This document shows positions 1 to 64,000 of a stretch of DNA of 64,000 nt, piece after piece (the first letter of the stretch is position 1; every line of letters begins with the position of its first letter). The notes under the pieces were generated by a model. It was not told the origin of the DNA and did no database searches. It saw only the letters and a list, made by a program, of their open reading frames with translations. The position numbers and the translations under genes were made by a program. Source of the DNA: Hexactinellida sp. DTS-2022 (Eukaryota; Porifera; Hexactinellida); assembly GCA_028753945.1 (NCBI GenBank), contig JAPNXP010000008.1:3596001-3660000 (forward strand). The letters are read 5' to 3'.

Positions 1-833
1 AAATGGTACTGTAAGAAGAGACCGCCATTATTGAAAACTAAAAGTATTGACAACAAACACGTACACCTTATAAACTCACCTTGTCCAAACAACTGAGCTT
101 TTCAGTTGGGTAGACAACTTTATTACATCTTGCACAAGGAGGGTTCATTCTTCTTGAATATAATTAATTTTAGGCTGAAAGAAACTGTAATAACTGCAAT
201 AAATACAATAAATTTATCACGGTAGAATAGATCAATTCTCTAATAAATATCCATTGAATCTATTGCATTACCTTTTCTGGCAATAAAAGGCTAGAACATT
301 GACGCTGATGAAATATAAGCTATATGGCATAATGTATATTTATGGCTGAGCCTAATATAATATACGAGTTAGGGAAGAAGCCAGGAGAAGAATTCGAAGA
401 TAAATTAAACAATAGTATACCAGAAAAGGCAATAAATAGCTTACTTTTAGCTCATTGCTTGTAATTAGATTTACTACTGGACTATTGAACCAAATATAGA
501 TTCTGAATTTATCTCCTTTATTTGCTTCGAGTTACCTCTCCGGATAACTTATTAGTAACTTTGTAATAAATGGATAAATGTCACAAATGGAGTTGAATCT
601 ATATGATAGACACAGTTGACTATTTGCTATTCATTTTAATTAATTAATCAATTTATACGTGTTCTATGCTTAGAGGGTAATTCACTTTGGAGACTTTGGC
701 TCAAAGTAAATTCAATCCTGTCAGTCCTCTCTATCAAATTAATATCTAGAGAACCAAATTTGTTGTTTACAAAATACTATCTTCCAAAACAAACTAATAG
801 AGCCATAGCAATATATAATTCAGGTGTGTTACT
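1..833. other. AT-rich spacer, no gene seen
   Basis: No reading frame with recognisable protein features and no RNA gene is visible here. The base composition is strongly AT-rich, as in other spacers of this window. The stretch just before the next gene would hold its promoter, but I see no specific element. Confidence 0.5.
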
Positions 834-897
834 GTTGCAGTGTAAGTGCGAATTTTGTGTATTCGCGAATACGCCAAATTCGCACTTACACTGCAAC
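834..897. repeat. Near-perfect 64-bp hairpin
   Basis: Two arms of about 22 nt, beginning GTTGCAGTGTAAGTGCG on the left and ending in its complement on the right, surround a short loop that itself contains a TTCGCGAA-like palindrome. It lies 66 bp upstream of the Ig/FN3 receptor start codon, so it would sit in the promoter or 5' leader. It may be a miniature palindromic transposon or a structural element of the leader. Confidence 0.7.
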
Positions 898-962
898 ATT
901 ACCAACGTATATAGTATTCCATTCATTTCTTATCCCAATTCACTTTTCCCGTAAGGTAAGGT

Positions 963-2093
963 ATGCTATTCAGTCTCCGGCTTCATTGTCTCATTATCGT
1001 GTCTATCTTGCCGCTCTCGCTGAGTCAGACTGCGAGTGTCCATTACACACCCGCCCTGCCGGCACCGGGAGAAGACGTCACTCTTCACTGTTCATTCACT
1101 TCCAATCCCAACTCTACATTCGTATCCGCTCTGCCTACCTTCTTCATACACTCTATTAACGTCGGTTTCGCAGCTATAAACAACAACTACAGCGTAAATG
1201 GCATAGACCTGTCTCGATACAGCGCAAGAATATACCCTGGCTCCACAGGCCAGCAGATCTCAGCTAACTTAACGCTGCTAAATGTCACCAGAGCGGACGA
1301 GGGCACTCTGCTAGGGTGTTCTGTTCAGAAAACTATATTCACGAGTCTTACTAAGTTTATCCCTGTGGACGTGTCGGAGCCCCCGCAGGGAATAACCTCG
1401 CTTACTCGGACCCCCCTGCACCCTCTCAGCTGTCTAGCCACCCTCTCATGGGAAGCGCCGCGTAGCGACAGAGAAATAACAAGCTACTCCGTATTACGCG
1501 ACCAAGTAGAGGTACACACCAACGCGGCTACCGACCTGTCCTACGAGATCACCGGCGCACAAACAGTGGGGGAGACCAGCGCCTACAGTGTGGTGCCTGC
1601 GAGCGTGGCGGGGCGTCCCGAGGGCGTACCCCAGGTGGTAACCGTGCATATACCAGAGTTTCAATTCGATAGAGGAACGTTTTCTGTGGAGCATGAAACT
1701 GAGAACTTTCTGAATTGGAATACGACAAACAGTTTCCCTGATCCAGTGGTTGTTACCTACAGACTGGAGTTGCTAGAAGCGGGCGCAGTCAAGCAGACCT
1801 ACTCATTCTTCGCAAACACAAACGATAACAGATACACTTTCTCGGGTGTGAATGGGCACAGCTACGTACTGCGGCTATCCGCTTATAAGATGTGCGCCCA
1901 ATCAATTGACAGCAGTATCGACTTCAATACTGAAGAGCCCACAGAACAGATAGGCACATTCGACACAACTATTTTGGTTATATCAGGCAGCGGCGTGTTG
2001 ATAGTGCTACTGTGGATAATAGGACTGAGTGTCCTCACTTGTGCGTGCTGTATCCCGAGACGGAAAGTTCTTATAAGAACCAATAGTATTTAG
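963..2093 (+). CDS. Single-pass Ig/FN3 cell-surface receptor-like protein
   Basis: An intronless 376-residue ORF. It starts with a hydrophobic signal peptide (residues about 5-22). An Ig-like domain follows (about 25-140, with Cys in the B strand and a late Cys after a D-x-G motif), then two fibronectin type III-like modules (about 142-228 and 230-325, the first opening PPQGITSL). A transmembrane helix at about 340-365 is followed by a very short basic tail with a CACC juxtamembrane cluster. This is the layout of a type I adhesion or recognition receptor. The short tail lacks any visible signalling motif, so it may act by adhesion or with a partner. The ligand and orthologue are unknown. Being a single exon is unusual for an Ig/FN3 protein. 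Confidence 0.75.
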   Translation: MLFSLRLHCLIIVSILPLSLSQTASVHYTPALPAPGEDVTLHCSFTSNPNSTFVSALPTFFIHSINVGFAAINNNYSVNGIDLSRYSARIYPGSTGQQISANLTLLNVTRADEGTLLGCSVQKTIFTSLTKFIPVDVSEPPQGITSLTRTPLHPLSCLATLSWEAPRSDREITSYSVLRDQVEVHTNAATDLSYEITGAQTVGETSAYSVVPASVAGRPEGVPQVVTVHIPEFQFDRGTFSVEHETENFLNWNTTNSFPDPVVVTYRLELLEAGAVKQTYSFFANTNDNRYTFSGVNGHSYVLRLSAYKMCAQSIDSSIDFNTEEPTEQIGTFDTTILVISGSGVLIVLLWIIGLSVLTCACCIPRRKVLIRTNSI

Positions 2094-2104
2094 CTTTTGT
2101 TCGT

Positions 2105-2320
2105 CCTCTTAAAGGTTTTATCACTTAATTAATAGTTAACTATTAAGGTTTTATCACTTAATTAATAGCTAACTAGCTAGTCTTTTATTGCCTGTTTCTT
2201 AGTAATGAATAATATTTTTCAAAATTAAAGGTTTTATCACTTAATTAATACCTAACTACTCTTTTATTGCCTGTTTCTTCTTAATGAATAATATTTTTCA
2301 AAACTAATAAATATCCATAC
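2105..2320. repeat. Direct repeats downstream of the Ig/FN3 gene
   Basis: The string AAGGTTTTATCACTTAATTA occurs three times, the last two followed by TCTTTTATTGCCTGTTTCTT and by a shared AATGAATAATATTTTTCAAAA block. The array probably arose by local duplication of the 3' flank. It may contain the 3' end of the transcript, but I see no decisive polyadenylation signal. Confidence 0.7.
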
Positions 2321-2436
2321 TGATTTTGTTCATAAATTACGTGTAAATATTCGAACTAACTACAGAACTGTTAATTTATACATCAAAATGGATCGAGTGT
2401 AACAAACTGCAAATACCAGTCCGCTAGTATCCATGG

Positions 2437-4011
2437 TTAGTTCTCGGTGGATATAGTTGAGTGGCTGACGGGTTTCCTCTTGAGGGAGGATCTGACTTTT
2501 GGCAGCAGACAGCAGGAGGACACGCAGGAGGCGAGCAGACAGAAGAGACCGGCCGACAGGACGCAGAGAGATATGCTGAACACCAGGTCCATCAAATCCA
2601 GCGTAGAACCGAGCTGCGAATAGAGCTCCTGTGAGAGCGTCACCGACTCGTCCGAGTAGAGCACAGGCATGTACAGGAGCGGGGGAATATCGCTGAAGTA
2701 TACGACTTCGGCTCGCTGGAGCTTGAAGTTAATCTGCACTCGGTTGTGCACGGACACCGTGGCCCCAGTGGTGGGCTCTATGTCCACGAACAGGTCGTGT
2801 CGGTCCCGGTCGGGAGAGAGCCCGGACACATTCAGCAGGAGGGCGGGGTCTCCGTCCAGGAAGTGCGGCTTAGACGCGTACGCCGGGGACCCCGGCAGGA
2901 TGCTGGAGTTCCCAACGTAGAAGAGCCCCCGGGCGCAGGCCTGGTACCAGCGCGCGTTGGGCGGATACGAGCTGGAGTTAAGCAGGAACTCCGCGGGGAG
3001 CCCGTAGCGGAGCGTGTCTATGCCCCTGTGGTCCACGTGCGAGTTCTTGTACACCAGGTCTATAGAGCGCATCGCGTCGTCCACGAAGAATGTAAGTCTG
3101 TCATTCGAGTTGAGAAAGGGGTGGAAGAAGAACCCCTCGGTCCCATTGACCATGTCTGCGTACTGGTCCCCCCAGATGTCCAGCCGTCTCTGTCCGTCCC
3201 ACTGCAGGAACTGTCCCACCAGCCGAGACTCGCAGACGCCGGTGTTAACGATGCTAGCCAGCTGGTCGCCCGCGGTATCATTAACGAAAATACTGAAGTT
3301 CTGCTCCCTGGGGAAGAGATACAGTTTCTTCAGCTCCTGTATGAACAGGTCCTCGTAGCCCCAGATCAGCTGACTCACCGTGAGGGTCTTGTACAGACTG
3401 GAGTTGGTCTCTAAGACGATGGAGTTAAGAGCTGCGCGAAGGAACGCAGAATCAGTGGCCACGTGGACAGCGGCTGCCAGCGGGAGATTCAGCGTCTGTA
3501 TGACGTCATCTTCTCGCAGGCTCATACTCGTAGCTTCTCTGTCGAATACGAATATTTTCCGTTGCGTGTAAACCACGTGACAGCTGTCCTCGGATACGCC
3601 CACCACTGTTTTGTTCCTGTACTCCCGGTAGCGGTAGGGCCCGATCTCAGTCAGATTGGGAGCCACGCCTAGAGCCAGCTCGTCGGGGTTGGTCCAGTTG
3701 AAAATATAGAAATCCTTGTATATCTGAGCGTCAGGCGCTAACCACTGTTCGTACAGGATAGTCCCGTTCTGTAGCGACATCTCGTGAGTCACTTTTCCAT
3801 GCACGTTCTTATACGTAGCGAACCACAGCACGCCCCCGGACACGCTGAGCACAAGGCTGGCGCTGAAGAGAGACAGCACGAATAGCAGCACGTAGATAAA
3901 CCTATGCGACGGATTTAGGAACTTCTTTGGTGTTATTACTTCGCCTTTGATAAGCAAAGTATCTTCACTCAAGGAATCTATACCATTTTGTGCCATGCGG
4001 GTTTGCGACAT
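2437..4011 (-). CDS. CD36/SCARB/LIMP-2 family scavenger receptor
   Basis: An intronless 524-residue protein with the full CD36 layout. A short cytoplasmic N-terminus is followed by a transmembrane segment (about 37-62), a large N-glycosylation-rich ectodomain, a second transmembrane helix (about 470-500) and a short Cys- and Lys-rich tail. The family signature after the first helix is clear: YIFNWTNPDEL followed by EIGPYRYREYR. The ectodomain has several Cys and many N-x-S/T sites. Family members bind lipoproteins, modified lipids or microbial ligands at the plasma membrane, or carry enzymes to lysosomes. Which role applies cannot be read from sequence. Length fits the family (about 470-530). 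Confidence 0.93.
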   Translation of the reverse strand: MSQTRMAQNGIDSLSEDTLLIKGEVITPKKFLNPSHRFIYVLLFVLSLFSASLVLSVSGGVLWFATYKNVHGKVTHEMSLQNGTILYEQWLAPDAQIYKDFYIFNWTNPDELALGVAPNLTEIGPYRYREYRNKTVVGVSEDSCHVVYTQRKIFVFDREATSMSLREDDVIQTLNLPLAAAVHVATDSAFLRAALNSIVLETNSSLYKTLTVSQLIWGYEDLFIQELKKLYLFPREQNFSIFVNDTAGDQLASIVNTGVCESRLVGQFLQWDGQRRLDIWGDQYADMVNGTEGFFFHPFLNSNDRLTFFVDDAMRSIDLVYKNSHVDHRGIDTLRYGLPAEFLLNSSSYPPNARWYQACARGLFYVGNSSILPGSPAYASKPHFLDGDPALLLNVSGLSPDRDRHDLFVDIEPTTGATVSVHNRVQINFKLQRAEVVYFSDIPPLLYMPVLYSDESVTLSQELYSQLGSTLDLMDLVFSISLCVLSAGLFCLLASCVSSCCLLPKVRSSLKRKPVSHSTISTEN

Positions 4012-5692
4012 TAATATCGCTCACGGGTCAAAGAGTAGATTTATATGCAGAAGCATTCTGCGTGCAAGACTATTGAATGCAAAGAGAATCCTGACAACAA
4101 GATTAGAAGCTGTATTGCATCCTGGCAGCGTGCTTTCAATCGCTCAATCCGTACAAAACCCGCTAGGAATCAATGGAGATTAATTATAATACACTCTGAA
4201 ATGGGGGAGAATTAATTGAATCAGAAGAATATTAATATAGTAGAATTACTATAACAGTACGTCTAACAGGCTATAACAGGCTCGTAGGGACATATTATAA
4301 TAACTGATTGTCTATATTTTACATTAAATTACATAGTATTCGGCAACCAACACCAAGCGATTCACTTTTGGGGAAAAATTGTTATTACTGAGTTTGGGTG
4401 TGCTTGGTGAGTAAAAATGCCAAATCTGTAGCTCCATACCAAGTCTATCAGGATGCGGGCGGGCGGCATCTCGTTATCATTATCTCATTATTTGATGAAG
4501 AAATAGTTAATAATTATCTGAGCAAATATTCTAATTTGTGAGTGCTTATTGATAAATCATGCAATATAATGTTGTTATAGGTTTCTGATTCTGTTACTAG
4601 CTAATTATGGCTATTTTAGAGTGTGTCCTCCCATAAAATAGGCAACGAACAGTGGCCTTACTTTGAAGTGTAGGTGTAATAATTGCAATAATGACAATAT
4701 TCGTGCGGGAGTGAAATCTGACGCGGGCGGTGGAGCTGAAACAAGATTCCAACAAACAATGGCCATAATTAAGGAAATATTAATTGATTTTCCATAAATA
4801 ATATAAATTAAAATAAATTGTAATTACAAGCCATAATCTGTATTAGTTAGAATCATTATAAATTGAGGTGTATAGTATAATACGTACTTTTAATTAATTA
4901 GTCTAATAATGAAGAATCGAACATATTGTCTACAGGACTTTAAATCTGTATAAACAATAGCATGGCAAGGTTTCATCCAAGGATAGAGCGCTGCGTTCCT
5001 AATCTATTTAGCCTGAGTTTTGCACCTAAATATTAACTTACTTTTACTTTATTTGGAGAGCCTCAAATTTTTGCACCTCTATAAATACAAACTTACTTAA
5101 GTGCTGTCGAGAAAACTCAGAGTTACAAATAACCTGTTAAGGGCTGTTGATGACGTAGGGTCTGCTGGTGGATACACATCTCTACCAGTCAGGTCAAGGA
5201 TTTCATCTTTCATAATAGTAAATGTAACTTGTCCATTAAAGATATCGGTGATAGCCATTAGCCGTGTTTATATCAGTTAAGTGGAATATTATTACGTATA
5301 TTATCCACCAACAGCCATGCTACATATAATACTAAGAAGATAGAGTGCATATAGACTGTCGGTACATAATAAATGAAGGAAAATTGTCCAAATATTGGTA
5401 CTTTTGGAAAATATGAAAGTAATTCATAATATTTGGGTATTATCAAAAACCATTAATTTGGGATGTAAATAGTCACAATATTATTAATAAAAATACCTGA
5501 ATATATTATACACCATACAGAGGTCACAATACCAACAATATACAGATAAACAAACACCAATAGTAGGGTTAGTAACTTAGTATAATAGCTAGAAATATAC
5601 AAAAACACAGTACTCTACGTTTTTATGGCAGAATACCCGATTGAGACCAAATTAAATAACATTACATAAGCACAACCCTGTAGGAACATCTG
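4012..5692. other. AT-rich spacer between divergent neighbours
   Basis: About 1.7 kb with no supported gene. It contains the CD36-like gene's 5' flank and the 3' flank of the Ig/TSP1 gene. I saw no tRNA, no TIR element with clear ends and no conserved ORF. It could hold enhancers or untranslated exons that I cannot recognise. Confidence 0.5.
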
Positions 5693-8600
5693 TTAAGCTG
5701 CAGGAAGGGTGATAACAGCTGTCGAGCTGGCTGTCGTCACCGGAGCAGTGGTGGTGGTGGTTGGTGCGGGCGTGGTTGGTGCCGGCGTGGTGGTGGTGGT
5801 GACAGGTCTGAATATGACGTCCTCACAGGTCTTGCAACAGACGGCCACATAACGGTTGTCCTGGCAGTAGAGAGGCGCGTCACGCAGCACAAAACAGTGG
5901 TAATAGGGAGAGTCCCTGCACTCCGGGGTTTGCAGACAAGGGCCCGGGTTACAGACACGGAATGAGGTCGGTCTGTAGTAGGGGAAGCAGTTGTCAGACT
6001 CAGATTTGGTGAGAGGATCGTAACAGCTGATCATTCGTATTTGACCCCCGGACCCACAGGAAGTGGAGCATTCAGACCAACCTGCACACCGCCATATTCC
6101 GTAGTTCTTGCAGGGACCAGTCGCACAGCTAAACACAGTACAATATAAATGAGCCATCAGATTAACTTTGAGTCAACCTAAGTTGTATAATACGTAAATT
6201 TAGTTCACGAATTATGTGTAATACAAAAAATTAAGGTAAGTCAGATTCTAAAAGACTTCACTAAATAACAGCGATTACGTTACTAAAAGAAATAATAAAT
6301 AGGTGTCACAATAATATACCTAAGATGATAGTAGTATGACCATTTGTTTATATGTGTAAACTCAATTTCGCCTACGACAAATGCACTATCTATTTCTCCC
6401 AATAAGTACTACGCGTATTATACAAACTTACCGCTCTATATAATCCGGCTTCGCGTGTCCCAGCTCGATGCAGACGCGGTCTGGGTACACCCTCCCGAAG
6501 CGGTTCGTCTCTCTGTCGATCTCGCGGCAGCGGACAGTTCGCGTCCTCCGGCCTCTGTGGCAGGTCTCAGTGCAAGCACTCCACGGAGAGGTCTCGAACA
6601 TAAAGTTTTCTGGGACAGGACAAGGGGGCAAGTCCCCGGTTCGCCTAACCCTCGCTATAACATTGCAAGCCTGAGATGGCTCTGGAGCTGAGAGTCCGAA
6701 GTTGGTGCACACAGACAGAGCCACGAATCTCTGAATTCCGGAAGCGTCAATCTGCCGACATCTAAAATAGGAAATTGATTTATCTATTCACTGAGAATAC
6801 CGGATGCTAATACTAATATCATACCTCACAGTTCTTGTCCGAATGCCTTCCTCACAGCTGGTACTGCAAGGAGTCCAGGGCCCCAATATGAACTGGGGCG
6901 GACAGGTGACGCTGCCACAGGTCTCTGTGGGGGGCTGGGGCCGTGGGATCTGCTGCTGGATGCACAGAGACTCGTCAACTGGAGTACCAACGCCGCCTTC
7001 TCCAATCTCCACACACACAACTTGGAAAGCAATCACGCCACCCCCGCAGGTCCGGGTGCAACCCCTGTTGTCCAGTCTATACTCCACATTCGGAACAGCC
7101 TGCACACACACCTAGTGACAGACAGGAATTAATAGCATTCTGTGTACAGCATATTCTCGCTGTTAGATAATATGCATACAACTACAGTAGTACGAACACC
7201 AGGGGACCGTCAAAATGTGTTCGCTTTATCTGGGATTCATATTAACCAATATCTTTTGCAATGAAAAGGCTTTGAAGGGGATTGAAATAGTGTTCGTATT
7301 AACTGGAATTTCGTATTAACTGGAATTATTTGAAATGAAAAGGCTTTGAAATAGTGCTCGTGTTAACCGTGTTAGTAGTAACGAGGTTCTACTGTAGTTA
7401 CCTCAGATTGGTCGCTACCGGCCAGGTTGGTAGCGGTACAGGTGAAACAGTGCGGTTGAACCCTGTTTGTAAGCGCTGGTAATTCCAGGTAGGGATTTGC
7501 GGAACTGACCGCAACCCCGTCTCGGGTCCAGGAGAAGGTGGCAGGGGGGTCTCCAGAGGCGGGACAGGTGATGCACACCGGTGGACTTCCCCTAACCTAC
7601 AAGGAGCAGAGAACTAGTGTCAGATTATACATGGAAACACGGGTAAGATTAACCATATCTATAGATCAAGGAGTTTAATCGTACAACCATATTTCATAGC
7701 GGCCCAAAAATATATATTGTATCCTACGCCGCGAACGCAAAAATAAATTTATGAGTCAATAATTACATTTGGCTACTCTAAAGCTGTAAAGTGTACTCAT
7801 TAACCAAATAATATTTGTGAAATGGCAAATGGTTGGTCGAACATATGTTGAAACCTCTGTTATAGATAGATAGATGTAAAGCAGATACAAATATAATTAT
7901 TTATAAGTTTCACTAGATGTAAATTATATTATTTAGCTATATGCAATCTTGCTATGTGCAGTAGCTCTCTACAACTCACAGTTATGTCACTGCTTCTGAC
8001 GTTAACAGTGGTGAATCCAGAGGCCTCTTGGCAGGACCCGGGAGGGGGGAGGGGCGGCTGGTTTAGTTCTATCACTGGTCTCATGAATACTTCCAAAACA
8101 GTATTGACATTGTCTGATGAAATTGAACCAGCACAGTTAGTGGCAGTAATGAAATACTCTCCCTCGTCAGATTGCTCCGGCCGCACGATCTGCAGAACCA
8201 GGTTCAGGCCTTGGCGCCTGATTGTAAACCGACCTCCTTCTGTGACTTCGCTCACAACACCGTTGTTGTTACGGAAGAACCTGAGAGATAACTTATTGAT
8301 TAATGGCAAGGGACGCCGGTTCTTTATACTATATCTGCATTTAATAATTCAGGATTCGAATTTTGCAGCGCAGATTATACGTAAATTATTCACATATTAT
8401 TTGTAATTAGTATAGGTTCCGCTAATAATTAAACATTTCATGTCTATAATCAAAGAGAAACACAGTATCTATGTATAAGACCATCGAACTCCAGTTATAC
8501 GAGTATCAAAGATTAGTATGCTACAATCGAGGTCCGGCGTACATAGTAACGAGAGCATATTGTAGTGTCTACTAGGAAATGGCTATTAGAGATTATACAC

Positions 8601-10282
8601 AAAAATAAAGGGGAGTACATAGTGTTGTATTTTTACGTATATATTTAACCTAAAAAATGAGTTATAACTTTATATACTAGACAGATGTAAAGCAGGTTTG
8701 TCCAACTCTTTTCTTGAAACCGTTTAACTACTTGCGGGGCACATAACCCTGGAGATATCAAGGTAACATTATTATTGTTATTTATTTCGGGATGCAAACA
8801 AGTTGGCACACTGTAGGTTCGACAAGCCTGGCGTAAAGTATTTTGCATTTACAGGTATAAATTAGTAGATGCGGGTCTAAACAAAAGTTTAAATAAACCA
8901 TATAGCAGATGGGAAGGTAGATCATATTATAATAATACTGTGCCGACTATACTATAGTATTTTGTATTTTAATTATGTCTCATTTCCTACCATTTGATCT
9001 CAGCAACAGGGTCCTCTTCACTCTGGAGAGCGTGCGTGAAGGTAACGACTCCGGTGCCTGCCAGGGCACACCCTCGCTCGTTCATCCCCACTGACACCGA
9101 AGCGGAAGCCGCTGTACAGTCGAGACGCGCAGGGGCATTAGGGGACAGCACCGGGGGGCTTCCTATCAACAGAGATTGCAACTGATTATAACAGCTATTC
9201 GTATAAAGCATTTTTCCTGATGGATTGGCAACTTACCCAAAGTAGTAGCGTCTACACTTTGAGTAGCAGAGCCATGGTCATTGGTAGCAGTGCATGTAAT
9301 AGCAACGACATCTCCAGGAGCAAATGGACCCAGTGTGTATCTGACTGTTGTCTGCTGAGGCTACAAAGAGAAGGATAATACACTAGTCAATTCTCTAATG
9401 CGAGACTACTAATCTGCAACTTACGTCATTGTTTGTTTGAGGCACTTGTGTGCCAGCATTCCTAGCATCCGTACAGACAACAGTAGGAGCGGGGTCTCCG
9501 CTAAAGGTTGCGTAATAAACAAACTCTCGATTACAAAGCACAGTCCTTCCACCAGCGATGAAGTCTACGTTTTCTTGGTTAGGTCCCGGTGGGTTTATAC
9601 TTCCCGGAGGCGTGGGAACGAGTTCGGGAGGTCTGCCGAGGATCAAAAGTGAAGTAGCAGATGCTCTGGAGTTTCCACTGTATACCTACACACAATATAT
9701 ATTATGGCTTTTCTATTTGAATGTTCGTAGTTTTAAGGATAAATTTGTGTACAAAAGTTATTAAGATTTAATACCAAATATAAATTATTACTAGTTAGTT
9801 GTACTTACCTCGAAAGTATAATTACCGGGGTGGAATTGAGGATCAATATTGTCGATATACAACGTGGAAGTGAACGCATCCATATTGGTATCCACGTACA
9901 CATAATTATTATTAGTAAATACTGATACACTTTCTCTTGTACTGAATGAGTTTACTCCTTCAGGTAATGTCCCAATACTACCGGGGCCTGTAGCAAACAT
10001 TATCTCCTCGCCATTATAGAACCACCTGAGCTTGACCTCTTCCTCGGGAGTGCCCTGGACATCATAAATAGCCGTTATATCGACCCTCCCCCCGACCCTG
10101 GTATAGTAGTATCTCCCAATGTTTCCAGCCTGACGGTCAGGTATGGTATCAGGTCTGCTTCCAGGGGATTCCTCGTTCGTAATCGTAAACGTCACAGCAT
10201 CTTGTCCATAAACACAATTAATAATAATGGAGGACAGCAGCACTAGCAACAGCCCAGCTTTAATATACATATTTGTATTCAA
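5693..10282 (-). CDS. Secreted Ig-TSP1-PLAC extracellular matrix protein (ADAMTS-like/papilin-like)
   Basis: A nine-exon gene of about 859 residues. Exons by phase-checked splice sites: 10282-9809, 9685-9425, 9360-9237, 9162-8991, 8280-7980, 7596-7402, 7111-6825, 6761-6432, 6128-5693. A signal peptide (ending near VYGQD) leads into about four Ig-like domains; the third is built across exons 4 and 5 and keeps D-E-G-E-Y-F-I-T-A. Four thrombospondin type 1 repeats follow (WTPCSTSC, WSACTETC, WSECSTSC; the first is partial). Next is a six-cysteine PLAC-like module (CRDSPYYHC...CCKTC) and a Thr/Pro-rich tail. The combination is that of ADAMTS-like proteins and papilin, non-catalytic matrix proteins. 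No metalloprotease domain is present. The tail would be heavily O-glycosylated. Confidence 0.85.
7185..7394. mobile_element. Pogo/Tigger-like MITE inside the Ig/TSP1 gene
   Basis: A 210-bp element starting CAGTAGTACGAACACC and ending GAGGTTCTACTG, flanked by TA on both sides. Its internal motif (GACCGTCAAAATGTGTTCG, then CGTATTAACTGGAAT) recurs elsewhere in the window. It lies in intron 6, with its TA flank overlapping position +6 of the exon 6 splice donor (minus strand). Confidence 0.8.
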
Positions 10283-11397
10283 GTGGAATATTATTGCAAA
10301 TTTAGGTAAACCGATCTATAAACAAGAGCTCGCAACAAAACAATCCAACACACTGTTCAACGTACAACAGAGATAACTGAGATTCAGCCATACTTGAATA
10401 TAATATTACACTATAGAGCCTACAGTATTTTTAACAATATCATAGAGACAATATTAACTCTACAGACTCCAATAGTTTAATAGTATGATTAGCTTATAGT
10501 AGAACAGAGTAAGATAGTCAAGCATAGAGCTGCTGTAGTAGAGTGTATTGATTCAATACTCGGATAAATCAAGTAGAAATTATTAGAGATTTCAAATTTA
10601 AATAACTGTGAGCAAATATATTATATCTCACCTGTGAAAAAGAGTCTCTAATTCAATCGCGGATTATCTGTTACGTTAGAAATAAATCAGTTTATCTGAA
10701 TATATGGTGTGTGGCAATTCGACCAAGCTTGTTCTCAGCCTTGAGGAGTGAATACATTCTTTCGAGACGAGACAATAGAATATCTAGCAGCTAGTAAGTA
10801 TCAACAATATAAACAATATAGTATAGTAGACTCTCGTTAATACAAACTCGGGAACGTCGAAATTTGTTCGTATTAACCGGAAATTCGTATTAACTGGAGT
10901 CACTTGTAAAATTCGCATAAACGAAAGTCTACTGTAATAATAATCATAAATGCTCAAACGTTTCCATTTAAAAGTAGTTGCCATCCTGACCTTCTGACGT
11001 CACATAAAATAATAATAACACTGCAATTCTTGACTCTCTCTCCAATTAAATAAGTAAATATACAATGTAATTAGAAAGTAGAATAGTTTATGAGTAGTAT
11101 TGTATTTGGAATGTCATAGACAAAATCGAGGCGAATTTTCCCCATCTATTTAAATTTGAGTTGTAAAACAATAAAATAAGTAAACATCTAAATATTTACA
11201 GTTGGATAATTCCCTCAGCATAACCCATCGAATATGACTACAAAACTAAACAGCATGTACTGTATTGGAATAATACTTACAAGCACAACACAGTTAATAA
11301 TCCACAATACACATGTCATGAACAGTTGGCAGAGATAAAATACTCAATTATATTTATATATGTTAGGTGTCAGGTCAACTTACCATTTTGTGTGTCG
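10283..11397. other. Spacer with a degenerate TA-flanked MITE
   Basis: This holds the 5' flank of the Ig/TSP1 gene and the 3' flank of ANKRD13. Between about 10823 and 10934 there is a short element ending GTCTACTGTA, with internal TTCGTATTAACCGG resembling the other pogo-like MITEs. No gene is visible. Confidence 0.6.
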
Positions 11398-14300
11398 CTA
11401 CTTGTCGAGGAGAGACAGCTTGAGAACTCTCTCGATCTCGTCCTCCTCTGGGGGGCGAGGGGGCGGAGGGTGCGTGCTGTTCGTAGAGCTGTTGTCTCTT
11501 GAGATCTGAATGGCTAGCTGAATCTGCTCCTCTTCCGATAGTCCTGCCATCTTGTAATCATTGGGTGCTGAAATAATGGGAGTGGCAGATGAAAAGGTAG
11601 GGACTGTGGATGGGGCTAGTGTAGGATTATAAGGGCCTATAAATAGAGAAGTTATTATAAATTAGTTATAATATAACTCCAGTGTACATCGTACCTTGAT
11701 GAGGAAGTGAACTGTTGTAAGACAAACTATCCTTTAGAGCCTGCTGTAACTGATCATTATTGAGATCCATATAGCCATACTGTTCATATTCGTTCCTGCC
11801 TAAATACAACATAAATAAACTTACCTCTTTTTAATTGGATACACTCTTCATAGTAAGTTATAAATAATATTTATACAGGGAGCTATTTTTATAGGAAACT
11901 TGCTATTTTATTAAATATTAATACGTCATACGCTGATAAGGAATATAATTTGGCTATGTTGTCTAGTGCGCTAAAATGCAAAGAGATACGTACGTACAGT
12001 GAACTCCCGTTATAACGAAGTCGGATATAACGAAATACCCGCTTAAAACGAAATCGAGATTTCCCCCAGAGCACTAAATGACTTAATTATTATCCGCTTA
12101 TAACGAATATCCAGATATAACGATGGAATTTACAGGTCCAAAGCACTTAGTTAGAACGAGAGTTAACTGTATATACAATACATCGTTTTAGACGTGCTAA
12201 TTCCATGCGTTAACGTTTGATGCGGTTCGTTTCTAACAGCAGATAATACCACGGCCCCACGTATCAGTATAAGATTACCAGAGCTCTTGGACTCTGCCAT
12301 GCTCTGTCGAATGGCCATCTGCAGCATAGCGTCGTCATCGTCCTGGTACCCGCCCCCCAGGGTGCTGGTGAGCATCTCCTGTCGGCTCCCGCGGTAGCCA
12401 GGGGGGATCTGGAAGCAGAGCGGGTCCACCACGCACCGACTCCTCCTACAATCACACAGATAGTAACTCTATATATAGAGTTACTAGCTAGTACTAGCTA
12501 TTACCCTGTGTGTTGGAGTGTATTATAGCTAGCTAGTATATTAACTTATTCTTGTTCAAAAGTTAACGGGCTTTCAATGGATATATTCCTTGACTTACGC
12601 GAGTGAGATATAAGAAGCTCCTTGAATGTCCAACAGAGGAACATCCTGGTTCAGCTGTCCCCTGTCCCCCCTCCTCTGTCTCAGCTCCCCCTCTCCCTCC
12701 CCTCTGTCCCCCTGGGCGCCCTCGCTGGGAGCGCAGGGCTCTACCGTTATGTACGGGACGGGCACAGAGCTGTCGCAGCCGTTAAAGTTCTGAAACGTGA
12801 CTCGCGCCACCATGACGTGATATAGAGGCAGCTCCAGCTTAATCGGGAAGCCGGCGGGAATCTTCATGGCTAGGAACTCCTTCAGCTTTGAGAAGTGCGG
12901 GAGACTCATGCTGATCAGCTCCACCACTGGCAGCACGTGCTCATCAATGGAAAGAGGAAACTCGTCGGCTAGCCATACGGTGCCTTTGAACTTCTGTATC
13001 TTCTCATTAATCTCAGGAATGTTTCCTATCACGATGTCCTTGGGCTTCCCGTTCTTGTCCAGCTCCGGGTAGAAGTACTCCCGGAGACTCGGCTTTACGG
13101 AGGAGGGGATCGGCGCGTACTCCCCCTCCTCTGTAGCGGGCTCTGCGGACCCGTCCGTCTCTAGGGCGTGGCCGGACAGGTCGGCCTGCTGCCCCATGAA
13201 CCCGAGCAGGTTCTGCAGCGGATTGAAGGACTGCTTGAGTTGTCGCTTTACGCGGTCGGACAGGTGCTCCGTCCTCTGCCGCGTGATCAGCTGGGCGCCG
13301 GACACGCTGTACACACTCGCCTCCAGGCCGTTAACCACCTCCGTCTTGTCGCTGCGGAATATTATGCCTACAACAGGGCGCCTGCTCATGCATTCCGTTT
13401 ATAGAAATTTATTAATGTTCTTAAAAATTAACTATTGGTGTTCGCGTATAGCAGGTCACATTTTTCACGAAATTTGCTGCTAATAGGCTTGTTATTAGAG
13501 GAACATATTTAACATTAAATACTCGCTTGGGGACCGAAAAGAACTTACTAATAGAGCAATATTATTGCTATTAGGCGGACACCACTGTATAAATAAATAA
13601 GTAATTAAATTATAATTGCTTAGAAACGGTTCTCTGTACATTAACACAGACTGTATTAACACAGGTTACGGGATAAATATATGTACCTTGTCTGTTCCTA
13701 ATGAAGTCTATGTCGTCTGTCTTGAGCAGAGTGGAGGAGAGAGGAATGGTGAGTCGACGCGACACCTCCGCGTGGTTGGCCGGGAAGGGCGGCGAGGAGC
13801 TGGCGTGTCCGTTGAGCTGATTCGGGAGATTAACTTCATCTGCGAAAGCAGTCTGGGACTCGTGGTCTATTTGTATGGACTGCACACGCGTGTCGTCCAG
13901 GTTAAATATCAAGGAGATGTGTCCCCTCTCCCAGCTCATGTTGTCGAAGCCTAGACACTCATAATAGCAACACAATACGAACTTAGTCGACTATGTAATA
14001 TAGTATCTGATAAGTTATTAATTACAATAGAAATATGGATAAGTATCAGTTAAGGAGTACAAAGTTTAATTTCCTAGTCTTCTACAGATGTATGCAAATG
14101 ACTCTTGTTATACGAATTCCGGATAATAATACGAACAAATTTCGACAGTCCTTTGGTGATAGCATTAACGAGAGCTACTGACCATTAGATAGCCTATAAT
14201 TCTATGTATTTACCGGTGAGTGTTGAGTCTACTCGAATGCTCTTCCCGGCTTTCCAAACTTTATAAGTGTCGCTGGGACAGACCCTGGACACGAAGGGAA

Positions 14301-15035
14301 CCCAGCTGGTGAACTCCCACTTCATCTCCACGTAGAAGTCAGCTGTTTTGCTGAGAGTAGTCAGCAGCCGAGGCAGCAGCTCCTTCTGCTCCACGGACAC
14401 CTGGTGGTCTCTGTACGAGAGCACCTCTGACACCTGTACAGAGCAATTGCTTAGTTATACACCTTATATACTACCAGGTTAATACATACAGTCAGGCTCT
14501 TTCATTATACGGTGATCAAAAAATTGTTCATAATAGGCCAACTCAATTTTAAGCAAGCCCTATGGCTGTAAAATTGGGACCATAAGGCTTCTTAATTAAT
14601 AAAAAGTTGTTCATAATGCAGACCTGATGCCATGCCTGATGGTACTATGTATTTGGAATAAATTTAATTATCAGTGGAATTTCGGTTTCAACTAAATACC
14701 CCCACTCTATAGCACAATATAACTACAGCTCATAAGTAGTAAACACTCACCAGGTCTGCGTTCCCCCTGGCGGTGGCTTCGTGCAGAGCTGACCATCCAT
14801 TCTTGTTAGTAACGTTAGCCCTAGCGCCGTGAGACAGCAGCAGTCTCACCAGCGCCACTTCTCCCAGCATGACAGCCAGCATGAGAGGGGTGTTCCCCCT
14901 CGGGTCCAGAGTCTCAATGCCCTCAGCCGACAAGTCAGGGCTCTGAACCAGTCGCTCCAGACCCGCCCTGTCCCCCACCCACACGTGGTAGTGCAGGGGC
15001 CAACGGGTTTTGACCTCAAAGTCACAAGAAGCCAT
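11398..15035 (-). CDS. ANKRD13: ANKRD13-family ubiquitin-binding adaptor
   Basis: Seven exons with matching phases: 15035-14751, 14433-14214, 13950-13687, 13367-12599, 12445-12279, 11799-11695, 11636-11398. The N-terminus has ankyrin repeats (LDPRGNTPLMLAVMLGEVAL, then NKNGWSALHEATARGNADL). The middle is the ANKRD13 core (EMKWEFTSWVPFVSRVCPSD; GFDNMSWERGHIS; the TRQRTEHLS segment). The C-terminus carries three ubiquitin-interacting motifs: DDDDAMLQMAIRQSMAES, NDQLQQALKDSLS and EEEQIQLAIQISRD, plus a final UIM-like EEDEIERVLKLSLLDK. Vertebrate members bind K63-linked ubiquitin on membrane receptors such as EGFR and control their endocytosis. It ends 205 bp downstream of the BBS5 stop, in the same orientation. 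Confidence 0.93.
11997..12169. mobile_element. TA-flanked MITE in ANKRD13 intron 5
   Basis: It starts CAGTGAACTCCCGTTATAACG and ends ACGAGAGTTAACTG between TA dinucleotides. Internal repeats of TATAACGAA occur in both orientations. The ends fit the pogo/Tigger-like group seen across the window. It is related to the element near 61.96 kb, which shares the TATAACGAAGT motif. Confidence 0.75.
13434..13587. mobile_element. Short TIR element (GGTGTTCGCG family) in ANKRD13 intron 3
   Basis: The left end TTGGTGTTCGCGTATAGCA pairs with the right end TGCTATTAGGCGGACACCACTG, which is followed by TA. Longer copies with the same ends sit at 48.6-48.9 kb and 56.9-57.4 kb. The ends are typical of a TA-targeting DNA transposon. 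No coding capacity. Confidence 0.65.
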
Positions 15036-15240
15036 GTGCTATAAAACTAACAATTATAAATGGGTATACAAATAAGATATTAGTGGGAAAAATTAACTCG
15101 TTCGTTATTCATTATTAAATCGAGCTAATTACATATTAAAATATTAATATGATCATAACAGAAAGACTAAGGATAATAACACAAGTGATATAATTGCACA
15201 AATGCTTTAACACAGTCCCATAATCCCGTATCAGATAGCA

Positions 15241-18200
15241 CTAACTGCTAGCCGGTATTATCTCCCATAGACTGCTAATGCTGACTCCGGTCGGCAGTCT
15301 CTCCACCGCCAGTCCCAGCTCCTCGGAGAACTCCGGCTCTCTGCGTCCCGAGTCGCTCAGGTATCCCAGATAGGAACAGGCGGGCGTGGCGCTCTGGACA
15401 ATCTCAGATTCCTCCATCAGCTGGTCGGGTGACGTCACGAAGCTCTCTGGTACATCCACACCTTGTGTGGGTGGAGACTCTACCTGAAACATAATATTAA
15501 TTAATAATTAAATAGCTCAGCTGTAGTGAACCTGCTAGTCCATGGTTTATGCCAGATGATACCTGGTGAAATGAATAACATGGGACATTATTTTTGAAAC
15601 GAGTATAATGATTTGATACGAAAGAACTCGGGAGTACAACATAATTACTCCGGTGGACGTACATTAACATATGGTCCATTATGAGTGTGTTTATTTAATA
15701 GTTAGCTCAAAATAAACAGGTAAACAGTAAGACTAACAACATGGCGACTACAATCAACCCCAACCAACTTGTTCGTCAGCTCCAAATCAGTCGGAAGCGC
15801 AAAGCCCCAGACACGCTGCCCTCTCAGCCTACCAAACGCACCCCCGATAAGAGCGTCGCTACCTTCCAGAAGCCAGGCACTAAGGTCCCTTCTCACTTCT
15901 CATTCGCTCCCATCCACAGCGAGTTCCCAGTGCAGCCCCTCGCGCCTCTGGACTGGGCCGTGCGGGAGCACGTGCGCGTGACCACTCGCGATCCCACCAG
16001 CTGGGCAACGACCATGTCCTCGACTCAGGTTTCTGCCGGGACCCGCTCCTTCGTGTCGGGGGCCACTGCCGCCCCCCAGCACACCAAGTCCCAGTTCAGA
16101 GACTGTCTGCTCACCTGGACGCACCCCGCCCTCCCCGGGCTGGCCAGCTCGCAGAGACCGCAGCTGCCAGAGGCTCTGCTGGAGGAACTGAAGCAGGACT
16201 GGCAGACGGCGCTCAGCTCTGCCTACCAACACCTGTCCGCCGCGGAATGCAGCTACTTCTATCTCCTGGACAGCTCCCTGGCCGTGCTATTCACTGCTGG
16301 CTGCGCTCTGATAACGGGCGTCAGCGACAAGCTGGGGTCCGCCCTGCGGCGAGAAGGCATTCACATCAAGGAGGGAGCGACAGCTGATGACAACTCTGCG
16401 GCGTTCGAAGAAGCAGGGGACTGGCTGAAAGGGTTCGGGATAAGTTCTAAGGATATCTCTCTGACGCCAAACCGAGGCAAGCAGGCGTCTGCCGCAGTGC
16501 TAACCACGACAGACCTGCAAGGGCTGATTAACTTCATCCTCAACCACGAGCCCATCTGTTCGAGCGGGATACCCACCCTGCTGAGTCCCTTTCCCTTCGA
16601 GGGAGCCGCGCTGCGGGCCGCGCGGTACAAGAGCGGCAGCTGCGAGGAGGACGGGGAGAAGATACGCTTTGTGGACATCTCCGGGGTGATGCTGCCCTCC
16701 AACATGCGGCGTCTGCACGCGCTGCTGCGACAGGAGCACAGCGAGTACGCTCTTAAGACGAGGAGTCAGTCCGTGTCGGACAAGCTAGCTGGGGCCATGC
16801 AGACAAGCTCTGTGGACCTGATTGGGGGAGCAGCTGGCGACTGCTGTATACACACACGCACTGTCAAGTCTGTTGTTTATAGAAACTCTTTGTATCATAT
16901 GTAACTACTTTACCAGCTAACACACATGGACATTTGTATAACCAAGACACACAGAACAATATACGGTATTGATATTGTTCGCAGCAATAATGGAAGATCT
17001 AAATATTAATCGTGAAATACACAAATACAATAGGGAATAACTGTATGATGGAAAATAGCATATTTGTACCGAATCCTCCTATATTGATAAACAAATAGTA
17101 GAACACCTTATACAATTAAATAGGAGGCCAGGTTAGAACTGGCATCCGTTATAGCAGAGGAGACCTCCCTGAGAACAGAGAACAATAATCCCAGCAATGA
17201 GAAGTACATCAGCCCCAACCTAGTGCAAACGCGAATGCGAACAAAGCAACATTGAGTATCGGCCAGTAAGAGACAGTCCGCTAGTTTGACTCTCCAGTGT
17301 AAGATAATATATAGCCATAGACAGATGGGAAATGGCCTTCAGACTCGATGCTACTATAATCTGCCATCTAAGTCGGCTATAGTTGAGAATGCTAATACTC
17401 ACCATCGCACCAGCAATAAGGAATATAGGATAGAAGAGAGCAGCTACCTTAGGGTCCACTGCTTGCTGACTCTCTAATATTTTAGAGAATGATGTCATAA
17501 CCTGGTGTCCCGCGAACTCTCTACAGACCCCTAATACTACCATGAGTAGCAGGGGCTTTAAACCTTCCATTCGGCAATCTCTCCAACTTATATTCTTAGA
17601 ACGAATCCAAACGCCCCACTGAGAATACGCCGCAGGCTATCGAGAGCAATCTATGGAATATAAGTGACAACAAACACAATAGTTATGCCCATGTAATATC
17701 CCACCAGGGCCACGCCCGCGACGAGAAATGAAGCAGATTCTGCCCTTACAAATAGCATCCAGCCAGCAGCCTACCAAACAGTGTGTTAATACTGTGTTAT
17801 CATAATAGCAATTATGCTGATATTGAATTGGACCAGGAGTGGAGCTATTAGCCCGAGATGCAAAAATGGGAAGAGTATAAGTACTGAGAATATTCTTTTC
17901 CAGCAATTCTCTCTGAGTGGGAGGTAAACCCTAAATGGGCGGTAATAGTAAATGCTCCAATCTAGCTGGTGTTCGCAGCGAAATAAGTAGAGAACTCTCT
18001 AACTCTCATTCTTGAAAAGCAATACGTAGAGTACCGAGCATATTGTTAATATATATCCTTATTATGGTATCGTTCAGAGGCGGCGCGAGGGTGGGACCAG
18101 GTGGGGCTTGTGCCCCACCTGAATTTAAGTGTGCCCCACCTCATTAATGTAAGTGCCCCACCTGTGACGTAATTGTGCCCCACCAGTGGCGGCTGGCTAG

Positions 18201-21200
18201 CGCCGCCACTGGTATCGTTTAAGCGTCATAATCACTCACGTAACAAGTAAATTATATTGAGATCGATAGGTCATAGTCATAGGTAGATAGCATCAGCTCC
18301 AAGAAATCCATTTCTACAAACTGAACAATAGACATTTGACAACAAATAGTCTATTAAAGTTATATTAAATCATAAGTTTTGAAAATAATAATTAGTAATT
18401 ACAACAAATAGCGTAGCGATTTTCAACCTTTTTCAACCGTGGCCCCCATAGCAAATATTAGACATTCTGTGGAGTGTGGACCCCTCCCATTGACCGTAAT
18501 ACAAATTTTGAGATATCGTGGGCCCCCTACTGCCGTCCATGGACCCAGATGTAATAATAGCGTTTCAATAATAATCCCAAAGCATCAACATAAGTTGTGA
18601 CAAAACACAAAGTAAATGTACTCTTTATTTCTCAGATTAGAATAAACTCATAAAAAATTTATTTACTTTCCATATACGTATTTCCAGTCTCAATTTGATG
18701 GTTTGCCATGAGAAAATCAAACTCGGACACTATCACATCTCCACCACGGTAACAGCGAACAATTTGATTCTGCGGGTTTACTTGCATACCCCTCAACACC
18801 TGCCTAGAATCAGAAATTAGATAATTCTCATTGGGACCTTCTAAAGAACAAACAACCAGTTTATTTTCATACGAATTGTGTACTAATATGTTTCCCAAAT
18901 CATTCATACAAAAGAGTATTGGTGGATGAATAAAATCCACATTAACTCTAACTGTTTTAACAAGCTGTTCATCTAGTAATGAAAAAATCATAATTGGATT
19001 GCACTTGAGCTCACCAACACTTCCAAAATATTCCTCACATTCAATAGCTATTAAATCTCTCATTATCTTTAAACTTATTATATTTCCAAAGGAATTCTTG
19101 TACCCTGAAAAGTACTGTTTCTGTTCGAGACAAGGCGAGTATTTCTCTAGCAGCCAGGAATCTGGAGAAGTTGCGTACACATTATCATTTCTGTCACAAT
19201 CATAAAACTGAAAATCCAATTTAACCAGCTTCTTTCCATAGTCAGTAAAATGGTAGATTGTGCCACCATGTTGCTGTAGAATTAACAGCGAGTCACTGAA
19301 GGAGATTGAAGCGGAATAAACTGTGAAAGTATCCCGACAGTTACGATTTGTTAGTTTCAGTTTTGTCACAAAATACCCTTCCAGTGTGTGTATCATGACA
19401 CATTCGAAGAGACATAGGATTGCTATCAGCCCGCTAGTCGGGTGTAGCGAGATAGCAATTGGAAATTTAGTCGAACGAAAGTGCCAGGAACAGGGTGTGA
19501 CTAGTGGAGAGTTCCCAATAAGTTCAATTCCAGAATTGGATGATTTCGTTAGTCCATTCAATCCCTTTAACATTTGGTGTTGAAAATGGGTAATGGTATT
19601 GTACTAGCAAGTAAGGTTACACTAATGGAGATGCAAAATTGTATTATACGATTGATGTTACTTCTGGAAATAGAAACAAACAAGTATTCCAGTTTGTTAT
19701 AATACTTGAAGTTTCCAAGCTAACGAATAGTATGTACGCTAGGAATTTTAACCACTCAAGTTAATCTGACATATACTGCAGGCATGGGGCCAAGCCCCAA
19801 AGGGCTTAAGCCCTTTGGACTTAAGCCCATTTTTGAGAGGGCTTAAATCCGGACTTAAGTCTTCCTTTAATAAAAGGGCTTAAGTCCGGACTTGGACTTA
19901 AGCCCTTTATAGATGAGCTTCAAGCCCTTTCAAGCCCTTTTTCAAGGCACTTATTCAATAAAATACGGTATGGATTTCTAAATAATTAGAGTAAAAGACT
20001 TAAGTCCGGACTTAAGCCCTTTATTAGGGGCTTGAGCTTGGACTTAAGCCCTTTTTCAAAAGGGCTTAGAAAAAGGGCTTGGGCTTAAGCCCTTCTGATT
20101 AGGGATGGGCTTGGACTTAAGCCCTTTTGAAAGGGCTTGACCCCATGTCTGACATATAGTATATAATAATCACTCTCTAAGCCTAAGAGAAATATGATAC
20201 ATCGTGGACTAGGTCACATACAATATTTGTAGATTTATTCGCTCATATATTTTGCACCGGGAAATGATAATACTGTAATATCGAGTTAACAAATAGCTGA
20301 GAAATTATATTCTGTAGTGGACCAGTTGAAATTTCATTTCATTACCAGTTAAAATTTCAAGAGTCTATTTCCAATCCAAAAGCAAATGCAATAATTTATG
20401 GTATCCATTTGCCAGACTTGTATTGCGAGGGAGACAAGAGCAGTTATCAAAAGGAGCCTATGGGTTTTAATTAATTAATGTGAATAAATTTAGACACGAG
20501 ACTGAATTCATAGTTATCTCTTGACTGTAAAGGCATTCTGTTAAGTACCAATATATATGACCCAATGTCTTGATCAATATAAATACAATACAAGTATAAT
20601 GACTACAATATACGAATACCGATACTCACCTCCACACCAAGGATTGGGTTGAGAGAGAATATAGTGTGCAGACTCTGTATCTCCCGGAGAGCCTCCTTCA
20701 GCTTGCTGGGCGGATCCAGCCGGAACCCGAGCAGGTACCCGCCGCTGAGAGGGCTGCTCTCCAACAGCAGAGCCTTGCCGAACTTGCTATCGCGAATAGA
20801 GACACGCTTTATCTGAATGAATGGGAGAGATAGGTTGTAGTTATCGTTCATAGCTGCGTGCCAGACAATTCGGACATTCGTTATAAAGAAGCTGCCTAAG
20901 GTTCCTTGCTCGCTGGACAAGTTCCAGACGCCCTCTAGCTTGTTGTAAACCTACGTAGAATAAATAAATCCTATTTAAGAGTGTGCTATTAAGCATACTT
21001 CTTCTTTCGGCAACATGCGGAGCTGTCCGTTGTCTATGATAGATCCCTTCAGCTTAATGTCTCTGTAGAGACGACTCGTCTCGTAGGCCCTGGCCACATT
21101 CTTTACGAGTCCGTGTAACCAGGGCGTGTCTCTGACCAGATTAGTGAATATGAACTCAAACTTTGTTTTGCTGTATCTGGTGAGTATCTTCATGCTCTCA

Positions 21201-21490
21201 GTGCTGCCCTTCAGTCGAGACTCTGTGTTAACCATGGACGTGTTAACGAAGTTGAGATAGCCAATGGACAGATTTATCTTGGAGGTGTTCTCGTGTATCC
21301 AGACCAGACGCAGGTTGGTAACAATCAGTTTCCCTTTGTCGCCGTTATTACCTTTCGTGTCCTCGACGTCTGACACCTGTTCTATCATCACTTCGCCGGG
21401 CCGCAGCTTGAGAGCCGTGACAGGAACGTCAAACTTAACGGAGCGGTCTTCCCATAAGGAATCGGGTATTATCTCTTTACTAGCTGACAT
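15241..21490 (-). CDS. BBS5: BBSome subunit BBS5 with a 5.1 kb gene-bearing intron
   Basis: Three exons in phase 0: 21490-20999, 20950-20630 and 15483-15241, giving 351 residues (vertebrate BBS5 is about 341). Exon 1 has the first PH-like domain with [12 protein letters not shown] and [20 protein letters not shown]. Exon 2 has the second ([28 protein letters not shown]). The far exon supplies the conserved C-terminus, [15 protein letters not shown]...LWEI, so it belongs to this gene despite the distance. BBS5 is a BBSome coat subunit that binds phosphoinositides and helps move membrane proteins in cilia. The first intron is only 48 bp, the second 5,146 bp and filled with other loci. A conserved 3' exon and matching phases make a chance join unlikely. 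Confidence 0.93.
15741..16904 (+). CDS. DONSON: DONSON (Humpty dumpty) replication-fork protein, nested in a BBS5 intron
   Basis: An intronless 387-residue protein. The C-terminal two thirds show the DONSON pattern: [19 protein letters not shown], then a GIHIKEG segment, a [15 protein letters not shown] block, [38 protein letters not shown] and a terminal [13 protein letters not shown]. The start is supported by a basic, Pro-rich N-terminus ([10 protein letters not shown]). Vertebrate DONSON (about 566 residues) works with CMG helicase assembly and protects forks. This copy is shorter, mostly because its disordered N-terminus is reduced. It lies on the strand opposite to BBS5, 257 bp from the last BBS5 exon, so it must have its own promoter inside the intron. 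Confidence 0.88.
   Translation: MATTINPNQLVRQLQISRKRKAPDTLPSQPTKRTPDKSVATFQKPGTKVPSHFSFAPIHSEFPVQPLAPLDWAVREHVRVTTRDPTSWATTMSSTQVSAGTRSFVSGATAAPQHTKSQFRDCLLTWTHPALPGLASSQRPQLPEALLEELKQDWQTALSSAYQHLSAAECSYFYLLDSSLAVLFTAGCALITGVSDKLGSALRREGIHIKEGATADDNSAAFEEAGDWLKGFGISSKDISLTPNRGKQASAAVLTTTDLQGLINFILNHEPICSSGIPTLLSPFPFEGAALRAARYKSGSCEEDGEKIRFVDISGVMLPSNMRRLHALLRQEHSEYALKTRSQSVSDKLAGAMQTSSVDLIGGAAGDCCIHTRTVKSVVYRNSLYHM
17150..17990 (-). pseudogene. Decayed SLC2-like (sugar porter, MFS) transporter fragment
   Basis: Minus-strand pieces resemble the second half of a sugar porter, but in shifting frames. In order they are a hydrophobic stretch near 17900-17800 ([17 protein letters not shown]), another near 17760-17650 ([16 protein letters not shown]), then the ORF 17570-17220 opening [21 protein letters not shown]. 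The last resembles the family's KPLLI...QQFSGIN region and includes an [12 protein letters not shown] helix. A further helix ending FALGWG near 17215 follows in another frame. The expected N-terminal half and the PESPR-type loop are absent. Frame changes without clear splice sites suggest a relic; a gene with very short introns is the alternative. Confidence 0.5.
18075..18211. mobile_element. hAT-like MITE with 8-bp target duplication
   Basis: A 137-bp element starting CAGAGGCGGCGCG and ending CGCCGCCACTG. It is flanked by identical 8-bp direct repeats, GTATCGTT (18067-18074 and 18212-18219). Inside, GTGCCCCACCT-like units repeat about four times. CAG-GGCGG ends and an 8-bp duplication are typical of hAT transposons. 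It lies in the large BBS5 intron. Confidence 0.9.
18415..18555. mobile_element. Degenerate copy of the GTGGACCCC hAT-like MITE
   Basis: The text AACCTTTTTCAACCGTGG, then TATTAGACATTCTGTGGA, matches the intact element at 27373-27506. The right end is truncated or mutated, and I could not assign a clean target duplication. Confidence 0.65.
18659..19573 (-). CDS. Intronless beta-propeller-like protein of unknown role, nested in BBS5
   Basis: A 304-residue ORF with no signal peptide or membrane segment. It shows regularly spaced hydrophobic beta-rich stretches ([56 protein letters not shown]) with roughly 45-residue periodicity, as in an NHL or WD-like propeller without its RING/B-box part. Sequence composition is less GC-rich than the flanking conserved genes, and the codon choice differs, so it may be a fast-evolving lineage-specific gene or a retrocopy. 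It is co-oriented with BBS5 and lies in its last intron. No orthologue recognised. Confidence 0.5.
   Translation of the reverse strand: MLKGLNGLTKSSNSGIELIGNSPLVTPCSWHFRSTKFPIAISLHPTSGLIAILCLFECVMIHTLEGYFVTKLKLTNRNCRDTFTVYSASISFSDSLLILQQHGGTIYHFTDYGKKLVKLDFQFYDCDRNDNVYATSPDSWLLEKYSPCLEQKQYFSGYKNSFGNIISLKIMRDLIAIECEEYFGSVGELKCNPIMIFSLLDEQLVKTVRVNVDFIHPPILFCMNDLGNILVHNSYENKLVVCSLEGPNENYLISDSRQVLRGMQVNPQNQIVRCYRGGDVIVSEFDFLMANHQIETGNTYMESK
19779..20151. mobile_element. Non-autonomous element made of GGGCTTAAGTCC palindromes
   Basis: It starts CAGGCATGGGGCCAAGCCC and ends GGGCTTGACCCCATGTCTG, which are inverted repeats with a few mismatches. The interior is a string of AAGGGCTTAAGTCC and GGACTTAAGCCCTTT units in both orientations. 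ACATATA occurs on both sides, suggesting a 7-8-bp target duplication. The pattern suits a hAT-like miniature element able to fold into many hairpins. Confidence 0.75.
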
Positions 21491-21952
21491 AAGTTATCAC
21501 TTAGCACTTGTCAGTCGTATTACATGGGTCTACGGATATAAATTTGAGGACAGTCGAAACTGTGTGTAAAAGTAAATTAAATAATTTCAATTGTGAGAAC
21601 AAAAGATTATAATTAGCCACGGTTCAAATAGTATATACAGCTTCAAAAGAGAAATGAGATCTGTAACGTTAAACAATAACATCATAAAAGTTTCAATAAA
21701 CAACCAATGATTTAGAAAAACAAAACAGAGTTAATGTAATAAGTATATTCTTCTTGCGAACATCTCAAGTGAGAGAAACAGTATACTTACATCCAAGTGA
21801 TAATGGTCCCAGTGTGATGTGTTTGCTAAAGAAAGTACACTTGTTAGGAAGCTTTCTAACAATATAATATATTACAAGTACCATATTTATTCGAATAGCT
21901 CGAATACACCCCCCGGTCTATAAAATGACATTTGTATAAAAAGATTTAAGAG

Positions 21953-22097
21953 TTACTTATCCACCGATCATCGGCGTTTGTATTAAAAAACCTCGCTACT
22001 TTCTACCGATTGTTTTTTTATGTTTATAAAAAAAACACCATCGGTAGAAATTAGCCAGGTTATTTAATACAAACGCCGATGATCGGTGGATAAGTAA
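21953..22097. mobile_element. Palindromic miniature element, about 145 bp
   Basis: The left arm TTACTTATCCACCGATCATC returns as its complement at the right end. Further in, ATCGGTAGAAA-type and GCCAGGTTAT-type stretches are also complementary. It can form a long foldback. It sits between BBS5 and FAM135. Confidence 0.75.
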
Positions 22098-22163
22098 ATT
22101 CTAAAATTAATACCCATTAGGTGACAAATGAACTGTAATTACCTTGATTTAGGCAATCTTGGT

Positions 22164-22554
22164 ATACCTTATTATAGGAAATTAACGCGCCATGTAATTA
22201 ACGCGAAGGAAATTAACGCTCCATGAAATTAACGCGAATTGGAGCTGAACATTTTCAAATACATGAAATTAACGCGAATAAATTTTATAAAAAAATTTCA
22301 GGATTTTTAATCTCCTGATTTAATACTATTATTATTGTGCCCAAATAGGCTTCCAATCTACTTGATAGACATGGTATATCCTTTCAAACTAGTTGCACAT
22401 CTGAAAATATGTAGCTCGGAAGTTTGTCCATCCATTGTATAATTTTGCTAATAGCAGGAAATTAAGGTCATGGAAATTAACGCGAAGGAAATTAACGCGA
22501 TTTGGAGAAAAGCGCGTTAATTTCATGGCGCGTTAATTTCCTATAATAAGGTAT
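22164..22554. mobile_element. TIR element with repeated AAATTAACGCG motif, copy 1
   Basis: It begins ATACCTTATTATAGGAAATT and ends with the complement of that string. The interior repeats GGAAATTAACGCG many times near both ends, around a unique central segment (ATAGGCTTCCAATCTACTTG). A second copy in opposite orientation occupies the right edge of the window. The TA-rich termini suggest a TA-targeting element. Confidence 0.85.
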
Positions 22555-22813
22555 TTACTTTCTCTGAGAATCATTAGAATCCACCTAAATATTATATTCT
22601 GGATATTTCGAAAAAAATTGATTTTCGGGAAAATACGGTATATGAGTGAGCTACTATTTGATATTAGAGGAAATACGTTACACCCTCACGTGCTTGTATA
22701 TGTTAATTTCTAATCAGATTTTACTAGTTACATAAGTAGGTTCAGCATGCCATTTACTCGAGATTTTTCGGAGAGGCGATTATTGACCTCAAACAACAGT
22801 AAGTACTTACTAT

Positions 22814-25800
22814 TTATTGGTGCAACCGCATATCAGCAAAATATGGAGCTAGGCAAGTGAGAACAAATTTCTCTACAAATTGCTCGCAATCCAGAACCGC
22901 GATGTGAGCGCTCCGTCCAATGAAGTTGCCTGGAGACGGAGGAATGTTGTAGTGCACCTTGTAGCGCGCGAGCTGCAGGTCCCGGTGCTTGAGGACAGCC
23001 AGGAAGTTCTCCAGCATCTCGCGGTAGAGAGGAACTAGCGACAGTACATGCACACGGTCCAATTGTTAGTTAGTTAAGATAGTAATGAGTTAATACCTTG
23101 TTCGTAGTTGGGACACGGGTGCAGCAGGGAGGAGAAATAAGGCGTGTACTTGTCCTGAGGAGATCCCACAAGAACCACAGACTTAAAGTGCTGTACACCT
23201 ACAAACCCCTCATATACAGTATACACTATAGTACAATAATATATACAGTAGATCCCCGGTAATACGTACATCAAGGAATCGTGTATATCTGTGACTACTT
23301 ATCCGAAATTAGTAATAACTGGTGTAATTAATAATTAAAATACATTTTGAAGGGTACTGAAATAGTGTACGAATTAAGCGGTAGTTCGTATTAGCCGTGC
23401 TAGTATTATTGAGGTTCTACTGTATAATCAGTTAATGCATAACAAGGGTACCTCTGGAAGAACTGAGTTTGTATAGGAAACTCTCCCGAGGGGTGTCTCC
23501 GTCCTTCAGCTGCAGCTGCAGAATGCTTGTGGACTGGTGCCACTTCTGCAGCACCCACAGACCTGACAATAGCTAGCATCACTACGGTATAGCTCCTAAG
23601 GTATGTCACACTAACCTGCTTGCACTAGCCCGGACGTGTACACGAGAGAGCCCAGATGCGGGCCGCAGAGAGACACGAACACGGACAGCTTGTCCAGCAG
23701 CGGTCTCATCTCCTCTCTGTCCAGGATGCGGCGTATAATTAGGTTGCCCATCGAGTGTCCAATAAAACTGAATTGGAATAGAATAGTACAGCAAAACTCG
23801 GGTATAACGCACCCCCTCGGGAATGGAAATAAGTACGTATTAATATCCGAGTGTATGTACTAACCGAGTTTAACCTACATAGAAATATATACTGCTTTAT
23901 AAACTTGGCTAACATAATTGCATAAATTAGTACGTACTAACCAAGGTACGGTATAATCGAGTTCTACTGTACATAAAATGCATAAATTACCTTAAATACT
24001 TGGGAGGTCCAGATATTGTCAGATATTCAAATATTTCATTGATTAGATTGTCAGCCATATCCTCTATGCTGGAGTATGTCTTTCCCTGAATTAAATATAA
24101 TATAAAATATATGTATAGGGTACAGGAATAATCATTATATACCTGGTTGATTCCTGACATCAGGAAATCCAAATTTTCCTTTGGTAGAGCGAGAGTGAGA
24201 TAAGTTTTGAACAGACGTAGGTCGTAGTAGTTACCTATAACATGAGTGTATCTTATCTTTATACTAATACTACTTAACGATAAACCTACCGTCCAGTCCG
24301 TGCACACATATAACGAGATGGAAGTCTTTGCTGTATTCATAGAATAGCGGAGACGGGAGGTAGGGACTGGTGAGGTCTCGGAACTGGTGAACACCGCTGG
24401 AGAGAAATAACGGATAATTAATTAAATAACTAAAGACTAGTAAAGAGTAGAACTCGGTTATAACGACGTACCCCCTCGGGAATATAAAACAAGTACGTAT
24501 TATCCAAGTGTACGTACTACGTACTAACCGAGTTTTACCCTAGATAATAATCATACTGCTTTACATAACTTTGTTACAAAAATTAGTACGTGCTAAGCCG
24601 AAGTACGTAATGTACGTTATAACCGAGTTTTACTGTAATACAATTTCAGATTATGTATCCTATACACTGTAGTAGTATGCTTACTTAGCAGACACGGTGG
24701 TGAGCTCCCTGTGTCTGAAGCTGTTGTAGGAGGCCGTCTGGTGGTGTCCCGAGCTCTGGGACAGCTGGGGGCAGGGCGCAGCCGGCTGGGGAGAGGAGCA
24801 TATGACGTCACTGTGCAGCTTGATGCTTCTTTCTAACGCAGAGCTGTAAGCTGTGTCGCCTGCCTGAGTAATATAGAGGATAAGAACACAGCTTGTTTAG
24901 ATACCTAGTTATAGGGACACTCACCTCGTTCTGGTATATGATTCCTTCTAGCTTGGATTCCTCCAGGAAGTTAGGATTGCCGACATGGAATCCGGACCCG
25001 GCTATGGGCTGTCGCTGTGCGTCCAGCTCCAGGGTAACCACGAGCTGCGACACCGAGGCGGCCTCTCTCAGCTCGGGGCCCGCCTCCGCCGGCTGCTGGA
25101 GGCTGTGGCTGCTCTCAAACGCCGCCATCACCTCGTCCAGGTCCGTGCAGTTCTGACTGCTGCGAGAGCTCTCCTCCAGAGGGGAGCGGAGCTTGCCGGG
25201 GTCCGAGTGTGTGTCGGTGGAGAGGCTGCTCCTCAGCTTGGGAGGCGGCGAGTAGCAGAGCTTTATGTTGGGGTGGGATCTGCGGTGCGGGTTAGCATGT
25301 GTGCTGTGCAGATAGCCGCGGGAACTGGTGAGACCGGAGGCGGAGACCGAGGAGAGAGGGGTGGAGTGGGAGGGGGTGCTCTCGGCGCCGGGGTAGAGGA
25401 ACTCCTCTTGGGAGTAGCACTTGCTAGAACCCTTCAGGCGCGGGATTTTGTTCTTTTTCTTCTTGCCCCTCCGCCTGAATGGGAGACAGTTGCAGAACAG
25501 CTGATCCTCGGCTGGCTCCAGGGACGGCTTCTGGTTGGGAGTGAATGTGTTGTGGGAGAGGACGGGACGGAGGGGCGTGTGGGGAGCTATTACGTCACCT
25601 CTGTCTTCTCTGCTGGCGTTGCTTGTTGTTTGTTGTTGTGTTGTTGTTGTTATTGAGGTTTGCTGTTGTTGTGTTGTTGTTGTTGGATAATATGGATTGT
25701 AAGATGTGGTTTCAACTGGAGAGCGAGACAACTGTCTATGTTTGTTGTTCTGAGTTTGAGATTTGTTAGCACTTGTGGGCACTGATTCAACATAGCCGTT

Positions 25801-28800
25801 AACACGATGGATCTGATTCTGGGATATAGCCTCTGAAAAACTGAATATATAAACACAGATTCCTATGTAACATAAGCACGTTGTTTCCAAAATAATGTTT
25901 TGAGGATTCTCAAGTATTGAGATTAGTATAAGAATTTGTTGGAATACATAGAGTGCTTAGTTATCAGTGACAAACGCAACGTGGAAACCTAGAAATAGTA
26001 TTTTACTTATGTTGTTGGTTCTAAGAACTGATGGAAGATAATAAATAGCAATAATATGTGTCTCCGACTGATTTGCCGCATCATTGCGTTAAGTGGCAAA
26101 TGCTGCAGAGACAGAAAATAATAAATTAAAGATTTAAGTGGCAAATGCTGCAGAGACAGAAAATAATAAATTACAGATATCCTATGCAACCATAATATTC
26201 CGATTACAGAAAGCGGGAATATGCCATTTACAAGGGTTTGTTGCTAAGTGTTATGTCCGCTGCAAGGAAAAGGCTAACTAAGGGGCCCTGGCTATACGAC
26301 TACGGGTATCTCGACACCATACTGGCTCAGGTTAGGAACTGGGGGAAAGGCATTAAGGTCACTCGCCAGGTGTGGGACAGATACACACTGGTGGACCCGA
26401 CCTATCCACTCAGATACTGCGAAGTGGCTAAGTACAAACGCACCAATGTGAGGCCCATGCAGCCCAGGTACTTCATGGCGTTCTACAAGGGCGACAACAA
26501 CCTGCTGCCGCCCGTGGAACTGGTGCACAACAAGGGGGACTGGCGGGTGCTGCGAGACGACGACATGGTGCTGGCTATGAACAGGGAGTGCATCAGACAG
26601 TGGGAAGAGAGGAAGCGAGAGGATAAACCAGCTGAGAAAATAGAGGAGCAAAAGATAGAGAATCAAGATACATAGAGTTACAACTAGTTATTACTTTAGA
26701 TTGTATTTCGAAAGTATATTAATAGCATACATATCTAAAGTTATCTGATTATAACCGGTCACCTTGAGTCGGGGTATAGATAATCTCTTCGATGAATATT
26801 CTATCTTGAAGCGGTCCCATAGACTCAACGCAATACACACGTGGTCTCAGGTGCAGATAGTAATTCTGTTGTTGAGTATTCCTATAACATAAAGCAAACT
26901 ACAGTAGCCAGTAGGGGAAAGTCGAAATTTGTGCGTATTATCCGGAATATTAATTAACAGGAGTCACTTGAATGCATTTGTATTAGCTAGGGGAATTAAC
27001 CCTTGTACTCATTAACCGATAATTCATCTTATCCGTGTTATAATTAAGGAGAGTCTACTGTTATTTGTACACATAAACATAATAGATTCTCGTTAGTAAG
27101 AACACGGTTTCGGCCCCTTCAAAGCCTTGTTTATACAAATTTCGGAAAGGATCAAACTAACCTAATTTGGTTCTCGTCATCCAAATACACATTCTCTGTA
27201 CAGAAAGTGCTGTTTGTTGTAGATGATCGGACAGACTGTCGCATATACTGGACCTGTTATTCAATTGTTAATTAATACTCAAACCTCCCTCCGGAGGGTG
27301 CCGTAAGTTGGAATTTGTCCGGATCTCAGAAATACAACGGCTAGTACATGTACAAATCCAAAGTGTCTAATCCAGCGATTCCCAACCTTTTTCAACCGTG
27401 GACCCCCTATAGTAAATATTAGACATTCTGTGGACCCCCTCCCATTGTCCGTAATACATCCTGTGGACCCCCAAGGGGTCCATGGACCCCAGATTGGGAA
27501 CCACTGGTCTAATCTATATTTTCTAGGTTCTTTCAAAATTCAAAAATTGATAATTTTATCGGGTTGTGGATAATATTTGTTATATAATTTTGTCATTTAA
27601 CCCCATTATTGGTTGAATGAATACATATTTAGTTTGTCTTTACACCAATAATGGTGTCCGGATCTCGGAGGTCTGAGAGTACTAATATTTACGTATATAA
27701 TACAATAACTGTATGTACCTTCTCTCCATGGTATATTATAGCGAGGTGTTTGATGACCGACTCGTTGCCGTATATATTAGATACATACTTCTTCCAAAAC
27801 TTGTGCAACTATAGATACAACAGTAAATAGTTCTACAAGCATTATTAACTCATTGGAAATAAAAGGATTCTAATTACCGTAGAAGATAACTCAGATATTA
27901 TTTCAGAAATGTTGCGGGCGAGAGAAGCGAGTTGAACTGGGCTCTACAACGAAAGAAATCGTGTAAATGGTGCAATACTAACTATTTGACTATACGCAAT
28001 TCAATTGTAATTTGTGAGCAATTAACGTCACTGTCTAGGTAAGATATAAAGAATTAAATATTAACAATGTACATGCTACAACAGTGTAATAATAATGTGC
28101 TGTAGAAACTGCAAAATATATCAACAATGTACAAATCTCACCTGTAAGACTACAGCTAAGTCGTCATCCAGAACTAAGTTCTCTAAAGAAAGTAACACAA
28201 ATCATAACTTGTCCAAACACAGCCGAATCTAGTTAATAGCGGCATCCAATATTGTTTGCCTTAAGCAAAATTCGTAGTAATTAATAGGCGTCATTAATAT
28301 TAAAAAGCTTTGAATGGACAAAAACAGTGTTCATACTAACGAGGTCCACTGTACGTGTAAGACTCGAATTAGTATGAACTTGACAGCAAATATAAATATT
28401 CGTGAATGCTTGTGAGAGACAGAACGCACCTGGCAAGTCAGGGAGCTGAATACTCGTGAATGTGGAGTAGGAAATTAGAGTGTTACGGAGATCTGCATAG
28501 CTATACTGCAGGATTTCTTCAAGCACTCTATTGTAACAATAATAATAGATAGGACTTTGCAACCTAATTAGTGAATGGATAGCTAAATAACATACCTGAA
28601 TACTTGACGGGCATGAGCCTGTTCACTCTTAACCTATAAATAAATTATATAAGATATGTATTAGCATATAATGTGTGTGTAGATATACTTATTAGCATAT
28701 AGTACAGTAAAACCTCGTTAATACGAACACCAGGGGACCGTCAAAATGCGTTCGCCTTATCCAGAATTCGTATTAACTGGTATCATTTGTATTTAAAAGG

Positions 28801-31454
28801 CTTTAAGGGAGAGTGAAATCGTGTTCGTACTAACGAGACTCTACTAGGCTACTCGACTCACAACTCCTGTTCTAACGTATTGTCTGCTATGGCTGAGTGC
28901 CTGCGTGTTGAACAGCAGAGAGTTAAAGGAGGGAATGGGCAGAGCAGTGTGCTTAGGGGCGAGAGGAGAGCTGCTGAAGTTATAATAAGTTAGAATACTG
29001 TATTAGTGTTATTAATCAAGTACAAAGTTGTATAATTATATCGCGTATAACGTATAATACGTATGTATTAAGCATAGTATCTCAGAGAAAATTAAGCTAT
29101 GTAGAATGTGAAATATTTTATTATTTTAACTGTAAAAATTTAACTCTCAGAATAATCGATTAGTGTATATTATTTTCCACATAAATATATACATTGTACG
29201 TATTATGTATTATTTCCTGCAAATAAGAACATATTTGTATAAATTATTACGTGGAGAGTACTTGGTATCGGTGTATTATAACATTTGATATTAGAATTGA
29301 TTTTCGTGAGTGAGAATAACAATAGACCTCAACACGAGTTTACGAAGTCTATAAAACTGCATTCTGTAACTAATCTAACTGAGTTAATACAATATTAACA
29401 GAATACTCTACCTGGTAGAAGACCATTGCAGTGTGTTAGCAACAAAGAGTCTTCTCGAATTGTAGCTTATAGTAGTACAATTGACAATCAACTACCAAAG
29501 TAATTATCGGAGTAATAGTTATTATAAGAAGGCTTCTAAATAGCGTATTAGTATGTTATTCTGAATGATCAACAATAAGTTGCATTGGGTTAAATTGTAA
29601 ACGTCATGTTTTATACAGGAAATAAATTTTGAATAATTGTACTTGAATAGGGTACTTAATTAATAGGATGTCTGATATAATTACAACCCCATTGTATTGT
29701 AAACTTGAAATATTAATTACAATAACTATTATAGTATAAACACCTTTACAAGGCGAACAACTTTTCTAATGTAATTTCAGGCACTGGCAAGGTAATTTTT
29801 AAACAATCAAAGTTTACCATTACGAAGCCAAGTTTTTGTATAGCAAGGTGTTGGTTAATATAAATAAGCCGAATACACTGTGTACGCATATATAGTTATG
29901 TACCTGGCATCTGTGGACATCCCAGTTAGGCTGGCGTGTATCTGTATACCGACCGCTGCTATGTGAATAGGGCCCGAGGTTACCGTGATAAAGTTATTGT
30001 TAGACTGTCCTGGCGTAAGCGTGACGGCAATCTGTCTCTGATTCAAAATGCTGAAAGCCTTCTCTCCTTTGGGACTAATGAATGCATTGAATAAGTAGGG
30101 TACACACTGTGCTATTTTGGTCATCTAAAGCTATCCTAATTGTGTACCTGTTAAACTGACAGAGATATTAGACTAAATACGGCTTATTTACACACAAAAC
30201 AAAAGAATTTCAAGGCTTTAAATGGTTCGCATATTCAGTATAACGAACTGAATCCATATTTCCTACGAGTATTTGGAGACATAATGATGATAAGGAATAG
30301 CTTATTGTTGGCCGGAATGCTTGATACTAAAATTGTCATGATTATACTTGTTAAACTCAGTAGAGATATTACAGTCAGTTTATAAAATAAAGCTGTATTT
30401 ACTTGTGTGTTTATTGTTAGGACATACAGGCTACAGCTTAATGGAATCACTTTGCTCAGAGGGTAGTTTGAACCAGCAGTTAAGCGGGCAATTCAATTAA
30501 TCGAAAATATTACAAACCAACTGATATCAAGTTCTTTAAATTATGTAAAATGTTGACCCAATTAACCGGAATCTATTGTAATCATCGAGGTTCCACTGAA
30601 AAGCTTTAATTAAAATAGAACGTAAAAAGTTATTTAATCGCGTTTAATAGGTATTAGTAACCTCGCTATAATAATAGCCCCCAAGGGACAAGTGAACTAA
30701 CTGATCGAGTAGCTGGATCTAATAAGAATAAACTAAGAACTCACATGTTATCTCCGGGAGAGCATATCAGGTCTGTGAGAATAAATATCTGAACACTGTG
30801 GTCTGTAGGCATCAGCTATAAAGTTATATATACGTATAATCATACTATAGGAGCGTGTAATTAGTGCAGTATATTATATACCAGGGGAGTGGATATAGGT
30901 ACGGATATGTGGAATACACAGCTGCCTAGGCTAGTGAACGAGTCTCTCCCGCAGCTCACGTAGATGCACCGAGAGTAGTAGGTGCCCTTCTCAATCTGAC
31001 CGCCTACACGTGAGAGATGTGATTCTTACAAGCTTAGTGATTAATTATGCCATGTATATAAGGAAATAATAAATAATGGACTTAGTTTTGTATTACCAAC
31101 ACTTTTTCAATATAAAACCCGGCTTGCTGAAAATTATATTATAAAGGTATTGGCCGATATATAAGTAATGCAATTAATAATATACGTCTCTTATAAACTA
31201 GTTATCTTGACTTAGAATATTCACTATTCCTATGCAGCTTACCTTCGCCATAATGGGTGACACGATCTAGTTTCGCGAGACAGGTTTCGTCCAAAGAGAA
31301 AGAAATGCGATAATGTCTATGCAAAGGAAAATGCTTTAAAATATAGCGTAAACAAACAGAATAACAATAATAAGTAATCTCACCCTCTCTGTGTTAAAGC
31401 TGCATTGTAGAATCTGGAGATATTGAGAAATACTTTGTAATTGAATGTTAGCAT
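22814..31454 (-). CDS. FAM135: FAM135-family protein with C-terminal lipase-like (DUF676) domain
   Basis: A gene of about 17 exons. The start at 31454 gives LNISRFYNAALTQRG spliced (31384/31316) to HYRISFSLDE, the FAM135 N-terminal pattern. Later exons include 31003-30882, 30815-30745, about 30120-29905 (FITVTSGPIHIAAVGIQIHA), about 28980-28860, 28560-28430, 27950-27890, 27810-27720, 27250-27160, about 26880-26763, and the large exon from 25832, which is low-complexity and Ser/Pro/Gln-rich. The lipase part has HLVICVHGLDG (about 24300), SFIGHSMGNLIIRRIL with the nucleophile Ser (about 23760), VVLVGSPQDKYTPY with a candidate Asp, and GRSAHIAVLDCEQF with a candidate His. So an apparently complete Ser-Asp-His set survives. 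Substrate unknown. The 30745/30120 junction phase is unresolved; a small exon may be missing. Confidence 0.85.
23246..23422. mobile_element. TA-flanked pogo-like MITE in a FAM135 intron
   Basis: It starts CAGTAGATCCCCGGTAATACG and ends TTGAGGTTCTACTG between TA dinucleotides. The interior includes GTGTACGAATTAAGCGGTAG. It lies between the exon encoding LVGSPQDKYTPY and the preceding exon. Confidence 0.75.
23789..23969. mobile_element. TA-flanked MITE (AACTCGGGTATAACG family), copy 1
   Basis: It starts CAGCAAAACTCGGGTATAACG and ends ATAATCGAGTTCTACTG with TA on both sides. Interior GCACCCCCTCGGGAATGGAA is shared with the copy near 24.45 kb. Both sit in introns of the FAM135 lipase region. Confidence 0.75.
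24446..24635. mobile_element. TA-flanked MITE (AACTCGGGTATAACG family), copy 2
   Basis: The left end GTAGAACTCGGTTATAACG and right end ATAACCGAGTTTTACTG are complementary. It shares ACCCCCTCGGGAAT, a central AAGTACGTATTA and a CTGCTTTA block with copy 1. The exact left boundary is uncertain by a few bases. Confidence 0.7.
26091..26173. repeat. Tandem duplication, two units of about 45 bp
   Basis: AAGTGGCAAATGCTGCAGAG followed by ACAGAAAATAATAAATTA occurs twice in succession, almost unchanged. It lies 65 bp upstream of the MRPS34 start codon and within a FAM135 intron, so it may fall in the MRPS34 promoter. Confidence 0.85.
26238..26675 (+). CDS. MRPS34: Mitochondrial small-subunit ribosomal protein mS34, nested in FAM135
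   Basis: An intronless 145-residue ORF. The conserved core is GIKVTRQVWDRYTLVDPTYP, then the EVAKYKRTNVRPMQPRYFM segment, FMAFYKGDN and NKGDWRVLRDDD. These parallel the GLGRLVTRKSW, YWRLTRVRPDY, LTFKGK and HDWRLV blocks of MRPS34. The acidic/basic C-terminal tail is variable. The protein belongs to the mitochondrial 28S subunit and would be imported; the basic start (MSAARKRLTKGPW, from the second Met) fits a targeting signal. It lies on the strand opposite to FAM135, in a 930-bp intron (25833-26762) whose phase-1 ends match. Confidence 0.82.
   Translation: MLLSVMSAARKRLTKGPWLYDYGYLDTILAQVRNWGKGIKVTRQVWDRYTLVDPTYPLRYCEVAKYKRTNVRPMQPRYFMAFYKGDNNLLPPVELVHNKGDWRVLRDDDMVLAMNRECIRQWEERKREDKPAEKIEEQKIENQDT
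26902..27060. mobile_element. Degenerate pogo-like MITE in a FAM135 intron
   Basis: It runs from CAGTAGCCAGTAGGGGAAAG to AGGAGAGTCTACTG, TA-flanked on the left. Interior GTCGAAATTTGTGCGTATTA and TGTACTCATTAACCG resemble the other family members. The ends are less well matched than in the 43.5 kb copy. Confidence 0.6.
27373..27506. mobile_element. hAT-like MITE with 8-bp target duplication (GTGGACCCC family)
   Basis: A 134-bp element beginning CAGCGATTCCCAACC and ending GATTGGGAACCACTG. It has perfect 8-bp flanking repeats GTCTAATC (27365-27372 and 27507-27514). CAGNGNTTCCCAACC ends are common in hAT-derived elements of animals. Located in a FAM135 intron. Confidence 0.92.
28705..28848. mobile_element. 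Pogo/Tigger-like MITE in a FAM135 intron
   Basis: The left end CAGTAAAACCTCGTTAATACG is followed by AACACCAGGGGACCGTCAAA, shared almost exactly with copies at 7.2 and 43.5 kb. The right end, TTCGTACTAACGAGACTCTACT, has lost its last bases. A second remnant lies near 28310-28350. Confidence 0.8.
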
Positions 31455-31965
31455 AGAACTGAACTAGAATAGGTAAATTAGCGAATCAAGAGTAGAGAAT
31501 AACAAATGCAAGAGTCATCTTATTTATATTTGAATCTTAGTGATAAACAAGTACCATGGATTTACATCAAGCTATAACTCAACACAAGATTTTCGAATGT
31601 TTATTCAGATTGCATAGTTAGTTATTCTTAATTAATAAGAAAAGTAATGCAAAATGGATTCTGCATACGAACCTGTCTGTTATTAAGATCATGAGGTGGG
31701 ATAATTATCGAATAATTATATTTATTTATTCCTATTCGAGTGATCACCGAGGTGTTAATTAATTGAGAGAATACACAGAAAAGTAACCAATATAGCAATT
31801 CCTGAAGTAAAACGTATTGTAACAAGTTTAATAAAGTTCTTTAAGTAATAACTTGATAAGTGAATTACCGAAATAATACTCTGTTCCGATAAGGATATAA
31901 TTAAACTGTAGAGTTTAATTACATTGTGTTTCTGTATACTATTCGCGCAGGACGAGTGTATCTAT

Positions 31966-33428
31966 TTAGTCAATAATTTCGATAATGCTAATTTCGCTGG
32001 GCTCCGGCCGTGAGCTGGTCATCTTGACTATGTCCACCGAGAGCGGAGAAGAAGCGACCAGGTGCTTGGAGGGACTGGGGCTGGGAGGGGGGGCCGAGGA
32101 GTTGGAGCAGTCGAGTATTATCTGCGCGCTGAAGGCCAGCGAGGGCTTAGCAGTGGGACTCCAGTGGCCGTCCTCGAACAGGAATATTTCCGAGAGCGGC
32201 TCTCTCCTCTCGGAGACTATTCCGAGAAAGTATTCGTCCGTGAGCAGCGAGGCGTAGGGAATGGGGGTGGAGCAAATCGGACAGATCCACTTCTGCGTCT
32301 CCACGCCCATGTGGATGAGCGCCCGCCCGTCGAAGCACTGCAGGTGTTGACACCTGGAGGAGCGGCAGGGCAGCTGGATGGGGAGCCCAGTGAGCGGACA
32401 CTTGAGACTGAAGTTGATGGAGGTGGTGGTGATGGAGAGCTCCGGGTCCGAGTAGAACGCCTGCTTTATTCGCTTCTCCGTGTCGGCCGTCGGGTACGCA
32501 GGGAGGCCGCGAATGAGCAGAGGCACGTCGAACTGTACGATCTCGACAGCCACGCGCCAGAGACATAAAACAGGATCATCGGTGCGGGGCAGGTAGTACA
32601 GCTCCACGCTGTTCGCCGCGTCCCCCGTCTTGACCTGGTTTGTTATGTCTATGGAGCGGGAGGTGTGTCTGTACTCAAACTTCTCTGGGCTCTGCACCAG
32701 CACCAGGGAAGTGCCGTTAACCTTGAAGGAGCAGATGCCGCTAGGCACCTGGTCAGTGACCGGGTGGTGGTTCTTCTTGCAAATGCGGAATATTACGCGA
32801 GTGGTGAGGTGTGACTCTTCCGCGAGTCTCCGGGTTTCGGAGGGGGAGAGGAAGAAGCGAAAGCAGACGAGTCTCTTGTCTGTCGAGGACATGAGCTGGC
32901 AGGGTACAACACCGTGGAATGCGGTAGATAGCTTCTCGCCGAGAAGGGTAGGGAATTCCAGCTGGTCTTCAGTTTCAGAATTCCTGTGAATAAGTATAAA
33001 TAGGAGTGTAAAGAGACTATAAATAGGACCCACCTCCTGAACTGGAAGCTGGGGGAAGTACAGGGTCTGTCTGCGGTCTGCGGATTCGATGCAGGCGGGT
33101 GGGAGGGAGGCACCCGTCGCTCTTGCATCGTGCTGGTCGGCACCCTCACGTTATCTCCATAGCACTGGTTGTAAGTGACGTTTATCTTCTCGATAGCTAG
33201 CTTGTTGTTCTGAGTGATCAGGTTCTTGACGGCCTGCAAGACTCTGCTCTTGTTCCCGGTGCTGACGAGCCCCGAGTGTCGCAGCACGGCCCGCAGCTCC
33301 GCCAGCTTGAAGAGGTCTGCCTTCTGCTGCAGCTTGTCCAGGAAGGAGACAGGGGCGGGGGTGGGGGAGAGCGGGGGGTGGGGAGAGGGGCACGCCATGT
33401 GGAGAGCTACTGTACAGGAGTTGGACAT
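31966..33428 (-). CDS. PIAS: PIAS-family E3 SUMO ligase
   Basis: Two exons, 33428-33034 and 32983-31966, joined across a 50-bp intron; 470 residues. A SAP-like DNA-binding motif lies near residues 25-65 (LAELRAVLRHSGLVSTGNK..V). A PINIT region follows exon 1. The SP-RING is complete: CPLTGLPIQLPCRSSRCQHL, then QCFD and WICPICSTPIPYASL. The C-terminus has a SUMO-interacting motif, EISIIEIID. The GHWSP motif after the ring also matches PIAS. The protein would transfer SUMO to nuclear targets with UBC9. It is shorter than vertebrate PIAS1-4 (about 510-650), mainly in the linker and tail. It lies upstream of FAM135 in the same orientation (512 bp). Confidence 0.95.
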
Positions 33429-33605
33429 AGCAATAGGAGAATATCTGAGATAAATATTTACATTATTGTAACTTGTGCGTTATGGTCAATGGAAAACCAA
33501 TAAAAATCGCTGTCGGAGTACAAAATGACATCTGGATACAAAATTCAAATTTCTGGGAGTTATTGTCTTTCTTAATAATTAATTAATTCTGGACAAATAC
33601 GAAAC

Positions 33606-34874
33606 AAAAAATCTAAAATTACAGCTGTGCCGACAGCATGTTCCTTTGGAGATACTATATTTTGGTGGTTACAGGGGCGTACCAGTTGGTCATTCGGGGG
33701 GGAGAGGGGGGTTTCCAATCAGCTATGACCAATATTAGCTATTAGTGGTACGTTCACTACTTTGACTAGTTTCGTATAGGTTTCCGGTGTAAGAGCGCTT
33801 TTAGGGACCGCGTTTTGGGGACCCCCGACCCTAAAACGCTAGCGATTTAGGGTCTGGGGGGGATAATTAAATCACTAGTATTTTAGGGTTGGGGGCCCAA
33901 AACTTTAGTGATTTAGGAGCGCAGCGTTTTGGGGCTCTTCGATTCTCGAAACAAAATCATTGCAATTTTTTAAAAATTGGTCCTGGGGACCAGTTCTCCA
34001 TGGAATTTTGGTCCTGGTGTAAGGGCGCTTTGGGGACGCCCAGCGTTTTAGGGAGCACGTCCCTAAAGCCCGAGCGTTTTATGGACTCCCGTGTCCCGTC
34101 CCTATATCGCTAGTGTTTTAAAGCCCAGGGGGCCAAATGCTAGCGATTTAGGGACATGGTCCCTAAAATGCTGGGGTCCCCAAAACGCGTTCACACCGGA
34201 TCAATTTTTCAGGCCCCAATTTTCAAGTGACAGGTTTATTCAAAAAAGTTTTTGCCCCAATATGGCGAAAAATCGCCAAGGTTACTATTCTAGTAAATAC
34301 GGTAACTAAATAAACACAAACCTCAAAGGGACCAATTTTCCACAGAAGGACGAAATTCCATGACAGATACTTATTTTCACAGGCCCGAAGGATTGACCTT
34401 TGCATTTACGACGCCTATGATCATGGGTCTAAATATAACTAATTATGATCTAAATATGTAAATGAGAATTGTTGTGATAATTAGTGTGATATAGTTAAAG
34501 ATCTCCGGGTAGATGAAGCTATCTTTCCCGCCATCCTTAGAAGTCATAATGAAATGAAGTAAATACCAGGAAATAATGAGAGGATTAAAATACTATATAC
34601 TAGTAGGCTAGCCCTTTGGACAATTGGTTCTATATAAGTGGTCCAATTGTAGAAATTGTAAGGGTCCCAATATCAATGGATTAATCCCTAAAACGCTATC
34701 GATTTAGTAATCCAAGGGAGCCCAAAATTGCTAGAGTTTTAGGGCCGGGATCCCTAAAGCGCGTTTACACAGGGCAATGGAAAATCCCCTATCTACGCCC
34801 CTGGGTTAGTGAATTGATAGAGCCTCCTACCTCCAAAAGAAAATGCTGTCGGCACAACTGTAATTTTAGATTTT
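33606..34874. mobile_element. Composite (nested) DNA transposon region
   Basis: The outer arms are inverted repeats of about 45 bp: CTAAAATTACAGCTGTGCCG at the left and its near complement at 34832-34874. Inside lies a second element with CAGGGGCGTA at about 33674 and TACGCCCCTG at about 34802, flanked by GGTTA. Inside that is a set of GGTGTAAGAGCGC / GCGTTCACACCGG ends with many CTAAAACGCTAGCGATTTAG units. The order suggests three rounds of insertion. No transposase ORF is visible. Confidence 0.75.
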
Positions 34875-35711
34875 CCGACGCGTCAACGTTACTACAAATG
34901 TGTCAAAACATTTCAGAAAGGTTTTCGGAATGTAAGATCCTTCGTTCCTTGTAACCCACTTCATAGTTATTCTACTTTAAGTAATATTATAATGGTGGTG
35001 AATCAGCATAGTATTTATGTACCCAGTTAACAATACTTTCGTATATCGAATTCACAAAATTGTAAAACGTATTTTTTTACGATGACATAATCACCGGCAC
35101 CTAAGGTGTTAAGATTAATTTGTAAAGGTGTTATGTGCCATAAGGAACAATTGATGAATTGGAAGTTTGTTTCTAACTTGTATAATTTCTGAAAATTAAT
35201 GATAGTTATCTAATTCGTATAAATAATTATTTAATTTATTAATAATTTAACTCCACTTTCAATGTACAGTTCAATATAATAAGTTTAATTGGAATAACTA
35301 TTAATGTAAAATAAATTTGGCTACAATATTTAAATTCAGCACACTCAATAATTATCCCTATAAACAATTCAAAAGCGTCTCTAATTTCTATACGTCGGTT
35401 AAATACAAACAGAAGTAAATGTAGTTTAACTATTTGTCCAATTTTATTCTTGCAAAAGGAAATATACTCATATAATTTCTATGGAATATAAATTATATTC
35501 AATTAGAAAATAGAAGTTACTCGAACTCATAAGTTAAATCAATATAATTATCGCAAGTTCGAACAATAAAGTAAGATTTATTAACAAGTTGATCCAATAT
35601 AATTATCTCAGTTGGTCAATAGAGTAAGATTTTTAAACTTCATAGTTGATTCAATATAATTATAGCAAGTTGAACAATAGAGTAAGATTTAAACCTGTTT
35701 TAACTATTCCT

Positions 35712-35857
35712 CCACTGCCTGCGTTCCCTTGAGGCTACCCACACCCATAGTATGAGCCTTAATATTTGTGGACCGTTTGGAAATGTCCGTGAACCACAAG
35801 GTCATAATCTCTGGTAAATTGCGACAAATTCCGGCCCGCATGCAGCTCTGGAGAGAT
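35712..35857 (-). CDS. Possible C-terminal exon of an unidentified gene
   Basis: After a good acceptor (TCTCTCCAG on the minus strand) there is an open frame of 47 codons, SCMRAGICRNLPEIMTLWFT through GVGSLKGTQAVEE and a TAG stop. It looks protein-like, with GC-richer third positions than its surroundings. I found no upstream exon with a matching phase and do not recognise the family. It may be the 3' end of a gene with a large intron, a relic, or chance. Confidence 0.3.
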
Positions 35858-36294
35858 ATTCAAAATAATGTCAACGGATTTTGAAAATAGGATTTTGATC
35901 AAATCTTAACTTAACCTACTAATCGTATACTGATGAATTAATTAGGATTATAAAGTGTAATTGTATTAGGTTAACACATTATTAATTAAGTCTGTCCAAC
36001 TCTTATAACACAGTTCAATGCACCACGTGGCTATTTTTCTGAGAATAGCCACGTTGTAATATGTATGCAGATAATATCCCTATCTATGGACACTATAAAT
36101 ATATTCACTAACTGAATAATAGTAAATTATTGCTCCACTGTACGTAAATCAGTAAATCCAACAATAAAACCTTCTGAATCTACTAATCAATCAAATATCA
36201 ATTTTTGCGAAAAATTCTTCTTATTAGGCTACTCCAGCGAGAAGTGAGATATCATAACAAACTGTAAACAGGTTAGTTTTAAACATTCCATATA

Positions 36295-36481
36295 CAGTGG
36301 AGCCTCCCATAACGGACACTCCAAATAGCGGACAACCTCTAAATAACGGACAACCCTCGTTGCACGGATTTATTTATTTAGCATATGTCTAATAGAAAAG
36401 CAACCTCTAAATAGCGGACAACCTCTAAATAACGGACAACGGTTCCGGTCCCAAGGTGTCCGTTGTTCAGAGGCTCTACTG
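36295..36481. mobile_element. Tigger-like MITE
   Basis: It starts CAGTGGAGCCTCCCATAACG and ends CGTTGTTCAGAGGCTCTACTG between TA dinucleotides. The interior repeats AAATAGCGGACAACCTCTAA. These termini are very close to those of pogo/Tigger elements in animals. Confidence 0.85.
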
Positions 36482-37535
36482 TATATTATAACATAGTACA
36501 CTGTTTATGCCACAATTAATCTGTTATATTAAATGTTGCAAATGATAATGTCAAACTACCGGTATCACAAAATTTATCAAGAGAAAATCTAGATTCATAA
36601 AAGAGCCTAAATAATTGGTACGCCTGTTTCTATGTGAAATTTATACTAATTTTGCTGTCTAGGAAAACCCAATGCAAATTTATTCGCCTGGATAAAACTC
36701 TGCTATGTGAGATCACTATGGTATTTTGATATTTGCGAGCATAATTAATTTATCCATTCGCTGAGTACATTATTCAACATGCTTAAATGTAGCTTGTATT
36801 TATTACCCCTTTTCTTTTGAGTTTATTCCAAAACCGAGATCATTATTCTATCCCGAATAACAATACTGAATTTGCACCCAAACAATACAAGTTAGTTTAA
36901 TATTTTGTAACATAAAATTTTAAATATATTGGCAAGTCTTTTACATCTCTTAGTGCTAAATATTAAATTTCATAATGTGGTAGTATACTGAATTTCATTA
37001 ATTAACTGCCCTAGAGATTCCTACATAATGTAATTTCTCAGTCTGTTCTTATACAAAAATTTGTACATGGCTACATGAATACTCTTTGTAGTATATTACT
37101 GTAATATATATTTCTTATTGGTTAGTTTAAACGTGGATACTAATATTGTCTCAATTATAGAGACAATATTAACTCAACTAACCAGCAAATCAAGTTTGAA
37201 TCTAAAAACATAACTAAAAACACATTATTATCTCAAGATTTAAATATGATTCTGCGCCATAAGGAACAATTGATGAATTGGTATCATCTCTGAGATTAAT
37301 GATGTTTAATAATTTGGAATAACTAGGAATTTAAAATGAATTTGCCTACAATATTTGAATTGCGCACACTCGATAACCCAAAAAAACAAATTTTAAGCGT
37401 CTCTATGTATAAAAACAAACTTAATTCATTATAATTAAATACGTCAGTATATTAATTGTGCAAAATATTCTTGCAGTGGAGATAAACTCAGATAATCCAT
37501 CATTGTTATAGAATATCTATAATATTAAACTCTGT

Positions 37536-37582
37536 GTTTTGTTTGTTTGTTTGTTTGTTTGTTTGTTTGTTTGTTTGTTTGT
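37536..37582. repeat. (GTTT)n microsatellite
   Basis: About eleven uninterrupted GTTT units. The flanking sequence just downstream (GATTGTATCAAA...ACTAACTTCCAA) recurs in diverged form at 39540-39620, on the other side of the DUSP-UBL gene. Confidence 0.95.
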
Positions 37583-38183
37583 CCGGATTGTATCAAAGTG
37601 ATGGGGGAATAGAAACCGCATTTATAATTGAGATATAGACTAACTTCCAAATGTTATAATAGGTAACCAAGTATGCTGATTTCGAATTTAGCATTTATAT
37701 ATTTCTATTATTAATATTTATTGTTGTTGTTTACAAAAATAGGAGGCAAATAAATTAAGGAAAATCCAATATGAACCTAATAAAAGTTAGCTTTCCACGG
37801 GTATTATAGGTAAATAAGTATGGTGATTTCGAATTTCGCATTTATAAATTTATAAAATGTAAATTAATGTTGTTGTTTACAAAAATTGGTAAACAAATTA
37901 ATGAAAGTTCAAAATAAACCTAGAGGCTAGGCTCGTATAATCTTAGTTTCAATTAGAAAATAGAAACCTACTCGATCTCACAAGTTGAAACAACAGAATT
38001 AGAATTAATGCTTTAAATTGAACAGAAGTGTTACTAAACAAAGGAAATTAATAACTCAATTATGGCACAAACTAAGCCCAATTTGAAAATTCGTGACTGT
38101 GAAATTATTGTTCCTGTTGTGACGTTAAACAGATGTTTTCAAATTTAAATTTACTGTCATTAATTTGCTAAGAACGTTAAATA

Positions 38184-38245
38184 AAGCCCACCATATACGA
38201 TGCAACTTTATTGCATATAACAGTTGCATCGTGTATGGTGGGCTT
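38184..38245. repeat. 62-bp hairpin
   Basis: The arms AAGCCCACCATATACGATGC and its near complement (24 nt, one mismatch) enclose a short loop. TTAA lies close to both ends, which would fit a miniature element with a TTAA target, but the element is very short. Confidence 0.75.
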
Positions 38246-38692
38246 AACTGGAAATTTCTGAATACTTGATTTATATTACTGCAATAAGACCCCTGACCTA
38301 GTTCTCGCTTTTTTCAATAGACAATAAATAGTTTGAATTCAAAATACTTGTTTACTTATTACATCAGTTGGAAGCTATGTTTTATGTTCATTTTGAATTT
38401 CAAATTTTGTTTGCCTAAACAAACAATAATCGAGTTTTAATAATACTCAAGGTGCACATCTGTAATCCATGAGACAACCATCCTAAAATTTTCAGTTTTT
38501 AGTTAATAAAACTCTGTTCTGTGGAGAGAATACGGACTAATAATAATATACCAAGGCAGTCATTTTAGAACTGACCTACTACATAGTAGTCGGCACAGTA
38601 AACAGTCGCCTGTTTACTGTAATATACAGCAGGCCCATAGCAAGCAAAAAAATCTTAGAAACTCTCCTTTAGGAACAACTTTATCCACGATA

Positions 38693-39451
38693 ATGGCTAC
38701 AGCTGATATGCCTACAGAGAGTGAGCAGTTGGAGAAAGAAAAGCTTATGATGCACCAGATGGAGACTGCAATAAAAATGGATGTTGCTCCACCCTCTTAT
38801 CAGGAGCAAAAGCAAGAAATTAATTCTCTTCTTGGTCAAGAACTTGTAAAAGGTCAAGATTGGTATCTAGTTCCCGTTCGCTGGTTCATACAGTGGAAAC
38901 GTTATGTAGGCTATGATGACTACGATAAGTCTAAGGAAGGAGATGAAACTGCCAAGCCAGGTCCTATTGACACCGCACTTCTGTTAGACAATGGGAAACT
39001 GAAAAAGCATCAAGTTGACGATCTTGATTACAAATTAGTTCCGGAATCAGCTTGGTACAAACTCATTTCTTGGTATGGGATTAATGTAGCCTCTGATGGA
39101 ATCAAACGTGAAGTGTTGGAGTATGGTAAATATAATAAACAATGCAAAGTAGAAGTATACCCTCTCGAGCTGAAGGCATGTGTCTATCCTGATGAGAACG
39201 CATTTAAGATAGTCAGATTATCAAGAGGGGGTACAATACATACGCTGGACTTGAGGATTAGAGAATCGTATGACATTGGTCCTGATAAGCAGACACGTAT
39301 TTACAACAGATACAAAGTAGGTTCTTATGAGCTCATGAAAGACACTAAGAAAGAAGCTCGAGATGTAGGGCTCACTGATGGACAGCACGTGCTGCTAGAA
39401 ATCAAGGATCCAGACGGAACTTGGCCTAGAACTAATCCAAAAAGCTATTAG
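38693..39451 (+). CDS. DUSP plus ubiquitin-like domain protein derived from a USP4/11/15-type deubiquitinase, no catalytic domain
   Basis: An intronless 252-residue protein. A DUSP domain spans residues about 40-150 (WYLVPVRWFIQWKRYVGYDD, PGPIDTALLLDNGKLK, DLDYKLVPESAWYKLISWYG). A ubiquitin-like domain follows at about 155-240, ending LEIKDPDGTWPR. This is the N-terminal third of USP4/11/15. The stop codon falls right after the domain boundary, and no Cys or His box of a USP is found downstream. In the full enzymes these domains regulate activity and partner binding. Here they could act alone as an adaptor, or be a truncated retrocopy. The frame is clean over the whole length. Base composition is lower in GC than the conserved spliced genes. 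Confidence 0.85.
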   Translation: MATADMPTESEQLEKEKLMMHQMETAIKMDVAPPSYQEQKQEINSLLGQELVKGQDWYLVPVRWFIQWKRYVGYDDYDKSKEGDETAKPGPIDTALLLDNGKLKKHQVDDLDYKLVPESAWYKLISWYGINVASDGIKREVLEYGKYNKQCKVEVYPLELKACVYPDENAFKIVRLSRGGTIHTLDLRIRESYDIGPDKQTRIYNRYKVGSYELMKDTKKEARDVGLTDGQHVLLEIKDPDGTWPRTNPKSY

Positions 39452-39699
39452 CTCTCGTTTTATCTTTTATTTAATTAAATGAAAAATTAAGACTAGTGCT
39501 TGTGTAGCCACTAATTTTTTTTTAACTTGATTCTTGTGTGTTTGTGTGTTTATCCAAATTGTATTAAAAGGGGGACATAAACCACATTTATGTTTGAGAC
39601 ACTAACTTCCAATTGTTAATTTTAATTAATATTAAATACTACGAGCACTTTGGTATCGGTCGCTTCGTGAACTTTGTTCGTTCGTGTTAGACACTATGC

Positions 39700-40080
39700 A
39701 ACAAAATCAGGGTTGATAAAAATCATGATATTTTTAAAAAATAAAAAAAATCCAATTTTTTTTATTTAAATCAGAGTTTTGATTTTAATTGTTTTTTTGC
39801 AATCTATATCACACTGGCGTATATTATTTGGCTAATAGATTAATTACATTGATAATGACTCATTATCATTGTAATTTGACTAATTATCAATGTATTTCTT
39901 TTCTTTTCGCAAAAAACAATAGAAATAAAAAATCTGATTTAAATAAAAAAAGTCTGATTTAAATCAAAATAATCCGATTTTTTTTATTTAAATCAGACTT
40001 TTTTTATTTTAATAAGATTTTGATTTAAATCATGATTTAAATCACTTGATTTAAATCAAACAACCCTGATTACAAAATAC
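39700..40080. mobile_element. hAT-like non-autonomous element rich in TTTAAATCA
   Basis: It runs from ATCAGGGTTGATAAAAATCAT to AATCAAACAACCCTGAT, which are inverted termini. The interior consists of DNA alternating between AAAAATCTGATTTAAAT and its complement, so it forms an extended foldback. A clean 8-bp target duplication could not be fixed. Confidence 0.7.
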
Positions 40081-41560
40081 AATCAATGCAATGGCCGCTT
40101 CGCAACCCTAACTTCCTCAAAATCTTTCATAACAAATAAATTAAGTTAACCTGTCTTGGAAATTACAGTACTTAATTCAGTTCAGTATATAGCTATTTGG
40201 GAGCCAAGGATGGTCAACTAATTATACATTGTTTTATTAAATATTAATTAATAAAGTCACTCCGTTACACTCCTCAATGTGTCATTTATTATGCAGAAGA
40301 TATATCCTGGGTTAGTAATTTGCTTTTTAATAACATGTGTCTGCATACCTCCAGTTAATGTTAGACGTACGTACTAACCAGTAACCACACACCAACCGCA
40401 AAGCGGTTGGTGTACTGTATGGATGTGTTCTGCCGCTAAGTGCTATGCGACCTATTTTGCGAAGCGCGCGCTGGTACATAATATTACTTTTTAATTAAAT
40501 TAAATTTGGTTATTAACTAGACAAAGAGTTCGATAAGTTTTGAAGTATCTTATATTTCGAAACGCTGGATAGTTACATATACCTACATATGTGCTTTATT
40601 CATCTACATAAATAATATATCCTGTCTTATTTTATTGACGGACAAAAATAAACTATTTTTAGGAATGGGTTACTCCCATGACAGTCAATCCTACTTCCTA
40701 GCATATTTCTCAAAGTAAGCATGAGATGAATTATCCCTTCTCAGTGAGTTGGTCTGCCACGCCATAACTGACCTCTTGCTATAACAGATTACATATTCGT
40801 ATACTAATTATAATTATAACTGCTAATGGGATTAACGTTTTGTCGGCAGGTTATGATTGGATATGGCGGCTATAACTGATCCCACCATATGAGTTTTATC
40901 CGCGACCATCGGAGCGAAGAGTCGAATACCGACATTTCGTACCACAACAATTCGTACTTCCCTATTACGGCGTAGGCTCTAGTTGGGGCTTGGTAGCAGT
41001 GACGGGCAAAGCCCCACCCACCTTTCGCAGTCAGGCGTTAAATTATGGACTTAGTGATTAATTTCTAAGTAGCCCAGGAGTGCCCGGGTAATTCTAATAG
41101 TCCTAACTATGTTGTAGGCCTGAATGACTTGATTGTGGGTCCAATTGTTTTTTATATAATTTGCTATGGAAGGGCGAAAACTATTTGGAGCTACTGTACC
41201 AATAGAAAAACTATTGGTAGCTGTAATTAACAATAATATTTTTACCTGAATCCCCTCCATAGCAAATGAGGCCCTACCAAGCCCCACCTCGAGCCTAGGT
41301 CCTGTGATAGGCTATGAATGAAGGGGATCAGTAATTGTAATGGCGGGTAGGAACAGGGCTGTTTTACGACTCTGGGAAGTCTCCGGCCAAATAGGTGAAG
41401 TAGTCCGGCCAAAATTGGACCAGCTACCATGTGCTACGCCTATTACTGGAATAGATCTCATCGGACAAGATGTTTCACTGTCAGGAGTATATTTCATCGA
41501 ATATATAAATTATTGCGTGGCTAACACAACCAGGCTGTCTATGTAGATTGGAATTAGTCA
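40081..41560. other. Spacer without a supported gene
   Basis: Only short shadow frames are present. A stretch at 41270-41500 is GC-richer but has no recognisable protein. The last part would hold the promoter of the coiled-coil gene. Confidence 0.5.
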
Positions 41561-43395
41561 ATGACGTACATAAAGGGTTTGGATCTCTCCCCCCTGCTCA
41601 GCTACGAGCCCCAGCTCCCGTGTCTGGAGCTCGAGTGCAGAGACACTATTCGCGACCAGACAACTCAGACCGATGAGCGGAATATAACAGATCTGAAGGC
41701 CATTGAGTGTGAGCTGCTGACGCTGCTGACGGAGACTCGAGAGCTCGAGAGAGAACTGAAGCTCATGCGACACATGTTGGTGGCCAAGTTCGATTCCCGG
41801 CTGAGGGAGCGTAGCGTCGAGCTGAGCAGGTCCTGTGACCAGCGACTGAGCGACCTGGAGACGAGACACACAGAGGAGCTCGACACGCTCAGAGACAGCT
41901 TCAAGACCCAGCTGAGGGACGGGCTGCAGCTGATAGCGGCAGAGTACAAGTAAGAGCATGTTAGTTTAGGTGCCCCCTTCCGCTGGAATTTCTCATATCA
42001 ATAATCCTTTCGTTTTTATTTTCATAGCAAAAAGTTGAATATTTTCAAACGACAACTTTTGGTGTCACCCCTCCTAAGATTCCTATTCAAGTTATATACT
42101 GTGTTACGTCATAGTACTTATATACAACTGTTTGTACGTAGACGCTACTACGAGGAGCTAACAGCTGGGGACGGCAAGGGACAGGAGAACAAGCTGACTG
42201 CCCTCCGGAGGGAGAACGGGGCTCTGTCCGAGAGGATACTCGGGCTGGAGTCAGAACTGATATTGGAGAGGAAAGAGACGGCTAAGCTGAAGAGGGAGCT
42301 GAGTGACGTGTCTGCTAGGGAGGAGCCCCAGCCGTGGGAGGTGCCCGAGCAGACCCCTTCTGGGGACACCGGGGGTGGGACGGAGGAGAAGGGGAGACAG
42401 CTGAGAGGAGAGATCGTGCGGCTGGAGGACAGGATCGGACTCCTGGAAGAGGAGGTGACAGATAAGGAACTGATGTGTAGACAGCTGGAAGGGAAGCTAG
42501 AGTCAGTGCAGGCTGACGTGAAGAGAGAGAGGAAAGAGAAGGACAAGGTCCAGAACGAATTTCAGGTTAGAGAACATATCTAGTGGTATCTTGCTTGCTT
42601 AACATCCCTATACCTTTTGTCAGAAGTACAGAAATAAGACAGAGGGAGACATGGCTCGGTCCTCCGCCGAAGCTAGCAGAGAGATTGAGTCGATGCAACA
42701 AAAAGCGCGAGAGGAGTTGGAGAGATCTAGAGTGGCCTCCAGTCAGGATTCGCAGGGTGTGACTGATGAGATTAAAATGAAGGAGAGAGCTAAGATGCAG
42801 ACAGAGGTCAAGAAGGTGCAAGAAGAGCTGGATAAGGTATTGCATATAACGGCTAGCTATGCTATGCACAGTAGACTTAAAATATCAGTTGAGGAGAATA
42901 GTTTAATCTCAGAGTATACAAATGCATGCAAGTGACTCCGATTAACATCACGAATTTGGGATATTACAAACAAATTTCCCCTAGTATTCGTATTAACGAG
43001 AATTTACGTACTATAATAGTGTATATGAAATTATGAACCAAAGAGTTACAACTATTAACTAGGTTCGAAAAGAGCGAGACAATCTACTGAAACAGGACTT
43101 CAACACTGCCCTAATAGCGGCGCAGGAAAAGGAAAAGGATTATAAGAAGACAATTGACTCTCTCAGCAAGGACTTAACTCGGTGTAATCGCACCTGGGCT
43201 AAAAAGCACCAAATCCTAGAGGCACAGCTGCACGCCATTAAGGACGAGAGTTACCTACGTCACTCGCTGGAGAAGAAAGCCTCCAATCTCCACCAAGCCA
43301 CGCTAGCCTACGCCTCAGAGGCAGATACACACGCACTGCCGAACTACCCTTTCCTGCCCTGTACTCTGGGGACTCTCAGTAAGCAGAGGTACTGA
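41561..43395 (+). CDS. Coiled-coil protein resembling C10orf67 (DUF4709)
   Basis: Four exons with consistent phases: 41561-41949, 42142-42565, 42624-42836, 43063-43395; 452 residues. It is almost entirely alpha-helical and charged. The first exon has the TQTDERNITDLKAIE start and the pattern LRERSVELSRSCDQRLSDLE typical of the DUF4709 region of C10orf67, as I recall that family. Long heptad stretches follow in exons 2-3 (ALSERILGLESELILERKET, RLEDRIGLLEEEV). The non-coiled C-terminus ends ALPNYPFLPCTLGTLSKQRY. Family function is not established; a role in cilia or sperm is often suggested from expression. Another coiled-coil family is possible. Confidence 0.65.
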
Positions 43396-43519
43396 TGTGT
43401 GTATTGTATTTATTGGCAAACGGGTCACTTCTACTGCTAATCTCTTTGTGTGTGTTTATGCACAATTAAATACTGCATATCATTTGGTGTTATTTTATTC
43501 TTACCAATTATATACTGTA

Positions 43520-43675
43520 CAGTATAACCTCGTTAGTACGAACACGGTTAATACCAACACTATTTTAGTGCCCTTCAAAGCTTTTCAATACAAATTAGTT
43601 ATAGTTGTACGAATTCCAGATAAGTAGCACACATTTTGACGGTCCCCTGGTGTTCGTACTAACGAGGTCCTACTG
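43520..43675. mobile_element. Pogo/Tigger-like MITE, well-preserved copy
   Basis: It starts CAGTATAACCTCGTTAGTACG and ends CGTACTAACGAGGTCCTACTG between TA dinucleotides. The interior TTTGACGGTCCCCTGGTG matches the 7.2 and 28.7 kb copies in inverted order. It lies 75 bp upstream of the REXO5-like start codon. Confidence 0.88.
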
Positions 43676-43750
43676 TAGCTTTCATTGGATATTAACTATT
43701 TATTTAATAGCTAATTAGTCCATTATTGCTGCTAGGGTTTTGAGTAGCTT

Positions 43751-45694
43751 ATGGCAGAAAGTAAGCTAATCCCACATAGACCAGAGTCTCCAGAAGACGG
43801 AGAGTGTTCGCCTGCTGAATACACACCAGATGGGCCTGGGAATAGCACTACTAACCCAGCCAATACAAATGTATGCACAGCTATAAGCACAGGTTTAGGC
43901 ACAGGTGTAGGCACAGGTGTAGCAGTTGGTACTAAGCAAGGGAAGAAGCGAGGCAGGAACAGTAACTATAATTCTTCAGAAGAAGGAGAGTGTTCTAGCT
44001 CTGCAGAGGAAAGTAGGAAAAGAGAGACTCCAACTAATTCTACGGATATGACCAGTCCCAAGCTGGGTTATTGGACAACAAAGAAAAATGCTAAAAAGCG
44101 CAGAAAGAAGGAGAAAGAGAGACAGGCAGTCGAACAGACAGTGAGCTTCACGATTGATAAGAATAGCCTGAATCAGTTCTACAATCTGGCATCCATGTTG
44201 ACTTCTCAAAATCAGTATATGCGTTTAGTTAGCGACTTGATAAGCCACAATAAAATCAAGCAAAAGTCCACTTATTCACTGCGAGACCTCCAGTGCCTAC
44301 TAATCCAGCTGCTGAGACGCCGCATCGGCAGAGAGGCCACTGACGTCACAAGCCAGTCCTTCTCGTCCGTGGTTCTTATCTGGATGGCACACGTGTCTGC
44401 CGAGTTGGTGAAGGAGCACTGGCCCGCGTTCCAGGTCACTTTTCCTACAGAGTCGAGCCATATGCTGCATTTCATGAACCCAGGGTCAGACAAGTTCGTC
44501 CGCCCCGGCTACGAGGAGATTCTTATGATACAAGATCACCTCAACACTGTGAAGAGATTAAGACACACACCAACACTCGGTAGAGTAGTGTGCTCCTACC
44601 TACTGAGTGAGGATGAGATGTTTGCTAACTCATTCCCCTCAGCAGCTGGGCACCCCGACTGCCTGCTCCTGGAGCAGACGCCGGCTCACGAGTTGACAGA
44701 CGAGACTGTAAACCTGCTGGCGCTAGACTGCGAGTTCTGCGACACAGCCAGTGGCAGAGCCCTGACCAGAATATCCCTGGTCAACCGAGAGCTGCAGTGT
44801 GTGTACGATAGCTTCGTAGTGCCAGACGAAGAGATAACCGATTACAAGACTCAGTACAGCGGAATCACGAAACAGAAACTCGCAGGTGTTGACACCTGTC
44901 TGGAAGACGTGTATTCTAAATTGAGAGAGATTATCACCGATAAGACTATAGTAGTAGGCCACTCCCTAGAGAACGATTTCCAGGTGCTCAAGGTTATAAT
45001 CTCTCACGTGATCGACACAAGTTTCCTCTTCACTCCCTCCTCCACGCCGACCTTTAAACCCAGTCTGAGGTTCCTGGCGAGGGAAGTTCTCAAGAAGGAC
45101 ATACAGACTTCTTCCTCCGGACACGACTCCATTGAAGACGCCAAGGTGACCATGGAGCTGCTGCTGGCAAAGCTAGAACAGGGCCCGGACTATACGGTGA
45201 GTTGGAACGAAGACAAGAGGAGTCTCGTGGACTACATGGGATACTGCGGGGTTAAATCGCTCCTCGTAGACCATCAGTCACAGCTTGTCAAACATACTAA
45301 AGCTAAAAATGTAAAATGCGCTTTCGCGACCGGAGACGATGACATCGTTTCGAATACAATTGAGGGTTTGAATGCGCGGGTTTATGACTTTATTTGGGTA
45401 CAAATGCATGACTTCCATAACTTCTGTAAGAAAGGGTACCAAGATGGCGCGCCCGCTGAGAGCGGAGAAGTGCGGAAGCTCCTGGCTAGCATGTTGCAGC
45501 TAGTCGAGGTGCTCTTCAACAGAGCTAGTCCGGGTACAATGTTTATTGTTGTCGCGGGCAGTGGGAACCTCCAAGAGATCAAAGAGTTCAACACAAAACG
45601 AACTCCAAACATAGAACTACTCAAACTCCTGGTGGACAAGGCAAGGCAGGGAGTGGCATTTTTTAAATTCAAATCTCATAAAATTCTTCTTTGA
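43751..45694 (+). CDS. REXO5: REXO5-like 3'-5' RNA exonuclease (DEDDh)
   Basis: An intronless 647-residue protein. A Ser/Lys-rich N-terminus with nuclear signals (KKNAKKRRKKEKER, about 118-131) precedes a helical region and then the exonuclease. Motif ExoI is LALDCEFCD (about 326), ExoII VVGHSLENDF (about 400), ExoIII HDSIEDAKVTME (about 457), so the D-E-D-D-h residues are present. The segment before it (SYLLSEDEMFANSFPS...GHPDCLLL) and the far C-terminus (RASPGTMFIVVAGS) match REXO5 rather than REXO1. REXO5 trims snoRNA and 28S rRNA 3' ends in the nucleolus. The two RRM domains of vertebrate REXO5 between catalytic core and tail are not recognisable here. Confidence 0.82.
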   Translation: MAESKLIPHRPESPEDGECSPAEYTPDGPGNSTTNPANTNVCTAISTGLGTGVGTGVAVGTKQGKKRGRNSNYNSSEEGECSSSAEESRKRETPTNSTDMTSPKLGYWTTKKNAKKRRKKEKERQAVEQTVSFTIDKNSLNQFYNLASMLTSQNQYMRLVSDLISHNKIKQKSTYSLRDLQCLLIQLLRRRIGREATDVTSQSFSSVVLIWMAHVSAELVKEHWPAFQVTFPTESSHMLHFMNPGSDKFVRPGYEEILMIQDHLNTVKRLRHTPTLGRVVCSYLLSEDEMFANSFPSAAGHPDCLLLEQTPAHELTDETVNLLALDCEFCDTASGRALTRISLVNRELQCVYDSFVVPDEEITDYKTQYSGITKQKLAGVDTCLEDVYSKLREIITDKTIVVGHSLENDFQVLKVIISHVIDTSFLFTPSSTPTFKPSLRFLAREVLKKDIQTSSSGHDSIEDAKVTMELLLAKLEQGPDYTVSWNEDKRSLVDYMGYCGVKSLLVDHQSQLVKHTKAKNVKCAFATGDDDIVSNTIEGLNARVYDFIWVQMHDFHNFCKKGYQDGAPAESGEVRKLLASMLQLVEVLFNRASPGTMFIVVAGSGNLQEIKEFNTKRTPNIELLKLLVDKARQGVAFFKFKSHKILL

Positions 45695-45866
45695 TTTTCT
45701 ACAGAAATAGTGAATTTAATTATTACAAAAGTTAGTTAATATAATAACTTTATGGGTACTATTATATTTGACAATCTATAAGAGGAAACCCAACAAGCAC
45801 AATAATGGAATACTAGATTGGATAAAAAACTAAATGTTCGTAACAACTGGCCCGCTTTTCTGTAAG

Positions 45867-46988
45867 TTATTTAGATAGTTGCATGACGCTCAATGCTGAT
45901 AAAGGTAAGATAGGTTTCCCTGACTCCAACTGCCTAATCATAGGAACAATATCTATGTTCCTTAAGCGGAGAGAACACAGCTCTTCCACAGTCACCCAGC
46001 AGGCCCCTGCACTTTCATAATCGGGAATACTCTTCAGCTCTTGTCTCTCATCCAGCATTCGTGCTACGAAGTACACACACACCTCCATCCTGGGTCCCCT
46101 GCCGTGTATGTGTGTGGGGAAGTGGTGTATGGCCAGTAGTCCCGTGAGTTCTATGTCCACCCCTGCCTCCTCCCTAGCCTCCCGTACCGCAGCCGTCTGG
46201 AAGGTCTCGTGTCTGTCCACGCGGCCCGCGGGGTACCAATAGCCCTGTCCCAGGAACTCCTGCACCACCAGGTACTTGTTGTCCGACCGCCTCACGATAG
46301 AGAATGCGAACCCGTCGAACTGTATTTCCGGCGAGAGAGAGTCTGCCACCACCTCTCCGCGCTTGGCCGGGCCGTGGTGATCATGCAGGTGCACTGCAAT
46401 GTTCTGATGCCACTTCTTACACATGGGACACTTTCCCGACATATTCTGGTTGATGACGTGGTATAGCGGGAAGTGGCTCCACAGGTCGTCCTCCCTGAGT
46501 CCGCCGAGTCCGCACTCGGGACAGACCAGTCGGGAGCCGGGCCCCCGTCGGGAGCGGAGGTAGGAGAGCACCTGCTCCAGGCACCGCGCGCTCTGGGCCG
46601 CAGAGCTGCTCACCATGTTAGCCCCCGCGTCCGCCAGCGCCAGTCGCTCCCGCGCGCTCTCCGCCAGCCGCGAGTCCAGCAGACACACGAAGGTGGCGGA
46701 GAGACGCGCGCGGCGCTCGGAGAGGAAGGGGAGCAGCTGGGCGCCTCTGGTGACGTCACAGGGCCCGATGAGCAGCAGCAGCAGCAGCTCCGATCCCGGT
46801 CTGCCCGCTATGCTGTCCAGTACCCTCTCCAGCTCTCCCACGCCCCCTGAGGCCCCCACCGCGTGCCTCTCCAGCTCCGAGTGTCTGTCCAGAGCCGTGG
46901 CCACCTCTCCCAGCTGCTCGTCAGGCCAGCAGACGACCGCGTGGCACCGGGGCAACTGGGGCTCTGAGGAACTAGACTTTGTAGCCAT
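45867..46988 (-). CDS. Nudix hydrolase with zinc-finger and receiver-like N-terminus, copy A
   Basis: An intronless 373-residue protein. Residues 1-130 have alternating hydrophobic strands (CHAVVCWPDEQ, LLLLLLIGPCD, SATFVCLLDS) like a Rossmann or receiver-type fold, an inference only. A CPECGLGGLREDDLWSHFPL segment with a later His (about 156-177) and CPMCKKWHQNIAVHLHDHH look like paired zinc fingers. The Nudix box is intact: GRVDRHETFQTAAVREAREE followed by AGVD, about residue 267. Nudix enzymes hydrolyse nucleoside diphosphates linked to another group; the substrate is unknown. Residues 1-177 are identical to copy B; the rest is only about half identical. The two start codons lie about 100 bp apart on opposite strands. 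Confidence 0.88.
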   Translation of the reverse strand: MATKSSSSEPQLPRCHAVVCWPDEQLGEVATALDRHSELERHAVGASGGVGELERVLDSIAGRPGSELLLLLLIGPCDVTRGAQLLPFLSERRARLSATFVCLLDSRLAESARERLALADAGANMVSSSAAQSARCLEQVLSYLRSRRGPGSRLVCPECGLGGLREDDLWSHFPLYHVINQNMSGKCPMCKKWHQNIAVHLHDHHGPAKRGEVVADSLSPEIQFDGFAFSIVRRSDNKYLVVQEFLGQGYWYPAGRVDRHETFQTAAVREAREEAGVDIELTGLLAIHHFPTHIHGRGPRMEVCVYFVARMLDERQELKSIPDYESAGACWVTVEELCSLRLRNIDIVPMIRQLESGKPILPLSALSVMQLSK

Positions 46989-47618
46989 AATGTTATTCAG
47001 TTCAATATAGAATTGTGCCTAATAGCTGAAACAGTCTATTATAAGTATTACAGTCTATTCGCTACGGACCTAAACATTGATAACATTATGGCTACAAAGT
47101 CTAGTTCCTCAGAGCCCCAGTTGCCCCGGTGCCACGCGGTCGTCTGCTGGCCTGACGAGCAGCTGGGAGAGGTGGCCACGGCTCTGGACAGACACTCGGA
47201 GCTGGAGAGGCACGCGGTGGGGGCCTCAGGGGGCGTGGGAGAGCTGGAGAGGGTACTGGACAGCATAGCGGGCAGACCGGGATCGGAGCTGCTGCTGCTG
47301 CTGCTCATCGGGCCCTGTGACGTCACCAGAGGCGCCCAGCTGCTCCCCTTCCTCTCCGAGCGCCGCGCGCGTCTCTCCGCCACCTTCGTGTGTCTGCTGG
47401 ACTCGCGGCTGGCGGAGAGCGCGCGGGAGCGACTGGCGCTGGCGGACGCGGGGGCTAACATGGTGAGCAGCTCTGCGGCCCAGAGCGCGCGGTGCCTGGA
47501 GCAGGTGCTCTCCTACCTCCGCTCCCGACGGGGGCCCGGCTCCCGACTGGTCTGTCCCGAGTGCGGACTCGGCGGACTCAGGGAGGACGACCTGTGGAGC
47601 CACTTCCCGCTATACCAC
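46458..47618. repeat. Large palindrome: two 539-bp inverted arms around an 83-bp spacer
   Basis: The left arm 46458-46996 and right arm 47080-47618 are inverted copies, with no difference found where I compared them. Their translations are identical in the coding frame and in two antisense frames, so the arms must be identical or nearly so at base level. Each arm starts 8 bp before a start codon and ends after codon 177. Outside the arms similarity drops at once to diverged paralogue level. The 83-bp centre must contain a shared promoter. Confidence 0.93.
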
Positions 47619-48188
47619 ATTAACTCTCCGGCTAAGCGCGTGAAATGTCCGATCTGCTCCGAGTCCGTTCCTAACCCGGGCATGCATATACACGAGAGCC
47701 ACGGGCCCGAAGTAAGACGAACAGTGGCACTCTCTGCTAAACAGAAAATTGAGAAGTTCTCTGGGTTTTCTTTTGTTGTTGTCCAGAGAGAGAAAGACAA
47801 CAAGTTCTTGGTCGTTCAGGAATTCGGACAGCTTGGCTACTGGCTGCCGGCTGGGCGCGTGGACGCCAATGAGAGCTTCCAGAGTGCGGCTATTCGCGAG
47901 GTCAGAGAGGAGGTTGGGGTTGACGTTAAGCTGAAGGGAATACTCGGGATATCACACGGACGGTACCATGAGGGGGGCATGCGGATGGAAGTGGTGTTCT
48001 TCGCTACGCCGGCGATTACGCACCGAGAGCAGCTGCCTAAGACAACGCCCGACTACGAGAGTGCTGGGGCCTGCTGGGTGACGTATGAAGATCTGTTAGG
48101 TGTGAGGGTGAGATCAAACAGTGTTAAGCACTGGGTTAAACATGTGCTAGATGGCCATGCAGTGTACCCTCTCTCCTTCTTAATGTGA
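47088..48188 (+). CDS. Nudix hydrolase with zinc-finger and receiver-like N-terminus, copy B
   Basis: An intronless 366-residue protein, mirror partner of copy A. I chose the ATG at 47088 because it corresponds exactly to the start of copy A; an upstream in-frame ATG (47013) lies in the unique spacer. The second zinc-finger-like region reads CPICSESVPNPGMHIHESH. The Nudix box is GRVDANESFQSAAIREVREE followed by VGVD. The YESAGACWVT motif near the C-terminus is kept in both copies. Differences cluster in the catalytic half, so the pair could share regulation and recognition but differ in substrate. Confidence 0.88.
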   Translation: MATKSSSSEPQLPRCHAVVCWPDEQLGEVATALDRHSELERHAVGASGGVGELERVLDSIAGRPGSELLLLLLIGPCDVTRGAQLLPFLSERRARLSATFVCLLDSRLAESARERLALADAGANMVSSSAAQSARCLEQVLSYLRSRRGPGSRLVCPECGLGGLREDDLWSHFPLYHINSPAKRVKCPICSESVPNPGMHIHESHGPEVRRTVALSAKQKIEKFSGFSFVVVQREKDNKFLVVQEFGQLGYWLPAGRVDANESFQSAAIREVREEVGVDVKLKGILGISHGRYHEGGMRMEVVFFATPAITHREQLPKTTPDYESAGACWVTYEDLLGVRVRSNSVKHWVKHVLDGHAVYPLSFLM

Positions 48189-48594
48189 TATCACGGTGCA
48201 TGCTATTTCTGGGATTATTGAATTATTTAGTGCAGCACAGCTGACTGGTTTCATAATTTATATTCAACATAAATTGAATGGTTTGGTGAAACTGTTTCAA
48301 TAATTAATGTTGTCTGCATTCCAGCTAAATTAGGCTCTGTTGGAAAAAGTTGCATTCGAATATTCATATTTATCATAAATAAATCTAATTCAACATGACA
48401 ATATAAATATAGATATTGGTATCGGCTTGTTGCAGCAATTATACATCAATATTTCGGCACACATGTTATAATAACATTGCTAACAGGTTTGTCGTTGCTA
48501 ACAATTTTTTACAATCTCGTAAGTTAAAACAGGTAATTCCTATCATCTTTATTATCTCAGTCCTTTCCAGTCCATAATAAGGTCACTTTCGCTA
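48189..48594. other. AT-rich spacer between Nudix copy B and PARP16
   Basis: No gene or clear repeat is visible. It would hold the 3' flank of Nudix copy B. Confidence 0.5.
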
Positions 48595-48930
48595 CAGTGG
48601 TGTTCGCGTAATAGCATTTTGCACGGAATTTGCTTCCTTTTAGGGGAACAGAATTTGCTCTCTTGGGGACCAGGCTTTCTTTCATCCAGGGAAAATTTAC
48701 CGCGCTCCTAGATTTAGTTTGAGCGGGTTCAGTTTTCATTTTGTACGCCTATTTTGTCATGTTGTATTAATTAAGTCTATGAGAGCATCTCTCGATATTG
48801 TATGCCTAGACTCGATTTTTGTACGCCTAGATTAAAATCCTGCCAAATCACGCTCCTTTAGCGCGCCCAGCACGCCTGGATAACACCCTGTTGGGGACTG
48901 AAATACCTTGCTATTAGGCGTACACCAGTG
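48595..48930. mobile_element. TA-flanked TIR element (GTGGTGTTCGCG family)
   Basis: The left end CAGTGGTGTTCGCGTAATAGC and right end GCTATTAGGCGTACACCAGTG are inverted repeats, with TA outside. Copies lie at 13.4 and 56.9 kb. It sits just upstream of PARP16, 31 bp before its start codon, so it probably supplies the immediate promoter or leader region. Confidence 0.82.
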
Positions 48931-48961
48931 TACTTTAATCAGTAATTAGGAGAGCAGTGAG

Positions 48962-51900
48962 ATGGCTTGTGCCGAAACTGACATTGAGATAGAGACTATA
49001 GAGACTGGCAGCGAAACGGCTGCTACGCGGCAGATGAGTGTGTTCTCCCGTTTTGAGGAGGACAGAGAGGCCAGCGAGCTTCTGGTAGCTCTGTTCTCCT
49101 CTGCTGTTAGGAACTTCAAGTACCACAGTCTGGTCAGGCCCTGCCCTCCCGAGTACACAGAGATGAGTTCTAGCCTGCACGAGTCTACCGTGTCCCAGGA
49201 TAGACAGAGGGAAGTGGTCAGTTTAATATACTATGCATTGCGATTACCTCATTCAACACTACTACATTAGCAATCACCTTATTAATATATTTATTAGCGC
49301 CATAATTACTTCAGTTACGTATCATATTACTATTAATAAGTATCACAAGCTTTACACACAATTAACTACATTCCTTCCTCCTTTAAAGCTCATCTTGGGT
49401 GTGGTAGAGTTACACAATATTTAGGTTATTTACAGTTTAGTGAAACGTTCCTAATCTGATATCGATACCCTTGTAAGTTGGTACACTTTTTAATTCTGCT
49501 TGCTAATATTGTTGAAACAAACAGGTTAATTTGTAATTGAATTAAGCTAAATATTTTGTTTATTTTGCCGAATAATTCGAGTTTTACCACCAATACGTAC
49601 TGCATTCTTGATGAAATGAACACACAAAAAAATTGTTATATTTTTGGGATACGAAGTTTAATTGGGAGATTAATATATACAGAATAATTACACCAATCAT
49701 AAATTAGTCGTTTTGAATATTTGTAACGCATTTAATTGGTTCCAACAAATGCAAACAATGTGTTTCGTGGTAGGGTCGTAAGCTATGCCTTGCGGCCTAT
49801 ACAAGTTGTACACACTGGGTATGTCCTTATTATGCTCACCAATGGCTGAGAAGGATTTAACTATGTGGTTCCATTGATCACTAATAACAATACAGTTATT
49901 CTCGTCGAGTGCAAAGAAACTAGGTTTGCACACCTGCAATCCCGGTCCCTGCGTTATCATGTCGTGTATGTGGTCTACTCCGCTCTTGTCGCTTCGAATT
50001 GTAAACAGGTGTAAGCAGGGATTCGATTTGTCGAGAACCAGAATGTACTCCGATACTAATTTAACGTCACGCGGTTTCTTCAAGATTTCCACACCGAATT
50101 CCGTAAGGTAATTTAATTCTTCGCTTAACACTTGAATTCTGTTATTCCCGCGGTCACACACGATCATATTCCCATCTACGTCACTTGTAATTCCTTCTGG
50201 GTACGAAAACTGCCCTGGCCCGCTTCCCTTTGTGCCAGTTTTATTAACAAATGTGCCATCAAGCTCGTAAGCATGCACAGCTCCTATTTTGAACTGCGTC
50301 ACATATATTCTCTCCTGGGCTACACAAATGCCCCATGGATTGCTCATCCTACCTTCTCCCCGATGGTTTCCGAAATGGAACAGATACTCGCCCTCTGAAT
50401 TGAATACCTGAACTCGATTATTCACACAATCTGCCACATAAATGTTAGAGGTTGCAGGGTCTATTGCTAGCCCTCTTGGAACATTGAACTCTCCAGGACC
50501 TAGGCCTCCCTTCCCGACTGACACAACTGAGCTAACACTGTTTCTTTCCACAGAAGTTCTCCTTGTTGTAGCGGAGATTGATTGCTTGGTTGCATTCGAG
50601 TCCTGCTTTTGAATAGGGAGCGAACTGGCATTGTATGTGAAGTTACCAATCGATTTTATTGCCTCATAAATTGCATCATCCCATTCGAAACTTGTGGGAA
50701 TCGTTTTGGAGCGCTCGTTTAAGGTTCTGTGAGTCAACCCATTGACAATGTTAATGTCTTGGCTAATGTTGGCTGGGATATACTCGTCGACAGCGGGATT
50801 ACACGCGGCCAACTCTGAGAGAAGTGAGATTTCTCTCTCGTCTACAATCCTACGCAGCTCCTTGAATTTATCCTGAATCTGCGCTCTTAGCCAGTAGATC
50901 GCTGTACTTACTATGCCAGTGGGATAATTTGGTATACCGCTACTACATGTTGCCATCTACTTTTCTACTCTATTTTTCTATTCTAAATATTTATACTTTC
51001 GTTTTCAAGAAGTTTTGTAGGTATTGACTCCTTACAGATCTGTGGTTTAACCGTGTCAATGATTGTAAATTTAGGTAATTCCCCTTCCATTCACAGCTAA
51101 TCATTCTTAGTATTTATTATGTTATTTGGACTTAATTGGTTTATAGTTTAAAATCCCCCAAAATTACCTGATTATGCTATAAATAGTTACGATACAGTGC
51201 CAGACGTTATCAAAGGTAAATAATGGTACGATATACTGTGAAGTCTCATTAGTGTTTAATTATCACTCAGGTAATACTTTTTAAATTGTCTGTCCCGACT
51301 TGAAAGTAGACAGAGATCTATATTAAATAAAATACTTAATATAACAATCTATTTTAGAAATCGTATAGGATAACAAAAGCTGTTGAAAGCAATAAATTTT
51401 GTATCTCATTTTCAGTGTATTTTTACTCTTTTTGTTGTTTCGTCCCATTTGGTATGTTGTAAAAGAATTGAGGACATAAGACCAAAATTGCATAGGAATT
51501 TAATGGCATATTTAAAATTTTAAATATGTCAGGTTCTGATTTATTGATCTACTTACGAACAAATACCATTTCAAGGTATAATATTAACTAGGTTACGTGT
51601 ACGGAAATTGAGAAAAATTAATTATTAATCTATTCTAAGTTCTAACGAGAAAATTTTAATTAAAGCTATGTATTATCTGCTCCTAACAAATAAATAAATT
51701 ATATGTAGACCGTCTATTTCTAGACCAGGTTTTCTTACATATAAATTAATATTACCCATAGAGGGCAGGGGCTTTTGGCCTACAGAATTTATAGACGGTC
51801 TAAAAAAAAATTGCTTAGTTTGTATGGGCTTTTATAGACCGTCTACATATAAGGATGCTCTTATCTGAACTATTCTCTTAGTTGAGTATTCTTGAAGAGC

Positions 51901-53902
51901 TGAATCAACTGAAATCTCTGAAGAATATTAATTCAGAATCTCAACTCTACAAACTCATTCAATGGATTATATTTCCGCGTCGGGTTACAATCAAGACGCT
52001 ATCTCCTTCAATGGTTTGTATTATATTAATAATTCTAAATTTCTCTCAATTTCAGGGGTGACAGTTGGTCTGAGGTTACGGTTAATTTCTTACTTTATTA
52101 AGATAGAACAATGTTGTCAATGAAAATTTCCCATGTGAATGCGACGATCAAGGAATTATCCAGAAACGCAAGACATGGGATAAATATATTTATATAGGAG
52201 CGCAATAATTTTACCAAATCTGCATATACACAGCCAGTGTTTTTTTAAGGCAAATTAGAGGCCCAAAATGGTCTTCTAATTTTTCTCAATGGGCCTCTAA
52301 TTTTTAACGTGCTAAGTACTCAATATCATGAAATGTAGAGTGAGGGCCTCTAATTGTTGGGGTGAGGGCCTCTAATTGTTGGTAGGGCCCTCTAAGCAAA
52401 TCCTTAAAAAAAACACTGTACACAGCTAATATTTAACAGGCCGGCTAACTGATAAATAAATTATGTAACCGTTAACCGACATTAGCAGCTGTTAAATCTA
52501 CCACTTAATTCATGGCTCATATTACTTAATTAATCCTGTAGTACAACCGAATAATACAAGCCACTTGCCCCACTGGGTACCGCATGCCCGCTCCGAGAGC
52601 TATATTTGAAGTTTCGTATCCAGACAGAGAGTCTCTGCTAGCCAAGGATTGTATCCTAGCGTACCACGGATCTAGACTGGAGAACTTCCACTCCATTCTA
52701 CACAACGGACTCTCTCCGCTATTCGCCAAGGAAGTTTGTTACTTGACCTTATTTAATAGTTAAATAATCGATAGAGGATACAAATAAATATACTTACTAT
52801 ATGTTATATCTAAGCACCTTACACGATACAAAGTTGCATAGAAAATGCAACTAAGTTACACCGGTGTAAGCGCGTTATGGGGCCCCGTCCCTAAATCGCT
52901 AGCGTTTAGGCCCAGCACTTTTAGGACGGGGTCCCTAAAACGGGCTTATAACGGTATTAAATCGTTGCTCATTTGATTAGGTTCGTTGACACCTGTCTTA
53001 TGTTGTAAATTTTAAATTATTGGATGTAGGTGCTCAGGCCTATCGATTCCCTTTCGGGCTTCATAATAAATCAGTTGTCCCTAAATGTTGGTCATCACTG
53101 CACCTTAGAATAAGCTTGCACTCCCAATGCAATAAGAGCACAATTATTTAAGAGTGATGTGGTTGTTTATAAATATACTTTTGTAGAGATCATTATTCGG
53201 ACACGGAATTTACTTGGGATCAGATCTAGCCATTTCAATGGACTACAGTCCTCAAAGTAGTTTTGTGTGGAATAAGTCTGTCCTGGGGGAGAGACTGAGT
53301 TGTGTTGCGGTGTGCTACGTCGATAAGAAGGCGTGGTCATCTTCTAAGAAGAATGCACCTGAAAGTTACATCGTAGTTGATTCGAGTGCAGATATGCAAT
53401 TAAAGTACCTTTTTGTGTATTCTCAGAAGAAAAAGTCAAAGTGAGTCCAGTTATAGTTTTAATTAAATCCCTGGTGCAGTGAAGACTCAAATTAATTTCA
53501 CGGAACGTAATTAGTATTCGCTGTGTATTTTTAACAAGACACTGCTATATTTGAACATTTGAAGTAACTATAATCTGTACAAACTGGACACTTTTCTTTT
53601 CTCCTCAACTATTCCTCCTGTTCCCAAATTACCAGCTGATTTTGTTCTTGCATTGCATTAATTTTAATCCTGAGTATGGTTTAATCGAAATTGGTACACA
53701 ATAACTGTAGTCACGAATATCAATGTTGTTACTTGTTACCAACGAGAGCATATTATACAAGTTAGTTTATTCTAATTTATATATTATATTATTATATTTA
53801 TTTAGATCAGGTGTGACTAACATTCTTCAAAAGAACAAGTTCGCTTTCACGCTGCTACTCTATGTTTTAATTTTGGCTTTTGTGTGTTACTACAGACGAT
53901 AG
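48962..53902 (+). CDS. PARP16: PARP16, tail-anchored mono-ADP-ribosyltransferase
   Basis: Five exons: 48962-49216, 51882-52013, 52542-52733, 53187-53440, 53806-53902; phases 0,0,0,2 fit and give 309 residues (vertebrate 322). Exon 1 has SELLVALFSSAVRNFKYHSL and RPCPPEYTEM. Exon 2 supplies the helical N-domain, exon 3 the catalytic AYHGSRLENFHSILHNGLSP with the NAD-binding His. Exon 4 has SLFGHGIYLGSDLAISMDYS with the Tyr and MQLKYLFVYSQKKK. Exon 5 encodes a single hydrophobic tail (FAFTLLLYVLILAFVCYY), the ER/nuclear-envelope anchor. In vertebrates PARP16 modifies PERK and IRE1 in the unfolded protein response. Intron 1 is 2,665 bp and holds an antisense gene. Confidence 0.93.
49697..50956 (-). 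CDS. NHL-repeat protein nested antisense in PARP16 intron 1
   Basis: An intronless 419-residue protein. An N-terminal helical, coiled-coil-like region (AQIQDKFKELRRIVDEREIS) resembles the BBox C-terminal helix of TRIM proteins, but no RING or B-box is present. From about residue 145 there are five to six NHL repeats (GLGPGEFNVPRGLAIDP then IYVADCVNNRVQVFNSEGEY; GSGPGQFSYPEGITSDVDG then NMIVCDRGNNRIQVLS), forming a beta-propeller. TRIM-NHL propellers bind RNA or proteins. Base composition is less GC-rich than PARP16 exons. It may be a TRIM2/3-type retrocopy or one of an expanded NHL family. Confidence 0.85.
   Translation of the reverse strand: MATCSSGIPNYPTGIVSTAIYWLRAQIQDKFKELRRIVDEREISLLSELAACNPAVDEYIPANISQDINIVNGLTHRTLNERSKTIPTSFEWDDAIYEAIKSIGNFTYNASSLPIQKQDSNATKQSISATTRRTSVERNSVSSVVSVGKGGLGPGEFNVPRGLAIDPATSNIYVADCVNNRVQVFNSEGEYLFHFGNHRGEGRMSNPWGICVAQERIYVTQFKIGAVHAYELDGTFVNKTGTKGSGPGQFSYPEGITSDVDGNMIVCDRGNNRIQVLSEELNYLTEFGVEILKKPRDVKLVSEYILVLDKSNPCLHLFTIRSDKSGVDHIHDMITQGPGLQVCKPSFFALDENNCIVISDQWNHIVKSFSAIGEHNKDIPSVYNLYRPQGIAYDPTTKHIVCICWNQLNALQIFKTTNL
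51701..51850. mobile_element. Foldback MITE just upstream of PARP16 exon 2
   Basis: It starts ATATGTAGACCGTCTATTTC and ends TATAGACCGTCTACATAT. The internal strings CTATTTCTAGACC and TTTATAGACGGTCTA repeat the same motif. It lies 31 bp before the exon 2 start. Confidence 0.85.
52235..52418. mobile_element. hAT-like MITE with 8-bp target duplication in PARP16 intron 2
   Basis: It starts CAGTGTTTTTTTAAGG and ends CCTTAAAAAAAACACTG. Perfect flanking repeats TACACAGC lie at 52227-52234 and 52419-52426. GGGCCTCTAATTGTT-type units repeat inside. Confidence 0.92.
52858..52958. mobile_element. Short element of the GGTGTAAGCGCG / CTAAATCGCTAGCG family
   Basis: ACCGGTGTAAGCGCG at the left and ACGGGCTTATAACGGT at the right enclose GTCCCTAAATCGCTAGCGTT, the same unit as in the nested region at 33.8-34.2 kb. 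It lies in PARP16 intron 3. Confidence 0.65.
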
Positions 53903-54011
53903 ATGTATTTATATTGTGAATATTTAATAAAATTTATGTTGCTGCTTGGAATTTCATTAAGTGAGTAGATGATATTCTGTTAATTAAAGTGAAGTAGAAT
54001 AGTTATTAACA

Positions 54012-54866
54012 ATGTTCAAGACGGAGTCTGCTCACAGCTCTCAGGACGGCCAGGTTATAATCAGAGAGCTCCAGATAGTGGATCAGCTGAGCCCTGCCTT
54101 CTCAGAGGCCATCAGAGAGTACAGAACAGCTAAGATGATATGCGGCTACCTGTCCTGCTGCGTCGCGGAGCTGGTCGCTTCGCACTTCTCTTCTCTGCGC
54201 ATGGGGACCAGGGACGTGGACAGGATGGCTAAGATCCTCAGCAGTCCGGCCGCCCTGTTGGAGGACGTGAGAGGGATGATGGCCTGGTTGCTAGAGAACA
54301 GACGGAGCTATGTGCTACGTCACAAGTCTAGCTTCCCTGTGGAGCTCCTTAACTCCGGAACAACACACGACGAGGAGAGATACCTCCGGGACTGGGTCGC
54401 CAACTACGAGATTAGCGACTGGATGCACAGGAACAGAAATGCTAGCGTGCACTTCGTGCGGAGAATAGAGAGGGATCTGGGGGAGGTGCACCACGAGGAG
54501 AAATCGAGACTAAGCGAAGAGGAACCGTTCGCACACCTAAATATGTTCTATGACGTCACCCTGGAGACGGGAGAGACCCTGCGTCTCAGTCCCTCTCAGT
54601 GGCTGGAGAGGTTTGGGGGGAGTCTAGAGACACGCCCACCCGTGTTTATAGCCGATGTAGGGGGCCACTTTGTGGTGCTTAAGCCGGTGATACTGGTTGG
54701 TGAGGGCGGGAGCGAATCTCCACTGATTATCCTACTCAACACGTACAAACCTGATTATACGAAAGTCCCTACAGTGACAGGGACATTCAATATGCTATTT
54801 AGACAACTCTCAGAGATTAGTGATCCTAAACAGTTCTTGTTTTCGGCGAAGAAAGTGAAAAAGTAA
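54012..54866 (+). CDS. Conserved-looking intronless protein, unidentified
   Basis: A 284-residue GC-rich ORF 110 bp downstream of PARP16. It has no signal peptide or membrane helix. The first half is helical (AKMICGYLSCCVAELVASHF; YEISDWMHRNRNASVHFVRR). The second half has beta-rich runs, MFYDVTLETGETLRLSPSQW, then RPPVFIADVGGHFVVLKPVI and SPLIILLNTYKPD. The alternation of GHFVV, ILV and LIILLNT suggests an alpha/beta fold such as a papain-like or other hydrolase domain, but I could not place it. Conserved-gene codon usage and lack of stops support a real gene. Confidence 0.7.
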   Translation: MFKTESAHSSQDGQVIIRELQIVDQLSPAFSEAIREYRTAKMICGYLSCCVAELVASHFSSLRMGTRDVDRMAKILSSPAALLEDVRGMMAWLLENRRSYVLRHKSSFPVELLNSGTTHDEERYLRDWVANYEISDWMHRNRNASVHFVRRIERDLGEVHHEEKSRLSEEEPFAHLNMFYDVTLETGETLRLSPSQWLERFGGSLETRPPVFIADVGGHFVVLKPVILVGEGGSESPLIILLNTYKPDYTKVPTVTGTFNMLFRQLSEISDPKQFLFSAKKVKK

Positions 54867-55066
54867 TAGCAAAAATGAATTTTAATCGATTGTAAAATAT
54901 ATACTACAAATACTGATGTTAATAATTAATAAAAGTGCGTTATTGCATTTATACAATAGAATATTATATCTTAGATTCAATATTATCGTTAGATACGGCG
55001 TAGTATTGTAATGTATTTAAGTCTATACAAGTGATGCAGTCTGCTGTGGAGACGTTAAGCGGAGTT

Positions 55067-58000
55067 TCAATTCTTGAACACAGAATCGTCTAGGTTACCG
55101 GTATAGTAGTGTGGAATGTCGATAGCTTCGGGGTGGAAGAACCCGCTCTCGGTCGCCTCTGTTTGTGTTGCGTCTGTGGGCAGGGGATAGCTGCAGGCGG
55201 GCGGCAATGCGTCAGTCAGCACTAAAGCGATTGTTGTTAATATCGAACTGGGTTGATAAATGGACATAATTGGGATATTACTTTTGAAATATTTCACCAC
55301 CTCAACGAAATAAGAATACAGTAGACTCCGCTTAATTGGGTCTCCTTGGATCGAGCGTGTTTTGACCCAATTAAGAGAAGTCTACTGACTCTACTCTATT
55401 ATTTTCCAAATATTATACTATACAAAATTGTACCTGCTAAACTAAACATAATTACGAACTTTTATTGTGGTCCTAATTTGACAGTTGTTTATTAATAATT
55501 TGGGTTACCTTAACAAATGTTATTTGCTAAATTCAATTTAATACTACTAAATACTGGTATCTAGAATATTCTTACCATTTGTATTAGGACTGTGGGTCGG
55601 TGGGCTTATTGAGTTAGAATCCACATTGGGAAATAGGAGCGGAGAAAGAGACAAGTCCTGTTGTAATGTACCCGCAGTTTCTGTTAATGTGTCCAATGCA
55701 ACTATAAACAGAATACATTAGTTAAGATAAGGAGTGTATCGTATTCTCACGCTAGTGTTACACAACTACATCTGACAGGAATAAGAACGAATAATGGAAA
55801 CCTTCTCACAATAGACAATCTTAATTAATAATAATTAGGAAATTTAACAAATCGCCGAATAATCGTATGACAGAAACCTTTTCACAGATAAACTACCAAT
55901 TAATAAGTTGTACAGTGCTACAGTCACATATACTTGGCAAAGCCACTTGTTAAGTAGCCGATATTACCTGTTGGCAGGGGGCGAGATGTAGCGTCTAGCA
56001 GGTCTGACAGCGACTGAGAGGAGAGCGCGCCCAAGCGTAGCATCTCTTCCTGGGGGCCCATGGCTCGCTGCTGCTGGTAGAGAGGGGCAGGCATTCTGGC
56101 GGGCGCGTAGTAGGGGTGGTAGGGCTCTGGCACCGGACACATGGGCTCCTGGGACTCGTAGCAGGAGTTGATGGGAGTAGCCACGGTCCATAGGGAGTCT
56201 GTGTCTTGGGAGTGCATCTGCGGGTAGAAGTAGGGGGCGGGCCCCGAGAGCTGGTCTAGCTTAGAGGAGCTCTGGGAGAAGCTGGAGTTAGAGGAGTAGC
56301 CCATGTCCAGGTTGAAGTTGGGAGGGGAGGGCGTGTTATAAAGCGCAGGGAGCAGGTCCGAGTGGGGCCAGGGCGCCGGGTCCCCCAGACTGGAGCAGGG
56401 GTAGAGGAGAGAGGAGCCGTCCAGAGGCGCGGGCTCGGACCGAGAGGGGAAGGGGTACAAATGGGAGTCCTGTGGGGGGGAGGGGAGGGAGTATCCGCGA
56501 GAGTAGCTGGCATGAGGTGTGTGGGACTCCTCCTTAACGTGCAGTTGCGACCTGTAGCCACCGTGCGTCCGTTTGTCCGGTTTGTTGGCGCCGACAAGGC
56601 CCTCTTCTGGGCCGGCGGTCTTGCGGGCTCTCTTCTTAGAGGTCTTGGGGGCCTGAGAGAGCGGGGCTAGCTTGGAGGGGCGCTTGGCGGGAGGTAAGTC
56701 TGCCAGGCCCGAGAAGGAGAGTCTCCGTTTGTAGCCGGAGGCCAGCCGGTAGCTGGAGGCAGGGCTGGCGTGGGTGATTGAGTCCGACATGTCACTCCAG
56801 ACGCCGCTGTCTTGCGTGGAGTTTGACCAGTTCTGTGGAGGAGGGAGTAACTGAGTTATTATAGTAAGAGTATAGCAGTAATATGCAACAATCTATACAG
56901 TGGTGTTCCCATAATAGCAATATTGCTCTATTAAGCTATTAGCAAGTTATTTTCAGAAGCGAGCATTTTAATGTTAATTATGTACCTCTAATTGCAAGTT
57001 AGCTTATTAGCAAGTATACCCAAGCGAGCATTTAATGTTAATTATGTACCTCTAATTGCAAGTTAGCTTATTAGCAAGTATACCCAAGCGAGCATTTAAT
57101 GTTAATTATGTACCTCTAATTGCAAGTTAGCTTATAGCAAGTCATTTTCAGTATACGCAACATTTAATGTTAATTATGTACCTCTAATTGCAAGTTAGCT
57201 TACCCAAAAGCTGGCGGTGGGGTAAAGGTATAAATATAAATTACTTTCACTTTCAATTGAAAAAAATTTATCAGCTTTCAGTTTCAAATCACATTCCTAG
57301 CCAGGCGATAACTTATACGTGTAACTAATCATAATTATTAATTAATTAAAATTAATAACTTATTTAATTAACAAGTATATTTCGTGCAAATGCGACTTGC
57401 TATTACGCGAACACCACTGTACGGTATTTATAGCAACAAACTTACTCCCTCAGCACTGCTGTTGCTGTTGGATGAAGAGTCGGGACAGAGTTTAGCTGGA
57501 GAATGGCGTGGGATAGTAGGAGTCTTGGTGCCTGGAATAGACAGCTGATAATTACAGAGATTGGGAAAGGAAATAGCAGCTTACCTCTGTGTGGTGTTGG
57601 TAGAAATGTAGAGTATTTACAGGGAGGTTTGACTATGTCTTCCTCAGGTGTTGGTGTTGCGAATTTGTGAGATTTATTTCTGTTGGTAATGTCGGGTGTG
57701 TAGTGAGTGACAGGAGAGGGGAACTTGGTCGCGTCGGGTTTGTGCGGTGCAGACAGGTAGTCCTCTGTGGGGAGAGGGTGCGAGTATTTGGGGCTCTGGA
57801 ACTGGTGATCAGCTGACAGCTGAGGCGGGGAAATAGAGCTGGAGAAGCTCTGCTCGGGGAAGGGAGAATACGACTGTGCAGATAGAGTAGGGTCGAGTTC
57901 CTATTCAAATGATAATAAATACTAGTGTTATTGCAAATTTGTAATGAATGAACTTAGTTAGTAGTATAGTAGTAGCTAATACAAATTAGAAATTAAGGAA

Positions 58001-59505
58001 TACTTGACTAACCGACAAAAGTGCGTTGTCTCTATTCTCCAGTGTTCTCACGATACGATTGATTGAGCTGATAGAAGGAATGTTCTTAGTTTCACAAATC
58101 TATGAAATACATGTATTAAATTGCTAATTATTTAGATAATTTGAATTAAACAGTATTTATAAAGTACCTTATCTTCAATGAGTTTTCCTCTAATTTCCCA
58201 GCCAAATATACCAGGAAACCTAGTCCTGTAGTCTGCCACTTTAGATACTACCTCAGGGGTCGCTACTTTTGGTTTACTTCCCCCGATAAACCCAGGGTTC
58301 ACAGAACCAGTTTCCTTGTATCTATAAACAGAAAGTGTTAAAAATTTACCAGCAACTTACATTGAAGGAAACTTTTGGGAGGATAATTTTCCTTGAGCCT
58401 CAAATGGAATAAATTATTAACAGAAAATATTACTATAGGTGATACAATTATTATTATATTCCAAAATGATATAAACCGTGTATAAGAATTCCTACAAATA
58501 CAATAGAATACCAAAGGATTTTAGATTTAGATTTTATATAAACATACATACACCTTTAGGTGTGTAAATTGTTAACTGATGCAGCAAAGTATAGAAATTA
58601 TATTGTGATGTTTCGTCTACTCGGAATTAATTATTCTCGCATTGGTTATTTCACAAAATTATATTGGCCAACATAGCTATTCTACTATTTCCGATAATTT
58701 AAAAAAAAAAATTCCAATGAAAATATTCCTAAAAATTATTTACAAAATTAATACAAACTTACCTGGTGATGATCTTGCTAACACACCCATGAGACACCTT
58801 TAGGTACTTGCTGATGTCGCATGCCCTCATGCCCATAGTGGCTAGATGGATTATATGCAGACGCAATTTGAGATTTAGAGGCTTTCCGTTCACGTAGAAT
58901 CCTCCTAGCTGGTTGAAAGATCCTGTAGATTTACTTGGGTCAGAACGAGTTTGTTCAAATAATTCACTTCCACGATTTGGGGCAGATCGTTCATCCTTCG
59001 CTTTCCCTAATAAATAAATAAATTAATTAATAAGTTATATAATATCCCTTGGATGCGTATAAATAGAAAAATCCCATTTTCACTTTCAATTTCAATTGAA
59101 TTCCGGTTTTACTTTCACATTCCTGGGCATTGGAGGGATTTATTAATAATTACCCATCTTATCTATAGAATAAAGAATATACTACCTAAGACAAACCGAA
59201 AACAATTATAATCAGTTGTAATTCTTATTAATTAATTAAACCTCACTGTTAGAGAATTTTAACGAGGTAATTCTCATTTAAAAATAGAAATTAAATTGTT
59301 AGTCATCATGATTACCAAAAGAGACAGCAAGTGAAGAAATAGAAAATATGTGAAACAAAACAATTAAAAATTGAATCATAGTATCATTTTGATAAGCAAT
59401 AATTTCAAACAGGTGACCAAAACAGAATAAACTTGTCAAAATGAAACCAGAAAGAAATCAAAGGAATTATTCTAAATAAAATACTGACTCACTTGTTTTC
59501 TGCAT
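55067..59505 (-). CDS. Pax: Pax transcription factor with paired domain, no homeodomain
   Basis: Nine exons by matched phases: 59505-59493 (13 nt), 59006-58763, 58321-58168, 58099-58013, 57900-57585, 57531-57446, 56832-55968, 55701-55576, 55221-55067; about 681 residues. The paired domain spans exons 2-4: [20 protein letters not shown], then [40 protein letters not shown] and [13 protein letters not shown]. The rest is Ser/Pro/Tyr-rich, as in Pax transactivation regions, with a basic RKRA-type patch in exon 7. No homeodomain is seen. A weak octapeptide-like [11 protein letters not shown] occurs in exon 7. If exon 7 is not spliced at 55968, an alternative end at 55924 ([13 protein letters not shown]) results. 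Pax genes are confined to animals. Confidence 0.9.
55319..55387. mobile_element. 69-bp palindromic MITE in a Pax intron
   Basis: It starts CAGTAGACTCCGCTTAATTG and ends CAATTAAGAGAAGTCTACTG, with little between. The left TA flank fits the TA-targeting family. It lies between exons 8 and 9 of Pax. Confidence 0.7.
56898..57419. mobile_element. 522-bp TA-flanked TIR element in Pax intron 6
   Basis: It starts CAGTGGTGTTCCCATAATAGC and ends GCTATTACGCGAACACCACTG between TA dinucleotides. About half of its interior (56958-57205) is a four-copy tandem array of a 64-70-bp unit containing TGTACCTCTAATTGCAAGTT. It fills almost all of the intron. Confidence 0.88.
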
Positions 59506-60245
59506 TGATTAGATTCGAATTAAATATGTGAAGAAGAATGTTGTTTGTTGATAATATGAAATATGCCAGGCTTATGAAATTCCAATTATCCAGTTATATG
59601 ACAGTTGTAGATCGAACTCAAGTTCGTGTGGCATATACTGATTATATATACTGCCGTGTACTAATAAAACGAAAATCTCCATGGTCCCTATGTTGAAAGT
59701 GAAAGAGTAGAAACTAAACGTCATACAAAAAATACCAAAAGTATCGTAAATATTATAATTATTACGTCAAAGATAAAATTAGAATATTAAATTATGATAC
59801 TACGTATATTACACAGTTTAATTAGCAAACTGCGAATTACCGCGTACAGTATTTAAGATTGTTATTTATCATAATTGCTAACATTTGACGATACAGGTAA
59901 ACCTCCCAAAGCGGCACCCATCGGGAGAATGATTTTGTGCCGCTTCTCGGAGGTTGCCGCTACTCGGAGGTGCCGCTTTGGGAGGTTTACCTGTATAACA
60001 TAATATTATTTCAGTACTTTTTAATAAATTAATTCTATTTGAAAAGAGGTTTACAAATCTATACAAACAGTTTATTTGGACAAATATACAACAATTAAAT
60101 AAGAATATGTATAACTTTAGTCAAAATAGTCTAGCTTGTTCAATTGGTGCCAGTAAAGTGGTGAGGACTTGTCTCGTCTCCACCAGGTGAATAAGAATCA
60201 ATTTGTATGAATTAAAAGGGATTAGTGAGTACGTTGTATGTGTGA
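59506..60245. other. Spacer upstream of Pax with a palindromic MITE
   Basis: Expected to hold the Pax promoter. At 59894-59993 there is a 100-bp element starting CAGGTAAACCTCCCAAAGCG, mirrored at its right end and flanked by TA. No gene is visible. Confidence 0.7.
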
Positions 60246-61507
60246 TTAGTTAGAAGAGGTGGACGACTGTCCGGACATATCTGAGATGGAGGGGAGGCTG
60301 TTGTGTTTCTGCAGCAGAGGGGAGAGTCCGTTCTCAAACTGCCCCGTGCTGGGGGTCACGAACAGGCTCAGAGACTGGCGGTTGGGGTTAAATGGGTTGG
60401 GAGTGGCATTGGATGTGCGACCGGACACGTTTGACATGCTGGAGCTCTGGCTGGTATGCATGCTAGTGTAGCGAGCGAACTCTAATGACGTCATGTTGGA
60501 CACTGAGTGCTGGATCATGAGATGCATGTCTGCGGAGCTGGGCTTGCCGAGAGTGTTGACAACCGGCTTAACGGGGCCGGACAGCGGCTGGTTGGGTTTC
60601 AGCTGTTTCTGCAGAGAGGTGAGTCGCTCCTTCACGCAGGCAGCCGACAGCCTGCTGAGGGGCTCGGTGTCCCAGCACTCCTTGATTGTCTGAACTATCA
60701 TCTTGAAGTACTATAGAGTATACAGTGCATTCGTTAGTGGGGAGCAAGGAATTATCCAGGAGCGCGAGACGCTCCTTTTGGAGCATGATTTTTGGAAAAT
60801 TTGAATTTAGGAGCGCGAAAATTTGGAATCCTCTCATACCGTAACATTAATTTGTGATTTAGGCGTATGTAAATTGGATCAGATCATGATTAGGAGCGTA
60901 ATTACAAATGGATGTATAATACACTGGTAGGGAGTAGCAATGATATGTTTGGAAGAATAACTCACTGGGTACTTGAGTATGTCGTCTCTGATAGCAGGCC
61001 TGAGCCTCTTGTCCAGCACCACTTCCTTCATCTCCCTCGGGGAGGGGTTGCTGCTCACCAGGGAGTCAAAGGGTTGGTGATAATCCGGACATTTCCCTAG
61101 ATAGCAGAAAGTAAACATATACAAATAAACTTGTAAATAAATTGATTCTAACCATCATCAGAGTATCTGGAGGTTATCTCCCAGAGAACAAGTCCGAATG
61201 AGTATATATCGATTTGTAGGAAGGCCTCTTTAGTGAAGTTGATTGCACCATCCAACACCTCGGGGGCCATGTACCTTATGGTGCCGACTTGTTCCTGTAT
61301 CTCATGGATATCTGGAACCTGGCCCGACTCAAACTTAACTGCCATACCCATGTCGCCAATGGCTACTGAGTGATCAGACTTGATGAGTATGTTCTTGCTC
61401 TTGAGGTCTCTGTGGGCAACAGCTGGCTTGCTAGACCCATTGGTCTGTGTGGTTGAGTGGAGGTACACCAGTCCCTCCGTTAGCGAAATGGCACATCTCA
61501 TTAATTC
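60246..61507 (-). CDS. Activin/TGF-beta type II receptor kinase, 3' part only
   Basis: Three phase-matched exons: 61507-61153, 61096-60966, 60710-60246. They cover the kinase C-lobe: AHRDLKSKNILIKSDHS (catalytic loop), IGDMGMAVKF (a DMG in place of DFG), GTIRYMAPEVLDGAINFTKE, then IDIYSFGLVLWEI (F-helix). After TIKECWDTEPLSRLSAACV comes an unusually long Ser/Thr/Asn/Pro-rich tail of about 125 residues, as in BMPR2. VLDGAINFTKEAF matches ACVR2-type receptors. These kinases phosphorylate type I receptors after ligand binding. The N-lobe, transmembrane and ectodomain exons are not visible up to the window end, so the gene is partial here or has a long intron. Confidence 0.88.
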
Positions 61508-63637
61508 CTAGCAAAAAAAAATAGTAGAAGTATTTACAGTCATACGTGATACGGGTATTCCGTAAAACTGATTATATGATGAATTTAGGTAGGACTTAAA
61601 CGAATAAATCAAATATTCGAATATTCGTTCGTTTTCAAACGAACATTAATTTACAACTTTTGGGAAACAACATGATAGATGGAGAGATCGAAATTAGTTA
61701 ATATAAATTATTATCTGAACTAGCTGATTATTAATAGCTAACTTGGGTCTGATACAGTTAGTAAATATGATTAAATTATTGTATTATTCACTATAATTTG
61801 AGTTTAATGCTTAGTCATCAAACGAACGGATATTCGAATACTCGTTCGTTACATTCAGAGTATAGTTTAGGAGTTTAATTGTAAATTGATATGTAAAAGT
61901 ATTATTTGTATTATTGTCATTTGTAAGCGTAAATATGGCAAAATTATAAAAAATACTACAGTAAATTTCAGGTATAACGAAGTTGGATAAACGAAATACA
62001 ACCCATATAACGAGATATTATATGCAAGACGGATAAAGTAGTATTTTTTACTCCGCTATATCGAGGTAAATGACTTCGTGTAACGGGAGTTCAATGTACT
62101 AAAATCGTGAAAATATATTTGTTCAGTTATCAATGAGTTTTGAAAATACAATTTCAATTAATTATCAGCAAAAGAATACACAGAGCGTATCATTTAAATT
62201 CCAAACAATTGATAGTTCAAAATAGCATTCTATTGTTGTGAAATCAGCTGTTTCAATTTCCGACCAATAAATCGTCAAAATTATTAAATATTAGAAGCTC
62301 TTTTTCTAACAAAGAAGATAATAGAAAATTGTATTCGATTTCAATAGACCGTACAAGAGATATACTCACATGTATGGAAAGTGAAATATATTTGAATGGC
62401 ACATTTCTCGTGCCAAACCGAGATATAGAAAAAATTCGTATCAATTGATGTTGATGTTCCTACGTTTTAAATTCCCTAAATCTGTTGGCCACCGAGTTAA
62501 TACATAGTATGAGGGTCAATTAGTGCTTTGTTCGTAACTCGGACAAGTTATACCATGTGAGTCTAGATTGAATAATCCAAAATCTGATGAAGCGACCAAA
62601 CATTTAAACTAATTATTATTCCCAATTAAAAGTTTTGAGGTTGCAGCAGAAATAATACCAAACACGTAAGTTATAATGTTGCGGACACATAGATATACAA
62701 TACTACACTATTCCAGCTTTCCCGAATAAGCACAGGGGAAAGTACATGAGCACTGACAACTAAGTTAATTTCGACCTGTTTTTTTAGGAAATGGGGAAAT
62801 AGTAGTTTGTAGTTGTTACCGGATATTAATACAAAGTACTCCGGTGCTAACTGCTTTATATAAATTACATTTATTTTTGAATTTGAAAAAGACCCAAGTA
62901 TTTTCTAATTAATATAAAATACATGCGAATTGTTGTAATGGATGGTATAAAACAAATCATATTGGATCCATAACACCAAATATTTGATTTAATTAATTAC
63001 TGAAATTTGATAATAGAATTTTAACTATTTTACTGTATTCAGTATTCCTCCAACGGGACATCAATGAAGACCGATAAATACAAATGTACAGGTAGCATGA
63101 AATTGCCAACCCAATAAATTAATAACCATATCAAATGAATTATCTCACACGATCAAATCTCTTCAGTTAAATCAACCACCATATTAATCTAGTTGTTATT
63201 AATCTAAAGCGTAAAACCCAATAATTGTAACTACAATAAGAAAGGGGCTTCGACTAGTATCAGTAATTAATGTAGAATTATGAAAGGAAGCTCAAAAGTA
63301 ATTCTCTAATTATTTCTATAGAAAAAAAGAATATATTTTTGGTATTAAAATGTAAATAAATAGATTCTTATGTTAAAAATTTAATTAAGTTCAAACAGAA
63401 ATGACTACAGTAGATCTCATTAGTATGAGCAGGGGAATAAATCCCGATTATACATATTGTATATGGTTTCGTTCCTTTAAAACATCCTAAATAATTAGTG
63501 ACACCCCGAAATACGAATTTAGATAAGGCGAAAAAAATTGAAGAAGGGGTAAAAAAGAAGGGATTTTTTTGCGAAATTTAGTAAAAAGTCCCAAATTATT
63601 ATTGCCACTTCATTATCATCATAATATAATTTAATAT
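61508..63637. other. AT-rich stretch, probably intronic, no exon seen
   Basis: I looked for the ATP-binding lobe (GxGxxG, VAVK) of the receptor on the minus strand and found none. A degenerate TA-targeting element lies at about 61959-62097, with TATAACGAAGTTGG inside. The rest is featureless. Confidence 0.55.
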
Positions 63638-64000
63638 ACCTTATTATAGGAAATTAACGCGAATTTCTCCAAATCGCGTTAATTTCCTTCGCGATAATTT
63701 CATGGAGCGTTAATTTCCATGAACTTAATTTCCTGCTATTTAGCAAAATTACACAATGGATGGACAAACTTCCGAGCTACATATTTTCAGATGTGCAACT
63801 AGGTTGAAAGGATATACCATGTCTAACATTGTCTATCAAGTAGATTGGAAACCTATTTGGGCACAATAAATAGTATTTAATCAGGAGATTAATAATCCTG
63901 AAATTTTCTATAATTTATTCGCGTTAATTTCATGTATTTGAAAATGTTCAGCTCGAATTCGCGTTAATTTCATGACGCGTTAATCTACTATAATAAGGTA
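63638..64000. mobile_element. TIR element with AAATTAACGCG motif, copy 2, cut by the window edge
   Basis: It starts ATACCTTATTATAGGAAATT and reaches TACTATAATAAGGTA at the last base. It is in the opposite orientation to the 22.2 kb copy; the central CAAGTAGATTGGAAACCTATT stretch is the complement of that copy's centre. At least the final T of the right terminus lies outside. Confidence 0.85.

Follow-up and report, generated by a model that had tools for sequence, protein, structure and literature searches.

Gene conversion between inverted neighbouring paralogues is a known phenomenon. The closest precedent for the locus analysed here, a head-to-head pair of genes encoding zinc fingers and a Nudix domain, is the mammalian CYP1A1/CYP1A2 pair, which likewise consists of old head-to-head paralogues with partial conversion. 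As described in the report on this pair (PMC3199271), the duplication dates back more than 300 million years, conversion affected the first 500 bp of exon 2 and also exon 5 while the other exons diverged, and the last event in simian primates predates the split between Catarrhini and Platyrrhini; selection on substrate specificity is given there as a force that may keep the other exons apart. The CYP1A genes carry introns and their conversion was found by comparing species, whereas the Nudix pair is apparently intronless and is seen in one assembly as a perfect 539-bp repeat. The hsp16-1/hsp16-48 modules of C. elegans resemble the Nudix pair as inverted neighbouring paralogues whose identity is attributed to gene conversion; they are reported to be 100% alike with diverged flanks, and hsp70-7/hsp70-8 is another adjacent inverted pair (PMC3966223). 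In hsp16, however, the identical unit is the whole 1.9-kb two-gene module, whereas in the Nudix pair identity ends within the coding sequence.

Copying between inverted arms inside coding DNA, as proposed below for the Nudix pair, has been described for yeast genes, in which template switching between the arms turns imperfect inverted repeats into perfect ones; the arms of the yeast example are 8 to 16 bp long, whereas the 539 bp found here are far longer and more like a recombinational tract (PMC8604942). The arms of the human Y palindrome P6 are reported to be nearly identical through GC-biased conversion with a mean tract of 2068 bp, but P6 is a large palindrome whose conversion was shown in a population sample, in contrast to the single assembly available here (PMC3723533). 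Perfect inverted repeats of up to 284 bp in coding sequence are described for nematomorph mitochondrial genes (PMC6649704); these palindromes are mitochondrial and embedded within genes, whereas the Nudix palindrome is formed by two homologous genes facing each other. The head-to-head AIG1-like pairs of plants were set aside as a precedent, because the inverted repeats there are proposed to create duplicates and not to keep them alike (PMC12845241). Among the literature matches listed, judged by title and the start of the abstract, there was no zinc-finger/Nudix pair of this type, which is weak evidence of absence. The features particular to the Nudix pair are its mismatch-free arms, the small distance between them and a divergence that is saturated beyond the break.

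The analysed stretch of 64,000 nucleotides, hereafter the window (C17:3596001-3660000), is part of C17, a contig of chromosome size (4.9 Mb) in an assembly of 112,398,167 bp in 18 contigs of 2.6 to 17.6 Mb. When 10 ORFs of the window were searched against Pfam (threshold 0.001), matches were obtained for six (CD36; ANKRD13_C; zf-MIZ; DUSP plus Ubiquitin_3; RNase_T; NHL repeats), a set in keeping with an animal genome, possibly that of a sponge. The two ORFs of interest are divergent and both intact (Table 1). Their PF00293 scores were 60.9 and 59.5 bits against a curated cut-off of 21.1. The Nudix box has the consensus GX5EX7REUXEEXGU, and the pattern G.{5}E.{7}RE.{2}EE.G[ILVA] was present in both proteins, the left one having Ala at the first U. 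With a domain above the cut-off and an intact box, both genes are predicted to encode Nudix hydrolases, and the best solved relative of the right protein by sequence was the MutT/NUDIX protein 3id9_A (2.4e-06). The zinc-finger pair matched zf-Di19 (PF05605) with 27.5 bits in the left and 26.9 bits in the right protein, compared with a curated cut-off of 27.5; in the genome search with this family, the right gene scored 31.5 bits and the left gene was not among the 21 places listed.

Table 1. Features of the Nudix gene pair (positions in the window).
Feature	Position	Strand	Basis or composition
Left gene, 373-aa ORF: alpha/beta-like N-half, two zinc fingers, Nudix	45867..46988	-	
Nudix domain, left gene; Nudix box residues 255-277	45954..46301	-	PF00293, 1.7e-16
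Zinc finger 2, left gene, diverged part	46374..46430	-	pattern, Pfam
Zinc finger 1, left gene (C156-H177), last element within the identical part	46458..46523	-	pattern; Pfam zf-Di19 154-206
Left arm, perfect 539-bp inverted repeat (codons 1-177 + 8-nt leader)	46458..46996	-	GC 68.6%
AT-rich spacer between the genes (83 bp, 34% GC)	46997..47079	.	sequence
Right arm, perfect 539-bp inverted repeat	47080..47618	+	GC 68.6%
Right gene, 366-aa ORF, architecture as left gene	47088..48188	+	
Zinc finger 1, right gene (C156-H177), last element within the identical part	47553..47618	+	pattern; Pfam zf-Di19 154-206
Zinc finger 2, right gene, diverged part	47646..47702	+	pattern, Pfam
Nudix domain, right gene; Nudix box residues 256-278	47772..48098	+	PF00293, 4.4e-16

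A base-by-base comparison of the arms revealed exact reverse complements (539/539 bases), in agreement with the perfect palindrome described in the initial annotation. Each arm consists of the 531 nt (177 codons) from the ATG and an 8-nt leader, all identical between the genes, so the shared first 177 codons and leader claimed there were likewise recovered. The two ATGs (46988 on the minus strand and 47088 on the plus strand) are 99 bp apart, and in both arms the eight leader bases are followed directly by the ATG, with A at -3 and G at +4. That identity extends to silent sites, as had also been stated, was borne out by the fourfold sites of the N-half, which were identical at 111/111 positions. 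The 95% upper bound on arm divergence was 0.55%, or 2.7% at fourfold sites. A chance origin of the N-half identity was ruled out, as the probability of 531 consecutive matches at the match rate of the C-halves is about 10^-139. No further DNA copy of the arms beyond these two was detected in the whole 112-Mb assembly (simple or very common words being skipped), and the N-half protein was found at the two palindrome genes with no third place in the assembly. Open antisense frames run through the arms (window positions 46615-47010, 131 aa, and 47048-47461, 137 aa), probably as a by-product of GC-rich codon use.

After codon 177, the two proteins diverge abruptly. Only 87 of 188 aligned residues were identical (46%; 86 in a slightly different alignment); the abruptness noted earlier was therefore evident, and the figure of about half turned out slightly too high. 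Codons 178-185 shared no residue in the alignment. At the nucleotide level, 307/561 aligned positions of the C-halves matched (55%), with a longest exact run of 17 nt, and 16 of the 36 comparable fourfold sites were identical. Synonymous divergence was saturated (dS 2.64 by NG86 and 1.80 by LWL85; dN 0.51 and 0.50), and the shared degenerate residues used the same codon in 40/83 cases, near the chance level of 35.9 expected from codon usage. Perfect arms beside saturated C-halves with near-chance codon sharing indicate that the duplication is old and the identity of the N-halves young. Both features looked for in inter-paralogue conversion were found, namely identity within the tract far above that of the remainder, silent sites included, and a duplication older than the identical tract (C-half dS 1.8-2.6).

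The identity breaks off in frame and in register, without an indel, between the two fingers of the zf-Di19-like pair. As the break is in register between fingers common to both, both genes probably inherited the whole architecture. A zf-Di19-like match runs across the break in the left as well as the right protein, so that the N-half can be counted as part of each gene. The annotation had further suggested a common sensor paired with two different catalytic ends, and this goes beyond the data: identity stops between the two zinc fingers and not at a sensor/enzyme border, and both ends are Nudix. For a receiver (CheY-like) assignment of the N-half, we looked for a recognisable family profile or a confident fold match. 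No Pfam family reached the cut-off for the N-half, and the Pfam, NCBIfam and fold searches returned just a generic alternating alpha/beta arrangement, which was also the arrangement in a pair of low-confidence AlphaFold models (pLDDT 42.3 and 57.4).

We then considered relatives of the C-halves. The best other genomic match of the right C-half was the left C-half (1.7e-47), and the next Nudix gene followed at 0.0066; judged by these matches, the two C-halves are by far each other's closest relatives in the assembly. A genome search with the Nudix family gave 17 places, both palindrome genes included. With full-protein patterns (from the N-half), 67 stretches of viral contigs and 61 stretches of prokaryote genome contigs were matched, none of which was confirmed. 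With C-half patterns, none of 38 matched stretches of viral contigs was confirmed, while one of 26 stretches of genome contigs was, in a Patescibacteria MAG (query residues 50-108, 43%).

As a control sample, we used 20 stretches of 10 kb together with the window (264 kb). Exact inverted arms of at least 200 bp within 3 kb occurred twice in this sample, once as the Nudix palindrome and once in L029 (G000:C17:1000001-1010000), in which exact 457-bp arms (627-1083 and 2720-3176) are separated by a spacer of 1636 bp. With this 457-bp repeat in the sample, the Nudix locus is not alone in having a long inverted repeat. At 33% GC the L029 repeat is AT-rich, and no stop-free frame across the whole element exceeds 111 codons; within the 264-kb sample, the Nudix palindrome is set apart by being coding and GC-rich. 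The L029 repeat is preceded by GACAATTCGTGACAGA-type short repeats and resembles a foldback element. An inverted minisatellite was also observed in L015 (716-2065 of G000:C3:1000001-1010000), where GGTGGAAAAT-like units face their own reverse complement around a short core, with exact arms of up to 181 bp.

The base composition of the arms was analysed in the same sample. GC3 was 0.84 in the N-half compared with 0.65 and 0.61 in the C-halves, and GC was raised at all three codon positions. Upon calculating the GC contrast (GC3 of the first 177 codons minus that of the rest) for the 35 ORFs of at least 250 aa in the 264 kb, unfiltered for true genes, we found the two Nudix genes in first and second place (+0.23 and +0.19), a third ORF also having +0.19 when rounded to two digits; because both genes share one N-half, the two ranks count as one observation. 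When the maximum GC3 over 177 codons was compared among the 47 ORFs of at least 177 aa, the two genes were third and fourth, with two ORFs above them and two others tied with the right gene in fourth place, indicating that the absolute GC level is unexceptional and only the within-gene contrast exceptional. CpG-island character as a cause of the arm GC was rejected, as the observed/expected CpG ratio of the arms (0.79) gave no distinct signal relative to the C-halves (0.66 and 0.89), the ratio of the window being 0.83.

We consider it highly probable (about 0.85) that an ancient head-to-head inverted duplication was followed by recent homogenisation of the facing N-halves through non-reciprocal copying. 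That an inverted duplication is old and that its 5' halves were converted had been proposed from the outset, and this is the best-supported reading given the arms, the dS values and the kinship of the C-halves; the wording 'kept identical', which implies recurrence, does not hold up as well, since one recent event fits equally, a suggestive GC signal aside. One apparently intronless gene with an N-half, two zinc fingers and a Nudix domain would have been duplicated in inverted orientation long ago, giving rise to head-to-head paralogues, and recently one N-half arm would have been copied non-reciprocally onto the other across the 83 bp between them. The route may have been recombinational gene conversion, or polymerase template switching on a hairpin or cruciform, with breaks or stalled forks at the inverted repeat presumably being repaired from the other arm. 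The copied tract would comprise the eight bases preceding the ATG and the first 177 codons. It would have ended where divergence between the partners no longer allowed pairing, at the stretch of codons 178-185 without a shared residue, leaving the Nudix halves to diverge, probably towards different nucleotide substrates. The formation of hairpins or cruciforms and the risk of breakage are described as greater for longer and more similar arms and for shorter spacers, and for inverted Alu repeats with a 52-bp spacer the same source reports that frequent fork stalling was limited to E. coli and was not observed in eukaryotic cells (PMC7999016). Replication-linked hairpins may thus be infrequent at 83 bp, which would make recombinational conversion the likelier route. 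The one assembly that forms the evidence base shows the perfect arms, the saturated C-halves and the in-register architecture, and yielded no further copy, whereas the mechanism of copying, its recency relative to alleles, any repetition of it, the lack of introns and the biochemical roles are inferences.

Perfect identity with sharp ends would also be left by a recent partial inverted duplication, in which a zinc-finger/Nudix gene next door that lacked this N-half received an inverted copy of the left N-half and leader, creating a new fusion, and an incomplete recent duplication can mimic conversion, as is cautioned in PMC3966223. Such a fusion, however, must hit the homologous codon by chance, with a junction in frame, in register and free of indels inside the zf-Di19 match of both proteins, whereas the C-halves are already inverted partners and mutual closest genomic relatives. 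The in-register finger pair therefore disfavours a mimic of this kind, which we regard as improbable. Because minor differences between closely similar repeats can be lost in polishing, an assembly artefact could have made similar N-halves equal or built in a foldback read. Typical long reads far exceed the 1161-bp unit, a foldback would have mirrored the flanks as well, which here are different, intact ORF ends, and polishing could presumably remove a difference of a few percent but not saturated divergence; an artefact is accordingly very unlikely. The geometry would permit the structure itself to be the function, with read-through over both arms yielding a 539-bp hairpin RNA as a source for small-RNA silencing. 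Transcripts that leave the spacer in opposite directions would each lack one of the arms, though, and arm identity is expected from conversion anyway, so that we give this idea almost no weight.

A form of the main explanation, whose odds are contained in it, is recurrent GC-biased conversion, in which the arms are re-copied again and again and the boundary is set by selection that favours distinct Nudix ends. The raised GC of the N-half at every codon position and the top GC3 contrast among the 35 ORFs agree with it, as do GC-biased arm-to-arm conversion in palindrome P6 (PMC3723533) and the selection that may have kept the unconverted CYP1A1/2 exons apart (PMC3199271). A one-time event, however, yields identical arms too, the GC signal is a single data point, GC-rich 177-codon stretches are present in other ORFs, and a 5' GC gradient would mimic the N-half signal. 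The GC enrichment hints at repeated GC-biased conversion without proving it, and we rate recurrence at somewhat below an even chance. More tentatively still, and with doubt outweighing belief, the locus may be pictured as a self-homogenising two-headed gene, in which the palindrome drives continual GC-biased re-copying of the N-module, selection pins the boundary at the end of zinc finger 1, and the shared domain evolves like a single locus in the service of two independently evolving Nudix enzymes.

Taking duplication followed by conversion as the preferred reading, the Nudix pair illustrates partial conversion between inverted neighbours with unusual clarity in a natural setting, with zero differences before one codon, saturated divergence after it and a spacer of 83 bp. 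If the copying recurs, the pair would offer a compact test of how sequence divergence and selection set the limits of conversion tracts, and also of the tolerance of a genome for a coding palindrome of 539 bp. The pair further cautions that, in families of this kind, the two halves of a protein can yield conflicting gene trees.

The spacer presumably holds the promoters of both genes. Its local self-complement score was 15, against a shuffle mean of 12.1; as this is below the 95th percentile of 18, the spacer is without hidden symmetry. It contains a direct repeat of ACAGTCTATT, present twice and 9 bp apart, and these copies are possibly promoter elements.

Elsewhere on C17, about 420 kb past the end of the window, a zf-Di19-like cluster was observed (G000:C17:4078996-4095275), which accounts for 8 of the 21 places listed in the genome search, most of them below the cut-off, and is possibly a zinc-finger gene family. 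On contig C5 (G000:C5:4862283-4863311), two Nudix domains share one strand with about 360 bp between them; they may form a direct tandem pair, which could serve as a useful same-orientation control for conversion.
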